64,000 nucleotides of DNA from contig NZ_CP040504.1 in assembly GCF_005886145.1 (NCBI RefSeq), forward strand, positions 2,438,059 to 2,502,058, written 5' to 3'. Every line of letters starts with the position of its first letter. Position 1 is the first letter of the stretch. Under the pieces are notes generated by a model. That model ran no database searches, was not told the origin of the DNA, and saw only the letters and a list, made by a program, of their open reading frames with translations. Below, in pieces: positions 1-64,000 of this stretch. The translations under genes were made by a program, and so were the position numbers. This DNA is from Neisseria sp. oral taxon 014 str. F0314. GTDB taxonomy: Bacteria > Pseudomonadota > Gammaproteobacteria > Burkholderiales > Neisseriaceae.

Positions 1-39
1 GAAATCAGCATTACGGTAGACGGCAGCATTCAGATGTAA
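1..39 (+). CDS. C-terminal end of an unidentified protein entering from the left
   Basis: Frame 1 reads thirteen codons ending in TAA at 37-39, giving the tail EISITVDGSIQM. An uptake sequence follows immediately at about 42, which is the usual position for one after a neisserial gene end. The fragment is too short to identify. It could also be chance, since only 12 residues are visible. Confidence 0.45.
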   Translation, partial: EISITVDGSIQM

Positions 40-103
40 GGCCGTCTGAAACGGCACGGGGCAAGTGCCGGAAGCCTCACCGAAGCAAACCTCAAAGAAA
101 TAA

Positions 104-147
104 AAAGGCCGTCTGAAAACCCTTCAATCGTTTTTCAGACGGCCTTT
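104..147. terminator. Uptake-sequence inverted pair between convergent genes
   Basis: AAAGGCCGTCTGAAAA is followed after a short loop by the inverted copy TTTTCAGACGGCCTTT. It lies between the plus-strand gene end at 39 and the 3' end of fumC at 178, so it can terminate transcription from both sides. Confidence 0.8.
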
Positions 148-177
148 GCTTGTTTCAAAACTATCGGCAAAACACGA

Positions 178-1566
178 TTAACGCGGATGAACCATATCGG
201 CGGGGACGACCAGTTCGTCAAACTCTTCGCCTGTCAGTAAGCCCAACTCGACGGCGGTTTCGCGCAGCGATTTGTCGTTTTTATAGGCGGTTTTGGCGAC
301 TTTGGCGGCATTTTCGTAGCCGATTTTGCGGTTCAATGCGGTAACGAGCATCAGGGAATGGTGCAGGAAATAGTCGATTTTTTCCGGCACGGGTTCGATG
401 CCGGCGGCGCAGTTTTCGTTGAAGCTGTTGCACGCGTCGCCCAACAGGCGGATGGATTGCAAGAGGTTGTAGGCGATAACGGGCATATAGACGTTCAGCT
501 CGAAATTGCCCGACGCGCCCGCCATGCTGATGGTAACGTCGTTGCCGAACACTTGGCAGCACACCATGGTCATTGCTTCGCATTGGGTCGGGTTGACTTT
601 GCCCGGCATGATGGACGAACCCGGCTCGTTTTCGGGGATTTTGATTTCGCCCAAACCGCAGCGCGGGCCGCTTGCCAGCCAGCGGATGTCGTTGGCGATT
701 TTGTTCAGGCTTGCCGCCAGCGTTTTCAATGCGCCCGAAGCGGCAACGGCGGCATCGCGTCCGCCCAAGGCTTCAAATTTGTTCGGCGCGCTGACAAACG
801 GCAGGCCGGACAATTCGGCAAGTTTGGCGGCGGCTTTTTCGGCGTATTCGGGATGGCTGTTCAAACCCGTGCCGACCGCTGTGCCGCCCAAAGCGAGTTC
901 GTACAAACCTTTGAGCGCGTCGTTCAGACGGCCTAAGCCGTGGTCGAGCTGGGAAACGTAGCCGGAAAACTCTTGTCCCAAAGTCAGCGGCGTCGCGTCC
1001 TGCAAATGGGTGCGGCCGATTTTGACGATGGGGGCGAAGGCTTGGGCTTTTTTGTCCAATGTGTCGCGCAGGGCTTGGACGGAGGGGATGAGGTGGCGGT
1101 TGATTTCAATCGCGGCAGCAACGTGGATGGCGGTCGGGAACGCGTCGTTGGTCGATTGCGCGTGGTTCACATGGTCATTGGGATGGACGGGCTGATACGC
1201 CGCCAAACCTGTACCGGCGATTTCGTTGGCGCGGTTCGCCAGCACTTCGTTCATGTTCATATTGGATTGCGTGCCGGAGCCAGTCTGCCATACTACTAAG
1301 GGGAACTGCCCGTCGAGCTTGCCGTTCAACACGTCGTCTGCCGCCTGCGTAATCAAATCCGCCTGCTCGGGCTTAATCCTGCCTAGGGAAACGTTGGTGG
1401 CGGCTGCGGCTTTTTTCACCAGCGCCAAAGCATAAATCAGCGGCTGCGGCAGGGTTTCGCCGCCGATTTTGAAATTATTGCGGCTGCGCTGGGTCTGCGC
1501 GCCCCAATAGGCTTCGGACGGGACTTCGACATTGCCCATGGTGTCGTGTTCGGTACGGGTGCTCAT
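178..1566 (-). CDS. fumC: Fumarate hydratase class II
   Basis: This is the iron-independent TCA-cycle fumarase, which interconverts fumarate and malate in the cytoplasm. The 462 residues match the class II family length. The superfamily signature [11 protein letters not shown] is present at about residues 317-327, and the N-terminus [16 protein letters not shown] is typical. The start at 1566 is preceded by AGGAGAG on the minus strand. It is a single transcription unit that ends at the uptake-sequence hairpin next to position 147. Identification is firm. Confidence 0.97.
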
Positions 1567-1874
1567 TTAGTGCTCTCCTAAAAAATTAATGCTGCAAGCG
1601 AGAATAATTATAACGATGAGACGATGAACTTGGAAAGTATGGGAAAGACTGCATATAACATTGTTAAAGAATTATTGATATGAAACAAAGCACTGAAAAA
1701 GATGTGCTTTAGGTTGCTTAAAGAAATAATGCGGCGACAAGGGATTAGCCTTCCTTTACTTCAAAATCCTTTAATAGCATAATAAATAGGAATTATTATC
1801 AAAACTTATCCGTCTCGGACAGATGGGCGAAAGTGTATTTGTATCTCAGACGGATTTGATATGGAGATTGGAAA
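1567..1874. other. Gene-free divergent intergenic region
   Basis: This 308-base AT-rich spacer lies between fumC (leftward) and the ABC binding-protein gene (rightward) and must hold both promoters. The stretch AATAGGAATTATTATC near 1786-1801 looks loosely like part of a Fur box but is too degenerate to call. No uptake sequence or open gene is visible. Confidence 0.5.
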
Positions 1875-2852
1875 ATGGAACTGAAAAGACGTGATTTCTT
1901 AAAAATGACCGCCGCTCTGGCAGCGGCAGGCGTTTCGCCTTCGCTGTTGGCGGCGGGGAAAGAGCAGTTTACCATTTACGGCGCGCCGGCGATGCCCAGC
2001 GTAACCATTGCCGTAGCGGCGTTGCAGGGCAAGCTGGCGAAGCAGGCGGATGTGTCGCTCAAGGTTTGGCGTTCGCCCGACCAGCTTCGCGCGGGCGTAG
2101 CGAGTGGACAATTTAAAGTAATGATGAGTCCGAGCAATGTCGGCGTAAACCTGCGCAACCAAGGGCAGAAAGTCGGCATGGTCAATATTTTGACCAACGG
2201 CATCACGCAGTTGGTTTGCAAAGGCAGCGCGATTGCCTCGCCGCAGGATTTGGTCGGCAAAAAAATCCTTGTGCCGTTTAAAAACGACATGCCCGACATC
2301 GTGCTGCAAGCCTTGTTGAAAAAACTGAAAATTGACGCACACAAAGTCGGCATCACTTACACTGCCACGCCGCCCGAAGCGGTGGGGCTGTTTTTGAGCA
2401 AGGACTACCACGCCGCCATCCTGCCCGAACCAATGGCGAGCGCGAGTATGCTCAAAGGCAAAACCATGGGCGTAAACGTCGTGCGCGGCTTTGATTTGGT
2501 GAAGGCATGGGGGCAGGCGTTTGACACCAAGCCGCTGATTCCGATGGCGGGCATCATCGCCAACGAAGAATATTTCCACGCACACAAAGCGCAGTTCGAC
2601 ATCTTCCATCAGGATTTGAAAAACGCGCTCAACTGGATACTCGCCAACCGCCAAAGCGCGGCGAAAATCGGCAAAAACTACCTTCCTGCCCCCGAACCCG
2701 CCCTAGTCATGGGCTTGGACGGCGCGCGGCTGACGGTAACCAAAGGCAGCGAAGTGAAGAACGAGATTTTGAAGTTTTACGAAATCCTGATGCAGTTCAA
2801 CCCGAAACTCTTGGGCGGCAAGCTACCGGATAACGTATTCTTCTTGGCTTAA
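1875..2852 (+). CDS. ABC transporter periplasmic substrate-binding protein (NMT1/SsuA-like)
   Basis: The 325-residue exported protein begins MELKRRDFLKM, a Tat-like twin-arginine leader followed by an Ala-rich hydrophobic stretch and an AxA-type cleavage region near residue 27. The remainder has the bilobed fold pattern of the nitrate/sulfonate/thiamine-precursor binding family, including a PEPMAS segment. The matching permease and ATPase lie at 4190-5679 on the same strand, so this is the binding component of one importer. The substrate cannot be read from the sequence. An unrelated DUF2971 gene and repeats now separate it from its partners. Confidence 0.85.
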   Translation: MELKRRDFLKMTAALAAAGVSPSLLAAGKEQFTIYGAPAMPSVTIAVAALQGKLAKQADVSLKVWRSPDQLRAGVASGQFKVMMSPSNVGVNLRNQGQKVGMVNILTNGITQLVCKGSAIASPQDLVGKKILVPFKNDMPDIVLQALLKKLKIDAHKVGITYTATPPEAVGLFLSKDYHAAILPEPMASASMLKGKTMGVNVVRGFDLVKAWGQAFDTKPLIPMAGIIANEEYFHAHKAQFDIFHQDLKNALNWILANRQSAAKIGKNYLPAPEPALVMGLDGARLTVTKGSEVKNEILKFYEILMQFNPKLLGGKLPDNVFFLA

Positions 2853-2866
2853 AAGGAGAAGAGGTC

Positions 2867-3023
2867 GTCTGAAAAAAGTAGGGCGGATAATCGTTTCCGA
2901 CATTTCGGATGTTTTCAGACGACCTATCAGGACATGATCAGCAGCGTAGGTAGGATTCTTGAATCCGACATTTTGGTTAAACGGGGCTGTCGGATACGAG
3001 TATCCGCCCTACTTTTTTCAGAC
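2867..3023. repeat. 23-bp perfect inverted repeat enclosing GGATTC palindromes
   Basis: Left arm 2867-2889 and right arm 3001-3023 are exact reverse complements (GTCTGAAAAAAGTAGGGCGG and on), and each includes most of an uptake sequence. The loop contains GGATTCTTGAATCC, a palindrome that recurs near 37340. It could fold as a strong hairpin after the binding-protein gene. It looks like a small mobile or recombinogenic repeat. Confidence 0.75.
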
Positions 3024-3064
3024 GGCCTATCAGATAATATTCGAACAGTACACAAAAAGCCGTC

Positions 3065-3159
3065 ATTCCCGCGTAGGCGGGAATCCAGTCCTCGATATTG
3101 CAGGAATGTTTTAAAGTTGCAGCGACGTCAAACTTCTGGATTCCCGCCTGCGCGGGAAT
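3065..3159. repeat. Pair of dRS3 repeats flanking an RS-type element
   Basis: Two 20-bp dRS3 units with the ATTCCCGC...GCGGGAAT architecture sit at 3065-3084 and 3140-3159. They enclose a 55-bp spacer, the usual neisserial dRS3-RS arrangement. Such units are known sites of recombination and of filamentous-prophage insertion in Neisseria. Here they lie directly upstream of the DUF2971 gene that interrupts the ABC transporter cluster. Confidence 0.85.
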
Positions 3160-3281
3160 GACGGCGGGTAGTAACCGTGGGTTGAGTTGCCAAACCCAAC
3201 AAAACCGTCGGATTACCTGAAATGTTGGGTTATGATCCAACCTACAAGTTCAATACAATATTTTATTGAAAGGGATGATTT

Positions 3282-4001
3282 ATGGAAAAGAATTTCCTAT
3301 TTATAGATCACGAAAAATTAGATACAACAATTTATAGAATTTTTCCTATACACCGTTTTTTAGAAATTTTAGATACCAATAAATTGACTTTGGTAAAACC
3401 CAAATTATGGGATGACCCGTTTGAAAATGCCCTATTGTCTTCAACATTCGTCATGTCAGGAGAAGAAACCAGCATAGAGGCGAGAAATTCAGTATATGGT
3501 CAATGCTGGACTTGGCATCGGGAATCAGATGCAATGTGGCGCATTTACTCTCCTAATAAAGATGGTATTAGAGTTTCCACAACACCTAAAAAATTATTAA
3601 CAGCTTTACATGAGGAAATCGGAAGTTTTGCAAAGGTTCGTGGTTTTCTTGGTCAGGTGCAGTATGCGACAAGTAAGGATTTGATAAATAAATTTCAAAA
3701 AATAGAACTATTAAAAACAGATGGAAGCGGTATCGCAGAATCTCTATTGTATAAACGAAAAGCATTTCAACATGAAAATGAGGTACGCTTAATCTATTTT
3801 GGACAAGATGGGTTATGCAAAGAAGACATCTTTAAATTTAATATTAAACCAACAGAATTATTTGATGATCTCCTGTTTGATCCTAGGATAAATCCATATT
3901 TAAAAGAGGAATATAAAGGTCAAATTATTAAGACGGGTGAATTTAAATTTAAACGTTCTAAGTTGTATGATCCACCTGAGAATTTTAAATTCAATTTGTA
4001 A
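3282..4001 (+). CDS. DUF2971 family protein
   Basis: This 239-residue soluble protein has no signal peptide or membrane segment. Residues 12-45 (YRIFPIHRFLEIL...LTLVKPKLWDDPFE) are the N-terminal signature of DUF2971, and CWTWHRESDAMWRIYS near residues 70-85 is the conserved central motif. The function of the family is unknown; members are often found in accessory and defence-rich regions. The gene is far richer in A+T than its neighbours and is bounded by repeats on the left and uptake-sequence variants on the right. It separates the ABC binding protein from its permease, which points to insertion by transfer. A good GAAAGG ribosome site precedes the start. Confidence 0.8.
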   Translation: MEKNFLFIDHEKLDTTIYRIFPIHRFLEILDTNKLTLVKPKLWDDPFENALLSSTFVMSGEETSIEARNSVYGQCWTWHRESDAMWRIYSPNKDGIRVSTTPKKLLTALHEEIGSFAKVRGFLGQVQYATSKDLINKFQKIELLKTDGSGIAESLLYKRKAFQHENEVRLIYFGQDGLCKEDIFKFNIKPTELFDDLLFDPRINPYLKEEYKGQIIKTGEFKFKRSKLYDPPENFKFNL

Positions 4002-4189
4002 AATAATAAGCAGCAACAGTATGCTGGCTTAGCTACACCCCTAAAACTCCAAACCAAGGTTGTCTGAAAAACACTATTTGGGAAAACCAAACCGTTTCGT
4101 TGGATTGCGGCGTTCCGTCTAACCCAACCAATATTTTTTCAGACGACCTACCGTCCCCAAAACCATTCTCATCAACCAACACTCAAACC

Positions 4190-4987
4190 ATGATTAAAAC
4201 CGACAAAATCCGCAAACCGCAGCCTGCGGTGTTTTACATCATCGACTACCTTTGGAGCGGCTTTGCCGGTCTGAGCGTGGCGATGGTGGTAGTGGTGTTG
4301 TGGGCGTGGGGCAGTGCCGTGTTCGGTGAGTTTATGCTGCCTGCGCCGGTGGAGGTGTTTCAAAAGTCTTTGGATTTATTGAAACATTTTCAGGAAAACG
4401 AAATCGGGATTTCGCTGTGGCGGTCGGTGGTGGGGATTTCGGTTGCGCTGGCGGCGGGATTGGCGGCGGGGCTGGTGGCGGGCAGTTTTAAGACGGCGAT
4501 GGCGTTGCTCAAGCCTGTGATTACGGTTTTGTTGGCGATGCCGCCGATTATTTGGGTGGTAATGGCGTTGTTTTGGTTCGGTTTCGGCAATCCGAGCGTG
4601 TTGTTTACCATCATTGTGTTGGTTGCGCCGCTGACGTTTGCGAGTGCGGCAGTCGGGATGGCGAGCGTGAACAAGCAGCATGAGGAGTTGTTTGACGCTT
4701 ATAAATTAGGCCGTCTGAAAAAAATCCGTTATCTGTATATCCCGCATCTGACGGGTTATGTGATTTCCAGCATCGGCGTAGCGGTGGCGATGGGGGTGAA
4801 GGTAGTAATTATGGCGGAACTCTTGGGCGCGAGCGAAGGCGTGGGCGCGCGGATTGCGGATGCGAGGGCGATGCTGGAGACTTCGACGGTGATGGCTTAT
4901 GTGGTGTTGGTTATCGTGTTTGTGTCGCTGTTTGAATACCTGATTACCAAGCCTTTGGAAATTTTGTTTATGCCGTGGAGGAGATGA
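4190..4987 (+). CDS. ABC transporter permease (BPD_transp_1)
   Basis: The 265-residue inner-membrane permease has about six hydrophobic segments. The cytoplasmic EAA loop is seen as EELFDAYKLGRLKKIRYLYIPHL near residues 164-186. It belongs to the nitrate/sulfonate/taurine importer type. I chose the ATG at 4190 because the upstream extension from 4100 runs through an uptake-sequence remnant and codes unlike a leader. The stop overlaps the start region of the ATPase gene, so the two are translationally coupled. The EAA loop itself carries an in-frame uptake sequence (GRLKK). Confidence 0.88.
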   Translation: MIKTDKIRKPQPAVFYIIDYLWSGFAGLSVAMVVVVLWAWGSAVFGEFMLPAPVEVFQKSLDLLKHFQENEIGISLWRSVVGISVALAAGLAAGLVAGSFKTAMALLKPVITVLLAMPPIIWVVMALFWFGFGNPSVLFTIIVLVAPLTFASAAVGMASVNKQHEELFDAYKLGRLKKIRYLYIPHLTGYVISSIGVAVAMGVKVVIMAELLGASEGVGARIADARAMLETSTVMAYVVLVIVFVSLFEYLITKPLEILFMPWRR

Positions 4988-5679
4988 TGCTCTGTCTTGA
5001 AAACGTGCGTTTTGAAATTCTCCGCGACCCCATCGTGCGCGATTTCAGTTTGAACCTGCAACATGGCGAAGTGAAAGCTTTGTTCGGGCCGAGCGGCTGC
5101 GGCAAGACGACGGTTTTGCGGCTGATTGCGGGCTTGGAAACGCCGAAATCGGGCACGATACGCAATACTTTCCGCAAAACGGGTTTTCTGTTTCAGGAAA
5201 ACCGCCTGCCGGAAAACCTGACCGCGATGCAGAATATCGCGATTTTTATGGACAAACCCGATGAAGGCGAAATCATCGCACTGGCGGCGAAGGTCGGGCT
5301 GACTTCGGGCGATTTGAACAAATATCCGACCGAGTTGTCCGGCGGCATGGCGAAACGGGTGGCGTTTTTGCGCCTGCTGCTGTGCGGCTGCGACCTTGCC
5401 TTGCTGGACGAGCCGTTTGTCGGTTTGGACCGCGATTTGCGCGATATTTTGGTCGCCATGCTGGTGGAAAAAATCGAGCGGCAGGGCATGGCGTGTATGC
5501 TGGTAACGCACGACCGCTTCGAAGCCGCGCGCCTGAGCCATGAAATCATGCTGCTTTCCACTAAGGGCATGAACGTACAAAACGTGATTACCCTGCCCAC
5601 GCCGCTGTCCGAACGCAATTCGGCTTTTGAGGAAGGCGTGGTGGCAAGGGAGTTTCAGGGGATTCATTATTATGAGTGA
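4984..5679 (+). CDS. ABC transporter ATP-binding protein
   Basis: This is the cytoplasmic ATPase of the importer, about 231 residues. Walker A is GPSGCGKTT near residue 35, the signature is LSGGMAKRV, and Walker B is LALLDEP. The start is either of two tandem ATGs at 4984 and 4987, both after GGAGGAG; a GTG nine bases further up is less likely. The 3' end is unusual. Its last 60 or so bases are repeated in diverged form at about 6020-6090, beyond a block of repeats. This suggests that the present C-terminus arose by recombination next to a second copy of the gene end. Confidence 0.88.
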   Translation: MMLCLENVRFEILRDPIVRDFSLNLQHGEVKALFGPSGCGKTTVLRLIAGLETPKSGTIRNTFRKTGFLFQENRLPENLTAMQNIAIFMDKPDEGEIIALAAKVGLTSGDLNKYPTELSGGMAKRVAFLRLLLCGCDLALLDEPFVGLDRDLRDILVAMLVEKIERQGMACMLVTHDRFEAARLSHEIMLLSTKGMNVQNVITLPTPLSERNSAFEEGVVAREFQGIHYYE

Positions 5680-5699
5680 TGAGGGGATTTGAGTGTCTG

Positions 5700-6000
5700 A
5701 CGAACCTTGCGGTTCGTTGCCCTCTCCCTAACCCTCTCCCACGGGGAGAGGGGAATCAGGTTGCTGAAAATCAGAGGGTGCAGGATTGGGAATCAGATGG
5801 CAGGCAAACCTGAAAATGTTCGGGCTCGACAGCCTAATCCCCTCTCCCACGGGGAGAGGGGATCAGGTTTCTGAAAATCAGAGGGTGCAGGATTGGGAAT
5901 CGAATGGCAGGCAAACCTGAAAATGTTCGGGCTCGACAGCCTAATTCCCTCTCCCCGTGGGAGAGGGCTAGGGAGAGGGTAAGCAAGCCGCAGGCTTGCC
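5700..6000. repeat. MITE-like repeat with inverted ends and an internal 107-bp tandem duplication
   Basis: The block opens with CCCTCTCCCTAACCCTCTCC and closes with its inverse GGGAGAGGGCTAGGGAGAGGG. Small palindromes (AACCTTGCGGTT; GCAAGCCGCAGGCTTGC) sit just outside. Inside, a 107-bp unit occurs twice in tandem, starting at 5755 and 5862. A single-unit copy lies at about 6730-6945 and a shorter relative at 25335-25455. Terminal inverted repeats, small size and no coding capacity suggest a non-autonomous element. Confidence 0.75.
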
Positions 6001-6019
6001 TCTTTAGCGAAAGATACGA

Positions 6020-6090
6020 ATCTGTTATCCGAACGCGATTCGGTTTTTGAAAAAGCCGTGGTGCCAAGGGGGCAGGGGATTCATTATGAG
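6020..6090 (+). pseudogene. Decayed second copy of the ABC ATPase 3' end
   Basis: Bases here would translate as a tail like LSERDSVFEKAVVPRGQGIHYE. It parallels the true ATPase ending LSERNSAFEEGVVAREFQGIHYYE at 5608-5679. No upstream part of the gene is present, only repeat sequence. This is a fossil of either a tandem duplication or a recombination that brought in the repeat block and cadD. Confidence 0.7.
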
Positions 6091-6097
6091 GTGCTTT

Positions 6098-6712
6098 ATG
6101 TTTTCGACTGTGATTACTGCTGCTGTTTTATATATTGCTACAGCAGTAGATTTGTTGGTAATACTATTAATATTTTTTGCTAGAGCAAATACTAGAAAAG
6201 AATATCGAGATATTTATATCGGACAATATTTAGGTTCTGTAATTTTAATATTAGTTAGTTTATTTCTAGCTTTTGTTTTGAATTATGTTCCGGAAAAATG
6301 GGTGTTGGGTTTATTAGGTTTAATACCGATTTACTTAGGTATTAAAGTTGCTATTTACGACGATTGTGAGGGCGAAAAAAGAGCTAAAAAAGAATTGGAT
6401 GAAAAAGGGTTGTCAAAATTAGTCGGTATTGTTGCTTTGGTTACAGTTGCTAGTTGTGGTGCAGATAATATTGGACTTTTTGTTCCTTACTTTGTGACTT
6501 TAGATCTTGTCGACTTATTAGTTACTCTTCTTGTATTTTTAATATTGATTTTTGTTTTAGTATATACAGCACAAAGATTGGCTAATATTTCAGGTGTTGG
6601 TGAAATTGTAGAGAAGTTTAGTCGTTGGATAATGGCTGTTATTTATATTGGTTTAGGGTTATTTATTATTATTGAAAATAATACAATTCGAACAATAATA
6701 TCAATAATATGA
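6098..6712 (+). CDS. cadD: CadD-family cadmium resistance permease
   Basis: The 204-residue polytopic inner-membrane protein has about six hydrophobic helices. The CadD hallmark CGADNIGLFVPYF is present in the second half, and TAVDLLVILLIFF in helix 1 fits the same family. CadD proteins of staphylococci and streptococci give cadmium resistance, probably by export. A longer reading from TTG at 6047 is unlikely because its first residues come from the duplicated ATPase tail; the ATG at 6098 matches the family N-terminus. The gene is very AT-rich and sits between two copies of the same repeat, so I infer recent acquisition. An arsenic- or cadmium-sensing regulator is not adjacent. Confidence 0.8.
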   Translation: MFSTVITAAVLYIATAVDLLVILLIFFARANTRKEYRDIYIGQYLGSVILILVSLFLAFVLNYVPEKWVLGLLGLIPIYLGIKVAIYDDCEGEKRAKKELDEKGLSKLVGIVALVTVASCGADNIGLFVPYFVTLDLVDLLVTLLVFLILIFVLVYTAQRLANISGVGEIVEKFSRWIMAVIYIGLGLFIIIENNTIRTIISII

Positions 6713-6724
6713 ATGATACGGGCA

Positions 6725-6950
6725 TTTGAGTATCTGACAAACCTTGCGGTTCGTTGCCCTCTCCCTAACCCTCTCCTAAGGGGAGAGGGAATCAGGTTTC
6801 TGAAAATCAGAGGGCGCAGGATTGGGAATCAGATGGAAGGTAAACCTTAGAATGATCGGACTCGACAGCCTAATCCCCTCTCCCCGTGGGAGAGGGCTAG
6901 GGAGAGGGTAAGCAAGCCGCAGGCTTGCCTCTTTGGCAAAAGATACGGCC
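6725..6950. repeat. Second copy of the MITE-like repeat, right of cadD
   Basis: This copy has the same order as 5700-6000: TTGAGTATCTGAC, the AACCTTGCGGTT palindrome, CCCTCTCCCTAACCC, one internal unit, GGGAGAGGGCTAGGGAGAGGG, then GCAAGCCGCAGGCTTGCC. Only one internal unit is present. Together the two copies bracket cadD as direct repeats, so homologous recombination between them would delete cadD. Confidence 0.75.
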
Positions 6951-7007
6951 CTGTCCACCCAATAAATCTATATCCGAAAGCATCTTCATGCAGAATCAAG
7001 CCAAGCC

Positions 7008-8105
7008 ATGAATAAATTTTTTACCCACCCCATGCGGCCGTTTTTCGTCGGCGCGGCGGCACTTGCCATACTCGGCGCGTTGGTGTTTTTCATCAGCCCT
7101 GCCGCCATCGTCCTGCACCGCCAAATCTTCTTGGAACTCATGCTGCCTGCGGCATACGGCGGTTTTCTGACTGCCGCCATGCTCGAATGGACGGGTTATA
7201 AAGGTCGTCTGAAACCTGTCGCTACTTTGATGACGGCGTTGTTGCTTGTTGCATCCGTCCTGCTGCCGTTTGCGCCGCAAACCGCTTCGTTTTTCGTCGC
7301 CGCCTATTGGCTGGTGTTGCTGCTGTTCTGCGTCTGGCTGATTTGGCTCGACCGCAACACCGACAATTTCGCCCTGCTGATGCTGCTTGCCGCGTTCACC
7401 GTTTTTCAGACGGCCTATGCTGTCAGCGGCGATTTGAACCTGTTGCGCGCGCAAGTGCATCTGAACATGGCGGCGGTCATGTTCGTATCCGTGCGCGTCA
7501 GCGTCCTTTTGGGCGCGGAAGCCCTTAAAGGATGCCGTCTGAAAGACCCCGTATTCATCCCCAACGTCGTCTATAAAAATATCGCCATCACCTTCCTGCT
7601 GCTGCACGCCGCCGCCGAACTTTGGCTGCCCGCGCAAACCGCCGGTTTTACCGCGCTCGCCGTCGGCTTCATCCTGCTCGCCAAGCTGCGCGAACTGCAC
7701 CATCACGAACTCCTGCGCAAACACTACGTCCGCACCTATTACCTGCTCCAACTCTTTGCCGCCGCAGGCTATCTGTGGACAGGCGCGGCGAAATTGCAAA
7801 ACTTGCCCGCCTCCGCGCCCCTGCACCTGATTACCCTCGGCGGTATGATGGGCGGCATGATGATGGTATGGCTGACCGCCGGACTGTGGCACAGCGGCTT
7901 TACCAAACTCGACTACCCCAAACTCTGCCGCATCGCCGTCCCCATCCTTTTCGCCGCCGCCGTCTCGCGCGCTGTTTTAATGAACGTAAATCCGATATTT
8001 TTCATCACCGTCCCCGCGATTCTGACCGCCGCAGTGTTCGTGCTTTATCTGTTGACGTTCGTACCAATCTTTCGGGCGAATGCGTTTACGGATGATCCGG
8101 AGTGA
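7008..8105 (+). CDS. nnrS: NnrS family membrane protein
   Basis: This 365-residue protein is almost wholly hydrophobic, with about twelve predicted membrane segments. His-rich motifs fit the haem- and copper-containing NnrS family, for example LHHHELLRKHYVRTYY and GGMMGGMMMVWLTAGLWHSG. NnrS proteins ease nitrosative stress in denitrifiers. Neisseria also denitrifies partially, and an azurin gene lies 14 kb away. Several uptake sequences lie inside the coding region, encoded as GRLKP, FQTAY and CRLKD. Confidence 0.8.
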   Translation: MNKFFTHPMRPFFVGAAALAILGALVFFISPAAIVLHRQIFLELMLPAAYGGFLTAAMLEWTGYKGRLKPVATLMTALLLVASVLLPFAPQTASFFVAAYWLVLLLFCVWLIWLDRNTDNFALLMLLAAFTVFQTAYAVSGDLNLLRAQVHLNMAAVMFVSVRVSVLLGAEALKGCRLKDPVFIPNVVYKNIAITFLLLHAAAELWLPAQTAGFTALAVGFILLAKLRELHHHELLRKHYVRTYYLLQLFAAAGYLWTGAAKLQNLPASAPLHLITLGGMMGGMMMVWLTAGLWHSGFTKLDYPKLCRIAVPILFAAAVSRAVLMNVNPIFFITVPAILTAAVFVLYLLTFVPIFRANAFTDDPE

Positions 8106-8251
8106 GGGGGATGGGGAAGTTCTTTATAAAATTTTTTCTCTTAGGAAGAAATTTAGAAGTAATTTTTCCTCACAAATTTTGTTGGCTATACTCATTAATT
8201 TGTAATTTTTTAGTTGTATAATCAATCCGATTTTCACTATGGAACATCATT

Positions 8252-8557
8252 ATGAAAAATGTTTTGAAAGCCTTGGCTACTACTGTTTTCGCCGTATCTG
8301 CTTTGTCTGCATCCGCTCGCGGTATGCACAAGCACAAGCCTTTGGCGTTTGAGGAGTTACCGAAGATTTGTCAGCAGTATTTTACCCGTGCGGAGGTGTG
8401 TTATAAGAAGGCGGGGGATAAGGCTGAGTTTCAGCGCGGCAACACTAAATTTCTGTGGCAATCGCTGCCTGCTGCGGATTTAGGTCAGCGTGAGCGTATG
8501 TGTCAGATTGCGATGGATTCGTTTGCGGAAAAAACGCGTAACCTTCATTGCGAATAA
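8252..8557 (+). CDS. Small exported protein of unknown function
   Basis: The 101-residue protein has a Sec signal peptide (MKNVLKALATTVFAVSALSASARG). The mature part of about 78 residues holds four cysteines (C39, C49, C85, C100), which could form two disulfides in the periplasm. The pattern resembles small Neisseria/Pasteurellaceae proteins such as DUF5339; this is from memory and unverified. An extended -10 (TGTATAAT, about 8214-8221) lies 30 bases upstream, giving it its own promoter. An uptake sequence follows the stop. Confidence 0.7.
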   Translation: MKNVLKALATTVFAVSALSASARGMHKHKPLAFEELPKICQQYFTRAEVCYKKAGDKAEFQRGNTKFLWQSLPAADLGQRERMCQIAMDSFAEKTRNLHCE

Positions 8558-8640
8558 TTGCCCTGTTTTCAGACGGCCTTTTGACCTTTTCCGCGCGTGT
8601 TTCCCAATATGACTTTTCTTCTGTTTTTTAAGGAGATGCC

Positions 8641-9165
8641 ATGCCGACTGTGATTACCGACCCTGCCAGACTTGCTTCTGCCCAAGCCTTGTTTACGGAA
8701 ACCATCCGCACCGCGCTGCCGCAAAGGGTAATCTGCACCGTGTCGGGTGCCGGCGGCGGCTTTGAGACGGAGGCGGCGTATTCGCCCGAACTGAACTTGT
8801 GGTATGCGGTGCAGCGGCAGGATAAGAAATGTTGGAACGGTTTCGGCATCGGTGAACCGTTAGGCGGGAAGAAGGTGTCGATTGCGGCGGAAATCAATTT
8901 TCCGGCCGAAGGTCTGAACCGCGCGGTATCGGGGGTGTTCGCCGAAGACGGGAAGGGCGGGCTCTGGGTGCTGCACCGCGGCAAAATCCGCGGTGGCAAG
9001 GAATTGTTTTTCCGATATTTTGGCGGTGAAACGGTTGCGGCGGACGATGGCGGCAGGGAGGATACGTTTGCTCTGATCGGCAGGTTGGACGATGCGGATT
9101 TTGCGGCGAAACTGGCGGCATTTGTGTCGGAAGTGTTGCGGATTAAGGCTGCGGCCAAGGGTTGA
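8641..9165 (+). CDS. Conserved hypothetical protein
   Basis: The 174-residue soluble protein has no signal peptide and no motif I recognise. The start at 8641 follows a clear AAGGAG. Composition matches the core genome, and an uptake-sequence hairpin (9179-9222) follows directly, so it is a real, separately terminated gene. Two glycine-rich stretches (GAGGGFETEA; GIGEPLGGKK) may be loops. I do not assign a role. Confidence 0.7.
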   Translation: MPTVITDPARLASAQALFTETIRTALPQRVICTVSGAGGGFETEAAYSPELNLWYAVQRQDKKCWNGFGIGEPLGGKKVSIAAEINFPAEGLNRAVSGVFAEDGKGGLWVLHRGKIRGGKELFFRYFGGETVAADDGGREDTFALIGRLDDADFAAKLAAFVSEVLRIKAAAKG

Positions 9166-9178
9166 GCGGGTATTTGTG

Positions 9179-9222
9179 AGGCCGTCTGAAAAAACGTGTT
9201 TCGGATTTCAGACGGCCTTTTA
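9179..9222 (+). terminator. Uptake-sequence hairpin
   Basis: GAGGCCGTCTGAAA pairs with TTTCAGACGGCCTTTT, ending in a T-run immediately after the hypothetical gene. Confidence 0.8.
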
Positions 9223-9371
9223 ATGTGCAGGATGGATTTTTCGAGGGCGTGCGTGCAGGCTGTTTTCATGATAAATCAGAAAGTTGGTGTGGTTACATGC
9301 CGTTATTCCTGTCGGGCGGTTTGAAATCGGCTATAATGATTTGCGAAAAATTTTCATTAAGAGGATAGTTT

Positions 9372-10142
9372 ATGAACCGTTTGTACCCGCACCCGATTAT
9401 TGCCCGTGAGGGCTGGCCCTTTATCGGCGGCGGTTTGATTTTGAGCGTGCTGTTTTCGATGTGCTGCGGCTGGTGGTCGCTGCCGTTTTGGGTTTTCACT
9501 GTGTTTGCCTTGCAGTTTTTCCGCGATCCGGCGCGCAATATTCCGCAAGACGCGGAGGCGGTGTTAAGCCCTGTGGACGGGCGCATTGTGGTGGTGGAGC
9601 GCGCGCGTGACCCTTACCGCAATGTGGAGGCGTTGAAAATCAGCGTGTTCATGAACGTGTTTAACGTGCATTCGCAAAAAGCGCCCGCCGACTGTACGGT
9701 AACGGCGGTGGAATATACGCGCGGCAAGTTTATGAATGCGGATTTGGATAAGGCAAGTACTGAGAACGAGCGCAATGCGGTTTTGGCGACTACGCAGTCT
9801 GGGCGCGAGATTACCTTTGTGCAGGTTGCAGGTTTGGTGGCGCGCCGGATTCTGTGCTACACCAAAGCGGGCGAACGGTTGAGCCGGGGCGAGCGTTATG
9901 GCTTTATCCGCTTCGGTTCGCGCGTGGATGTGTATTTGCCTGTCGACGCGCAGGCCATGGTGTCCATCGGCGACAAAGTTACGGGCGTAAGCACGGTATT
10001 GGCGCGCCTGCCGCTCCATGCGCCTGTTGCCGCCCCCGAAGAATCCGCTAAAGCCGAAGCTGCGGCTGCCGTATCCCAGGATGAAATCGAGGCTTCGGCC
10101 GAGAAAGTGCGCGAGGCGGCAGACAAAGAAATCAAAGGTTAA
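9372..10142 (+). CDS. psd: Phosphatidylserine decarboxylase proenzyme
   Basis: It makes phosphatidylethanolamine from phosphatidylserine at the inner membrane. The 256 residues are of the short, class-II-like type. Hydrophobic segments at about 15-48 anchor the protein. [11 protein letters not shown] at 180-190 holds the self-cleavage site, where Ser183 becomes the pyruvoyl group. The C-terminus after residue 210 is a charged, Ala/Glu-rich tail beyond the usual catalytic domain. The ATG follows AAGAGG. An uptake-sequence hairpin follows at about 10170. Confidence 0.93.
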
Positions 10143-10248
10143 ACGCCTGTGTGAATGGAAAAGGTTTTCAGGCCGTCTGAAAACCTTTTTTTACGGCCGG
10201 ATAGGGCGCGCTTACTAAAGCCATTGCCGTAGCCAGATTGGGGCGGCT

Positions 10249-10267
10249 ATTCCGCCGGGGCGGGAAT
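10249..10267. repeat. dRS3-like repeat
   Basis: ATTCCGCCGGGGCGGGAAT is a slightly degenerate dRS3 unit in the psd-hflX gap, followed by GACGG as in the copies at 3065-3159. Confidence 0.55.
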
Positions 10268-10359
10268 GACGGCGGCAGACGGAGTTTGTCGGGAAGTTTG
10301 ACTTGTTAATCGAAACAAATGATTTGGCGGCTTGAGGCCGTCTGAAAAAAGGACGTGGT

Positions 10360-11541
10360 TTGAGTAGAAATAAAATGTTCCAAGTCGATAAATCACTGGA
10401 AAAACCCGAGCGCGTGATGTTGGTCGGAGTCATGCTGGATACGGATTATGCGGCCGGCGGTGCGGGCGGGCAGGTTTTTTATTCCGCCGAATCCCGCAAA
10501 GCACATTTTCAGACGGCCTTGGACGAAGCCGCCGATTTGGTACGCGCCGCGGGCGGGGAATTGGTGGCGGTGGAAACGTCCAAACGCGACAGGCCGCATT
10601 CCGCTTTGTTTGTCGGAACGGGCAAGGCGGAAGAGTTGGCGGCTTCGGTGCGGCTGCATGATGTCGGACTGGTGGTGTTCAACCATGAGCTGACGCCGAC
10701 GCAGGAACGCAACCTAGAGAAAGAATTGCAATGCCGCGTACTTGACCGCGTAGGGCTGATTTTGGCGATTTTCGCCAAGCGTGCGCAATCGCAGGAAGGC
10801 AAGTTGCAGGTGGAACTGGCGCAGCTTTCGCATCTGAGCGGGCGGCTGGTGCGCGGTTACGGGCACCTGCAAAGCCAGAAAGGGGGCATCGGCCTGAAAG
10901 GGCCGGGCGAAACCCAGCTTGAAACCGACCGCCGCCTGATCAACCAGAAAATCACCGCATTGAAGCGGCAGTTGAAAAACGTGCGGCAGCAGCGCGCCAC
11001 ACGCCGCCAATCGCGTATGGGAGGCCGTCTGAAAACTTTTGCCATCGTCGGTTATACCAATGCGGGAAAATCCAGCCTGTTCAACCGTCTGACCAAGGCG
11101 GGCGTTTTGGCGGAAAACCAACTGTTCGCCACGCTCGATACGACGGCGCGGCGGCTGTTTCTGTCGCATGAAGTGAGCGTGATTCTGACGGACACGGTCG
11201 GTTTCGTGCGCGATTTGCCGCATAAGCTGGTGTCGGCTTTTTCCGCGACCTTGGAAGAAACCGCACTGGCAGATGTGCTGCTGCATGTAGTCGATGTGTC
11301 CAATCCCGAATTCGGGCGGCAGATGGAGGATGTGAACGCGGTGTTGGAAGAAATCGGCGCGCATGAAATACCGCAGCTTGCGGTATACAACAAGATTGAT
11401 TTGCAGCCGTCGGAAGAGAGAAAAACGGGCATTGTGCGCGATGCGGCCGGAAAAGCGGCGGCGGTGAATATTTCGGTGGCGGAAAATCTGGGGTTGGACG
11501 ATTTGCGTCAAGCAATGATAGAACGTGCGCTGGAAGGCTGA
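10360..11541 (+). CDS. hflX: Ribosome-associated GTPase HflX
   Basis: HflX binds and rescues ribosomes under stress. The 393 residues carry the Gly-rich HflX domain with its loop RGYGHLQSQKGGIGLKGPGE at about 165-184, then the G domain: G1 GYTNAGKSS (231-239), G3 DTVGF (278-282) and G4 NKID (344-347). The start could be TTG at 10360, well spaced from AAAGGA, or ATG at 10375; I prefer the TTG for its ribosome site. Two uptake sequences fall inside the gene. No hfq lies next to it, unlike in many proteobacteria. Confidence 0.93.
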   Translation: MSRNKMFQVDKSLEKPERVMLVGVMLDTDYAAGGAGGQVFYSAESRKAHFQTALDEAADLVRAAGGELVAVETSKRDRPHSALFVGTGKAEELAASVRLHDVGLVVFNHELTPTQERNLEKELQCRVLDRVGLILAIFAKRAQSQEGKLQVELAQLSHLSGRLVRGYGHLQSQKGGIGLKGPGETQLETDRRLINQKITALKRQLKNVRQQRATRRQSRMGGRLKTFAIVGYTNAGKSSLFNRLTKAGVLAENQLFATLDTTARRLFLSHEVSVILTDTVGFVRDLPHKLVSAFSATLEETALADVLLHVVDVSNPEFGRQMEDVNAVLEEIGAHEIPQLAVYNKIDLQPSEERKTGIVRDAAGKAAAVNISVAENLGLDDLRQAMIERALEG

Positions 11542-11551
11542 CGGCAAGTCG

Positions 11552-11610
11552 GGCCGTCTGAAAATGCCGGTAAACTAAGGAGAAGGTTTATCGTTTTTTC
11601 AGACGGCCTG
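11552..11610. terminator. Uptake-sequence pair between hflX and the small membrane ORF
   Basis: GGCCGTCTGAAAA and its inverse TTTTTTCAGACGGCC lie either side of a 30-base spacer. They can end hflX from the left and the small minus-strand ORF from the right, which supports the latter being a transcribed gene. Confidence 0.7.
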
Positions 11611-11637
11611 AAGAGGAAACGGGAATCGGAAAGTTGT

Positions 11638-11763
11638 TTACGCCGAGTGTTTTTTCTTCACATGAGGCAGGTTTTCATAAACCATCCAAACGGCCAAAGT
11701 CAGATAAACGATGCTGGAGAGGACGCCGATGACGGCGAAGAGGGGCATGAGTCGGTCAATCAT
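11638..11763 (-). CDS. 41-residue single-pass membrane protein
   Basis: A minus-strand ORF starts at 11763 and ends with TAA at 11638-11640. It begins MIDRLMPLFAVIGVLSS, has one hydrophobic helix (about residues 6-28) and ends with a basic tail (VKKKHSA). The layout is that of a small inner-membrane subunit with the tail in the cytoplasm. It is divergent from ccoI and ends at a shared hairpin. No strong ribosome site is visible. A link with cytochrome oxidase assembly is only a guess from the neighbour. Confidence 0.55.
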   Translation of the reverse strand: MIDRLMPLFAVIGVLSSIVYLTLAVWMVYENLPHVKKKHSA

Positions 11764-12175
11764 GATGGTACCCGGGGTCAGTAAGAAGTTGTTCGCAAAG
11801 TGTTTTTATTTGAATGTGAAGCCGCGCAGGTTTCCTGCTTATAAGCTGTTTCTGCGGTGGCGGAATGTGGGTATAGTATGCGGGCGAAACATTTTCAGGT
11901 CAATCAGGATTGTCGTAAATCTTTTGGGAAAGTTTCCGAAAACGTTTGGAAAACAAAGCATATTATTTTAAAGGTGTGGATTCAGATAGGTATTCGTACT
12001 AAAAACAGCCCGTTTTTGTTTGAAAAACAAAAGAATAATAATGTTTTTGCATATTTTGTTTTCGTTAATGAAAAAGTAAAGAAATTGAATTTAAATGTAA
12101 AATGAAGCAATTCAGCCACACCTGCGGCGGGAAAACGGCCTGCCTGCACGCACACATCATATCGTAAAAAACATC
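11764..12175. other. AT-rich divergent intergenic region upstream of ccoI
   Basis: These 412 bases lie between the small membrane ORF and ccoI. They hold no uptake sequence and no convincing gene. A candidate -10 (TATAGT, 11872-11877) lacks a good -35. The last 200 bases are notably AT-rich with runs of A and T. Confidence 0.5.
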
Positions 12176-14623
12176 ATGAAAAACAATTGTTTCCACTGCG
12201 GGCTGGAAGTGCCCGAAAATGTCCGTTTCCCCATCCGTTTTGAAAACGAAGAACACGAGACCTGTTGCGCAGGCTGTCAGGCCGTGGCGCAAAGCATTAT
12301 CGACGCCGGACTGGGCAGCTACTACAAGCAGCGTACCGCCGAGGCGGAAAAAGCGGTGTTGCCGCCGCCGGACATGCTGGCGCAGTTGAAACTTTACGAC
12401 TTGCCGGAAGTACAGGCCGATTTTGTGGCGGCAGGGCAGGGCGGAGAACGTGAGGCCGTGCTGATGCTGGGCGGCATTACCTGCGCGGCCTGCGTATGGC
12501 TGATTGAGCAGCAGCTTTTGCGTTTGGACGGTGTGGTGCGGGTGGATTTGAATTACAGCACCCACCGCGCCCGCGTGGTTTGGGACAATGACAGGACTGC
12601 TTTGTCGGACATCCTGCTGCGGATTCAGTCTACGGGCTATACCGCCGCGCCGTATGACGTGCAGAAGGTAGAAGTGCAGGCGCAGAAAGAGCGCAAGCAG
12701 TCGATAGTGCGCCTTGCCGTGGCGGGGCTGGCGATGATGCAGACCATGATGTTTGCCGTGCCGACTTATTTTTACGGCGGCGACATCGAACCGCTTTACC
12801 TGTCGATACTGCACTGGGGCGGTTTTCTGATGGCGTTGCCCGCCGTGTTTTACAGCGCGCAGCCGTTTTACCGCGGAGCGTGGCGCGATTTGAAAAACCG
12901 CCGCGTCGGTATGGATACGCCGATTGCGCTGGCGATTGTGATGACGTTTGCCGCGGGGATTTACAGCCTGGCGACCAATGCGGGGCAGGGCATGTATTTC
13001 GAATCGATTGCCATGCTGGTGTTTTTCCTGCTCGGCGGCCGCTTTATGGAACAGATTGCGCGGCGCAAGGCCGGCAGTGCGGCAGAGAGGCTGGTGAAGC
13101 TCGTCCCCGCTTTCTGCCACAAGATGACCGGTTTTCCTGCCGACGAAGAGGTTGAGGAAGCCGTGGTCGCGCAGCTTCAGAGCGGCGATGTGGTGCTGGT
13201 GAAACCCGGGGAGGTGGTGCCGGCGGACGGTACGGTGTTGTCGGGCGAGAGCGAAGTCAACGAAGCGATGCTTACCGGCGAAAGCCTGCCCGTTGCCAAG
13301 GTGCGCGATGCCAAGGTAGTGGCGGGCACGCTCAATACCACCGGCCCGCTCGTCGTCCGTATCGACAGCACGGGCAGCGGTACGCGGCTGGCGCATATCG
13401 TCAGGCTGCTCGACCGCGCCCTTGCGCAGAAGCCGCGACTGGCGGAAATGGCCGACCGCTACGCTTCCGCCTTCGTTTTCGGCGAACTGCTGCTGGCCGT
13501 GCCCGTGTTTGCCGGTTGGGCTTGGTATGCCGATGCGCAGACCGCGTTGTGGATTACCGTCGCCCTGCTGGTGATTACCTGCCCGTGCGCCTTGTCGCTG
13601 GCGACGCCGACCGCGTTGGCGGCTTCCACCGGCACGCTGGCGGCGGAGGGGGTGTTGGTCGGAGGCAGGCAGAGTTTGGAGACGCTGGCGCAAATCGACG
13701 ACATTGTGTTCGACAAAACGGGAACGCTGACTAAGGGCGAGTTGTCGGTCAGCCGGATTATCGGTTTAGGCCGTCTGAAAAATGATGAGGCGCTTGCAGT
13801 GGCGCAGGCGCTGGAGCGGCAGTCGGAGCATCCGGTTGCCCGGGCCATCCTGCGTTGCCCGCTTTCAGACGGCCTGCCGCATATCAGGGTCGGGCAGCGC
13901 GTCAACCGCGTCGGGCACGGCGTCAGCGCGCAAATCGACGTCGGCGGGAAAACGCTGGTTTGGGCTTTGGGACGGGCCGGATTCGTGGCCGAAACGGCAG
14001 GCGCGCTGCCGCCGGATGCGGCGCATATCGCGCACGACGGCAGCATGGTGTTTCTGGGTAATTCCGAGGGTTTTCAGACGGCCTTCCTGCTGGAGGACGG
14101 TATCAAAGACGGTGCGGCCGGTATGGCGGCCGAATTGAAGAAACGCGGGATACGGCTGCACCTGCTGAGCGGAGACCGCACTGCCGCTGTCGCCCGTGTC
14201 GCCGCGCAACTGGGTTTGGACGAATACCGTGCCGAAGCCGCGCCGGAAGACAAACTTGCTTATGTCGAAGGCTTGCAGCGGCAGGGGAGGAAGGTGCTGA
14301 TGGTGGGCGACGGCATCAACGATGCGCCCGTACTTGCCCGTGCCGATGTGTCCGCCGCCGTTGCGGGCGGAGCCGATGTTGCGCGCGACGGGGCCGATGT
14401 GGTGCTGTTGGGCGACGATATGGGCGTGCTGCCGCTGATGATTGACCAAGCCGTGCGCACCCGTGCCGTTATCCGCCAAAACCTTTCGTGGGCGAGCGCA
14501 TACAATATCATTGCGGTTCCGCTTGCCGTGCTGGGTTATGTCAAGCCGTGGATTGCCGCGCTGGGCATGAGTGCCAGCTCGCTGCTGGTACTGGGGAATG
14601 CGCTGAGGCTGCTGAAGAAGTGA
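12176..14623 (+). CDS. ccoI: Copper-translocating P1B-type ATPase, FixI/CcoI type
   Basis: The 815-residue inner-membrane ATPase fits the class that supplies copper for cbb3 oxidase assembly. The N-terminus has the Cys-rich FixI-type region (C5, C8, C30, C31, C34). A heavy-metal domain follows with GGITCAACVW (CAAC at 103-106). TGES (367-370), the membrane CPC motif (469-471), phosphorylation site DKTGT (513-517) and a late GDGIND hinge are all present. The CAACVWLIE form and Cys-rich start separate it from detoxifying CopA, so ccoI is my preferred name. No ccoNOP genes are in the window. Three uptake sequences lie within the gene. Confidence 0.88.
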   Translation: MKNNCFHCGLEVPENVRFPIRFENEEHETCCAGCQAVAQSIIDAGLGSYYKQRTAEAEKAVLPPPDMLAQLKLYDLPEVQADFVAAGQGGEREAVLMLGGITCAACVWLIEQQLLRLDGVVRVDLNYSTHRARVVWDNDRTALSDILLRIQSTGYTAAPYDVQKVEVQAQKERKQSIVRLAVAGLAMMQTMMFAVPTYFYGGDIEPLYLSILHWGGFLMALPAVFYSAQPFYRGAWRDLKNRRVGMDTPIALAIVMTFAAGIYSLATNAGQGMYFESIAMLVFFLLGGRFMEQIARRKAGSAAERLVKLVPAFCHKMTGFPADEEVEEAVVAQLQSGDVVLVKPGEVVPADGTVLSGESEVNEAMLTGESLPVAKVRDAKVVAGTLNTTGPLVVRIDSTGSGTRLAHIVRLLDRALAQKPRLAEMADRYASAFVFGELLLAVPVFAGWAWYADAQTALWITVALLVITCPCALSLATPTALAASTGTLAAEGVLVGGRQSLETLAQIDDIVFDKTGTLTKGELSVSRIIGLGRLKNDEALAVAQALERQSEHPVARAILRCPLSDGLPHIRVGQRVNRVGHGVSAQIDVGGKTLVWALGRAGFVAETAGALPPDAAHIAHDGSMVFLGNSEGFQTAFLLEDGIKDGAAGMAAELKKRGIRLHLLSGDRTAAVARVAAQLGLDEYRAEAAPEDKLAYVEGLQRQGRKVLMVGDGINDAPVLARADVSAAVAGGADVARDGADVVLLGDDMGVLPLMIDQAVRTRAVIRQNLSWASAYNIIAVPLAVLGYVKPWIAALGMSASSLLVLGNALRLLKK

Positions 14624-14654
14624 ACCGAAGGATTGTATCTCCCGCGATGTATTG

Positions 14655-14688
14655 AGGCCGTCTGAAAATCTGTTTTTCAGACGGCCTG
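14655..14688. terminator. Uptake-sequence hairpin shared by ccoI and the hydrolase gene
   Basis: AGGCCGTCTGAAAA and TTTTCAGACGGCCT are separated by six bases, between two convergent genes. Confidence 0.85.
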
Positions 14689-14710
14689 ATGTTTCAGGAT
14701 AAACGCGGAA

Positions 14711-15289
14711 CTATTGCCCGGCCTTGTCCGCGTCCAGCATCGGTTTCAACGCCTCCCACACCTGCGGCAGTTCGGTGAAGCCGTCCGAATCCATCAGATG
14801 CCCGCCGTTCGGGATATGGATGACGGGGCTGTCGAGGCGTTCGGCCATGCTCAGGGTCAGTGCGGGCGGGACGTGGCTGTCGTTGTCGGACACGAGGCAT
14901 TGCTTGGGCATACGGATGCGGCCGAGCACGGAGAAATCGGGAGCGGCCCCTTTGATATAGGGATCGAGTTGCGGCAGCGGCGGCAGCGGATCGGCGAAGC
15001 CCGCCGCCAATACCAAACCGCCGATTCTTTCGGGCTGCTGGCGGCAAAGGAAGTGCAGCAGGGTGATGCAACCCAAGCTGTGGCCGACGAGGAAAACGTT
15101 CTCGTCCGGCTTGCCGATGTGTTGGTCGAGGGTGAATTGCCAAGACTGGACGGTCGGATTGCCGGGATTGGGCATGACTAACGCACCGGCCTGCACGCCG
15201 CAGGCGCGCGCCTGTGCCGCCAGCCAGTCAAACCAGTTGCCGTGGGGATTGCCCTCAAAGCCGTGTACGATAAAAACGCGTCGGGTCAT
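14711..15289 (-). CDS. RBBP9/YdeN-type serine hydrolase
   Basis: This is a small alpha/beta hydrolase of 192 residues. The nucleophile elbow is GHSLG, the acid lies in DNDSH and the catalytic His is in NGGH near the C-terminus. No signal peptide is seen, so it is cytoplasmic. I place the start at 15289 (MTRRVFIVHG) because GGAAGGA lies just upstream and the longer reading adds unlike sequence. The substrate is unknown for this family in bacteria. Confidence 0.85.
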   Translation of the reverse strand: MTRRVFIVHGFEGNPHGNWFDWLAAQARACGVQAGALVMPNPGNPTVQSWQFTLDQHIGKPDENVFLVGHSLGCITLLHFLCRQQPERIGGLVLAAGFADPLPPLPQLDPYIKGAAPDFSVLGRIRMPKQCLVSDNDSHVPPALTLSMAERLDSPVIHIPNGGHLMDSDGFTELPQVWEALKPMLDADKAGQ

Positions 15290-15367
15290 GATGTCCTTCC
15301 TTTCCAGCCTGTTTTGCTGTTGCGGCAATTTTATATTCTCCTTTGAATTATATCGCAAACAGACATG

Positions 15368-15407
15368 AGGCCGTCTGAAACCTTGCTAAGGGCGTTTCAG
15401 ACAGCCT
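15368..15407 (-). terminator. Uptake-sequence hairpin after cysD
   Basis: AGGCCGTCTGAAA pairs with TTTCAGACAGCCT, with one mismatch, just beyond the cysD stop. Confidence 0.6.
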
Positions 15408-15429
15408 TTGACATACAGGTGCGCCGCTT

Positions 15430-16344
15430 TTAGAAATACCCCGCCTTTTTGCGTTCTTCCATCGCCGCTTCGGATACGCGGTCGTCCATGCGCGTGGCGC
15501 TGCGTTCGGAAATGGTGGCCGCTGCGGTTTCGGCGATGATGTCTTCGGGCGTGGCGGCGGTGCTGGCTACGGGGCAGGTACAGGAAATGTCGCCGACGGT
15601 GCGGAAGCGCACGTCGCGGATTTGGGAAACTTCGCCTTCGCGTTTCGGCGTCAGCGGGGTAACGGGGACGAGCAGCCCGCCGCGTTCGACGACTTCGCGT
15701 TTGTGGCTGTAATAAATCGGCGGCAGCGCGAGGTTTTCGCGGGCGATGTATTGCCAGATGTCGAGTTCCGTCCAGTTCGAGATGGGGAACACGCGCATGT
15801 TTTCGCCGCTAAACAGCCGCGTATTGTAGAGCGACCATAATTCGGGACGCTGGCTTTTCGGGTCCCATTGTCCGAATTCGTCGCGGAACGAAAATATCCG
15901 CTCCTTCGCCCGCGCTTTTTCCTCATCGCGCCGCGCGCCGCCCATCAGCGCGTCAAAGCCTTGTTCTTCAATGGTTTCCACGAGCGTAACCGCCTGCGCG
16001 GCGTTGCGCGAATCGGTTTCGCGGCGCAGGACGACCGTGCCTTTTTTGATGGAATCTTCGACGCTGCCGACCACCAGTTGCACGCCCGTGCGTGCTACGG
16101 TTTCATCGCGGAACTGAATCACTTCGGGGTAATTGTGCCCCGTATCGACATGCAGCAGCTTGAACGGCAGCTTGAGCGGGCGGCCTTCGAGTTTGAATGC
16201 TTTGACCGCCAGCGCCAGCAAAACGACGGAATCTTTGCCGCCGGAAAACAGCAGCGCGGGATTTTTCGCCTCGGCGACGACTTCGCGGATGATGTAGATG
16301 GATTCGGCTTCGAGCCAGTCTAGGTGGCGGTTTTGGATGGACAT
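15430..16344 (-). CDS. cysD: Sulfate adenylyltransferase small subunit
   Basis: CysD, with the GTPase CysN, activates sulfate to adenosine 5'-phosphosulfate for cysteine synthesis. The 304 residues are of full family length. The PP-loop SGGKDSVV near residue 34 and the family C-terminus (TISERSATRMDD...EERKKAGYF) are intact. It stands alone here: no cysN, cysH or cysIJ is adjacent on either side, although CysD needs CysN. Either cysN is elsewhere or this is a second or relocated copy. Its upstream gap has two TTCGTTAT repeats (16419 and 16437). Confidence 0.95.
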   Translation of the reverse strand: MSIQNRHLDWLEAESIYIIREVVAEAKNPALLFSGGKDSVVLLALAVKAFKLEGRPLKLPFKLLHVDTGHNYPEVIQFRDETVARTGVQLVVGSVEDSIKKGTVVLRRETDSRNAAQAVTLVETIEEQGFDALMGGARRDEEKARAKERIFSFRDEFGQWDPKSQRPELWSLYNTRLFSGENMRVFPISNWTELDIWQYIARENLALPPIYYSHKREVVERGGLLVPVTPLTPKREGEVSQIRDVRFRTVGDISCTCPVASTAATPEDIIAETAAATISERSATRMDDRVSEAAMEERKKAGYF

Positions 16345-16524
16345 GTTTTTCTCTTTTGCAGACTCCGTGACAGGCGATACTTTAAACAGGCCGTCTGAAA
16401 AAGGGAAAGAATGGTTTGTTCGTTATTAAGATGATTTCGTTATATATGCCAAAGCATGCGAACGTAAGAATGCGGGGGATAACGGACGTTCCGGCACCTT
16501 TAATTTTCGGCGCAGAATGCAGTC

Positions 16525-16553
16525 AGGCCGTCTGAAAAAATTTCAGACGGCCT
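16525..16553 (-). terminator. Perfect uptake-sequence hairpin after proQ
   Basis: AGGCCGTCTGAAA and TTTCAGACGGCCT are separated by three bases, directly after the proQ stop on the minus strand. Confidence 0.85.
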
Positions 16554-16571
16554 TTATCTTTATCAGTCGGG

Positions 16572-17021
16572 TCAGACAGCGGGCGTTTCCGATTCGGCAG
16601 GAGAAACGTCTGCGGCGGAAGCCGTTTCGGGTTGTTCTTCCTGTGCCGTCGCTTTGCGCGCGGCTTGGGCGGCCAAATCCTGCTGTACGGCGGGATGTTG
16701 CTGGGCGATAGCCTGCTCTTCCGGGCTGACTTCGCCTTTGAAGCGGTTATTCAAATCAAAACGTTTGCCGCCGCGGGCCAGTGATTTCAGATAACGCGGA
16801 CGGCGGCAGTGGTTGGCCAGCACGCGCGCAATCAGGGACGGGTCAAACTGCGGCAGCGCGGCAACCAAATCCTGATCGATACCGACTGCCAACGGTTTGA
16901 AACGTTTGAACACATCATATTTGCTGTAGATATGGTCGGCAATCATATCGGTCTGCTTTTTCTTGCTCATGGTTTGGACGGCGGATTTCAACGCTGCGCC
17001 CAAAGCGGTTTCTTGTGTCAT
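16572..17021 (-). CDS. proQ: ProQ/FinO-domain RNA chaperone
   Basis: This is a 149-residue minimal ProQ: a FinO-type RNA-binding domain (about 10-108), then an Ala/Glu-rich disordered tail. The FinO signature RFKPLAVGIDQDL is clear, as is LANHCRRPRYLKSLARGGKRFDL. Such proteins bind many small RNAs and mRNA 3' ends. I start it at MTQETALG (17021) because the upstream extension is not family-like. It is followed on the same strand by cysD but separated by a terminator. The neighbour on the right is aroC, the usual neisserial order. Confidence 0.9.
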   Translation of the reverse strand: MTQETALGAALKSAVQTMSKKKQTDMIADHIYSKYDVFKRFKPLAVGIDQDLVAALPQFDPSLIARVLANHCRRPRYLKSLARGGKRFDLNNRFKGEVSPEEQAIAQQHPAVQQDLAAQAARKATAQEEQPETASAADVSPAESETPAV

Positions 17022-17111
17022 CTCGGTTTTATTCCTGTGTAACGAATCCGTGGATTTTTTACGGCAAATTTCCGCCATTGTAGTATAAAGCGGATGTTTT
17101 GGCTAAATTTT

Positions 17112-18224
17112 TTAGGGGCGGCGGGCTTTGCCTGCACGGGCGATGTCGGGCGTGTCAACGGCTACGTCGGCATTTTGCGCGCGATGGCGCAGGGCGTGGT
17201 CGATGAGTACCAGCGCGAGCATGGCTTCGGCGATGGGTGCGGCACGCAGGCCGACGCAGGGGTCGTGCCTGCCGTGGGTGGCGAGTTCGACGGGGTTGCC
17301 GTTGATGTCGATGCTGCGGCGCGGGGTAGCGATGGAACTGGTTGGTTTGATGGCGATGTTGACGTGGATGTCCTGACCGGTGCTGATGCCGCCGAGGATG
17401 CCGCCGGCGTGGTTGGACAGGAAGCCTTGCGGGGTGAGTTCGTCGCCGTGTTCGCTGCCGCGCTGGACGACGCTGCCGAAGCCCGCGCCGATTTCCACGC
17501 CTTTGACGGCGTTGATGCCCATCATGGCATAGGCGATTTCGGCATCGAGGCGGTCGAAAACGGGTTCACCCAAGCCGACGGGGACGTTAGCCGCTTCGAT
17601 ATGCAGCTTCGCGCCGACGGAATCCAACGATTTGCGCACGCTGTCCATATAGTTTTCCAGCTCGGCGATTTGGCTTTGGTTGGCGGCGAAGAAGGGGTTT
17701 TGGGAAATGTGTTCGCAGCCTTCAAACTGAATTTCTTTTTCGCCGACTTGGGTAACGTAGGCGGTGATTTCCGTGCCGAATTTTTCTTTCAGCCATTTTT
17801 TGGCAACGGCTCCGGCGGCAACGCGGGCGGCGGTTTCACGGGCGGAGCTTCTGCCGCCGCCGCGGTAGTCGCGCGTGCCGTATTTGTGCCAGTAGGTATA
17901 GTCGGCATGGCCGGGACGGAAGCCGGTGGCGATGTTGCCGTAGTCTTTGCTGCGTTGGTCGGTATTGCGGATTAAGAGGGCGATGGGGGTGCCGGTGGTT
18001 TTGCCTTCGAAGACGCCGGAGAGGATTTCGACTTGGTCGGCTTCGCGGCGTTGGGTAACGTGGCGGCTGGTGCCGGGTTTGCGCCGGTCGAGATCGGCTT
18101 GGATGTCTGATTCGGTTAAGGCCAGTCCGGGCGGGCAGCCGTCGATGATGCAGCCCAAACCTGCGCCGTGGCTTTCGCCGAAGGTGGTAACGGTGAAGAG
18201 TTGTCCGAAAGTGTTGCCTGCCAT
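17112..18224 (-). CDS. aroC: Chorismate synthase
   Basis: It catalyses the last step of the shikimate pathway, 5-enolpyruvylshikimate-3-phosphate to chorismate, using reduced FMN. The 370 residues include [16 protein letters not shown] at the N-terminus, [19 protein letters not shown] in the middle and the C-terminal RHDPCVG. All three family signatures are present. The start at 18224 is the family start [10 protein letters not shown]. Confidence 0.97.
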
Positions 18225-18272
18225 TGCGTACCTGATTGGGAAATGTTTGAATCGGAGGGGATTTTAACATAA

Positions 18273-18304
18273 AGGCCGTCTGAAAATCTTGTTTCAGACG
18301 GCCT
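18273..18304 (-). terminator. Uptake-sequence hairpin between secA and aroC
   Basis: AGGCCGTCTGAAAA and TTTCAGACGGCCT form a stem just downstream of secA and upstream of aroC on the minus strand. Confidence 0.8.
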
Positions 18305-18332
18305 CTCGTATCCTAATATCTTAAATATAAGG

Positions 18333-21086
18333 TCAGTTTAATTTGCCGTGGCATTGTTTGTATTTTAAGCCGCTGCCGCACGGGCACAGTTCGTTGCGGT
18401 GTACGATTCTGCCTTCTTCGGCCAGTGTGTCCAAACTGAAATCGTTGCCGGTCGGATCGAAGGCTTCGGTAACCAAATCGGTCTGCGATTCGCCGAGCAA
18501 TTCTTCCATATCCGGTGCGCCGGAGTGCGTGGCGTGTATGTCGGTGGGTGGGCGTTCTTCCATTTCCTCCGGAACGGTATTGCGCTCGATTTGTACCGAT
18601 GCCAGCAGTGAGGCAATATTCTGCTTGATGCCGCGCCACAGGTTTTCGAACATGGCGAAGGCTTCGCGCTTGTATTCCTGTTTCGGGTTTTTCTGGGCAT
18701 AGCTGCGCAGGTGGATGCCTTGGCGCAGGTAATCCATTGCGGCCAGGTGCTCGCGCCATTGTGTGTCAATGACTTGCAACATGACGTTGCGTTCGAAATC
18801 AGCCATCGGTTTTTTGCCGACCAGCTCGGTTTTTTCGGCGTATTCGGTTTCGATGCGTTCAATCAGACGCTCTTTGATGTCTTGGCCGTCAAGGGTGTTG
18901 TCTGCCTCCAGCCATGACCGGATGTCTGCCGACAGGCGGAATTCCGCCTCAAGCTGGTGTTCCAGTGCGGGAATGTCCCATTGCTCTTCCATGCTGTCGG
19001 GCGGTATGTGCAAATCGACCAGATCACTGATGACTTCTTCGCGGATACCTTTAGTCAGATCGCTGACGTCTTGGTTGTTCAGGATTTCGTTGCGCTGGTG
19101 GTAGATGACTTTGCGTTGGTCGTTGGCAACGTCGTCGTATTCCAATACTTGTTTGCGCATGTCGAAATTGCGGCCTTCGACTTTGCGTTGCGCGCCTTCG
19201 ATCTGGCGGGTCAACAGGCCGTGTTCGATGGCGACGCCCCGTTCGGGAGCGAGGCGGTTGAGGATGGCGGCGGCACGGTCGAGTGCGAAGAGGCGCAGCA
19301 GCGGGTCTTCAAACGAGAGGTAGAAGCGGCTGGAGCCTGGGTCGCCCTGACGGCCTGCGCGCCCGCGCAGTTGGTTGTCGATACGGCGGCTTTCGTGGCG
19401 TTCGGTGCCGACGATATGCAGGCCGCCTGCGGCGACGACTCTGTCGTGTTCTGCCTGCCAGCCGTTTTCGAGGGCGGAAATCTGCGCTTGTTTTTCTTCG
19501 TCGCTCAGGGTTTCGTCGGCACGGATGGCGTCGATTTGATGTTTGAGGCTGCCGCCGAGCACGATGTCAGTACCGCGGCCTGCCATGTTGGTGGCCACAG
19601 TGATGGCGCCGACTTTACCGGCTTGGGCGACAATCAGGGCTTCGCGTTCGTGTTCTTTGGCGTTGAGGACGTTGTGCGGCAGGCCTGCCTGATACAGCAG
19701 CTTGGACACGAGTTCGGAGTTTTCGATGCTGGTGGTACCGACGAGGACGGGTTGTCCGCGTTTGTAGCATTCTTGGATGTCTTTGACGACGGCCTCGAAT
19801 TTTTCTTCGGCAGAACGGAAAATCTGGTCGTTGAAGTCTTTACGCTGTACGGGGCGGTTGGTCGGGATGATGACGGTTTCGAGGTTGTAGATGCTTTGGA
19901 ACTCGAAGGCTTCGGTATCGGCGGTACCGGTCATACCGGAGAGTTTGGTGTACAGGCGGAAGTAGTTTTGGAAGGTGATGGAGGCGAGGGTTTGGTTTTC
20001 GCGTTTGATTTCCACGCCTTCTTTGGCTTCGACGGCTTGGTGCAGGCCTTCGGACCAGCGTCGGCCGGACATCAGACGGCCTGTAAATTCGTCAACGATG
20101 ACGATTTCGCCGTCTTGGATAACGTAGTGTTGGTCTTTGTGGAACAGCGAGTGCGCGCGCAATGCTGCCATGAGGTGGTGCATCAGGGCGATGTTGGCGG
20201 CGGAATAAAGGGAGTCGTTTTCTTGCAGCAGTCCCATTTGGGTTAGGATTTGCTCGGCGTGTTCGTGGCCGGCCTCGCTCAGGATGACCTGATGGGCTTT
20301 TTCGTCCACCCAATAATCGCCTTCACCTTCTTCGGTTTCTTGGCGGACAAGTTGGGCGGGGATGGCGTCCATAATCTGGTAGAGCTGCACATTGTCGTCG
20401 GCCTGGCCGGAAATAATCAGCGGGGTACGCGCCTCGTCGATCAGAATGGAGTCCACTTCGTCCACTACGGCAAAATTCAATTCGCGCTGAACTTTGTCGT
20501 ATTGGTCGGTTACCATATTGTCGCGCAGATAGTCGAAACCGAATTCGTTGTTGGTGCCGTAGGTAATGTCGGCGCCGTAGGCGTTTTGACGGTCAAACGG
20601 CTGCATATCGGCGATGATGACGCCGACGGTTAAGCCGAGGAAGTTGTAGAGCGGCGCCATGATGCCCGCGTCGCGTGAGGCAAGATAGTCGTTGACGGTA
20701 ACGACGTGCACGCCTTTGCCGGACAGAGCATTGAGATAAACGGCAAGGGTGGCGACCAAGGTTTTGCCTTCGCCGGTACGCATCTCGGCGATTTTGCCGT
20801 TGTGCAGCACCATACCGCCGATAAGCTGGACGTCAAAGTGGCGCATACCGAGTACGCGGCGGGATGCTTCGCGGCAAACGGCAAAGGCTTCGACCAAAAT
20901 GTCGTCCAGAGTCTGTCCGTCGGCGAGGCGTTGTTTGAATTCGGCGGTTTTAGCTTGGAGGGATTCGTCGCTCAACGCCTGCATTTCGGATTCAAGCGCG
21001 TTGATTTTGGCGACGGATTTACGATACTGTTTCAGCAGACGGTCGTTGCGGCTGCCGAAGATTTTCTTAGCAATGTTTGTAAGCAT
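18333..21086 (-). CDS. secA: Preprotein translocase ATPase SecA
   Basis: This motor drives export through SecYEG. The 917 residues have Walker A MRTGEGKT (102-109), [12 protein letters not shown] near 207, the helicase-like second nucleotide domain ([23 protein letters not shown]) and the C-terminal zinc motif [14 protein letters not shown]. Full length and intact. It is divergent from dciA with a 173-base spacer. Confidence 0.98.
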
Positions 21087-21259
21087 GAATATTGGTTCCT
21101 GCGCCTGATATAATTTGAAGAAGGCGAAGCACTGATTCTAACACAGGCAGCCCTTTAAAGTGATGATGCCCGTCGGAAATGATGGCTGATTTACTATATT
21201 TCAATATCTTCCGGTATTTTTCCAGATAAACAATCAAACAACCAAAGGCCGTCTCAAAT

Positions 21260-21685
21260 ATGAATTTAGAGCAACTGGGTAAACGCGACAGGCAGCTTGA
21301 AAGCCTGTTGCGGCAATCGCAACAATGGCGGAAGCTGGATGGAGAGGTCAAACGGATTATGCCGGCCAACCTGCGTCCGCATTTTCAGACGGCCTGTGTG
21401 GAAGGAGGGAGGCTGGTATTGCTGGCGGCGAACAGTATGGCTGCTTCAAGGTTGAAAATGATTTTGCCCGCGCTATTGCCGCAACTGCGAAAATTCAAGG
21501 AGGATATTGAAGCCGTCGCTGTAAAAACCGTGCCGAAAATACCCGAACGTGAAAAAGTCAACAGCCTGCATTTGAGTGAAACTGCACTGGAGAGTCTCGG
21601 AAAAACGGCGGACAGGGTGCGTGAGAGGCATCCGGAATTGGCGGATGTGTTGGAAAGATTAGCTGAAAAACATAAAGTTAAATAA
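21260..21685 (+). CDS. dciA: DciA-like protein (DUF721)
   Basis: The 141-residue protein starts with a KH-like DUF721 domain, LLRQSQQWRKLDGEVKRIMPANLRPHFQTACVEGGRLVLLA. DciA assists loading of the replicative helicase in bacteria lacking DnaC, and it is often found beside secA as here. The internal uptake sequence encodes FQTAC. The residues after about 100 form a charged helical tail. Name by family and context. Confidence 0.8.
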   Translation: MNLEQLGKRDRQLESLLRQSQQWRKLDGEVKRIMPANLRPHFQTACVEGGRLVLLAANSMAASRLKMILPALLPQLRKFKEDIEAVAVKTVPKIPEREKVNSLHLSETALESLGKTADRVRERHPELADVLERLAEKHKVK

Positions 21686-22037
21686 CAGATGATGGAATGG
21701 TATGGACAGGCGGGAGCTGTATCTTGGTAAGGGTGAGAAGTACATATTGTTAATATGAGTTAATAAAATAAGTAATATTCATGTCCGACAAATAAAACTA
21801 ATTCTCTTTTGTAAACAACTGTAAGCTATCTGGAATTTTTTGACATAAATCAAAGTTTGCCTGAAAATAAAGTCGCATACTCCGCGACTAGACTTTACAG
21901 GACTTCCTGACAATCCGTTGCATGGTTTCCATAGAATCCTGTTTTGTGAATGAATTATCAGGATTTCCTAGATATATGTCTTTAAAAAACAATTTTCCAT
22001 AAAACCTTAAGAAAGTTCCAAACTAGGAGATATCCAA
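21686..22037. other. Azurin upstream region
   Basis: This 352-base AT-rich region has no gene. It holds the candidate FNR promoter at 21840-21888 and a leader of about 150 bases before azurin. Confidence 0.6.
21840..21888 (+). promoter_or_regulatory. Candidate FNR-activated promoter of the azurin gene
   Basis: TTGACATAAATCAA at 21840-21853 matches the FNR consensus TTGAT-N4-ATCAA in nine of ten defined positions. A -10-like CATACT lies at 21876-21881, so transcription would start near 21888 and the box would be centred near -41.5. That is the class II activator position. TTGACA at 21840 could instead serve as a plain -35 with a weak -10 seventeen bases on. Confidence 0.6.
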
Positions 22038-22622
22038 ATGAAAGCCTATTTAGCTCTAATTTCTGCTGCCGTCATCGGCTTGTCTGCTTGTTCGCAAGAA
22101 GCTTCAAAACCTGCCGAAGCCTCTGCTCCGACTGCATCTGCTGCTTCCGAAGCCGCCCCTGCTCCTGCAGAAAGCACGCCTCCCGCCGACGCACCTGCTT
22201 CCGAAGCAGCATCTACGGCTGCCGCACCTGCGGCGGGCAACTGCGCGACTACCGTTGAATCCAACGATAACATGCAGTTCAACACTAAAGACATCCAAGT
22301 CAGCAAAGCTTGTAAAGAATTTACCATCACCCTGAAACACACCGGTACCCAGCCTAAATCGGGCATGGGCCACAATATCGTGATTTCTAAAGCGGAAGAC
22401 ATGGATGGCGTATTGAAAGACGGCGCTACTGCCGGTGCCGATGCCGATTATGTAAAAGCCGGTGATGCCCGTATCGTTGGTCATACTAAATTGATTGGCG
22501 GCGGCGAAGAGGCTTCCGTAACCGTTGATCCTGCCAAACTGGCCGACGGCAGCTACAAATTCTACTGCTCATTCCCCGGACACGGTGCTTTGATGAATGG
22601 TACCGTTACCTTGGTTGACTAA
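22038..22622 (+). CDS. laz: Lipid-modified azurin (Laz)
   Basis: An outer-membrane-anchored blue copper protein that carries electrons, in Neisseria towards nitrite reductase or oxidases and in peroxide defence. The lipobox is LSAC with Cys18. An Ala/Pro/Glu-rich linker (20-67) resembles the H.8 antigen region. The azurin domain follows with copper ligands His112, Cys177, His182 and Met186. 194 residues. AGGAG precedes the start. The FNR-type box upstream fits use under low oxygen. Confidence 0.95.
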
Positions 22623-22732
22623 ATCGCCGACAATCAAACAGCCTGCCCGCGTGCAGGCTGTTTTTTATCTGTATGGCGGAGCAGTCGGAGTAGAATATAG
22701 GCCGTCTGAAAACCATTTGAGAACACGCCAAC

Positions 22733-23242
22733 ATGAATCCGTTTGAAACCAAAAGCGTTACCTTTGCCGAACCGATAGAAATGCTGTATGCCTGCCACGG
22801 CAAAGTGCGCCGTTTCTGCGGCCAGGTTGCCATGCTGTCGGACTATATTGCCGAAAACGGCTGCAATCAGATTGTTTTGCAAACTATCCGCCAAATCGCC
22901 CAGTATTTCAACGTTGCCGCCCCGCTGCACCATGAAGACGAAGAAGAAAACTTCTTCCCGCTCCTGCTGCAATACGCGCCGCAAGCCCAAGAAAGCGTGG
23001 ACGAGCTTTTGCGCCAGCATGTGAGCCTGCATGGCAACTGGGATGCCGTGGCTGCCGAATTTGCCAAGCTCGAAGCAGACAACGCCTATATCCCCGATGC
23101 GGAAGCGTTCAAACGCTTTGTGGCAGGTTACGATGTGCATCTGGCGATTGAAGAACCCTTGTTCGACATGGGCAAAACGTTTATCCCCAAAGAGAAACTG
23201 ACCGAAATCGGCGAAATCATGGCGGCGCGCCGACGCAAATAA
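22733..23242 (+). CDS. Hemerythrin-like HHE domain protein
   Basis: The 169-residue cytoplasmic four-helix protein has the di-iron ligand set expected of hemerythrins: His22, His66 or His67 with nearby Glu residues, His96, His100, His136 and Glu140. Such proteins bind or sense oxygen or nitric oxide. The gene follows azurin after a short gap with an uptake sequence at about 22700. The start has only a weak ribosome site. Confidence 0.85.
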
Positions 23243-23374
23243 GGCCGTTTACAGATTGCCGTTTCTTCAAACAAAGGTCGTCTGAAAACTTGAAAACAGA
23301 GTTTCAGACGAAGTTTCAGACGACCCCAGTATCTCCCTGCAAATCAACCTCGTCGTCTGAAAAGGAAGCAAACC

Positions 23375-25226
<1,852 letters not shown>

Positions 25227-25602
25227 AAAGAAGATGGGCTGTCGGATATGGATGTCCGACAATTTGATTAGGCCTAACGTGAATTTGAGATAACGCATTG
25301 ATTTTTATGTAGAGAGATTTATTTGAACGGCAATCCATTCCCTCTCCCGTGGGAGAGGGTTAGGGAGAGGGCATTGGGGCGGCAACGGAAATATTGTCTG
25401 TATCTGCCCCGGTTTACCCTCTCCCCGACCCTCCCCCACAGGGGAGGGAGTCAAGTTGCAGGCACGCCGACGGAATGACGGAATATGGTTGAAACCCGGT
25501 CCTTCAGGGCAGTAGAATTTTGGTTTATTTTTTGGGAAGTAACCCCTCCCAAATCAGAGTAAACAGGGCTGCGCCTTATGTGCAGCCCTGTGTGTTGAAA
25601 CA
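25227..25602. other. Repeat-bearing intergenic region
   Basis: About 376 bases without a gene. At about 25335-25455 it contains a shortened relative of the MITE-like repeat seen around cadD: CCCTCTCCCGTGGGAGAGGG, then GGTTAGGGAGAGGG, and after 60 bases CCCTCTCCCCGACCCTCCCC. A small hairpin, GGGCTGC...GCAGCCC, lies at about 25566-25589 ahead of the AraC gene. Confidence 0.6.
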
Positions 25603-25617
25603 TTGAGGAATATAACC

Positions 25618-26466
25618 GTGCCGTCAAATTACTTTCATACGCGTGAACGATTGGGTGCTTTAGGCGGCATCGTGCAACATCATACCGCCTTGTACCGCAG
25701 CGTGGCGGTACATGAACCGACCGTGGTTATCGTGCGGCGCGGATGTAAGAAGTTGCGGTGGGCGGGGCGCGAATTGAGGATTGCGGCGGGTGAGGCTGTC
25801 GCATTGGCAGGCGGGCAGACGTTTGACGTCATCAATATTCCCGATTCAGACGACCTCTATCAGGCGCAATGGATTGCTTTCGAACAGGAAGCCATAGAAA
25901 GGTTTGCCGCACAATACGGGACGGCGCAGGCAGTGTGCGATGCGGTGAAGCTGCCGCACCCCGGGCGGATGAGCGCGGCGTTTGATTATGCGGCTGCGGT
26001 ACTGGCGGATGAAGAAGTGCCGCACAATGCGGCGGAGGCCGCGCTTTGCGGCGTGTTGGCGTGGTTGCAGCATGACAGCATCGGTTTTGCCGTGTACGAA
26101 GGCGTCAACCTGATGCGGCAAATCCGCAAACTGATTACCGCCGATATGGCTGCGGACTGGTCGTCGGCGATGTTGGCGCAGCGGCTTAATTGCAGCGAGG
26201 CCGCGTTGCGGCGGCGGTTGGCGCGGCAGGACACGAATTTCCGTACGCTGCTGACGGATGTACGCATGATGCGCGCGCTGACGCTGTTGCAGGTTACGCA
26301 ATGGCCGGTGGCGCAGATTGCCGGCGCGGTCGGCTATGACTGCCCGTCCCGTTTCAGCGCGCGCTTCAAAGAGCGGTTCGGTTGCGTACCGTCGGCGGTC
26401 CGCTCGGAAGCGGAGCCGGCGGCATATCGGTGCATGGGGCAGGTCAGCGTCGGTGTTCGACCGTGA
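25618..26466 (+). CDS. AraC-family transcriptional regulator
   Basis: About 282 residues. The N-terminal part is a cupin-like sensing domain (VAVHEPTVVIVRRGCKKLRW). The C-terminus has two HTH motifs, SSAMLAQRLNCSEAALRRRL and PVAQIAGAVGYDCPSRFSARFKERFG. I prefer the GTG at 25618, nine bases after GAGGAA, over the TTG at 25603. The layout recalls ToxT/GadX-type regulators; the ligand and targets are unknown. The 3' end overlaps the convergent PEBP gene by about 23 bases. Confidence 0.8.
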   Translation: MPSNYFHTRERLGALGGIVQHHTALYRSVAVHEPTVVIVRRGCKKLRWAGRELRIAAGEAVALAGGQTFDVINIPDSDDLYQAQWIAFEQEAIERFAAQYGTAQAVCDAVKLPHPGRMSAAFDYAAAVLADEEVPHNAAEAALCGVLAWLQHDSIGFAVYEGVNLMRQIRKLITADMAADWSSAMLAQRLNCSEAALRRRLARQDTNFRTLLTDVRMMRALTLLQVTQWPVAQIAGAVGYDCPSRFSARFKERFGCVPSAVRSEAEPAAYRCMGQVSVGVRP

Positions 26467-27001
26467 ATTTCGCTTCGCCCAAGCTGTTTGCCTTAGTGAA
26501 GAAACCGACCAGCGCGGGTGTGGATTCGGCGGTGATGTTCGGCAGCTTGGCGACTTTCAGCGCGGTGAGCGTGAATTCGTAGCGGTGTTTCCTGCCTTCG
26601 GGGGGACACGCGCCGCCGTAGCCCGGAGTGCCGAAGTCTGTGCGGGTTTGCAGCGCGCCTTTGGGCAGCCTGCCGCCTTGCGCGGTAATGCCTGCGGGCA
26701 GGCGGCGGACATCGGCGGGGATATCGGCGACCACCCAATGCATCCAGCCCAGGCCGGTCGGCGCGTCTTTATCGTAAACGGTCAGGACGAAACTTTTTGT
26801 CCCTGCGGGCGGATTTTTCCATGACAGCGCGGGCGAAGCATTGCCGCCCGAACAGCCAAAGCCGTAAGGCGCGCTCAAAAGCTGGTTTTGCGTGAAGCCG
26901 CCGTCTTTGGACGGGTTGTCGAATTGCAGCGTGAATGCGCCCTCGGCAAAGGCAGCGGTTGAAAAAGCCAGCAGTACTGCGGAGAGGATGCGGGTTTGCA
27001 T
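26444..27001 (-). CDS. Exported YbhB/YbcL-type phosphatidylethanolamine-binding protein
   Basis: The 185 residues start with a Sec signal peptide (MQTRILSAVLLAFSTAAFAEG). The PEBP fold follows, with SPALSWKNPPAGTKSFVLTVYDKDAP, MHWVVADIP and the GYGGACPP segment of the Raf-kinase-inhibitor-like family. It is probably periplasmic, and its role in bacteria is unknown. The start at 27001 was chosen by the signal peptide and AAAGGAA upstream. Confidence 0.85.
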   Translation of the reverse strand: MQTRILSAVLLAFSTAAFAEGAFTLQFDNPSKDGGFTQNQLLSAPYGFGCSGGNASPALSWKNPPAGTKSFVLTVYDKDAPTGLGWMHWVVADIPADVRRLPAGITAQGGRLPKGALQTRTDFGTPGYGGACPPEGRKHRYEFTLTALKVAKLPNITAESTPALVGFFTKANSLGEAKFTVEHRR

Positions 27002-27120
27002 AGATGATTCCTTTGCTTGATGAATAAGTGGATTCATTATAGGCTGTCAACGGCGGCAGGAATGTGCCGAAACGGTTGGATGATGTGCCGAAATGCGCAA
27101 ATGCAAAAATCTGTGGTTTC

Positions 27121-27147
27121 AGACGACCCTTTGCAGGTCGTCTGAAA
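27121..27147. terminator. Short hairpin of AGGTCGTCTGAAA dialect
   Basis: TTTCAGACGACCC and CAGGTCGTCTGAAA are separated by a few bases in the gap between the PEBP gene and ogt. Confidence 0.55.
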
Positions 27148-27312
27148 TCTTTAATTCCTTTCCCTGAGGCTTTAGAAATATCGAATATTTAGGAATTGCC
27201 GCAACCCAACCCTCAAGATTTACGTCATAGCCCGTTCCTGCATCGGCGTGCGGGAATGGCGAAAATCGGGGATTTTGCCGTCAAATCCATGATAGAGATA
27301 CGGAGCAAACAA

Positions 27313-28065
27313 ATGATTACCCTGCCTTCCTTAAACAATCTGCCGTCAAAATGGGATGAAATCCGCCATTGGCTCGAAACCCAAGTTTTTGAGTGTGAAG
27401 TCATGCCGTATCCCAATCTGACGGAACACGACGCTAAGCAGTTCGAGCAGGATTTTATCGACCGTATCGGCTGCGCGCCTGAAGAATATGTCCTCATCCG
27501 CCGAGCCATCCGCATGTTGGAAGCGAGTTATCCTGACAGCCCGAACGAATTAACTACTGCCGCCATTGCCACGCCTTTGGGCGAGATGTTGGCGGTGTTC
27601 GGCGGTAAAGGCTTGTGTTTGCTGGAGTTTGTCGGGCAGAAACATATGGAGCAGGAAATTACCGCCGTCCAAAAAGCCTTGCGCGGACGGCTTGTGTTTC
27701 GGGAAGATGAGCGAACGCAACTTCTGCGGCAGGAATTGGACTTATACTTCAAGGGTCGTCTGAAAACCTTTGCCACGCCCTTGGAGCAGATCGGTACCGA
27801 ATTTCAAAAGCAGGCATGGGACGCGCTCTTGGCGATTCCTTACGGCGAAACGCGCAGCTACAAGGAGCAGGCGCAGCGTTTGGGCAATCCTAAAGCCGTC
27901 CGCGCCGTTGCCGCCGCCAACGGGCAGAACAAAGTGTCCATCCTGATTCCCTGCCACCGCGTCATCGGCAGCGACGGCAAGCTGACCGGCTACGCAGGCG
28001 GCTTGAACCGTAAACAATCGCTGCTTGCTTTGGAACGCGGCGAAGTTCAGACGACCTTGTTTTGA
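27313..28065 (+). CDS. ogt: Methylated-DNA-protein cysteine methyltransferase
   Basis: Suicide repair of O6-alkylguanine. The acceptor motif is IPCHRVIG, preceded by the helix-turn-helix IPYGETRSYKEQAQRLGNPKAVRAVAAANGQN (family region). 250 residues from ATG 27313. The N-terminal 70 residues (e.g. QDFIDRIGCAPEEYVLIRRAIRMLEAS) resemble the end of the Ada AraC-type domain, so the gene may be an Ada remnant with only part of the regulator. Earlier starts at 27196 or 27289 are possible. It contains an in-frame uptake sequence (GRLKTF). Confidence 0.88.
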   Translation: MITLPSLNNLPSKWDEIRHWLETQVFECEVMPYPNLTEHDAKQFEQDFIDRIGCAPEEYVLIRRAIRMLEASYPDSPNELTTAAIATPLGEMLAVFGGKGLCLLEFVGQKHMEQEITAVQKALRGRLVFREDERTQLLRQELDLYFKGRLKTFATPLEQIGTEFQKQAWDALLAIPYGETRSYKEQAQRLGNPKAVRAVAAANGQNKVSILIPCHRVIGSDGKLTGYAGGLNRKQSLLALERGEVQTTLF

Positions 28066-28182
28066 TTTTGAGGTAGACAACGCCGATTAAAATTATCGGA
28101 TTCGAAAATCCGAACTGACTAAAATAGAGCAGCGGCAGATTGCTCATCAATGCCCGACCTGCCGGAAAGGAGAAATACGAAT

Positions 28183-29178
28183 ATGAACCTGAAAAACCGC
28201 CATTTCCTGAAACTTTTGGACTTCACGCCCGAAGAAATCACCGCCTACCTCGACCTTGCCGCCGAGTTGAAAACCGCTAAAAAGGCAGGGCGCGAAGTGC
28301 AGCGGATGAAAGGGAAGAACATTGCCCTGATTTTTGAAAAAACATCGACCCGCACCCGTTGCGCGTTTGAAGTCGCCGCGCGCGACCAAGGGGCGGGGGT
28401 CACTTATCTGGAGCCGTCCGCCAGCCAAATCGGGCATAAGGAAAGCATCAAAGACACCGCCCGCGTGTTGGGCAGGATGTACGACGGCATCGAATATCGC
28501 GGCTTCGGGCAGGACGTGGTCGAAGAATTGGCGAAATACGCCGGCGTGCCCGTGTTCAACGGATTGACCAACGAGTTCCACCCCACCCAAATGCTCGCCG
28601 ACGCGCTGACCATGCGCGAACACAGCGGCAAACCTTTGAACCAAACCGCGTTTGCCTACGTCGGCGATGCGCGTTACAACATGGCAAACTCGCTGCTGGT
28701 GTTGGGCGCGAAGCTCGGCATGGACGTGCGTATCGGCGCACCGAAAACCTTGTGGCCGGCTGAAAACATCGTCGCCCGCGCACGCGCCGTCGCCGAAGAA
28801 ACCGGCGGAAAGATTTTGCTCACCGAAAACGCGGAAGAAGCCGTCAAAAGCGTCGATTTTATCCATACCGATGTGTGGGTCAGCATGGGCGAGCCGAAAG
28901 AGGCGTGGCAAGAACGCATTGATTTATTGAAAGATTACCGCGTTACCCCCGAACTGATGGCGGCATCGGGCAACCCGCAGGTCAAATTCATGCACTGCCT
29001 GCCCGCCTTCCACAACCGCGAAACCAAAGTCGGCGAATGGATTTACGAAACCTTCGGCTTAAACGGCGTGGAAGTAACGGAAGAAGTATTCGAAAGCCCC
29101 GCCAGCATCGTGTTCGACCAAGCGGAAAACCGGCTGCACACGATTAAAGCGGTGATGGTGGCGGCGCTGGGGGATTGA
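28183..29178 (+). CDS. argF: Ornithine carbamoyltransferase
   Basis: It forms citrulline from ornithine and carbamoyl phosphate in arginine synthesis. 331 residues. Carbamoyl-phosphate site STRTR, FHPTQ, and the ornithine loop HCLPAFH are all present. The start at 28183 follows AAAGGAG. An uptake-sequence hairpin (29194-29225) separates it from the convergent Slam gene. Confidence 0.97.
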
Positions 29179-29193
29179 TTGTGCGAAGGTATC

Positions 29194-29225
29194 AGGCCGT
29201 CTGAAAATCTGTTTTCAGACGGCCT
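29194..29225. terminator. Uptake-sequence hairpin between argF and slam
   Basis: AGGCCGTCTGAAAA and TTTTCAGACGGCCT form a stem with a T-run after it, shared by two convergent genes. Confidence 0.85.
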
Positions 29226-29252
29226 TTTTGTTTTATTTAGTGTTAGTGATTT

Positions 29253-30674
29253 TCAAAACTGCTTTTCCACGCTGACAAACCATTGCATGTTCCGGCGCGA
29301 GTAAAAGCCGCTCATATTGCTGTCGGTTCTCAGATAGCGCATATTCAGGTGCGGTACCAAACCTTTCCATGCGATTTTGTCGTGCCAGATTGAGGCATTG
29401 GCCTGATATTCACGGTCTTTGCGGATAAAGCGGTAAACCAGCTCTCCGGGTGCGTCGAATGTGCGGCGGGTGTAGCGCAGGTTTGCGCGCAGGCCGAGGC
29501 CGTCTGAAAAAAACTTTACCATACCCAGCCGGACGCCTTTGCGTACCGATGCCTGTTCCGCCTCCTTGGTGATGTCGTGCGACCAGTCCGCACCGCCGTA
29601 AAACAGCCAGTTTTTCGGCGCGGTATACAACAGCGTGGCGCCCGCCAGCGGCATTCCTGAGTCGTAACGTGCCGCCATGCGGTGGTCCTGATAGTGTTTT
29701 CGGACGTATCCCGCATTCAGCATTACGCGCCATCGGGCGTTCAGACGGCGTGAGAAGTCGGTATGGGCACCGAACGAGCGGTTGTAGCGGTTGCCGCCGA
29801 GCCAGTTTTGTTCTGCAAACGGCACGATGCCGAACGAGCGCGTTATCGAGCGGTTTTTGTAGCCCGCCGCCAGATTGACGCTTTGCTCGTTAAATTCCCG
29901 ATTGTCCCAGTAATGTACGCCGTCGCCGCTGAGGTTGCCGTAGGCGAAATGATGGCCGCCCAGATTGATTTCGCGCGACAAGCCCAAGCCGTAGCGGAAG
30001 CCGTGCGCGCTTTGCGGCAGGCTGTCGGCGGTTTTGTGCCACTGCCGCCCGCCCCATTCGATGATTTCGGTAGCGGAAGCACTGTTGACATTATCCGTCG
30101 CCTCATATTGCAGCGAGGCTTCGGGTTGCCAGCTTTGTGCGTCTTTGACGGCCTTCAGGTAATGGTCGGCGAGCTGTTGCATGTCGGGTTGCAAATCCGG
30201 CTTGGCGCGTTCCAGTTCCGCCGCCGCTTCGCGGTATTGTTTGTTTTCAAACAACATCACGCCCAAATCGAAACGCGGATACGCCAAATCGGGCTGCCGC
30301 AGCACGATGCCGCGATAGAGCGCCACCGCTTCGTCATGACGCAACTGCGAACGGCGCAGCGCGCCCAGTGCGTAATCGTACAGGATTTGGTCGCGGTCGG
30401 GACGGGTGCGGTATTGCGCCAACAAGTCCGTCAAAGCGTCCCAATCCTGCCGGATAACGGCGCGGTTGATTCGTTCCTCCAAGGCACTGCCCGGACTGAG
30501 GCCGTCTGAAACGGCGGCGGGCGCGGGTTCGTCTTGTCCGGCGAGTTCTTCGGAAGAGGGTATTTTGTCGCCCGGGTGTTCGTCGAAGAAAACCGGTGCG
30601 GGCACGCGCACGGGCGGGACGTCGGCAAAGGCCGCGAGGGAGAGCGGCAGCAGAAGCAGGGGAAGTTTGTTCAT
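29253..30674 (-). CDS. slam: Slam-family surface lipoprotein assembly modulator
   Basis: An outer-membrane protein that moves lipoproteins to the cell surface. 473 residues: signal peptide (MNKLPLLLLPLSLAAFA), a periplasmic TPR-like helical part (about 65-195; YALGALRRSQLRHDEAVALYRG), then a 14-strand-type barrel (about 205-473) ending in the aromatic terminus FVSVEKQF. In other species a substrate lipoprotein is often adjacent. Here the nearest lipoprotein is the divergent thioredoxin-like gene at 30900, which does not look like a classical Slam substrate, so this may be a stand-alone Slam1-type gene. Confidence 0.85.
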   Translation of the reverse strand: MNKLPLLLLPLSLAAFADVPPVRVPAPVFFDEHPGDKIPSSEELAGQDEPAPAAVSDGLSPGSALEERINRAVIRQDWDALTDLLAQYRTRPDRDQILYDYALGALRRSQLRHDEAVALYRGIVLRQPDLAYPRFDLGVMLFENKQYREAAAELERAKPDLQPDMQQLADHYLKAVKDAQSWQPEASLQYEATDNVNSASATEIIEWGGRQWHKTADSLPQSAHGFRYGLGLSREINLGGHHFAYGNLSGDGVHYWDNREFNEQSVNLAAGYKNRSITRSFGIVPFAEQNWLGGNRYNRSFGAHTDFSRRLNARWRVMLNAGYVRKHYQDHRMAARYDSGMPLAGATLLYTAPKNWLFYGGADWSHDITKEAEQASVRKGVRLGMVKFFSDGLGLRANLRYTRRTFDAPGELVYRFIRKDREYQANASIWHDKIAWKGLVPHLNMRYLRTDSNMSGFYSRRNMQWFVSVEKQF

Positions 30675-30705
30675 ATTTTAAGTAAGGCGGTAATGTGTCG
30701 TTTTT

Positions 30706-30822
30706 AGGCCGTCTGAAACGGGATTTCAGACGGCCCGGAAATTATAGCGGATATTACGGAAGGTTATTCTTTGATTTGGCTTAAAAGGCCGTCTGAAATC
30801 CCGTTTCAGACGGCCTTTTAAG
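30706..30822. terminator. Two uptake-sequence hairpins between divergent genes
   Basis: Stems at about 30706-30736 and 30786-30820 each pair GGCCGTCTGAAA with TTTCAGACGGCC. Since both neighbours transcribe away from here, these probably serve DNA uptake rather than termination. Confidence 0.6.
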
Positions 30823-30899
30823 TATGTTTTCCGATTGAAACGGAATGTGTGGCGGCAGTAAAATAAAAAATATTCAACCTGTTAACCGAAACGGAGGCT

Positions 30900-31427
30900 G
30901 TGATGAAAAAAACTTGGACGGCGGTAGCGGCGGCATTGGCCGTGGCGGCATGCAGCAGTGCGGGCAATGAAACGGAAATGCTGAAAAACCGGCTCTCAGA
31001 GGCGCAGACGGCAGTGAAGCTGTCGGCTGAAAACACCAAGCGGCTGGAAGACACTTATTCGGACATTTATTTCGAGTTAAACAGCCTGACGGTGGCGAAC
31101 TTCAAAACGAAAGTGGCGGCGGGGGATACTTTCTACGCCTACATCGGCCGCCCCAGTTGCGGCGACTGCAACGCATTCGAACCGATGTTCAAACGTTACA
31201 TCGAAAAACACCGCCTAGGCAGCAAAATCTATTTTGTCAACGTGCACCGCCTGCATCAGGACAAAGAAGCGTGGATGGCGTTCCGGCAGCAGTACAAACT
31301 GAGCGGTACGCCCGTATTGGCGAAATATTCCAAAGGACGGCAGGTGAACAAGCTGGATTTGGAAGACAACGGCGGCAGCATCAGCGCGGCCGATTTGGAA
31401 AAATGGCTGGCTTTGAATAAGTTATAA
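30900..31427 (+). CDS. Lipoprotein with thioredoxin-like fold
   Basis: 175 residues. The signal peptide ends in a lipobox (VAACSS, Cys20), then a short coiled region (residues 25-55), then a thioredoxin-like domain with the redox motif PSCGDC and a late cis-Pro SGTPVLAKY. It resembles the bacteriocin-transport-accessory/thioredoxin-like family; a periplasmic disulfide or copper role is possible but not shown. Alternative start ATG is one codon on. Confidence 0.8.
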   Translation: MMKKTWTAVAAALAVAACSSAGNETEMLKNRLSEAQTAVKLSAENTKRLEDTYSDIYFELNSLTVANFKTKVAAGDTFYAYIGRPSCGDCNAFEPMFKRYIEKHRLGSKIYFVNVHRLHQDKEAWMAFRQQYKLSGTPVLAKYSKGRQVNKLDLEDNGGSISAADLEKWLALNKL

Positions 31428-31440
31428 CTTTTATCTTATC

Positions 31441-31504
31441 AGAGGCCGTCTGAAAGGCATGGCCGGAAGATTTCATTCCGGCGGTGCGGTTTCAGACGGC
31501 CTTT
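31441..31504 (+). terminator. Long uptake-sequence hairpin
   Basis: AGGCCGTCTGAAA and TTTCAGACGGCCTTTT flank an inner stem (GGCCGGAA...TTCCGG), giving a two-tier hairpin just after the lipoprotein gene. Confidence 0.8.
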
Positions 31505-31736
31505 TGTTTCGATGTTAATCTTGAGTAAATAAGTAGGATATTAATAATAAAAATCAATTAAAAACTAGATTAAATAAAGTTAGACTATGAAGTGCGTATG
31601 TCTTAAAATTTACCGCATGAATGCAATCCTCAATAATAGGGTAATACTAAAGAACTATCATGTTGATATGATTTAGAATTAGAAATCAAAAAAAGGCCGT
31701 CTGAAAACGGCGGATGAAGAAGAGCAGGAACACAAT
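31505..31736. other. AT-rich fdn upstream region
   Basis: These bases contain the presumed fdnGHI promoter. A half-site TTGAT is seen at about 31663, but there is no full FNR box. One uptake sequence lies at about 31694, within 45 bases of the fdnG start. Confidence 0.5.
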
Positions 31737-34700
31737 ATGAACGTATCGAGACGGCAGTTTTTCAAGGTAACCGCCGCCGGCGCAGGAGCGACTGGTTTGG
31801 CGGTAATGGGCGTCATGCCCGAAAATGCGTGGGCCGAAGTGCGGCAATACAAACTTTCTCGCGCAACTGAGACGCGCAACAACTGTACTTATTGTTCGGT
31901 GGGCTGCGGTACGATTCTCTACAGCATGGGCGACGGGGCGAAAAACGCCAAAAAGGTGATTTTCCATATCGAAGGCGACCCCGACCATCCGGTCAGCCGC
32001 GGCTCGCTGTGCCCCAAAGGCGCGTCATTGTTGGATTTCGTACACAGTCCGAACCGCGTGCATTATCCGGAAGTGCGCGAACCGTTTACCAACGAGTGGA
32101 AACGCATCTCTTGGCACGACGCGCTGACCCGCATCGCCAAATACATCAAAGCCGAACGTGATGCCAATCTGATTGTGCAAAACGAAAACGGTACGCCCGT
32201 CCACCGCCTGCCATCCCTCGGTATGCTGACCGCCTCGGCCTCTTCCAACGAAACCGGTATTCTGACGCAGAAATGGATGCGTTCGCTGGGCATCGTGGCG
32301 ACCGACGCGCAGGCACGCGTGTGCCACGGTCCGACCGTGTCGGCGCTGGCCTCGACTTTCGGCCGCGGCGCGATGACCAATACTTTTGTCGATATTCAAC
32401 ATGCCGACTTCATCATGGTCATGGGCGGCAACGCTGCCGAAGCGCACCCTGTCGGTTTCAAATGGGTTATCGAGGCCAAAAAGAAAAAAGGCACCAAACT
32501 TTTTGTGGTCGATCCCCGTTTCAACCGCACTGCTTCCGTGGCCGATTTTTATGCACCCATCCGCTCGGGCAGCGACATCGCGTTTCTGGGCGCGTTAATC
32601 AACTGGCTCATCGAAAACGACAAAATCCAGTGGGAATACGTTAAAGCCTATACCAATGCGGGTTTTATCGTGTCCGAAGGATTTGGTTTTGACGACGGTA
32701 TGTTCAGCGGTTACGACGAAGGCCGGAAAAAATACGACAACGAAACCTGGTATTACGAGTTGGACGAAAACGGCTATGCCAAAACCGACCCGACCCTGCA
32801 ACACCCGCGCTGCGTTTTCCAATTACTGAAAAAACATTATTCCCGCTATACGCTGGACGTTATGAACACCATCTGCGGCACCAGCAAGGAAGACTTTTTG
32901 AAAGTGGCCGAAGCATGGGGCGAAATGGCCGCGCCGGATAAAGCGGGTACGATTCTCTACGCACTGGGCTGGACCCAGCACACCACCGGCAGCCAGATTA
33001 TCCGCACTATGGCGATGGTTCAATTGCTGTTGGGCAATATCGGCATGTCGGGCGGCGGCGTCAACGCCTTGCGCGGGCACTCCAACATTCAAGGTTTGTC
33101 CGATTTGGGGCTGCTTTCCACCTCGTTGCCGGGCTATCTGAACCTGCCCAACGAATTTAACCATCCGACCTTTCAAGACTATATCGCCAAAAACACGCCG
33201 AAGCCTTTACAGCCTAACCAGTTGAACTATTGGGGCAACACGCCGGCTTTTTTCGTCAGCTTCCTGAAATGGATGTACGGCGAAAACGCCACCAAGGAAA
33301 ACAACTGGGGCTACGACTGGCTGCCGAAATGGGACAAGATGTACGACATCTTGCAACTTATCGAGCTGATGTATCAGGGCAAGGTCAACGGCTTGCTGGT
33401 GCAGGGCTTTAACGCGCAGGGTTCGTTTCCCGACGCCGGCCGCGTTACCGAGGCGTTTTCAAAACTGAAGTTCATGGTGGTGATGGACCCGTTGAAAACC
33501 GAAACCGCTTCTTTCTGGGAAAACCACGGCGAAGCGCACAATGTGGATCCGTCGAAAATCCAAACCGAAGTTTTCCGTCTGCCGACGCCGTGTTTCGCCG
33601 AAGAAGCGGGTTCGATCGTGAACTCTTCACGCTGGCTGCAATGGCACCACCCGGGGGCGGAACCGCCCGGCGAGGCGCTGCCCGATTTGGACATCTTGGG
33701 CGAACTGCACATGATGCTCAAAGAAATGTATGAAAAAGAGGGCGGTACCGCTCCCGAACCGATTACCAAGCTGGCTTGGCACTATAAAAACCCGAATGCG
33801 CCGACACCCGAAGAAATGGCCAAAGAATCCAACGGTTACGCACTGGCCGATTTGACTGATTCAGACGGCAATATCATCCGTAAAAAAGGCGAGCTGCTCG
33901 ACGGTTTCTCCCAACTGCGCGACGACGGTACGACCGAATGCGCCACTTGGATTTTCTCCGGTTCGTGGACACAGGCCGGCAACCAGATGGACCGCCGCGA
34001 CAATACCGATTCCGGTTTGGGCAACACCCCGAAATGGGCTTGGGCATGGCCAGCCAACCGCCGTATCCTTTACAACCGCGCCTCGTGCAATCCGGAAGGT
34101 AGGCCGTGGAATCCCGACCGGGTATTGATTAAATGGGACGGTAAAAAATGGGGCGGAGCGGATGTGGCCGACTTTAAAGCCGATGCCGCACCCGATTCCG
34201 GCATGAATCCTTTTATCATGAACGAGGAGGGCGTAGGCCGCCTGTTTGCCGCGCGCAAATTGGTGGACGGTCCGTTCCCCGAACATTACGAACCGCTGGA
34301 GTCGCCCATCGGCACCAACCCGCTGCATCCGAAAGTGGTGCAGTCTCCGGCCATACGCCTTTTCGACAGTGTGAAGGGGCGAATCGGCACGCACGAGAAA
34401 TTCCCTTATGTGGGCACGACTTACCGTCTGACCGAGCATTTCCAGTTCTGGACCAAATCGGTCAGGCTGCTGATGATTGCCCAGCCGGAACAGTTTGTCG
34501 AAATCAGTGAAGAGTTGGCGAAAGAAAAAGGTATCGAAAAAGGCGATTGGGTGAAGGTCAGTTCGCAACGGGCCTACATCAAGGCCAAAGCCGTCGTAAC
34601 CAAGCGTGTGAAGCCGTTGCGGATTCACGGCAGAACCGTACACCAAATCGGTATCCCGCTCCACGGTGGTTGGGAAAACATTGCAGGAAGCAAACAATTT

Positions 34701-34790
34701 ATCGTCAACGGCCTGACGCCGTTTGTGGGCGACTGCAATACCCAAACCCCCGAGTATAAAACTTTTCTGGTAAACATCGAAAAAGCATAA
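31737..34790 (+). CDS. fdnG: Formate dehydrogenase major subunit, cysteine-containing FdnG/FdoG type
   Basis: The molybdenum (or tungsten) catalytic subunit of a membrane formate:quinone oxidoreductase. 1017 residues. Tat leader SRRQFFKV (4-11), [4Fe-4S] site CTYCSVGC (50-57 with Cys92), and the active-site segment [13 protein letters not shown]. coli FdnG has selenocysteine at residue 196; here residue 196 is an ordinary Cys codon TGC (32322-32324). So no selenium machinery is needed, usually at some cost in rate. The full three-gene operon follows. Export would be by Tat to the periplasmic face. Confidence 0.95.
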
Positions 34791-34800
34791 GGAGCGGAAC

Positions 34801-35721
34801 ATGGCATTACAATCTTTGGACATCAAGCGCCGTTCCGCCACCTCGGCCGTTACCCCGCCGCCTGGCGTGCGCAAACCGATTGAAGTGGCGAAACTCATCG
34901 ACGTCAGTAGCTGCATCGGCTGCAAGGCCTGTCAAGTGGCCTGTTCGGAATGGAACGACATCCGCGACGAAATCGGCACCAATCACGGCGTATACGACAA
35001 TCCCATCGACCTGACGGCGAAAAGTTGGACGGTTATGCGGTTTTCCGAAACCGAGGAAAACGGCAAGCTGGAATGGCTCATCCGCAAAGACGGCTGTATG
35101 CACTGTGCCGACCCGGGCTGTCTGAAAGCCTGTCCGTCGCCAGGGGCGATTATCCAGTATCAAAACGGTATTGTTGATTTCCATCAGGAAAACTGTATTG
35201 GCTGCGGATACTGCATCGCAGGCTGTCCGTTCAATATTCCGCGCCTTAACAAAGAAGACAACCGTGCTTACAAATGCACGTTGTGTTCCGACCGTGTCGC
35301 CGTCGGTCAAGAGCCGGCCTGCGTGAAGACTTGTCCGACCGGAGCGATTCAGTTCGGTTCTAAAGAAGACATGAAGGCCGTGGCGCAGGAACGTGTCGAA
35401 GATTTGAACAGACGCGGCTATAAGAATGCCGGTCTGTACGATCCCCAAGGTGTCGGCGGTACCCATGTGATGTATGTGTTGCACCATGCCGACAAGCCCG
35501 GCCTGTATCACGGCCTGCCTGAGAATCCGAGCATCAGCAAAACAGTCAAACTGTGGAAAGGCTTTTTGAAACCGTTGGCGACTTTCGGTATTGCCGCCGC
35601 AACGCTGGCCGGCTATTTCCACTACATCACTGTCGGTCCGAACCGTGCGGTCGAAGACGGAGAGGAGCCGGAAGTTATCGGCAAAGACGGTAAAACCCTG
35701 CCGCGCGAGGAGGATGCATAA
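34801..35721 (+). CDS. fdnH: Formate dehydrogenase iron-sulfur subunit
   Basis: 306 residues carrying four [4Fe-4S] clusters: [36 protein letters not shown] and CTLCSDRV with CVKTCP. A single C-terminal membrane helix ([16 protein letters not shown]) anchors it. It passes electrons from FdnG to the cytochrome. The start follows AAGGAG ten bases after fdnG, and the stop overlaps the fdnI start by one base. Confidence 0.95.
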
Positions 35722-36395
35722 TGAAAGAAAAACTGATTCAGCGCTATACCCGCCCCGAACGCATCAACCACTGGGTTGTCGCTATTTGTTTCGTCCTGCT
35801 GGCGGTTTCGGGATTGGCCTTTTTCTACCCCGCCTTTTTCTGGCTGACCGGTATTTTCGGTACGCCCCAACTGGCGCGCATGATACATCCGATTATCGGC
35901 GTCGTGATGTTTCTCGGCTTTGCCCGCCAATTCCTGCGTTACTGGCATCATAACTTTATCGACAAAGAAGACGTGAAGTGGATGACTTCGGTATTGAAAG
36001 TGTTGAAAGGCTATGAAGTGGGCGACGTCGGCAAGTACAACGGCGGCCAAAAAGGCATGTTTTGGCTGATGACCGCCTGTATGCTGGTTTTGATTGCCAC
36101 CGGCGTTATCGCATGGCGCCCGTATTTTGCGCAATATTTTCCGATTCCCGTTATCCGCCTCGCTTTGCTGGCGCACGCATGGGCGGCGACCATTCTGATT
36201 GCGGGCATTATCGTTCACGCTTATGCCGCCATCTGGATTAACGGCACCATCCGCGCGATGGTTGAAGGTGTGGTTACGCAGGCATGGGCGAAGAAACACC
36301 ATCCGCGCTGGTATCGTGAAATGATTGCCAAAAACAAGGCACACGAGGAAAACACCGGCAACGGAGGTATCGATGGTGAGGCGGAGAAACCGTAA
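35721..36395 (+). CDS. fdnI: Formate dehydrogenase cytochrome b556 subunit
   Basis: The 224-residue di-haem membrane subunit that reduces quinone. About four membrane helices. Likely haem-ligating histidines include RINHWVVAI near residue 18, HPIIGV near 55 and HAWAATILIAGIIVHAYAAIWI near 153-170. ATG overlaps the fdnH stop. No fdhE or fdhD maturation gene is found in the window. Confidence 0.93.
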   Translation: MKEKLIQRYTRPERINHWVVAICFVLLAVSGLAFFYPAFFWLTGIFGTPQLARMIHPIIGVVMFLGFARQFLRYWHHNFIDKEDVKWMTSVLKVLKGYEVGDVGKYNGGQKGMFWLMTACMLVLIATGVIAWRPYFAQYFPIPVIRLALLAHAWAATILIAGIIVHAYAAIWINGTIRAMVEGVVTQAWAKKHHPRWYREMIAKNKAHEENTGNGGIDGEAEKP

Positions 36396-36423
36396 ATCGA
36401 ACGGAAAACCTCATTGATGTTTT

Positions 36424-36466
36424 GAGGCCGTCTGAAAAATCGGATTCCGCTTTTTCAGACGGCCTC
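36424..36466 (+). terminator. Uptake-sequence hairpin after fdnI
   Basis: GAGGCCGTCTGAAAAA and TTTTTCAGACGGCCTC around a short loop; terminates the fdn operon. Confidence 0.85.
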
Positions 36467-36555
36467 TTTATGTCGCACAGTCAAGCCAGTGAAAACGATG
36501 GAAGGTTTGTCCGTTTCTGTCAGAGATTCCAAAAACATCTTTTCTAAATTCTAAA

Positions 36556-36600
36556 AGGCCGTCTGAAAACATCGCAATAACGTTTTCAGACGGCCTTTTA
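36556..36600 (-). terminator. Uptake-sequence hairpin after eda
   Basis: AAAAGGCCGTCTGAAAAC and GTTTTCAGACGGCCTTTT, directly beyond the eda stop on the minus strand. Confidence 0.85.
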
Positions 36601-36610
36601 TTGCCTTGAA

Positions 36611-37249
36611 TTACGCTTTGGCTTTCAATGCCGAGGCTTCGCGGGCAAGGCGGGTGATGGTGTCCCAGTCTTTGTTTTTCACGGCTTCTTTCGGGGTCAG
36701 CCAAGAGCCGCCGACGCACAAGACGTTAGGCAGTGCCAAGTAATCGGGGGCAGTGGCAAGACTGATGCCGCCGGTCGGGCAGAAGCGCACGTCGGCATAA
36801 GGGCCGTAGAGGGCTTTGAGCATGGCTTTGCCGCCGACGACTTCGGCGGGGAAGAGTTTGAGGGTGTCGATGCCGTGTTCCAAAGCCAGTTGGACTTCGC
36901 CCGGGGTGGCAACGCCGGGAATCAGAGGGATGCCGCTGTTGTGGCTGGCTTTGGCGAGGGATTCGTGCAAACCCGGGCTGATGGCGAAAACCGCGCCTGC
37001 ATCTTCGACGGCTTTGAGCTGCTCGGGGTTGGTAACCGTACCCGCACCGACAATGGCGTTGGGCACTTCTTTGGCAATCAGGCGGATGGCGTCGAGGCCG
37101 ACGGGGGTGCGCAGGGTGATTTCGAGGGTGGGGATGCCGCCTTCGACAAGGGCGTGGGACAAATCGACGGCGGTGCTCAAGTCGTCAATCGCCATCACAG
37201 GCACAACTGCGCCTGCGCTCAGGATTTCGCGGGGGGTCAGTTTGAACAT
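36611..37249 (-). CDS. eda: 2-keto-3-deoxy-6-phosphogluconate aldolase
   Basis: The last Entner-Doudoroff enzyme, splitting KDPG to pyruvate and glyceraldehyde 3-phosphate. 212 residues with the class I signatures [26 protein letters not shown] (Schiff-base Lys) and RFCPTGGI. It lies downstream of edd on the same strand but 370 bases away, with repeats between, so co-transcription is uncertain. The start has GGAGAACC upstream. Confidence 0.96.
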
Positions 37250-37620
37250 TTCGGTTCTCCAAGTGGAAGGGGGTGTTGTTTTTTGCTGCGGTCAAACGGG
37301 ATGGGGGTTTAAGTTTTCAGACGACCTTTGGGGGCTGTAGGTCGGATTCTTGAATCCGACATCTTGGACGGCTGTGTCGGATTCGAGAATCCGACCTACG
37401 TCTTTGGTTTTATTCGCGGGCTAAGCCCACGCTACGTCTGCTGTGTTCAAACGGGACGGGGTTTAAGTTTCAGACGACCTTTAGAGGCTGTATTCGGATA
37501 CTCGTATCCGACAAATGCCCTGATAACGTCGGATTCGAGAATCCGGCCTACGTCTATCTTAAACGGCTTCAATAATTTTTCAGACGACCTTCCGTTTGAA
37601 AAGGTCGTCTGAAACGTACA
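37250..37620. repeat. Repeat cluster between edd and eda
   Basis: A 371-base gene-free stretch. It holds several copies of GTCGGATTC...GAATCCGAC palindromes (about 37341-37360, 37377-37397, 37530-37545), a GGATACTCGTATCC variant (37496-37509) and at least four AGGTCGTCTGAA-type uptake sequences. The same palindrome family occurs at 2951-3007. These are small dispersed repeats of unknown mobility. Confidence 0.7.
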
Positions 37621-39453
37621 TCAGGCAAATTCGCCGCCGAAGCTCATGGCGCCGGTTTCTGCGCTGCTGGTCATGCTGCGGAAGTTGGCGAAGAGTTCGC
37701 GGCCGCAGCCTTGTTGGTTCGCGCTCAAATCGATGTGTTCGACTTCGCGGGCGTTCCATTCGGCTTCGTTAATCAGGACGTTGAGTTCGCCGGTAACGGA
37801 GTCGAAACGGATCAGGTCGCCGGTACGGATTTTGGCGATGTTGCCGCCCATCAGGGCTTCGGGCGTCATATGGATGGATGCGGGCACTTTACCGGACGCG
37901 CCGGACATACGGCCGTCGGTCAGCAGCGCCACTTTGAAGCCGCGGTCTTGCAGGATGCCCAAAGGCGGGGTCAGTTTGTGCAACTCGGGCATACCGTTGG
38001 CGCGCGGGCCTTGGTAGCGGACGACGCAGACGAAATCGCGTTCCAATTCGCCGCGCTCAAACGCAGCCAACACTTCGCGTTGGTCGTTGAACACGATGGC
38101 GGGCGCTTCGATGATGCGGCAGCCTTCGCGCACGGCGGACACTTTAATCACGCCGCGTCCGATGTTGCCTTTCATCAGGCGCAGACCGCCGTCTGGGGAG
38201 AACGGGTTGTCGGCTTTGCGCAGAATGTCGTCGTTGCCACTGGTTTCAGGGGCTTCACGCCATTCGAGTTTACCGTCGATGAGGAAAGGCTCTTTGGTGT
38301 AGTGGCGCATACCGTGTCCGACGACGGTATCGACATCGTCGTGCAACAGGCCTGCGTCCAGCAATTCGCGGATGACGAAAGGCAGGCCACCTGCCGCGGT
38401 GAAGTGGTTCACGTCGGCTTTGCCGTTGGGATACACACGGATAAGCAGCGGGATGATGGAGGAAATTTCGTCGAAGTCGTCCCAATTCAAAATCACGCCG
38501 GCGGCGCGCGCCATGGCGACGAGGTGCATGGTGTGGTTGGTCGAACCGCCGGTCGCCATCAGACCGATCAGGGCATTAATGAAGGATTTTTCGGTCAACA
38601 TTTCGCCCAAGGGTTTGATGGTGCCGTTTTTGATGCCGCGCGCGAGGTGTCCGGCGGCGTAGCGGGTCAGGGCTTCGCGCAGGTCGGTATAAGGATGGAC
38701 GAAGGCGGCGGCGGGCAGGTGTACGCCCATCATTTCCATCATCATTTGGTTGGAGTTTGCCGTGCCGTAGAAGGTGCAGGTGCCGGGGCTGTGGTAGGAA
38801 CCCATTTCGCTTTCGAGCAAGGCGTCGCGGCCGACCTTGCCTTCGGCGAAAAGCTGGCGGGTACGGGCTTTTTCTTTATTGCCGATGCCGCTGGACATCG
38901 GGCCTGCGGGGACGAAGATGCCGGGAATATGACCGAACGAAAGCGCGCCTATCATCAGACCCGGCACGATTTTGTCGCACACGCCCATAAACAGGCTGCC
39001 GTCGAACATTTGGTGCGACAGGCCGACGGCGGTACTCATGGCAATCACATCACGGGAGAACAGCGACAATTCCATACCGGCGTAGCCCTGCGTGATGCCG
39101 TCGCACATGGCGGGCGTGCCGCCGGCAACTTGGGCGGTTGCGCCGTTTTTCTGCGCTTCGTCTTTAATTTGGTCGGGGAAGTCTTTAAACGGCTGGTGTG
39201 CGGAAACCATGTCGTTGTAGGCAGTGATGATGCCTAAGTTGGGGACGGTATCCTGAAGCATTTCGATTTTGATGCTTTTAGGCATGGAGGCGTAGCCGTG
39301 CGCCAAGTTGCTGCAACCGAGCTGGTTGCGCTCCAGCTGTCCCATTTGTTTGGCGCTGCGGATTTTTGCCAGATATTTTTTGCGGGTCGGACGGCTGCGT
39401 TCGATGATGCGCTCGGTGATTTCGGCGAGCTTGGGGTGGATAGGAGTGGTCAT
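37621..39453 (-). CDS. edd: 6-phosphogluconate dehydratase
   Basis: The first dedicated Entner-Doudoroff enzyme, an iron-sulfur dehydratase of the IlvD/Edd family. 610 residues. Cys motifs include TPAMCDGITQG and MGVCDKIVPG; the C-terminal DGRMSGASGKVP is typical. Divergent from zwf, with a palindromic operator candidate in the gap. Confidence 0.96.
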   Translation of the reverse strand: MTTPIHPKLAEITERIIERSRPTRKKYLAKIRSAKQMGQLERNQLGCSNLAHGYASMPKSIKIEMLQDTVPNLGIITAYNDMVSAHQPFKDFPDQIKDEAQKNGATAQVAGGTPAMCDGITQGYAGMELSLFSRDVIAMSTAVGLSHQMFDGSLFMGVCDKIVPGLMIGALSFGHIPGIFVPAGPMSSGIGNKEKARTRQLFAEGKVGRDALLESEMGSYHSPGTCTFYGTANSNQMMMEMMGVHLPAAAFVHPYTDLREALTRYAAGHLARGIKNGTIKPLGEMLTEKSFINALIGLMATGGSTNHTMHLVAMARAAGVILNWDDFDEISSIIPLLIRVYPNGKADVNHFTAAGGLPFVIRELLDAGLLHDDVDTVVGHGMRHYTKEPFLIDGKLEWREAPETSGNDDILRKADNPFSPDGGLRLMKGNIGRGVIKVSAVREGCRIIEAPAIVFNDQREVLAAFERGELERDFVCVVRYQGPRANGMPELHKLTPPLGILQDRGFKVALLTDGRMSGASGKVPASIHMTPEALMGGNIAKIRTGDLIRFDSVTGELNVLINEAEWNAREVEHIDLSANQQGCGRELFANFRSMTSSAETGAMSFGGEFA

Positions 39454-39875
39454 ATTGTGGTTTGCCTTTTTGGTAGGTGGTGTGTCTACGTGTTGCAGAC
39501 GGCCTGATTATAGTAATGTTGTGCTGTAACTGTTGTTTGTGGGACGGTTGAATGGCAGGCCGTCTGAAATTATTTTTCAATCAATATTGTAATGCATTTT
39601 TTGTAATTTAGTTACAAAAAATGCATTAATTGAGGCTGGAATTTGATGTAATCCATATAACGAAGACCTAATAGGTTGTGTATGGAAAATATTGCATATT
39701 TTTTTTAACCAAGTCAAAAAAATTTGAAAAAACAAGATAGACAAAATGTGTAGTGGCGTGTAGGATTACTACCGATTTTCCTATAAATTAAGGCATGGCC
39801 GGCAGGCTGTGTCAGGCATTGCCTGCTGCCTATTCGCAGGCCGTATAAATTCGTGTGATTAACGAAAGATAACAG
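39454..39875. other. Divergent regulatory region between edd and zwf
   Basis: 422 bases without a gene. Besides one uptake sequence (about 39559) it holds the 37-base palindrome at 39591-39627. AT-rich stretches on both sides fit promoters for the two divergent transcripts. Confidence 0.7.
39591..39627. promoter_or_regulatory. Candidate HexR operator
   Basis: The core TGTAATTTAGTTACA (39602-39616) matches the HexR-type palindrome TGTAAT-N-ATTACA known in proteobacteria. It sits inside a larger inverted repeat with 16-base perfect arms (39591-39606 and 39612-39627) and a 5-base centre. It lies between edd and zwf, and hexR itself is the last gene of the zwf cluster, so autogenous control of the glucose genes is likely. 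Confidence 0.75.
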
Positions 39876-41324
39876 ATGATGAATACACAAACCAATTTCG
39901 ACTTGATTCTGTTCGGCGCTACGGGAGATTTGGCCATGCGCAAGCTGCTGCCGTGCCTGTATCAGGCCCATGTCGCCGGACTGTTGCATCCCGAAGGCCG
40001 CATTTTGGGCGTGAGCCGCAGTAAATTCGATACTGCCGAATTCCTCGCCAAAGTCGAAACAAATTCCAAAATCCACATCAAGAATCATTTTTCCGAGGCG
40101 CAATGGCAATCGTTTGTCGACCGCATTACTTATCTGTCGCTGAACGTTACCGAGCCTGAAGACTTCGTTCGGCTGGGCGAAGCGGTGAAAGAACGCGCGG
40201 TGCCCAAAGACATTGTTATCTACCTTTCAACCGCGCCCAAGTTCTTCGCTCAGGCCTGTGAAAATCTGGCGGCAGTCGGCCTGAACGCCGACAATGTGCG
40301 CGTAGTGTTGGAAAAACCGCTGGGCACGGATTTGCAGTCTTCTCGAGAAATCAATGACGACGTGGCGCGCTTTTACAGAGAAGACCAGATTTACCGCATC
40401 GACCACTATTTGGGTAAGGAAAGCCTGCAAAACCTGCTGGCGCTGCGCTTTGCCAATGTTGTATTAGAGCCGTTGTGGAACCATAAATACATTAAGAGCG
40501 TGCAACTGACCATTGCCGAGCAGCTCGGCGTGGAAGAGCGCGGCGAGTTTTACGATATTACCGGCGCGTTGCGCGATATGGTGCAGAACCATTTGCTGCA
40601 AATGCTGTGTATGACGGCGATGGAGCCTCCGGCAAGTTTGGACGCGGACGCGGTGCGCAATGAGAAGGTGAAAGTGCTGAAAGCCCTGAAACCGATGACT
40701 TCGGCGGATGTCGACAAAAACGTTGTCCGCGGCCAATATATTGCCGCAGGGGGCATGAACGGCTACCTTCAGGAAGTCAACGTGCCTTCCGACAGCACCA
40801 CCGAGACCTACGTCGCCATCCGTGCCGAAATCGATACGCCGCGTTGGGCGGGCGTACCGTTTTATCTGCGCACCGGCAAGCGCATGGCAGATAAAGTGGC
40901 CGAAATCGTGTTGAATTTCCGCGAATTGGACAACCGTATTTTTGAAAACAGCATCTCCGTACCCAACCGTCTGGTTATTGAATTGCAACCCGACGAGGCC
41001 GTTCGGCTGTATATGCAGGTCAAAACGCCGGGCGTGGGCAATACCGTTGAAATCGCGCCGTTGGATATGGATTTGGGCAAAGCCGCCGAAGGCCACCGCG
41101 CCGAGGCCTACGAGCGGCTGCTGTTGGACGTGATTGACGGCAAACTGGCACTTTTCAACCGCCGCGACGAACTTGAGGCCGCATGGGAATATGTGATGCC
41201 GATTCTGGAAAACTGGGCATCCAGCGCCACGCCGCCGCACGGTTACGCCGCCCATTCCTGGGGGCCTGAAGCCGCCCGCGAACTCTTGGCGCGCAACGGC
41301 GACAAATGGCACGAAGAGCAATGA
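39876..41324 (+). CDS. zwf: Glucose-6-phosphate 1-dehydrogenase
   Basis: NADP-linked entry step to the Entner-Doudoroff and pentose phosphate routes. 482 residues. Nucleotide site LFGATGDLAMRKLLP near the N-terminus and the substrate site RIDHYLGKE are clear. ATG ATG at 39876; either may be used. First gene of zwf-pgl-glk-hexR. Confidence 0.97.
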   Translation: MMNTQTNFDLILFGATGDLAMRKLLPCLYQAHVAGLLHPEGRILGVSRSKFDTAEFLAKVETNSKIHIKNHFSEAQWQSFVDRITYLSLNVTEPEDFVRLGEAVKERAVPKDIVIYLSTAPKFFAQACENLAAVGLNADNVRVVLEKPLGTDLQSSREINDDVARFYREDQIYRIDHYLGKESLQNLLALRFANVVLEPLWNHKYIKSVQLTIAEQLGVEERGEFYDITGALRDMVQNHLLQMLCMTAMEPPASLDADAVRNEKVKVLKALKPMTSADVDKNVVRGQYIAAGGMNGYLQEVNVPSDSTTETYVAIRAEIDTPRWAGVPFYLRTGKRMADKVAEIVLNFRELDNRIFENSISVPNRLVIELQPDEAVRLYMQVKTPGVGNTVEIAPLDMDLGKAAEGHRAEAYERLLLDVIDGKLALFNRRDELEAAWEYVMPILENWASSATPPHGYAAHSWGPEAARELLARNGDKWHEEQ

Positions 41325-41503
41325 GGCAGGTTTTCAGACGGCCTGCCCCATGAGCGGGGTTGGCCTACCGAGGCCGTCTGAAAATAAATCATACTGAAAC
41401 GGGTGATACGGATGCTTCGTAACGGCGGTTCCGCATAACGGTTTTTCAGACGGCCTCATGGCTTCGGAAGGCCGTCTGAAAATAAAATACGGAAAGGAAA
41501 AAT
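41325..41503. other. zwf-pgl spacer with three uptake sequences
   Basis: The gap carries inverted uptake sequences at about 41332-41383 and 41443-41480. They could partly terminate after zwf, making pgl-glk-hexR expression partly separate. Confidence 0.55.
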
Positions 41504-42199
41504 ATGTTTACTTGGCATGAAAACGATAACGCTGCGGCAGCGGCGCAGTCTCTGGCAGACGCGGTTGCGGCCGCAATGCAAAGCACCTTGGACGAAAAGG
41601 GCCGTGCGGTTCTGGCAGTGTCGGGCGGTCGTTCGCCGATTGCGTTTTTCGAAGCGCTCTCGCACAAGGATTTGGCTTGGAGCAACGTCGGTATCACCTT
41701 GGTGGACGAACGTATCGTGCCGACGGTTCATCCCGACAGCAATACCGCTTTGGTGCGCGAATACCTGTTGAAAAACAAGGCATCGGCAGCCAGATGGATT
41801 CCTATGGTGGAAGACGGCAAGCCTGAAAACCGGCTGCCGCCTCAAGAAGTGGTCGATTTCGCCTTGCAACACTACCGCCAGCCCGACGTGCTTGTCTTGG
41901 GCATGGGCGGCGACGGGCATACGGCTTCGCTGTTCCCGCAGGCGCCGCAGTTGGAGGCAGGAATCGATTTGGAGAACGACGTTACCCTGCTGCATACCAC
42001 CCCGGTTACCGCACCGCATGAGCGCGTGAGCATGACGCTGGGTGCCATCCTGAAAACGCCGCATATCTTTCTGGCGATTCAGGGCGCGGACAAAAAAGCC
42101 GTATTCGAGCGGGCTGCCGCAGCACCGACTACCGAATTTCCCATCAGCCTGATTTTGAACCAGAATGGAGCAAACTGCCATGTCTACTACGCAAAATAA
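41504..42199 (+). CDS. pgl: 6-phosphogluconolactonase
   Basis: 231 residues of the DevB/SOL type, hydrolysing 6-phosphogluconolactone. Signatures [21 protein letters not shown] and [13 protein letters not shown] are present. AAAGGAAA precedes the start. The stop codon lies within an 18-base tandem repeat that also forms the start of glk. Confidence 0.94.
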
Positions 42200-43211
42200 A
42201 CCCGTAACGAAAAATAAACCCGTAACGAACCAACCTTCCACAAGTTGGCCGCGCATGGTGGCCGACATAGGCGGCACCAACGCCCGCTTCGCGCTGGAAG
42301 TTGCGCCGCAGCAAATCGAGCAGGCGGAAGTTTTGCCCTGCCACGACTACGACACCATCATCGATGCGACCCGCGAATTTCTGAAGCGCGTCGGCAATCC
42401 GAAAATCAGCCATGCCGCAGTTGCCATTGCCAATCCGATTTTGGGCGACTGGGTGCAGATGACCAACCACCACTGGTCGTTTTCCATCGAAACCACACGC
42501 CAGTCGCTCGGTTTGGAAACCCTTATCCTGCTGAACGATTTTACCGCGCAGGCGCTGGCGATTACGCAGACGAAGCGCGAAGACTTGGTGCAGGTCGGCG
42601 GAAAAGAGCTGGTGGAAAACGCGCCGAAGGCCGTTATCGGTCCCGGAACAGGTTTGGGCGTCAGCGGGCTGGTTCCGAGCAAGGCCGGCTGGGTGCCGTT
42701 GTCGGGCGAGGGCGGCCATGTCAGCTTTCCGCCGTTTGACGATGCGGAAGTGATGATTTGGCAGTACGCTAAGAAAAAATACGGCCACGTTTCCGCCGAA
42801 CGCTTTTTGAGCGGTTCGGGACTGACACTGATTTACGAAGCATTGGCGGTTAAAGAAGGGCTGAAGCCGAAAAAACTGACGCCCGCCGAAATCAGTGAAA
42901 ACGCCCTGAGCGGTTCGTCGCCGCTGTGCCGCCTGACGCTGGACATGTTCTGCGCGATGCTGGGCACGGTGGCTTCCAATCTGGCGCTGACGCTGGGCGC
43001 AAGCGGCGGGGTGTATCTCTGCGGCGGCATCATTCCGCGCTTTATCGATTATTTCAAATCCTCCCCGTTCCGCAACCGTTTTGAAAACAAAGGCCGGTTT
43101 GACGCCTATCTGGCCTCGATTCCCGTATATGTTGTGTTGAGCAAGTTCCCCGGACTGATCGGTTCGGCGGTAGCGTTGGACAACCATTTGCAGGGATTGG
43201 GCGGAGAATAG
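42180..43211 (+). CDS. glk: Glucokinase
   Basis: 343 residues from ATG 42180 (GGAGC seven bases upstream); an ATG at 42165 is also open. ATP-site DIGGTNARF near residue 25 and the glucose-binding [11 protein letters not shown] are seen. The start overlaps the end of pgl by 20 bases. Residues 5-16 ([12 protein letters not shown]) come from an 18-base tandem duplication and extend the usual N-terminus. It phosphorylates internal glucose, fitting the adjacent glucose permease gene. Confidence 0.94.
42193..42228. repeat. 18-bp perfect tandem duplication over the pgl/glk junction
   Basis: The unit AAAATAAACCCGTAACGA occurs at 42193-42210 and again at 42211-42228. The first copy holds the pgl stop. 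Length is a multiple of three, so glk stays in frame and gains six residues per copy. Confidence 0.9.
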
Positions 43212-43328
43212 GCGCGGGATATGGTTTTCAGACGGCCCCACGCAGGCCAGAAAGAATAACGAGGCCGTCTGAAAGCCGCCGCCTGCCGTATATCATCACA
43301 CCGTTTCGGTATCGAAAGGTCAAATATC

Positions 43329-44186
43329 ATGTTAAGCAAAATCAGCGAATCATTGTCTAATTTATCCGGCGCCGAACGCAAAGTGGCGGAATGGGCGTTG
43401 GCGGAACCCAAATGGTTTGTCCATGCTGCGGTGGCCGAAATCGCCGAGCGCGCATCGGTGAGCCAGCCGACGGTCATCCGTTTCTGCCGCAGCCTGGGTT
43501 ACAAAGGGCTGCCGGAATTCAAACTGGCATTGTCCGCCAGCATCGGCCACGAAGGAATGCCTTATGTGCATGAAGAGTTGAATGCCGACGACGACATGGC
43601 CAGCGTGGTGGAAAAGGTGTTGAGCAATACCGCCGCCTCGATTCTGGGAGAGCGCCGCGTTTTGCAGGAGTCGGAGCTGGAAAACGCCGTCGCCATGCTG
43701 CTGCACGCACGGCGCGTGGAATTTTACGGCGTCGGCAATTCAGGCATCGTGGCGCAGGATGCACAACACAAATTCTTCCGTTTCGGCATTTCCACCGTGG
43801 CTTATGTGGATACCCACACCCAACTGATGGCCGCCGCCGTGCTGACCGACAAGGACGTGCTGGTTGCCGTGTCCAATTCGGGTTCTTCCATCGAGCTTCT
43901 GGATGCAGTAAGCATCGCCAAGGAAAACGGCACGTCGGTCATCGCCATAACGCGTAACGATTCGCCGTTGGCGCAGCTTGCCGACTGCGTGCTGAGTATC
44001 GCTACGCAGGAAAACATAGAAGTGTACACCCCGATGGTGTCGCGGCTGTTGCAGCTGGCGGTCATTGACATCTTGGCCATCGGCCTCGCATTGCGGTTGG
44101 GCGAACCCGCCAGCCAGCAACTGAAAAAAGGTAAGCGCAGCATTTACGGCAAACATAAACACCACTTGGAAACACATAAAGACTGA
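43329..44186 (+). CDS. hexR: HexR, RpiR-family glucose-metabolism regulator
   Basis: 285 residues: N-terminal HTH_6 domain (VAEIAERASVSQPTVIRFCRSLGYKGLPEFKLAL) and C-terminal SIS sugar-phosphate domain (VEFYGVGNSG; VAVSNSGSSIELLDA). In proteobacteria HexR represses edd, zwf and related genes and is released by KDPG. Its place at the end of zwf-pgl-glk and the operator-like palindrome upstream of zwf agree. In meningococci pgi lies next to this block; it is not in this window. Confidence 0.92.
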   Translation: MLSKISESLSNLSGAERKVAEWALAEPKWFVHAAVAEIAERASVSQPTVIRFCRSLGYKGLPEFKLALSASIGHEGMPYVHEELNADDDMASVVEKVLSNTAASILGERRVLQESELENAVAMLLHARRVEFYGVGNSGIVAQDAQHKFFRFGISTVAYVDTHTQLMAAAVLTDKDVLVAVSNSGSSIELLDAVSIAKENGTSVIAITRNDSPLAQLADCVLSIATQENIEVYTPMVSRLLQLAVIDILAIGLALRLGEPASQQLKKGKRSIYGKHKHHLETHKD

Positions 44187-44220
44187 AACCGAAACAGGTC
44201 GGCAACCGGCAATCGTTAAC

Positions 44221-44276
44221 AAGGAAAAGGCCGTCTGAAAAACCCGAAATCGGGTTTTTCAGACGGCCTTTTCCTT
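44221..44276. terminator. 56-base perfect palindrome after hexR
   Basis: Two 27-base arms containing a complete uptake sequence each, with a two-base loop (AA) in the centre CCCGA-AA-TCGGG. It is the longest perfect stem in the window and should be a strong terminator. Confidence 0.9.
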
Positions 44277-44309
44277 GCCGGATATTAAGTAAAATGGTCT
44301 AGCAGGGGT

Positions 44310-44358
44310 TGTAGCCGTATTACGAAAGCATTACGTCAAAATATGTAGCAAAATAACA
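44310..44358 (+). promoter_or_regulatory. Two weak HexR-like sites upstream of gluP
   Basis: TGTAGCCGTATTACG (44310-44324) and TGTAGCAAAATAACA (44344-44358) keep most outer bases of the HexR-type palindrome TGTA-N7-TACA. They lie about 110-160 bases upstream of gluP. Matches are imperfect and could be chance. Confidence 0.35.
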
Positions 44359-44469
44359 GTATTCAAGACAAGCAGACATAAAGTATGATTTGTCGGTAGT
44401 CGGTTTAATTCGGATTACCTCGCCGAACCGGCAGCTATTCCGTCTGTAACAACAAGAGAGGACATCGAT

Positions 44470-45695
44470 ATGTCTACGCCTTCGCAACAAAACAACAATA
44501 CCGCATTGTCGGTCTTAACCGCTTTGTTCTTTATGATGGGGTTCATCACCTGTCTGAACGACATTCTGATTCCCCACCTGAAAGCCATCTTCGACCTGTC
44601 TTACGTTCAGGCGATGCTGGTTCAGTTCTGTTTCTTTACCGCTTATGCCGTGATGTCGATTCCGATGGGCAAACTGGTCGGTAAAATCGGCTATAAGGGC
44701 GGCGTTATAGGCGGGTTTCTGTTGACCGCCGTCGGCTGCCTGTTGTTTTATCCTGCCGCCGACAGCGCATCGTATCCGACTTTTCTGGCCGCACTGTTTA
44801 TTCTGGCTTCCGGCGTTACCCTGCTGCAAGTGGCGGGCAACCCTTACGTTACCCTGTTGTCTCCAGGCCGGGCAAGGAATCTTCCACGCTGACGCTGGTA
44901 CAGGCGTTCAATTCGCTGGGTACGACGGTTGCGCCGTGGTTCGGTTCGATGCTGATTCTGGCCGATGCCGGACAAACCGCCAGCAAGGCCGAACAGATTT
45001 CTTCGGTGCAGATACCTTATTTGGGCTTGGCCGGCGTTTTGATATTGCTGGCCGTATTCGTGAAAATGATCAAACTGCCCGACGCGCGTAAAATCGCCGA
45101 GGAAGTAACCGAACACAGCCATGACGGCAAAACCAGCGTGTGGCAGTACAAACACTTGATTCTGGGCGCGCTCGGTATTTTCTGTTATGTCGGTGCGGAA
45201 GTATCCATCGGGTCGTTGCTGGTCAGCGTAATGGAAGTAACCGCCGGACTGGATCATGCTACCGGTGCGAGATTGCTGTCGGTATATTGGGGCGGCGCGA
45301 TGGTGGGCCGCTTCTTGGGCGCGCTTCTGATGCAGCGCATCGCGCCTTCCAAATATCTGGCCTTTAACGCAACGGCGGCGGTCGTGCTGATTGCGGTTGC
45401 CATCCTGTTCGGAGGAGGAAAAGTGTCGATGTGGGCGTTGCTGTTTATCGGTTTCTTCAACTCGATTATGTTCCCGACCATCTTTTCGCTGGCTACCAGC
45501 GGTTTGGGCAAATTTACCGGAGCGGCTTCCGGCATTATCTGTACCGCCATCGTCGGCGGTGCCATCGTGCCGGTAATGCAGGGTTTCTTTGCCGACCATA
45601 TCGGCCTGCTGCTATCGTTCTTCGTTTCCGCACTCTGTTACCTGTATATCCTGTTCTTTGCAGTGAAAGGGCATAAAGCCGACGAAGCGGCATAA
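44470..45695 (+). pseudogene. gluP: Glucose/galactose MFS permease, frameshifted
   Basis: The GluP/FucP-type sugar:proton symporter should be about 408 residues. The first frame (44470-44892) runs MSTPSQQNNNTALSVLTAL... through NPYVTLLS and then ends in a short false tail at a TGA. The true continuation (SSTLTLVQAFNSLGTTVAP... to the end at 45695) is in another frame from about 44877. One missing base at about 44866-44872 (TCTCCAGGCC, where TCTCCCAGGCC would restore frame) explains it. Both parts are otherwise undamaged, so it is either a very recent loss or a base-calling error. Confidence 0.88.
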
Positions 45696-45716
45696 TCCTT
45701 TTTGATTGCGGCATAA

Positions 45717-45754
45717 AGGCCGTCTGAAACCCGATTTCGGGATTTCAGACGGCC
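45717..45754. terminator. Uptake-sequence hairpin between gluP and the DUF3108 gene
   Basis: AAGGCCGTCTGAAA and TTTCAGACGGCCTT around a short GC-rich loop, between convergent genes. Confidence 0.85.
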
Positions 45755-45777
45755 TTTATTGTCGGTGTGCGGATGTT

Positions 45778-46455
45778 TTACGGCTGTTGCGGTTGGACCG
45801 GTTTGCCGTCTATCGTTGCCCCCGTCAGCCTCAGATTGTAGGTTTTGCCGTCATCGGTGTAGCTGATTTGCGCGGGAATGTTGTCAAACGCCGTGGCGAA
45901 AGCGTAGCCGACAGTGCTGTCGCCGCGGCGGACGCGGTATTTGTCTATATCGATATAGCCTTTGCCGAATTTGTATTTCGAGCTGCCCGTTTTATTGATG
46001 CTGTTGATGCGGTAGAGCTTTTTACCATTGGTAATGCGCGTTCCGGCAGGCAGCTTGCCGTCGCCTGCGGCGAGCTGCCAAGCCAGTGTAAACAGGTCCA
46101 TCGTCGGGCCGGAAACGGTTTCGGTCTCTTCGCCTTCCTTGATTCTGCCGTAGGTAACGCTGTGGCCGTTGAATTTGGCTTCGGCGTAGAGTTTGCCGCC
46201 GCGTATGTCTTTGTAGTAGGACGGATAGAGGATGCCGTCTGAAATCGTGCCTGCGGATTCAAAGCGGATTTTATACAGCGGGACTTTGATGGACGAGACG
46301 ATTTTGTAACTGTTGCCGTTGCGGGTGAAAGTCATAACGGCGGGAATCCCGTAGCTGCCGGAATATTTCAATACGGCAGAATGCGGCAGCTCGGAAGCGG
46401 CTGCGGAAAGGGAAAATACGGTCAGAAGCAATGCGGTTGCTTTTGTTGTGTTCAT
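45778..46455 (-). CDS. Exported DUF3108 protein
   Basis: 225 residues. Signal peptide MNTTKATALLLTVFSLSAAA. The rest is beta-rich (YSGSYGIPAVMTFTRNGNSYKIVSSIKVPLYKIRFESAGTI) as in DUF3108 periplasmic proteins of unknown role. The C-terminus ends PVQPQQP. Upstream has AAGGAGACC. It precedes no obvious partner; purN is on the same strand upstream. Confidence 0.8.
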   Translation of the reverse strand: MNTTKATALLLTVFSLSAAASELPHSAVLKYSGSYGIPAVMTFTRNGNSYKIVSSIKVPLYKIRFESAGTISDGILYPSYYKDIRGGKLYAEAKFNGHSVTYGRIKEGEETETVSGPTMDLFTLAWQLAAGDGKLPAGTRITNGKKLYRINSINKTGSSKYKFGKGYIDIDKYRVRRGDSTVGYAFATAFDNIPAQISYTDDGKTYNLRLTGATIDGKPVQPQQP

Positions 46456-46511
46456 GGGGTCTCCTTTCTTAATCTGTGTTCGGGTTATATCTGTATTCGG
46501 GCGGGATGCCG

Positions 46512-47138
46512 TTAAGCCAACAACGGCCGGTCTTCGGGCTGGTTCCGGCTGTTAATAACCCGGTTGCCCTCGATTTTCAGACGGCCTGCGGCGAAATCGG
46601 CTACGGCTTGGGGGAAAAGCCGGTGTTCGACCTTCAATACCCGTGCGGCAATGTCGTCGGCCGTGTCATTGTCGAAAATCGGTACGACGCCTTGGGAGAT
46701 AATCGGCCCGCAGTCCAGCTCGGGGGTAACGAAATGAATGGTGCAGCCGGCCACGCGGCAACCCGCCGCCAGCGCGCGTTCGTGGGTGTGCAGGCCGGTG
46801 AACGACGGCAGGATGGACGGGTGGATGTTCATCAGGCGGCCTTCGTAACGGGTGCAAAATTCGGGGGTAAGGATGCGCATGAAACCGGCGAGGACAACCA
46901 AATCGGGTTGGTAAGCATCGATTTTTTCCATCATGGCCTGATCGAAGGCGCCGCGGGAGGCGAAATCTTTGTGGTTCAGGCTGTCGGTAGGGATGCCGCG
47001 CTCCGCAGCCCATGCCAGACCGGCGGCGGTTGCGCTGTTGCTCAAGACGGCGGCGATGCGGACATCCGGAATACCGGCGTTGACGATGGCCTGCATGTTG
47101 CTGCCGCGGCCGGAAATCAGAATAACGATGTTTTTCAT
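46512..47138 (-). CDS. purN: Phosphoribosylglycinamide formyltransferase
   Basis: Third step of purine synthesis, with 10-formyl-THF. 208 residues. N-terminal LISGRGSNMQAIV, catalytic NIHPSILPSF, and the late HFVTPELDCGPII are family hallmarks. It lies downstream of mip, the usual neisserial order. Confidence 0.96.
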   Translation of the reverse strand: MKNIVILISGRGSNMQAIVNAGIPDVRIAAVLSNSATAAGLAWAAERGIPTDSLNHKDFASRGAFDQAMMEKIDAYQPDLVVLAGFMRILTPEFCTRYEGRLMNIHPSILPSFTGLHTHERALAAGCRVAGCTIHFVTPELDCGPIISQGVVPIFDNDTADDIAARVLKVEHRLFPQAVADFAAGRLKIEGNRVINSRNQPEDRPLLA

Positions 47139-47360
47139 GGGCGTACCAGTTTGGGGTTAACAGTTAAACGGTAAGGGAATTTGCCGCGGCTGCATGGTCA
47201 AGGATAAAAGGCCGTCTGAAAACGAAGTCCGCAATGCCCGAATGGAACGGCCTTGCCGATAAGAAGCCGAAGAACGGATATGGTTTCCGGATTTGAAAAC
47301 CGGATTGATGCGCGCAGGGCCGGCAGGCGGTTTGGCAGAAGTGCTTTCCCAAAATGCAGA

Positions 47361-47403
47361 AATGCCGTCTGAACGGTTCGGATGCGGCGTTCAGACGGCA
47401 TTT
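47361..47403 (-). terminator. Inverted ATGCCGTCTGAA pair after mip
   Basis: AATGCCGTCTGAACGG and GTTCAGACGGCATTT form a hairpin 30 bases beyond the mip stop. It is one of the few AT-type uptake sequences in the window. Confidence 0.8.
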
Positions 47404-47430
47404 GCAAAGGGTTGCCGAAATAACGGCCGG

Positions 47431-48246
47431 TTATTGGGATTTTTGACCGCTCGCTTCCGCTGCAGACGGTGCCGCAGGCATACTTTCGGGTTTGCCGACT
47501 TTCAGCAGTTTGACGTCGAAGATCAACGTGGCGTTCGGGGCGATTTTGTCGCCGGCGCCGTTTTCGCCGTAGGCCAGTTTGGCCGGAATGAAGAATGTGG
47601 CTTCGCCGCCTTCTTTCATCAGTTGCACGGCTTCGGACCAGCCCGGAATCACTTGGTTGACCGGGAAGGTAACGGGTTGTCCGCCGTTTTGTTTGCTGCT
47701 GTCGAACACGGTTCCGTCAATCAGACGGCCTTCGTATTCCACGGTTACGATGTCGGTTGCTTTGGGCGATGCGCCGGTACCTTCGGTTTTGACTTTGTAC
47801 TGGAGGCCGGAAGCGGTGGTTTTCACGCCTTCTTTAGAGGCGTTTTCTTTCAGGAAGGCGTCGCCTTTTTCAAGATTGGTTTTCGCGTCTTCCAAACGTT
47901 TGGCCTGGGCTTTGGTTTGCTGCTCCTGAAGGAATTTCAGCATGACTTCCTGGGCCTGCATTTCGTTCATTTTCGGCTCTTTGCCGTCGTACATGGTTTG
48001 TATGGCTTCGTTGAATACTTTCAGGTCGATGTCCGTACCTTGGTCTTTCATCTGTTTCAGCGAACGGCCGATGTCCACGCCCATTGCGTAGCTGGCTTGT
48101 TGCGCCGGTGTGCCGATGGCGGAGGCTTCGGCGCCGGATGCGGCAGGTGCTGAGGCAGCCGGTGCGGCCGCGTCTTTCTTGTTGCATGCGGTTACGGTCA
48201 GGGCGGCAGCCAGTGCCAATGCGCTTAATTTGAAAGTTTTGTTCAT
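47431..48246 (-). CDS. mip: FKBP-type peptidyl-prolyl isomerase lipoprotein (MIP)
   Basis: 271 residues. The lipobox is VTAC with Cys21, followed by an Ala-rich linker, a helical dimerisation domain (about 45-140) and the FKBP domain (about 145-255; VEYEGRLIDGTVFDSS, VIPGWSEAVQLMKEGG, LIFDVKLL). In meningococci and gonococci the homologue is an outer-membrane lipoprotein. The start at 48246 (MNKTFKLSALALAA) is set by the signal peptide; the longer ORF is not real. Confidence 0.94.
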   Translation of the reverse strand: MNKTFKLSALALAAALTVTACNKKDAAAPAASAPAASGAEASAIGTPAQQASYAMGVDIGRSLKQMKDQGTDIDLKVFNEAIQTMYDGKEPKMNEMQAQEVMLKFLQEQQTKAQAKRLEDAKTNLEKGDAFLKENASKEGVKTTASGLQYKVKTEGTGASPKATDIVTVEYEGRLIDGTVFDSSKQNGGQPVTFPVNQVIPGWSEAVQLMKEGGEATFFIPAKLAYGENGAGDKIAPNATLIFDVKLLKVGKPESMPAAPSAAEASGQKSQ

Positions 48247-48397
48247 AGCGGTATTTTTCTTGAAAAAAGGAAAAGCCCGATTATAGCCCAGTTTGCATGA
48301 ATTGGCAGGCGGGCCGTCTGAAAAATTATCCATAAAACTGTAAATTAAATTTTGACATGCCGTTTGGCGGCGGATAAACGGTAGATATACGGCGGGT

Positions 48398-48835
48398 TCA
48401 GGCTTTTCCGTTCATGTCGAAATGTTCGATTTCGAAGCCGCGGCCGCGGTAGGCTTTGAACCGTTCCCGCGCTTCGGCCAGTTCTTCGAGGCCGGTGCCG
48501 ACGATTTCAAACACGCGCACGGGCGGGGCGGGGGCGTCGCTCAAGAAGTCCGGCGACAGGTTCAGCACGGCGAATCCGTGCGGCAGTTCGGGCAGTTCGA
48601 AACCCGATGCAAGCAGGACGGGCGTTTCAGACGGCACGGGGCTGCCGGTTGGCCAGATTTCGTGCGGGATGAAACTTTCGGGGTCAAACTGCCATAAATC
48701 GCGGTCTATCCTTGCAACGGTCTCGGCGGAATCCGACCAGACCAGCACGTGGCTGTCGCGCATGGCGCGGGCGGCCAGACGGCAGGAAAAGACAGCGGGT
48801 TCGGCAACGTGGGTGTAGAAGGTGGCTTTGGGCAT
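48398..48835 (-). CDS. holC: DNA polymerase III subunit chi
   Basis: 145 residues, ATG at 48835. MPKATFYTHV and the central LWQFDPESFIPHEIW match HolC, which links the clamp loader to SSB. Followed by mip and purN on the same strand, as in other Neisseria. Confidence 0.85.
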   Translation of the reverse strand: MPKATFYTHVAEPAVFSCRLAARAMRDSHVLVWSDSAETVARIDRDLWQFDPESFIPHEIWPTGSPVPSETPVLLASGFELPELPHGFAVLNLSPDFLSDAPAPPVRVFEIVGTGLEELAEARERFKAYRGRGFEIEHFDMNGKA

Positions 48836-48861
48836 GGCGTGCGTTTGTTTGGAATGGGATG

Positions 48862-48903
48862 AAGGCCGTCTGAAAACGGAGCGCGGTTTTCAGACGGCCT
48901 TTT
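48862..48903. terminator. Uptake-sequence hairpin between holC and the cupin gene
   Basis: AAGGCCGTCTGAAAAC and GTTTTCAGACGGCCTTTTTT, ending the cupin gene on the minus strand. Confidence 0.85.
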
Positions 48904-48910
48904 TTAGGTT

Positions 48911-49396
48911 TTATTTCTTCGCTGCGGCAGATTTGGCGGCGGTTTCGGCAATCAGGTCAAGGAAGACCAGCGGCTCTTTGCCGATGTTCTTCAACGCATG
49001 GGACTGGCCGGGGCGGGCGATGGTGATGTCGCCGGCGCCGACTTGGGTCTGTTTGCCCGTGCTGTCGGTAAACACGCCTTTGCCCGATACGATGATGTAA
49101 ACGTCTTCGTTGTCGGTGTGTTTGTGTTCGCCGATGGATGCGCCCGGCGGCAGGGTCAGCCAGCCGATTTCCCTGAACGCGTCTTGGGCGGCGGTCTGGT
49201 GGCGGTTGAAGGCGAAGCGGCCGAGCAGCGGGCCTTTGCCTCCGGCTGCGTTTTCGCGGTTCCACTCCGCCAAGTCGGCCTTTTTGTACACTTGGACGCT
49301 GCGGTCGGTAGGTTTGGCCTGTTCTGCGGCGTGAACGCTGACGGTCGTGCCGAGCAGAAAGGCGACGGACAATGCAGCAAATAGCGGTTTCATCAT
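48911..49396 (-). CDS. Exported cupin-domain protein
   Basis: 161 residues. A signal peptide (MMKPLFAALSVAFLLGTTVSVHAAE) precedes a single cupin domain. Motif 1 is GASIGEHKHTDNEDVYIIVSG, with possible metal ligands His, His and Glu; motif 2 is ARPGQSHALKN. Periplasmic location is likely. The start is set by CGGAGAACC just upstream. It sits between holC and pepA. The ligand is unknown. Confidence 0.82.
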   Translation of the reverse strand: MMKPLFAALSVAFLLGTTVSVHAAEQAKPTDRSVQVYKKADLAEWNRENAAGGKGPLLGRFAFNRHQTAAQDAFREIGWLTLPPGASIGEHKHTDNEDVYIIVSGKGVFTDSTGKQTQVGAGDITIARPGQSHALKNIGKEPLVFLDLIAETAAKSAAAKK

Positions 49397-49489
49397 GGTT
49401 CTCCGTTTGTTGGGTTGTGTCAGAAGATGATGCGGTTCCGTTTTCAGACGACCTGCGGGGGCGGTTGCTTGCCCCGCAGGCGTCAAGGC

Positions 49490-51060
<1,571 letters not shown>

Positions 51061-51096
51061 GCATTATCAAACGGGCGTACCCGAAACAGCGAAGAT

Positions 51097-52212
51097 ATGA
51101 TTTACCAAAGAAACTTTATCAAAGAACTTTCCTTTACCGCCGTCGGCATTTTCGTGGTGCTGCTGGCCGTGTTGGTATCGACGCAGGCCATCAACCTGCT
51201 GGGGCGCGCGGCGGACGGGCGCGTGGCGGTGGATGCCGTGGCCGCATTGGTCGGCTTCTGGGTTATCGGCATGACGCCGCTTTTGTTGGTGTTGACCGCG
51301 TTCATCAGCACGCTGACCGTGTTGACCCGCTACTGGCGCGACAGCGAAATGTCGGTCTGGCTCTCGTGCGGACTGGCGTTGAAACAGTGGATACGCCCCG
51401 TCATGCAGTTTGCCGTGCCGTTTGCCCTGCTGATTGCCGTCATGCAGCTTTGGGTGATGCCGTGGGCGGAACTGCGCAGCCGCGAATACGCCGAAATCCT
51501 CAAGCAGAAACAAGAGCTTTCGCTGGTGGAGGCGGGTGAATTCAACAGCTTGGGCAAGCGCAGCGACCGCGTGTATTTCGTCGAAACTTTCGATACCGAG
51601 TCGGGCATTATGAAAAACCTGTTTCTGCGCGAACTGGACAAAAACGGCAACGACAACATTATTTTTGCCAAAGAGGGCAATTTCGCCCTGACCGACAACA
51701 AACGGACGCTGGAACTGCGCAACGGTTACCGTTACAGCGGCAAACCGGGCAGGGCGGATTACAATCAGGTTTCGTTCGAACACCTGAGCATGATTATCAG
51801 CACTACGCCGAAAATCGTCGATCCGATTGCGCACCGCCGCACCATTCCCACCGCCAAATTATTCGGCAGCGACAATCCGCAGTATCAGGCCGAACTGATG
51901 TGGCGGCTGTCGCTTCCCATCAGCGTACTGCTGCTGAGTATGCTGGCCGTGCCGCTTTCTTATTTCAACCCGCGCACCGGCCATACCTATAATATCCTGA
52001 TTGCTATCGGCATGTTCTTAATCTACCAAAACGGCCTGACTTTCCTGCGCGATGCGGTGGAAGACGGCAAAATCCATTTCTGGTTCGGCATGTTGCCGAT
52101 GCACATCCTGATGATTGTCATCGCCGTCGTTTTGCTGCGCGTGCGCAGTATGCCGGCGCAACCGTTCTGGCAGGCGGTAGGTAAAAGTCTGACTCTGAAA
52201 GGCGGAAAATGA
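51097..52212 (+). CDS. lptF: LPS export permease LptF
   Basis: 371 residues from MIYQRNFIKELSFTAVGIF. Six membrane segments flank a periplasmic jellyroll (about 125-265), the YjgP/YjgQ layout. With LptG and LptB it moves lipooligosaccharide from the inner membrane. An upstream extension from 50986 reads through uptake sequences and is rejected. The stop overlaps the lptG start. Confidence 0.93.
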   Translation: MIYQRNFIKELSFTAVGIFVVLLAVLVSTQAINLLGRAADGRVAVDAVAALVGFWVIGMTPLLLVLTAFISTLTVLTRYWRDSEMSVWLSCGLALKQWIRPVMQFAVPFALLIAVMQLWVMPWAELRSREYAEILKQKQELSLVEAGEFNSLGKRSDRVYFVETFDTESGIMKNLFLRELDKNGNDNIIFAKEGNFALTDNKRTLELRNGYRYSGKPGRADYNQVSFEHLSMIISTTPKIVDPIAHRRTIPTAKLFGSDNPQYQAELMWRLSLPISVLLLSMLAVPLSYFNPRTGHTYNILIAIGMFLIYQNGLTFLRDAVEDGKIHFWFGMLPMHILMIVIAVVLLRVRSMPAQPFWQAVGKSLTLKGGK

Positions 52213-53279
52213 AACTGATTCCCCGCTATATCATCCGCCAGATGAGCGTAATGGCGGTATACGCGCTGCTGGCGTTTCTGGCTTTATACAGCTTTTTCGA
52301 AGTCATCAACGAAATGGGCGATGTCGGCAAAGGCAGCTACACCGGCGCGAAAATGGTGCAGTATGTTCTGATGCAGATGCCCGCCCGCGCTTACGAACTG
52401 ATGCCGCTGGGCGTGTTGATCGGCGGCCTGATTGCCCTGAGCCAGCTTGCCTCCGGCAGCGAACTGACCGTGATTAAGGCCAGCGGTATGAGTACGAAAA
52501 GGCTGCTTGCCGTGCTGTCGCAGTTCGGCCTGATTTTTGCACTGGCGACCGTGGTATTGGGCGAGTGGGTCGCGCCGGACCTGAGCCGCCGCGCGGAAAA
52601 CATGAAAGCCAGCGCGATCAACGGCAGAATCAGCGCCGGTGCGTCGGGTTTGTGGATGAAAGAGCAGAACAACATCATTAATGTGCGCGAAATGCTGCCC
52701 GACCACACGCTGCTGGGCGTGAAAATCTGGCAGCACGACGACCGCTACCAGCTTGCCTCTGCGGCCGAAGCCGAATCCGCCGCGTTGAATCCGGACGGAA
52801 GCTGGCAGCTTAAAAACGTGAGCCGCAGCGTGCTGAAGGGCGAGCAGGTCGCCGTGTCCTCCGAATCCTCACAACGCTGGCCGGTGGCGCTGCAAAGCGG
52901 CCTGCTGGACGTGTTGCTGGTCGATCCCGACCAGATGTCGGTGTCCGAGCTGACCACCTATATCGCCCACCTGAAAAGCAATCATCAGAAAACCGATACC
53001 TATTCCGTCGCCTGGTGGCGCAAACTGATGTATCCGATTGCCGCATGGGTGATGGCGCTGGTGGCGTTTGCCTTTACGCCGCAGACCACGCGCCACGGCA
53101 ACATGGGGCTGAAACTCTTCGGCGGTATCTGCCTCGGCTTGGTGTTCCATTTCGCCGGACGGCTGTTCGGCTTTACCAGCCAGCTTTACAGCGTGCCGCC
53201 TTTTCTGGCGGGAATGCTGCCGACGGTCATTTTCGCGCTGCTGGCGGTCTATCTGATACGCAGGCAGGAAAGGCGCTGA
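52209..53279 (+). CDS. lptG: LPS export permease LptG
   Basis: 356 residues with the same six-helix plus jellyroll plan as LptF; MKLIPRYIIRQMSVMAVYALLAFLALYSFFEVINEMG is the family start. ATGA overlap with lptF indicates coupling. A short uptake-sequence hairpin follows at 53296-53328. Confidence 0.93.
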   Translation: MKLIPRYIIRQMSVMAVYALLAFLALYSFFEVINEMGDVGKGSYTGAKMVQYVLMQMPARAYELMPLGVLIGGLIALSQLASGSELTVIKASGMSTKRLLAVLSQFGLIFALATVVLGEWVAPDLSRRAENMKASAINGRISAGASGLWMKEQNNIINVREMLPDHTLLGVKIWQHDDRYQLASAAEAESAALNPDGSWQLKNVSRSVLKGEQVAVSSESSQRWPVALQSGLLDVLLVDPDQMSVSELTTYIAHLKSNHQKTDTYSVAWWRKLMYPIAAWVMALVAFAFTPQTTRHGNMGLKLFGGICLGLVFHFAGRLFGFTSQLYSVPPFLAGMLPTVIFALLAVYLIRRQERR

Positions 53280-53295
53280 TTATGCCGGATAAGAA

Positions 53296-53328
53296 AAGGC
53301 CGTCTGAAACTCAATTTCAGACGGCCTT
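53296..53328. terminator. Uptake-sequence hairpin after lptG
   Basis: AAGGCCGTCTGAAA and TTTCAGACGGCCTTT, between lptG and the convergent small membrane gene. Confidence 0.85.
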
Positions 53329-53343
53329 TCGGCTTTTGGCGGC

Positions 53344-53514
53344 TCAAGCAAACCAGAAACGGAAGACCAGATAGAAGACCAGCAGCAATACGCCCGCCCA
53401 CACCAGCAGCATGAATCCCGCCACGGCGCGGCCCAAACGGAATACGGGGTTTTTGCTTTCGTCTTCCGGCAGCAGGCCGGCGGTTTGTTTGTCGGGGATT
53501 CGGTTGTCGGACAT
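53344..53514 (-). CDS. 56-residue small membrane protein
   Basis: Starts MSDNRIPDKQTAGLLPEDESKN at 53514, after GGAAAGAAAACC. A hydrophilic head of about 28 residues is followed by one strong hydrophobic helix (VAGFMLLVWAGVLLLVFYLVFRFWF). Downstream of recX on the same strand with its own terminator. I do not recognise the family. The longer upstream reading from 53643 overlaps recX and is not believable. Confidence 0.7.
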   Translation of the reverse strand: MSDNRIPDKQTAGLLPEDESKNPVFRLGRAVAGFMLLVWAGVLLLVFYLVFRFWFA

Positions 53515-53603
53515 GGTTTTCTTTCCGGTAGGATTTTTCAAACGCGTAAGGTTACGCCGATAGCGGGGAAGATTCAAGGGCGTATTGTTCCTGCCGTGCG
53601 GCC

Positions 53604-54074
53604 TCAGAAAGAATCTTCTCCGTAACCGTTGTTTTCGTCCCACGCCGTTTTCAAGGCCGTCTGAACCGTATCCGCATCAAAGCCGCGGTAGGTCAGAAAG
53701 CGTGCCTGTTTTTGCTTTTCCTTCAAATCGGCGGCGCTCTGCCGGAATTTTTTGCGCAGGATGGCGACGGCGGTCCGCAGCTCGTCTTCGCGGCGCGGCA
53801 TCAGGCTGCGGCTGATTGCTTCGTCCACGCCCTGCGCCGCCAGAGCCTGTTGCAGCCGCAGCCTGCCTTGCCGGCGGCTTTTGCTGTGGATGTAGGCTTC
53901 GGCGTAGCGTTGGTCCGACTGCCAGTTGCGTTCGGCAAATTCATCCAACACGTTTTCCAATTCTTCTTCGCTTTCGGCATACGGGGCGAGCTTGCGCTTG
54001 AGTCCGATACGGCTGGTTTCCTGTCGGGAAAGAATGTCCATCGCACGGGCGCGCAGGGATTTTTGGGGTTTCAT
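53604..54074 (-). CDS. recX: RecA regulator RecX
   Basis: 156 residues. The RecX signature is clear: three-helix repeats (RAMDILSRQETSRIGLKRKL, FAERNWQSDQRYAEAYIHSKSRRQGRLRLQQ and a third). It inhibits or modulates RecA filaments. recA is not adjacent here. An internal uptake sequence near the 3' end encodes VQTAL. Confidence 0.9.
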   Translation of the reverse strand: MKPQKSLRARAMDILSRQETSRIGLKRKLAPYAESEEELENVLDEFAERNWQSDQRYAEAYIHSKSRRQGRLRLQQALAAQGVDEAISRSLMPRREDELRTAVAILRKKFRQSAADLKEKQKQARFLTYRGFDADTVQTALKTAWDENNGYGEDSF

Positions 54075-54091
54075 AGGTTTCTGTCGGTTTG

Positions 54092-54132
54092 AGGCCGTCT
54101 GAAAACGCAGAAGCGGGTTTTCAGACGGCCTG
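54092..54132 (-). terminator. Uptake-sequence hairpin after gph
   Basis: AGGCCGTCTGAAAAC and GTTTTCAGACGGCCT around a short loop, directly past the gph stop. Confidence 0.85.
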
Positions 54133-54137
54133 ACGGG

Positions 54138-54848
54138 TTATTCTTCGTCTTTTGCTTTTTGCGGTTGCAGGCTTTCGTAGATTTCGGGCAGCGAACCGAT
54201 AATCCAATCGGGCTTGGTCGCCTTGTCTTGCGACAACAAAGTCATGTCGCCGTAGCCGTAGGTTACGCCGACGCTGAGGCAGCCGGCGGCTTTGGCGGCG
54301 AGGATGTCGTTGCGGGAGTCGCCGACCATAATCATGTTGGCGGTATCGATGCCCAGCACTTCGGCGGCGTGTTGCAGCGGCAGCGGGCTGGGTTTCTTTT
54401 CCGGCAGGCTGTCGCCGCCGAGTATCAGGCTGAAATAGTCGGCAAGGCCAAGCTGCTTCAACAGTTCGGCGGCGAGGATTTCGTTTTTGTTGGTAATCAC
54501 CACCAGCGGGATGCCCAGTGTTTTCAGCAAGGCAAGTCCGGCTTCAGTTTCGGGATAGGAGCGGGTGAAGTCGCTTAAGTGGTCGCGATAGTATTTCATG
54601 TAGAACACGAAACCTTTTTCCCATAAATCGGGCGCGGCCTCTTGGTCGCGGTCGTCGGTGATGACGCGGTGGACGAGTTTGCCGATGCCGTCGCCGATGT
54701 AGCTTTCTACGGTTTTGGCCGGCAGCGGCCGCATCCCCAAATACTCGCGCATGGCTTCGGCGGCGGCGGCCAAATCGGGAACGGAATCGCACAAAGTCCC
54801 GTCAAGGTCGAATGCGGCGGCTTGGACGTGGTCGATGGTCGGAGTCAT
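54138..54848 (-). CDS. gph: Phosphoglycolate phosphatase
   Basis: 236 residues of the HAD superfamily: motif I FDLDGTLCDS, motif II VITNKNE, motif III Lys in EKKPSPLPL, motif IV MVGDSRNDILAAKAAG. The match to Gph is good, though other HAD phosphatases are close. Confidence 0.88.
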   Translation of the reverse strand: MTPTIDHVQAAAFDLDGTLCDSVPDLAAAAEAMREYLGMRPLPAKTVESYIGDGIGKLVHRVITDDRDQEAAPDLWEKGFVFYMKYYRDHLSDFTRSYPETEAGLALLKTLGIPLVVITNKNEILAAELLKQLGLADYFSLILGGDSLPEKKPSPLPLQHAAEVLGIDTANMIMVGDSRNDILAAKAAGCLSVGVTYGYGDMTLLSQDKATKPDWIIGSLPEIYESLQPQKAKDEE

Positions 54849-55116
54849 GGTTTTCTTTCTGCGGGATTATTTGAAGGGAGATATTCTAACATCGTTCGCA
54901 ACGGAAGGCCGTCTGAAACCGGATTTTCAGACGGCCCGTGCGGAAAATATACGGCGTTGGAACACTTGTCGGGCCGTTACGGAATCCCGTTATAAAAATC
55001 AATCTGCATCGATGAAACGATTTATTTTTTCTTGACTACATGCTATTACATTTTGGGCGGTTTTTGTATATAGTACGAAATGTATTATGTTAATAACTCG
55101 TATGAAAAGGAAAGAT

Positions 55117-56382
55117 ATGTCTCACTCTGCTACAAAAGAAACACTGAATCCTTTCGAAATCGCGCAAAAGCAGGTCAAAACTGCCTGCGACCGACTCAAT
55201 GCCGACCCTGCGGTGTATGAAATTCTGAAAAACCCGCAACGCGTTTTGGAAGTTACCTTCCCCGTCAAACTCGACAACGGTACGGTCAAAACCTTTACCG
55301 GCTACCGTTCGCAACACAACAACGCCGTCGGCCCCTACAAAGGCGGCGTGCGCTTTCATCCCAATGTGAATCTGGATGAAGTCAAAGCCCTGTCGATTTG
55401 GATGACCATCAAATGCTGCGTTGCGGGCATTCCTTACGGCGGCGGCAAAGGCGGCATTACTTTGGATCCGCGCGATTATTCAGAAGCAGAGTTGGAACGC
55501 ATTTCACGCGCTTATTCCGAAGCCATTTCCCCGCTCATCGGCGAGAAAATCGATATTCCCGCCCCCGATGTGAACACCAACGGCAAAATCATGTCGTGGA
55601 TGGTTGATGCCTACGAAAACGTCGTTAAAAAATCCGCGCCGGGCGTGTTCACCGGCAAACCGGTCGAATTCGGCGGCTCTTTGGCGCGTACAGAAGCGAC
55701 GGGTTATGGCGTGAACTTTGCCGCCGTCCAAGCTTTAGAAAAGCTTGGCAAAGACGTGAAAGGTGCGACCTACGCCATTCAAGGCTTCGGCAATGTGGGC
55801 TATCACACGGGCTATTACGCGCATCAATCCGGTGCGAAAGTCGTTGCGGTTTCCACCGTCGATGTCGCCATCTACAATGAAAACGGCTTGGATATGGAAG
55901 CCCTGTTCAAAGAGTATCAGGCCAACGGCTTTATCACCAACAAAGCAGGTTACGGCAAGGAAATCTGCAATGCCGAACTCTTGGCATTGGATGTGGACGT
56001 ACTCGCCCCTTGCGCGCTGGAAAACCAACTGACTTCCGAAAACGCGGGCAAAGTACGCGCCAAAATCGTGGTCGAAGGCGCAAACGGTCCGACTACACCC
56101 GAAGCTGATGCCATCCTGCGTCAAAACGGCGTATTGGTCGTGCCCGATATTCTGGCAAACTGCGGCGGCGTGGTCGTTTCCTATTTCGAATGGGTGCAAA
56201 ACCTGCAAGGCTATTACTGGGAATTTGACGAAGTTCAGGAAAAAGAAACCGTCGTCCTGCGCCGCGCGTTCCGCGATATTTGGAATCTGGCGCAAGAGTA
56301 TGATGTGGACCTGCGCACCGCGTCTTACATGATGAGTATCCGCCGTGTTGAAAAAGCAATGAAGCTGCGCGGCTGGTATTGA
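55117..56382 (+). CDS. NAD-type glutamate dehydrogenase
   Basis: 421 residues. Glutamate-site GPYKGGVRFHPNV, catalytic Lys in GGGKGGI, and the Rossmann motif GFGNVGYHTG. Length and lack of the NADP-type N-terminal region match RocG/GudB-like, catabolic enzymes rather than the 445-residue GdhA type. Start at 55117 with AAAGGAAAG; the ORF extends 10 codons further up. It links glutamate to 2-oxoglutarate and the TCA cycle. Confidence 0.88.
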   Translation: MSHSATKETLNPFEIAQKQVKTACDRLNADPAVYEILKNPQRVLEVTFPVKLDNGTVKTFTGYRSQHNNAVGPYKGGVRFHPNVNLDEVKALSIWMTIKCCVAGIPYGGGKGGITLDPRDYSEAELERISRAYSEAISPLIGEKIDIPAPDVNTNGKIMSWMVDAYENVVKKSAPGVFTGKPVEFGGSLARTEATGYGVNFAAVQALEKLGKDVKGATYAIQGFGNVGYHTGYYAHQSGAKVVAVSTVDVAIYNENGLDMEALFKEYQANGFITNKAGYGKEICNAELLALDVDVLAPCALENQLTSENAGKVRAKIVVEGANGPTTPEADAILRQNGVLVVPDILANCGGVVVSYFEWVQNLQGYYWEFDEVQEKETVVLRRAFRDIWNLAQEYDVDLRTASYMMSIRRVEKAMKLRGWY

Positions 56383-56441
56383 TTTTGTTCCGTTATCCCT
56401 GCCGGAAGGGCGGGGCATTCCGGTTTGTTTGAAACCGAAAG

Positions 56442-56474
56442 AGGCCGTCTGAAAACTGTTTTCAGACGGCCTCT
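56442..56474. terminator. Uptake-sequence hairpin between gdh and lysC
   Basis: GAGGCCGTCTGAAAAC and GTTTTCAGACGGCCTC with almost no loop; shared by two convergent genes. Confidence 0.9.
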
Positions 56475-56491
56475 TGATTTGCGATGCGGGC

Positions 56492-57712
56492 TTATTTGCC
56501 CAAATCAAACGCTTTGTGCAGCACTCTGGTCGCCAGTTCCATATATTTTTCGTCAATCAATACCGAAACTTTGATTTCGGAAGTGGAAATCATCTGGATA
56601 TTGATGCCTTCTTCCGCCAGCGTGCGGAAGATTTTGGCGGCCACTCCGGCATGCGAGCGCATACCCATGCCGACGGCGGATACTTTGCATACGGTGTCGT
56701 CGCCGTCGATGGCGGTGGCGCCGATGCTGTCTTTCAGGCCGTTCAGCAGGTCGAGCGTCTGTTTGTAGTCGCCGCGCGGGACAGTGAACGAAAAATCGGT
56801 GGTGCCTTCCGAGCCGACGTTTTGGATAATCATGTCGACTTCGACGTTGGTATCGGCCACCGCGCCTAATATCTGATAGGCCACGCCGGGTTTGTCGGGT
56901 ACGCCGCGCACATTGATGCGGGCTTGGTTTTTGTCGAACGCGATACCGGTTACGGCAGCTTTTTCCATGTTATCGTCCTCTTCAAAGGTAATCAGGGTGC
57001 CGTCGCCGCCTTCTTGCAGGCTGCTGAGTACGCGCAGGCGCACTTTGTATTTTCCGGCAAATTCAACTGAACGGATTTGCAATACTTTCGAGCCGAGGCT
57101 GGCCAGCTCGAGCATTTCTTCAAAAGTGATGGTATTGAGGCGGCGCGCTTCGGGCACGACGCGCGGGTCGGTGGTGTAAACGCCGTCCACATCGGTGTAG
57201 ATTTGGCATTCGTCGGCCTTGAGGGCGGCGGCAAGTGCGACGGCCGAGGTGTCCGAACCGCCGCGGCCCAGCGTGGAGATGTCGCCCGTGCTGCTGACGC
57301 CTTGGAAACCGGCGACGATGACGACGCGGCCTTTAGCCAGATCGGCACGCATTTTCTCGTCGTCTATGCTTTCGATGCGGGCTTTGGTGTGGGCGGTATC
57401 GGTTTTCAGGGCAACCTGCCAGCCGGTATAGCTTTTCGCGTCCACGCCGATGTTTTTCAACGCCATCGCCAAGAGGCCGATGGTCACTTGTTCGCCGGTG
57501 GCTAAGACCACATCCAGTTCGCGCGGGTCGGGGTGTTCCTGCATTTCGTGCGCCAGTGCCACCAAACGGTTGGTTTCGCCGCTCATGGCGGAAACGACCA
57601 CGACCACGTCATGACCTTCGGCGCGGGCTTTGGCAACACGGTTGGCTACGTTTTTGATGCGTTCGGGGGAACCTACCGATGTTCCGCCGTATTTCTGTAC
57701 GATTAACGCCAT
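56492..57712 (-). CDS. lysC: Aspartate kinase
   Basis: First step of the aspartate family of amino acids. 406 residues from MALIVQKYGGTSVG. Kinase domain with LGRGGSDTSAVALAAAL, then two ACT domains near 265-400 for feedback by lysine and threonine. The ORF extends 35 residues upstream with unrelated sequence; family starts and the context support 57712. Confidence 0.95.
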   Translation of the reverse strand: MALIVQKYGGTSVGSPERIKNVANRVAKARAEGHDVVVVVSAMSGETNRLVALAHEMQEHPDPRELDVVLATGEQVTIGLLAMALKNIGVDAKSYTGWQVALKTDTAHTKARIESIDDEKMRADLAKGRVVIVAGFQGVSSTGDISTLGRGGSDTSAVALAAALKADECQIYTDVDGVYTTDPRVVPEARRLNTITFEEMLELASLGSKVLQIRSVEFAGKYKVRLRVLSSLQEGGDGTLITFEEDDNMEKAAVTGIAFDKNQARINVRGVPDKPGVAYQILGAVADTNVEVDMIIQNVGSEGTTDFSFTVPRGDYKQTLDLLNGLKDSIGATAIDGDDTVCKVSAVGMGMRSHAGVAAKIFRTLAEEGINIQMISTSEIKVSVLIDEKYMELATRVLHKAFDLGK

Positions 57713-57897
57713 GTTTCGTGCTTTCTGTTTGAGATTGGTAGGGCAGCGGGATGCTGCAAAGTCGGAATCTTCCCGCCTGCCTGAGCAGGTTTCCGCGCTG
57801 CGGCAAAATGCGGGCAAATCTTTGTGTATTTTACTGTCGTTTACATGAATTTCAAGGATAAATTGGATTTTGGCGGCAAACGGGCCGCCGGATGCAG

Positions 57898-57931
57898 GAG
57901 GCCGTCTGAAAATATGGTTTCAGACGGCCTT
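57898..57931 (-). terminator. Uptake-sequence hairpin after rph
   Basis: GAGGCCGTCTGAAAA and TTTCAGACGGCCT at the end of rph on the minus strand. Confidence 0.85.
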
Positions 57932-57952
57932 TGCATAGTTTGCAGGATACCG

Positions 57953-58693
57953 TTATCTGACAGGGCGGGATGTTTGCAACGCGTTTTGCTGGTGCCGCAC
58001 CAGCTCGGCGATGCCTTTCTGTGCCAGCGCAATCAGTTTGCCCAATTCGTCCAGGCTGAACGGCGCGCCTTCCGCCGTACCTTGGATTTCGATGATTTTG
58101 CCCGATGCGGTCATAACGATGTTGACGTCGCTGTCGCAGCCGGAATCTTCGGGATAGTCCAAATCTAGAAGCGGTACGCCGCCCACCACGCCTGCGGATA
58201 CGGCGGCAACGGCTTCGCGAATCGGGTTCTCGCCGATGAGGCCGTCTGAAAGCAGTTTTTCCACGGCGATTTGTAGGGCGACGAATGCGCCGGTGATGGA
58301 TGCGGTGCGCGTGCCGCCGTCGGCCTGAATCACGTCGCAGTCAATCAGGATTTGGCGTTCGCCCAGTTTTTCCATATCGACGACGGCGCGCAGCGAGCGG
58401 CCGATTAAACGCTGGATTTCCTGAGTGCGGCCCGACTGTTTGCCCGCTGCGGCTTCGCGGCGCATACGTGTGGCGGTGGAGGCGGGCAGCATTCCGTATT
58501 CGGCGGTTACCCAGCCTTGTTCTTTGCCGCGCAGAAACGGCGGGACGTTTTCGTCGACGGAAGCGGTGCAGATGACTTTGGTGTTGCCGCATTCGATGAG
58601 GCACGAGCCGTCGGCATGGGGCAGGAAATGCGGGGTGATTTTAATGTCGCGCAGGCTGTCGGCGGCGCGGCCGGTGCGGGTGTAATGGCTCAT
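57953..58693 (-). CDS. rph: Ribonuclease PH
   Basis: 246 residues. Phosphorolytic 3' trimming of tRNA precursors. [37 protein letters not shown] and [15 protein letters not shown] are family signatures, all intact. Divergent from yicC. Confidence 0.96.
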
Positions 58694-58778
58694 GAACTTT
58701 CCTCAAACGATGTCGGAGCGGATTATATCATGGTATATTGCCGCTACTTTCACTCGTATTTTGAAACGGAGTAAAACC

Positions 58779-59648
58779 ATGACAGTCAACAGTATGACCG
58801 GCTTTGCCAATGCCGCGGGCGAATGCGGCGGCAAACGGATTAATTTGGAAATCCGTGCGGTAAACCACCGTTATCTGGATGTTCAGTTCCGTATGCCCGA
58901 CGATTTGCGCCATCTGGAAGGCACGTTGCGCGAGCAGATTGCGGCACAGGCGGCGCGGGGCAAGCTGGAATGCCGCATCCAGGTTCAGGATGTGGCGCAG
59001 GGGGCGCAAGGGCTGGATGTCAATCAGGATTTGGTGGCGCAGCTTGCCGATTTGAACAAACTTTGGCGCAAGGAACACGGTTTCGGCAAATTGAGCGTGG
59101 CCGAAGTGTTGAAGTTTCCGGGCGTATTGGCCGTGCAAACCGAAGATGCGGAAGCGTTCGCCAAAGCCGTGCAGGCGCTGCTTGCCCGCGCGTTGAAAGA
59201 ATTTGCCGCCGCCCGCAAACGCGAAGGCAAAAAGCTGGGCGAGCATCTCTTGCAACGTTTGGACGGTATGGAGGAAATCGTCGATGCGTTGGGCGAATTG
59301 TTCCCCAGCCTGCTTCAGGCGCATATGGACAAGGTGAACGCGCGCCTGGCAGAGGCGGTCGGCAATATCGACAACGACCGCTTGCAGCAGGAATTTGCGC
59401 TGTTTATCCAAAAATCGGACGTTGACGAAGAATTCAGCCGCCTGCGCACGCATATTGCGGAAGTGCGCCGTATCGTTACCGAAGGCAAGGGCAGCGCGGG
59501 CAAACGCTTGGACTTCCTGATGCAGGAGTTGAACCGCGAGGCGAATACGCTGGGCAGCAAGGCAATCGCGGCGGAATGCACGCAGGCTTCGGTGGAATTG
59601 AAAGTGTTGATCGAGCAAATGCGCGAGCAGGTTCAGAATATCGAATAA
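58779..59648 (+). CDS. yicC: YicC-family endoribonuclease
   Basis: 289 residues from MTVNSMTGFANAAGE. N-terminal YicC_N (SMTGF, NHRYLDVQFR) and the C-terminal DUF1732 segment (KRLDFLMQELNREANTLGSKA) are both complete. YicC proteins cleave certain RNAs and are found next to rph as here or to gmk. The longer ORF from 58692 is rejected. Confidence 0.93.
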   Translation: MTVNSMTGFANAAGECGGKRINLEIRAVNHRYLDVQFRMPDDLRHLEGTLREQIAAQAARGKLECRIQVQDVAQGAQGLDVNQDLVAQLADLNKLWRKEHGFGKLSVAEVLKFPGVLAVQTEDAEAFAKAVQALLARALKEFAAARKREGKKLGEHLLQRLDGMEEIVDALGELFPSLLQAHMDKVNARLAEAVGNIDNDRLQQEFALFIQKSDVDEEFSRLRTHIAEVRRIVTEGKGSAGKRLDFLMQELNREANTLGSKAIAAECTQASVELKVLIEQMREQVQNIE

Positions 59649-59715
59649 AGCCGGATAAACCGAGGCCGTCTGAATTTTCAGACGGGCTCTCTTGTTTGTA
59701 AGGCTGTTCGGGATG

Positions 59716-60765
59716 TTAAAACAAATCGGATTGAGGCCGGTTTAGATAATCCGACAACGGTTTGGGCAGGCCGTAGTCTGCCAAGTGTTCCGGCGATACC
59801 CACAGGCCGTCTGAAAGGTTTTCAGACGGCCTCTGCGGCGTTTGGAAAGGTGTAATCATCAATAAGCGGTGGGTCAGGCGGTGGGTGAGGGCGGGTTGTT
59901 CTTCGAGGCCGTCTGAAGCGATGCCGAGCTTTTCGGTGTAAGCGTATGCTTCGTTCAGGGTTTCAAAACACGGCACGCAATACAGACCGCCCCAAATGCC
60001 TTTGGCGGGGCGTTTTTCCAGTAAGATTGCGCCGTCTTGGTTGCGGACAATCAGCCAGTAAAGCGGCAGGGTTTGCACTTCAAGGGCGGTTTTTTTGCGC
60101 GGCAGCTCGGCGATGCGGTTTTGCTTTTTCGCTTCGCAGATGTCCGCCATCGGGCATTGATGGCACAAGGGTTTTGTCCGTTTGCACACGGTTGCGCCCA
60201 AGTCCATCAAACCTTGCGTATAGGCAGGCATATCGGCGTTTTCAGACGGCAGCAGGCTTTCGGCAAGCGTCCAGAGCGAGTTTTCAAATTTTTTGTCCTG
60301 CGGATTGCCGTCGCGGGCGAACACGCGGCAGAGTACGCGTTTGACGTTGCCGTCCAAAATGGTTTCGCGGCGGTTGAAGGCGAAGGCGCAAATGGCGGCG
60401 GCGGTGCTTCTGCCTACGCCGCAGAGGGTTTCTAAGTCTTTGCGTTCGGATGGAAACGTACCGCCGAATTGCCCGACGACTTGTTGCGCGGCTTTGTGCA
60501 GATTGCGCGCGCGGCTGTAATAGCCCAAGCCCGCCCACAGCGACAACACTTCGTCTTGCAGCGCGGCGGCAAGCGTTTGTACGGTCGGAAATTTTTCCAA
60601 GAAACGCGGATAGTAGTCCAACACGGTGGCAACTTGCGTTTGCTGGAGCATGATTTCGGAAAGCCAGACGCAATAAGGGTTTTGCACCTGCCAAGGCAAA
60701 TCGTGACGGCCGTGTTGCCGTTGCCAGCGTATCAGGCGTTCGGCGAAAGATGAGGATGTGTTCAT
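59716..60765 (-). CDS. mutY: Adenine DNA glycosylase MutY
   Basis: 349 residues. Removes A opposite 8-oxoG. Helix-hairpin-helix LCGVGRSTAAAICAFAF, catalytic Asp following (VGRSTA...LDGNVKRV), the iron-sulfur ligands CKRTKPLCHQCPMADIC, and a C-terminal MutT-like domain. Two uptake sequences lie inside the gene near its 3' end, one encoding RPSENLSDGLW. Confidence 0.95.
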   Translation of the reverse strand: MNTSSSFAERLIRWQRQHGRHDLPWQVQNPYCVWLSEIMLQQTQVATVLDYYPRFLEKFPTVQTLAAALQDEVLSLWAGLGYYSRARNLHKAAQQVVGQFGGTFPSERKDLETLCGVGRSTAAAICAFAFNRRETILDGNVKRVLCRVFARDGNPQDKKFENSLWTLAESLLPSENADMPAYTQGLMDLGATVCKRTKPLCHQCPMADICEAKKQNRIAELPRKKTALEVQTLPLYWLIVRNQDGAILLEKRPAKGIWGGLYCVPCFETLNEAYAYTEKLGIASDGLEEQPALTHRLTHRLLMITPFQTPQRPSENLSDGLWVSPEHLADYGLPKPLSDYLNRPQSDLF

Positions 60766-60803
60766 TAATATTTGTTTTGGGTTTATTTATATTTAAAACA
60801 ATA

Positions 60804-60872
60804 TGTTATGGTATAACATTGTGAAAATAATTCTTATTGACATATATTTTTTAGGGGTATATAACACTACAT
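60804..60872 (+). promoter_or_regulatory. Strong promoter and palindrome upstream of the alcohol dehydrogenase gene
   Basis: TTGACA (60837-60842) and TATAAC (60860-60865) are 17 bases apart, an almost ideal sigma-70 promoter with a start near 60872. Just upstream, TGTTATGGTATAACA (60804-60818) is a perfect 6+6 palindrome with a 3-base centre, placed about 60 bases above the start as an activator site would be. The regulator is unknown. Confidence 0.65.
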
Positions 60873-60943
60873 AAAACTACTTTATTGCAGTATGGAAAAT
60901 TAATTTGTTCTACAGTATTAATCAACCAGCAAGGAGTATCAGC

Positions 60944-61984
60944 ATGAAAGCAATGGTTTATCACGGCGCAAACGACATCCGTTTTGAAGAAAAACCCCGT
61001 CCGCAGATTATCGATCCGACCGACGCGGTGGTGAAAATCGTCAAAACCACGATTTGCGGTACCGACTTGGGTATTTGGAAAGGCAAAAACCCCGAAGTCG
61101 CCGACGGCCGTATTCTCGGCCATGAAGGCATCGGTATTGTAGAAGAAGTCGGCGAGGCTGTAAAAAACATCAAAGTCGGCGATAAAGTCATTATTTCATG
61201 CGTCAGCAAATGCTGTACTTGCGACAACTGCAAAATCCAACTCTATTCACACTGCCGCAACGGCGGCTGGATTTTGGGCTACATGATCGACGGCACACAG
61301 GCCGAATACGTTCGTACGCCTTATGCCGACAACAGCCTCGTTCCGCTGCCCGACAACGTCAATGAAGAAGTCGCCCTGCTGTTGAGCGACGCCTTGCCGA
61401 CCGCCCACGAAATCGGCGTGCAATACGGCGATGTCAAACCCGGCGACACCGTATTCATAGCAGGCGCAGGCCCTGTCGGCATGTCCGCCCTGTTGACTGC
61501 GCAACTATACAGTCCCGCCGCCATCATTGTTTGCGATATGGACGAAAACCGTTTGAAACTGGCGAAAGAACTGGGCGCGACCTATACCATCAGCCCCGCT
61601 TCAGGCGACGTATCCAAACAAGTTTTTGCCATCGTCGGCGAAGACGGCGTGGACTGCGCCATTGAAGCCGTCGGTATCCCCGCCACATGGAATATGTGTC
61701 AAGACATCGTCAAACCGGGCGGTCATATCGCCGTCGTCGGCGTGCATGGTCAATCCGTTGATTTCAAACTCGAAAAACTGTGGATTAAAAACCTCGCCAT
61801 TACAACCGGCCTAGTAAACGCCAATACCACCGAAATGCTGATGAAGGCAATTTCCAGCAGCTCCGTCGATTACACCAAAATGCTGACCCACCGTTTCAAA
61901 TTCAGCGAATTGGAAAAAGCTTATGACGTTTTCAAACACGCCGCCGAAAACCAAGCCATGAAAGTGGTTTTGGAAGCGGATTGA
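60944..61984 (+). CDS. Zinc-dependent alcohol dehydrogenase
   Basis: 346 residues of the medium-chain family. Catalytic zinc ligands Cys38, His60 and Glu61; structural zinc cysteines 90, 93, 96 and 104; NAD(P) site VFIAGAGPVGMSALL. The start at 60944 follows AAGGAG. The substrate is uncertain; relatives act on ethanol, isopropanol or butanediol. Preceded by a strong promoter with a palindrome. It ends beside an RHS remnant on the opposite strand. Confidence 0.88.
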   Translation: MKAMVYHGANDIRFEEKPRPQIIDPTDAVVKIVKTTICGTDLGIWKGKNPEVADGRILGHEGIGIVEEVGEAVKNIKVGDKVIISCVSKCCTCDNCKIQLYSHCRNGGWILGYMIDGTQAEYVRTPYADNSLVPLPDNVNEEVALLLSDALPTAHEIGVQYGDVKPGDTVFIAGAGPVGMSALLTAQLYSPAAIIVCDMDENRLKLAKELGATYTISPASGDVSKQVFAIVGEDGVDCAIEAVGIPATWNMCQDIVKPGGHIAVVGVHGQSVDFKLEKLWIKNLAITTGLVNANTTEMLMKAISSSSVDYTKMLTHRFKFSELEKAYDVFKHAAENQAMKVVLEAD

Positions 61985-62020
61985 TTTAGAGGAAATTTTT
62001 GTGTGGGGGAGGGGGACAAT

Positions 62021-62140
62021 CCCCCACAAGTCTGAATAGTTGCCGAACCACAGCAGCCTTCCCTCCCCGTCGGTCATCTCCCGCGGCAGGCCGATCTGGT
62101 CGCAGTGGAAGTAGTTGACCTGCCGTCGGGTACGGTTTTC
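62021..62140 (-). pseudogene. RHS core stub
   Basis: On the minus strand one frame reads ...RQVNYFHCDQIGLPREMTD, GEGRLLWFGNYSDLWG and then stops resembling anything. This is the conserved RHS motif found before the toxin tip of RHS proteins (H-x-D-x-x-G-x-P-x-x-x-T-D). No start, no upstream RHS repeats and no downstream tip are present. It reads in frame after the stop of the Cys-rich ORF at 62162. Such stubs mark orphan toxin cassettes in Neisseria. Confidence 0.75.
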
Positions 62141-62161
62141 AGACGGTCTAAAGAACGTGAA

Positions 62162-62449
62162 TTATTTTCCGATGGGGAAAGTATCAGAGCATTTATGTAT
62201 CTTGTATTTTTCCCAATGGAATTGACGAATGTCTTCTTCTGAGGCGTTGGTTATTTTTGATTTTATTGAATATTCCATAAATTTATTTTGTTGATGATTC
62301 AAGTCATCCTCGTTTTTCCAGCAGCTCATGCACTCATCACAGCAGAAAAATAGGTTGTTTAAGGCAACATTCCTCTTAATAATGAGCCTTCCTTGCCCAT
62401 CACATATAGGGCATTCTTTGTACTAAAAGCAGTTGGGACTAGTATTCAT
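62162..62449 (-). pseudogene. Cysteine-rich ORF with an in-frame amber stop, possible immunity gene
   Basis: From ATG 62449 the frame reads MNTSPNCF, then TAG (62423-62425), then YKECPICDGQGRLIIKRN and on to the stop at 62162-62164. Total 95 codons. Zinc-ribbon-like cysteines (CPIC...CCDECMSCW) fill the first half; the second half is charged and helical. It may be a single-base nonsense mutant of an immunity protein. No strong ribosome site precedes the ATG. It lies directly upstream of the RHS stub, the usual place of an immunity gene. Confidence 0.55.
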
Positions 62450-62695
62450 CTTGTTGGGTATTCTATTAACAATTCGGTGGCGGGATTAGTGGAATATGCG
62501 GTATGGGGCAATGCGGGGATTGGAAAGTTCGACAGGCCGTCTGAAAGGTTTTTTTCAGACGGCTTTACTACGGATTTGTTGGATCGCGACCCAACCTACA
62601 TTTGCCGCACATTTGGCGCGAACTGATAAAAAAATGAACTGGAGTGTTTTCAGACTGCATATTGAATATGCTATATGCAGGTTATGGTTTGCCAA
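62450..62695. other. Gene-free spacer with uptake-sequence hairpin
   Basis: Contains the hairpin AGGCCGTCTGAAA/TTTTTTCAGACGGC (62534-62563) and a GTTGGATCGCGACCCAACCTAC palindrome-like stretch related to 3220-3245. A plus-strand reading through it (LVGYSINNSVAGLVEYAVWG) exists but runs over the hairpin and lacks a ribosome site. Confidence 0.5.
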
Positions 62696-63061
62696 TTACA
62701 CATAATTTCCTATCTTTTCTCTTAAAAACATAAATATCTTCACCCACAAAGGCGTAATTAATCCCCAAATTCCGCCAAATATTAATCCTTCAAAGAGCAT
62801 AAAATTTTCCCTTTTGATTTGTATGGCTAATCCCAGCAACATTCCGATTAACATTTGAATTATGGATAAGTATTTAATATTTTTTCTTTCTAATTCTAAA
62901 TGGAACAATATTACTAGGAAAAATGAAATTATCGGTACGCCGAGCAATTTAAATGTGAAATCAAGTGTTCCGTAATAGGCTAAAAATACAGAAAACAGGA
63001 ACCACCATATTAAAATACTCAACCAGTATTTTCTAATAAATTTATTGATTGCCGCAAACAT
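62696..63061 (-). CDS. Small four-helix membrane protein
   Basis: 121 residues from MFAAINKFIRKYWLSILIWW at 63061. About four hydrophobic segments and few polar residues; very AT-rich. It starts 11 bases after the stop of the 51-residue ORF, so the two are one transcript. Membrane proteins of this size occur as immunity proteins to pore-forming toxins, but no homology is recognised, so that is only a suggestion. Confidence 0.6.
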   Translation of the reverse strand: MFAAINKFIRKYWLSILIWWFLFSVFLAYYGTLDFTFKLLGVPIISFFLVILFHLELERKNIKYLSIIQMLIGMLLGLAIQIKRENFMLFEGLIFGGIWGLITPLWVKIFMFLREKIGNYV

Positions 63062-63071
63062 ATGAAATTTC

Positions 63072-63227
63072 CTATTCGCAAGAAGAATTGCTGAATACAC
63101 TATGTTCTTCACCACCAACTATAGTTTTAATCAGAAAACTAGCTGCTGTTACGGTAGCTCCTATTGCTGCAAATTTTTTAATTGAGATACATTGTTTGCT
63201 GCATTTTATTCTATCCTTTTCCTGCAT
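63072..63227 (-). CDS. 51-residue ORF with one hydrophobic segment
   Basis: Starts MQEKDRIKCSKQCISIKKF at 63227 and ends with TAG at 63072-63074. A basic Cys-containing head is followed by AAIGATVTAASFLI, a short hydrophobic stretch, and an acidic tail. The ribosome site is weak and an in-frame stop lies ten codons upstream. Adjacent genes on both sides are 11 and 20 bases away on the same strand. May be a real short gene or a remnant. Confidence 0.4.
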   Translation of the reverse strand: MQEKDRIKCSKQCISIKKFAAIGATVTAASFLIKTIVGGEEHSVFSNSSCE

Positions 63228-63247
63228 GACATCTATCTTTTTAAATT

Positions 63248-63832
63248 CTATGATGGACTATTGTGGTTAATAAGGTTTTCTATATATGAGGCATTATTAA
63301 TCAGAGTGTTTTCTCCCAGTATTTTTAACGCTTCAGGTTTATCAAATAACAGCCATTCGAAAAAATTCTTCATTGTTGTCAACTCATCTCGGTTTAGGTA
63401 CTGCAGTGAATCTTTTAAGTTCTTCTGATAGATTAAGTCGGTAATGAAGCTCTGAAGGTTAGTTGGGATGTCTGATACATTAAGTTGAATATTAATGATG
63501 ATTCTGGGTAATAGGTAGTTTATTCCTTCGGAGGAAAAGAAAGTCCACGACACTAAGTGGTGTTCATCAATATTAACTTTATTAATATCAGTATTTTCGT
63601 AGTAACCAAAGTCATCGCCATATTCCGACATGACGTAACGGTCATTTTTGTATTGATTAGAGACGATACCCTGTAAAGGCAGTTGTCGGTAAGGTATTTG
63701 ATAAATAGTAGGCATAAAAATGTCCCTAATAAAATTTATGGCAATAGGTTCTTGCAGTTGTTGTAAGTATTCCACGCTTGCGTGATTGCCTGTCCATGAC
63801 CAGAGTCCCCTCCTTCCCAGCATTTTTTTCAC
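63248..63832 (-). CDS. Unknown AT-rich protein, possible immunity protein
   Basis: 194 residues from GTG 63832, or 191 from ATG 63823; neither has a good ribosome site. Soluble and acidic. FSSEGINYLLPRIIINI in the middle, then a helical C-terminus (LNRDELTTMKNFFEWLLFDKPEAL). The pattern loosely recalls small soluble immunity-type families with a W-F-x-x-E-G-x-x-x-x-LP core; unverified. The first 20 residues (MLGRRGLWSWTGN) look unlike the rest and are more GC-rich, as if the start were rebuilt by recombination. Confidence 0.55.
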   Translation of the reverse strand: MKKMLGRRGLWSWTGNHASVEYLQQLQEPIAINFIRDIFMPTIYQIPYRQLPLQGIVSNQYKNDRYVMSEYGDDFGYYENTDINKVNIDEHHLVSWTFFSSEGINYLLPRIIINIQLNVSDIPTNLQSFITDLIYQKNLKDSLQYLNRDELTTMKNFFEWLLFDKPEALKILGENTLINNASYIENLINHNSPS

Positions 63833-63874
63833 GTCGACTACGAGAGCTTGCCAAATTGTGTATTTATTGGAAGA

Positions 63875-64000
63875 TTACTTTTTGATACCGTTTTTATTTT
63901 TTATTAGCCAAGATGAAATTAGACTATCAAACTCTTCAATACTTAGAATATCTGGAGATAATTTTCCATTTAAACAAGAATAGATATACACTTTTTCATC
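63875..64000 (-). CDS. C-terminal end of a further AT-rich gene running off the window
   Basis: The minus strand is open from the window edge for 41 codons to a TAA at 63875-63877, reading DEKVYIYSCLNGKLSPDILS, then IEEFDSLISSWLIKNKNGIKK. Composition and strand match the genes to its left. The 3' end of an immunity-like or toxin-associated gene is likely, but nothing more can be said. Confidence 0.55.
   Translation of the reverse strand, partial: DEKVYIYSCLNGKLSPDILSIEEFDSLISSWLIKNKNGIKK

Follow-up and report, generated by a model that had tools for sequence, protein, structure and literature searches.

The window analyzed here is a stretch of 64,000 nucleotides. It corresponds to C1:2438059-2502058, the last 64 kb of C1, which is the single contig of the genome (2,502,058 bases, rated 100% complete). 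The GC content of its final two kilobases is 0.40 and then 0.34, against mostly 0.50-0.60 in the rest of the window. An earlier sequence-based reading (the first-pass annotation) described a 2-kb AT-rich end block, unlike the GC-richer core, with its open reading frames (ORFs) on the minus strand. Composition and ORF list agree with this description. The features of the block, following the minus strand from position 64000 downward, and of the gene that flanks it are as follows.

63875..64000, minus strand: 3' part (41 codons) of gene E, a small immunity-type gene cut by the contig end
63736..63828, minus strand: remnant of an Ntox16-kind toxin tip (last 30 codons and stop), assigned by tails in L047, L046, and L048
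63248..63715, minus strand: putative orphan immunity gene D, 155 aa, intact, assigned by homology to genes behind Ntox16-type Rhs tips
63191..63241, minus strand: fragment (about 47 bases) of a third Rhs toxin tip, assigned by DNA identity to tips elsewhere
63075..63210, minus strand: broken tail of the B-cognate toxin tip, whose last 36 residues match the ends of Rhs ORFs
62696..63061, minus strand: putative orphan immunity gene B, 121 aa, a small hydrophobic membrane protein, intact, assigned by homology
62474..62546, minus strand: fragment of 73 bases that recurs in an array remnant of this genome (91% identical to L010 9538-9611)
62162..62449, minus strand: gene A, cysteine-rich (zinc-ribbon-like), immunity-type, with an in-frame stop at codon 9
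62018..62140, minus strand: terminal Rhs-core stub without toxin tip (Pfam RHS PF03527, E 1.1e-11)
60944..61984, plus strand: adh, a zinc-binding alcohol dehydrogenase-type gene (Pfam ADH_N, ADH_zinc_N), which flanks the array and is not part of it

On the adh side, the homology of six compared relatives to this genome breaks off at window positions 61985-61987, where the array starts. The ORFs of the block were compared with 1000 first-order Markov shuffles of it. With permissive starts, the two longest ORFs of the block have 194 and 140 aa. Homology backs starts at 63715 for D (155 aa) and at 63061 for B (121 aa), and both genes are full length compared with their relatives. The longest ORF reached at least 155 aa in 2 of the 1000 shuffles, and a second ORF of at least 121 aa appeared in none of the 1000. 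Conversely, 976/1000 shuffles had a longest ORF of at least 51 aa, so an ORF of 51 aa is expected by chance.

The RHS-core stub, first placed at 62021-62140, is confirmed by the Pfam match and by its identity to the genome's own rhs. Its bases 62036-62131 (96 bases) are 99% identical to C1:26976-27071. In the arrays of relatives this segment is repeated many times, preceding variable tips. Upstream of the stub, the frame of the cysteine-rich ORF exists (62449-62162), as the first-pass annotation had it, but gene A itself is broken by its early stop. This break is a sign of decay at the locus. A is 75-76% identical to uninterrupted ORFs in two loci. The relative in L044 lies directly behind an Rhs tip, and the one in L050 has no adjoining tip ORF (1/2 behind a tip). 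The counterpart of the 73-base fragment in L010 runs into an rhs start, lying there just upstream of an rhs 5'-end piece.

Gene B has five relatives in four other Neisseria genomes, with 50-78% identity. Three of these five copies (L042, L043, and L049) lie directly behind a long Rhs ORF or tip. For the two copies of L046, an intact tip in front was seen for neither. A matching toxin remnant precedes B in the window. Over its last 36 residues, this tail shares 81%, 58%, and 61% identity with the ends of the long Rhs ORFs in L049, L043, and L042, respectively, and its reading frame is disrupted relative to all three. The tail includes most of the 51-residue ORF (63072-63227). This ORF is present, as first reported. 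Nevertheless, the tail matches rule it out as a small immunity gene; it is debris of a disrupted toxin-tip tail. For the third-tip fragment at 63191..63241, identity is 83% to L010 7456-7502, which lies in the tip of the second rhs gene of this genome, and 84-91% to four other loci.

B had no match among the Pfam, NCBIfam, and PADLOC models. Its cognate tip had none above the cut-off in Pfam or NCBIfam; the weak transporter matches below the cut-off probably reflect hydrophobic helices. Because the antidote B is a membrane protein, the toxin would be membrane-acting. B probably neutralizes a tip of this kind, of unrecognized type, delivered by T6SS-armed neighbors. The gene is under coding constraint: dN was 0.155-0.21 and dS 1.07-1.42 in four of five comparisons (dN/dS about 0.12-0.16), with the fifth (L049) saturated. 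Measured between species, this constraint could stem from a past in which the toxin was still there. The structure model of B had low confidence (pLDDT 58) and was left out of the reading. B occurs in 2/300 genomes of an order-level sample (seven of the genus, own included), namely this genome and one congener. In the family it occurs in 5/83 genomes, all of this genus.

Gene D has five relatives in Neisseria loci, with 35-64% identity, one of them at C1:531984-532454 of the same genome, in a third rhs locus near C1:532000. Two of the five (L047 and L048, both N. wadsworthii) lie directly behind an Ntox16 tip. These tips match Pfam Ntox16 (PF15523) with E 8e-9 and 5e-7 (36.0 and 30.4 bits, cut-off 25), and both relatives come from one genome. 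The D relative in L046 is preceded by a tail remnant only, and no Ntox16 tip was seen directly before the relatives in L045 and L011. An Ntox16-kind tail before D relatives was found only in L046, L047, and L048. In the window, D is preceded by a matching toxin remnant of which only the tip tail is left, 83% identical to the tail in L047, 69% to L046, and 48% to L048. D should be read as a candidate antidote: on homology, it should neutralize Ntox16-type toxins delivered by T6SS-armed neighbors.

D, like B, matched no model of Pfam, NCBIfam, or PADLOC. The first-pass annotation's view that immunity genes of unrecognized type are present holds for both. The structure model of D is all-helical, with a best mean pLDDT of 90.4 (the other four models had 61-79), and it had no fold match in the PDB at E <= 0.001. 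Synonymous sites were saturated in 4/4 comparisons of dN/dS for D. In an order-level sample of 300 genomes (seven of the genus, own included), D also occurs in two genomes, this one and one congener. Finally, the "end of another" ORF reported at the right edge is present as gene E, although cut by the contig end. Across 24 aa, E is 67% identical to a small ORF of another Neisseria genome (L052 7001-7255). That ORF stands after an Rhs tip split into two frames, and it had no match in a Pfam search.

The first bases of C1 hold 342 codons of an rhs gene that runs off the contig end, on the same strand as the block. This gene adjoins T6SS genes: TssC (VipB), Hcp, TssF, a VgrG-type gene, and IcmF/TssM were confirmed by Pfam. 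Further T6SS gene names at this cluster are our own presumptive assignments. Beyond the cluster lies a second rhs gene (C1:23496-27584) with a Tox-PAAR-like match (E 6e-17). The N-terminus of the tssA-side rhs matches only DUF6531 in Pfam. So, the T6SS-B layout here has rhs at both ends and a PAAR-like domain only in the far-side (vgrG-side) rhs. Hcp is present in 15/46 genomes of the genus. A full or near-full match to the tssA-side rhs N-terminus is present in 14/46 (own included), all among those 15; in G027, counted in the 14, three quarters are matched, and G026 has a partial match. This N-terminus lies within about 5 kb of hcp in 13/14, and in G029 it is on a different contig from hcp. 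Behind the tssA-side rhs gene of G029 come a small ORF and an orphan rhs fragment.

The two ends of C1 are not joined in the assembly, nor does one printed end run on into the other. The first 342 codons of the tssA-side rhs stand at the contig start, and its remainder falls in the gap. With the rest of the gene missing between unjoined ends, their adjacency is something we infer. The contig starts inside an rhs beside the T6SS and on the same strand; hence the block's probable place is behind this rhs gene, across the assembly gap. The first-pass annotation had suggested looking for a full rhs gene to the right. Read across the gap, the contig's other end offers one, with its 342 codons beside the T6SS, and the second rhs lies beyond the cluster. 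An absence of rhs and toxin genes within about 20 kb rightward, together with ORF matches to unrelated families, is not what we observed.

The adh gene was also considered as the usual T6SS insertion site. This was ruled out: in the seven relatives whose adh and hcp share a contig (G006, G019, G035, G036, G040, G044, and G045), the two genes are more than 150 kb apart. Part of the post-adh region of one relative lies at C1:921030-924081 in this genome; we take the genes in this part to be his genes.

Judged by its sequence, the block is a collapsed Rhs toxin-tip/immunity array, and the locus is a T6SS/Rhs locus. We think it likely that the 3' end of such an array, behind the tssA-side rhs of a T6SS-B type cluster, decayed into this block, and that D and B most likely make working orphan immunity proteins. 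This explanation draws on the parts of the block and their homology, on the tip pairing observed in relatives, and on the coding constraint on B. Tips would have been displaced successively by recombination through the repeated Rhs-core segment, for which the 96-base stub segment is a candidate substrate. Most toxin DNA would then have been lost by deletion, leaving toxin tails, a terminal stub, and immunity genes. This order of events, the adjacency across the gap, and the expression and protection that the explanation supposes would be its conjectural part. Some relatives of B, D, and A lie directly behind Rhs tips; therefore, the earlier proposal of immunity genes kept after the loss of their toxins fits D and B (2/5 relatives behind tips for D, 3/5 for B). 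It does not extend to the 51-residue ORF, which is debris, nor to the broken cysteine-rich gene, and the truncated gene E stands outside it.

Three other explanations have to be weighed against this one. The block might be inert debris, with D and B intact by chance or by recent arrival and without function. All toxin pieces in the block are fragments, A carries a stop, and the array terminates in a tipless stub, as debris would. However, D and B are full length compared with their relatives, ORFs of such length are rare in the shuffles, and B is under constraint. Their relatives are also intact in streptococcal loci, apart from one B copy (L083) that diverges at its end. We regard inert debris as rather unlikely. 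It seems less likely still that the array fragment is not physically behind the T6SS rhs and that the contig ends are not neighbors. The discontinuous printed ends, the rhs gene cut at the contig start, and the distance between adh and hcp in relatives would agree with such a separation. Yet the single contig is rated complete, both of its ends are Rhs-array sequence on the same strand, and the absent part is the stretch that assembly would lose from a repeat-rich rhs gene.

An unrelated AT-rich island (a prophage, a toxin-antitoxin cluster, or housekeeping genes) could also have a low GC content and small ORFs without families. Nevertheless, every part of the block was traced to Rhs cassettes, and a megablast search of 50,697 phage records gave no near match, by which we ruled out a phage origin. 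This explanation is very improbable. The decayed Rhs array remains our preferred reading.

Comparable loci are known. The account of Snodgrassella alvi, a bee gut Neisseriaceae, describes Rhs loci in which a full 5' rhs precedes truncated Rhs pieces and immunity genes, and explains them by C-terminal displacement (PMC5727410). Two of these loci end on the 3' side in truncated Rhs genes without a tip, and there are orphaned immunity genes with pseudogenized toxins, some of them nonsense-mutated (PMC5727410). The window block is like these loci, including the tipless Rhs at the 3' end (PMC5727410). Its architecture by itself is already known in kind and well explained by them. In contrast to what that account covers for S. 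alvi, nearly all toxin DNA is gone in the window, none of the curated models searched matches D or B, and cassettes related to those of the window are also present in Streptococcus and Veillonella.

In commensal Neisseria, T6SS-B has rhs at both ends; the one upstream of tssA is without a PAAR-like domain and the one downstream of vgrG has it, as far as the source covers them (PMC10210955). This genome shares that two-ended layout. The covered part of the work on the N. cinerea T6SS describes Rhs effectors, cognate immunity proteins, and one possible orphan Rhs tip (PMC8263058). Array remnants of the kind in the window and the D and B families are absent from both accounts, as far as these extend (PMC10210955, PMC8263058). 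The maf islands, in the portion of their description considered, have downstream rows of toxin-tip cassettes with immunity genes behind them (PMC4287609). The window array resembles them in these rows of cassettes and immunity genes. However, MafB is a different carrier protein, and the stub of the window is Rhs core.

Polyimmunity loci are tandem orphan immunity genes, described in the covered part of the source as a defensive reserve, in Firmicutes among others, and as never interrupted by toxin cassettes (PMC3482391). The likeness to them, and to the acquired interbacterial defense of gut Bacteroidales, consists in orphan immunity genes as a defensive reserve. In contrast to these loci as covered there, the streptococcal islands considered below are interspersed with Rhs pieces and neisserial uptake sequences, and their DNA thereby reveals where they came from.

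Of the eight loci that a scan of named genomes for D gave, two belong to Neisseria wadsworthii, five to Streptococcus, and one to Veillonella infantium. The Firmicute copies are 40-41% identical to D. All six Firmicute loci are laced with Rhs fragments, which have one orientation among the matches listed, and four of the six, all streptococcal, also carry B at 71-74% identity. None of the six Firmicute genomes (0/6) has TssC, the sole T6SS gene searched; N. wadsworthii has it. Matches to Rhs fragments were found in 10/284 genomes of the Streptococcus group. Six of these ten have at least 10 Rhs matches among those listed, spanning about 25-58 kb. The other four have one to three each; the match in G512, with only 40% identity, could be a native Rhs gene. 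In the Veillonella group, 3/14 genomes have such matches. A smaller island in Veillonella is flanked by a corA-like gene on one side and a transporter-like gene on the other. Cassettes of this island reach 98.5% DNA identity to a Neisseria array and have 85-98% identity to streptococcal loci.

The island of S. infantis ATCC 700779 (600486-660404, 60 kb, 33% GC) is bordered by ftsY and zwf; smc and uvrB stand on the outer flanks. The same ftsY-zwf placement occurs in S. timonensis, S. sp. Marseille-Q0941, and S. xiaochunlingii, four Streptococcus genomes in all. Contamination as the source of the streptococcal islands was ruled out because ftsY, smc, zwf, and uvrB flank the island, the flanks match in the three further genomes, and the six Firmicute contigs measure 0.28-1.88 Mb. 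The Rhs pieces of the island form 35 clusters, with 51/51 alignments on one strand. It also holds 34 neisserial DNA-uptake cores, 27 of them in the GTCGTCTGAA form. The mean in 100 Markov shuffles of the island was 0.12 (maximum 2), and the flanks had none in about 30 kb and none in 61 kb. We take the GTCGTCTGAA form to be the uptake-sequence dialect of the N. mucosa group; it dominates in stretches of G007, G019, G023, and G026. The five other Firmicute loci, of 20 kb, have 4-11 uptake cores each.

We analyzed 97 non-overlapping ORFs of the S. infantis island (at least 70 codons, on the Rhs strand, leaving out ORFs cut by the 20-kb pieces). Seventeen of the 97 are Rhs pieces. Among the other 80, 21 match Neisseria arrays, with protein identity up to 95%. 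The longest strong DNA match to those arrays is 95.5% over 1237 bases. Pfam domains among these 80 include the immunity-side SUKH, Imm43, barstar, Imm-NTF2, Imm21, and Imm22, and toxin domains such as TNT, WHH, and AHH among others. Relatives of both D and B are present in this island.

The comparisons show a shared Rhs segment, a uniform orientation, a pairing with tips, and a neisserial uptake signature. We tentatively propose, as a possibility we hold with slightly less than even confidence, that oral streptococci and veillonellae acquire Rhs immunity cassettes of Neisseria by natural transformation and store them in chromosomal archives, up to 60 kb long, that grow one way. The captured genes would protect these Gram-positive and diderm Firmicutes against the toxins of neisserial neighbors, and the immunity genes of the window would belong to that pool. 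Neisserial DNA would enter by natural transformation, and its Rhs pieces could serve as homology for further capture. With the first captured Rhs piece as homology for the next, the archive would grow in one orientation. The cassettes would be retained because their immunity genes protect. The T6SS is usually held to act between Gram-negatives. Streptococci own Rhs-like WapA toxins, according to the part of the source considered (PMC12704120). Thus, protection in Firmicutes could be directed at toxins delivered by other routes, and the islands could in part be passive. In titles and abstract beginnings of the open-access literature, with subscription papers mostly outside this scope, we found no paper on neisserial Rhs immunity islands in streptococci or veillonellae. 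The novel part of this analysis is the proposed cross-phylum capture and immunity pool.

The window contributes two immunity families, D and B, each with a candidate partner among the toxins; for Neisseria, D is a pointer to the protection against Ntox16-type Rhs tips. In another phylum, chromosomal islands of genomes without TssC (the one T6SS gene examined) are filled with neisserial-type immunity cassettes, which the uptake signature marks. If they are protective, neisserial weapons would select on Gram-positive neighbors in the mouth, against the usual view of the T6SS. With the uptake signature, the direction of transfer can be read from the DNA, and the idea can be tested directly.

Streptococcus infantis ATCC 700779 carries an island of orphan immunity-type genes (L100-L104), located as follows.

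contig positions 600486-660404: the island, 60 kb long, between ftsY and zwf

Neisserial uptake sequences number 34 in this island, and its Rhs fragments fall into 35 clusters. The same ftsY-zwf site is occupied by islands in three further Streptococcus genomes. Immunity-type cassettes are also present in a locus of Veillonella infantium (L077, 8000-16500). Compared with one Neisseria array, their DNA identity reaches 98.5%; against streptococcal loci it is 85-98%. Rhs fragments of this kind were found in 3 of 14 Veillonella-group genomes.

The oral taxon 014 genome has four small ORFs in a row after its second rhs gene (L010 7594-10241; C1:27594-30241), none with a Pfam family. The first shares 83% identity with the gene that stands at the edge of the S. 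infantis island on its ftsY side. The third rhs locus (L011, C1:525001-545000) contains an rhs ORF of 1381 codons. Behind it lie a paralogue of the D immunity family (35%), a pentapeptide-repeat protein, and more small ORFs.

This genome is a single contig, rated 100% complete. The rest of one rhs gene, at minimum, appears to be missing from the contig ends (window 64000 and position 1 of L009, at the contig start). The assembly probably has a gap here, at a repeat.

A relative of the cysteine-rich immunity gene has an uninterrupted frame (L050 12355-12630). Since no Rhs tip ORF adjoins it, this gene is possibly an orphan immunity gene.
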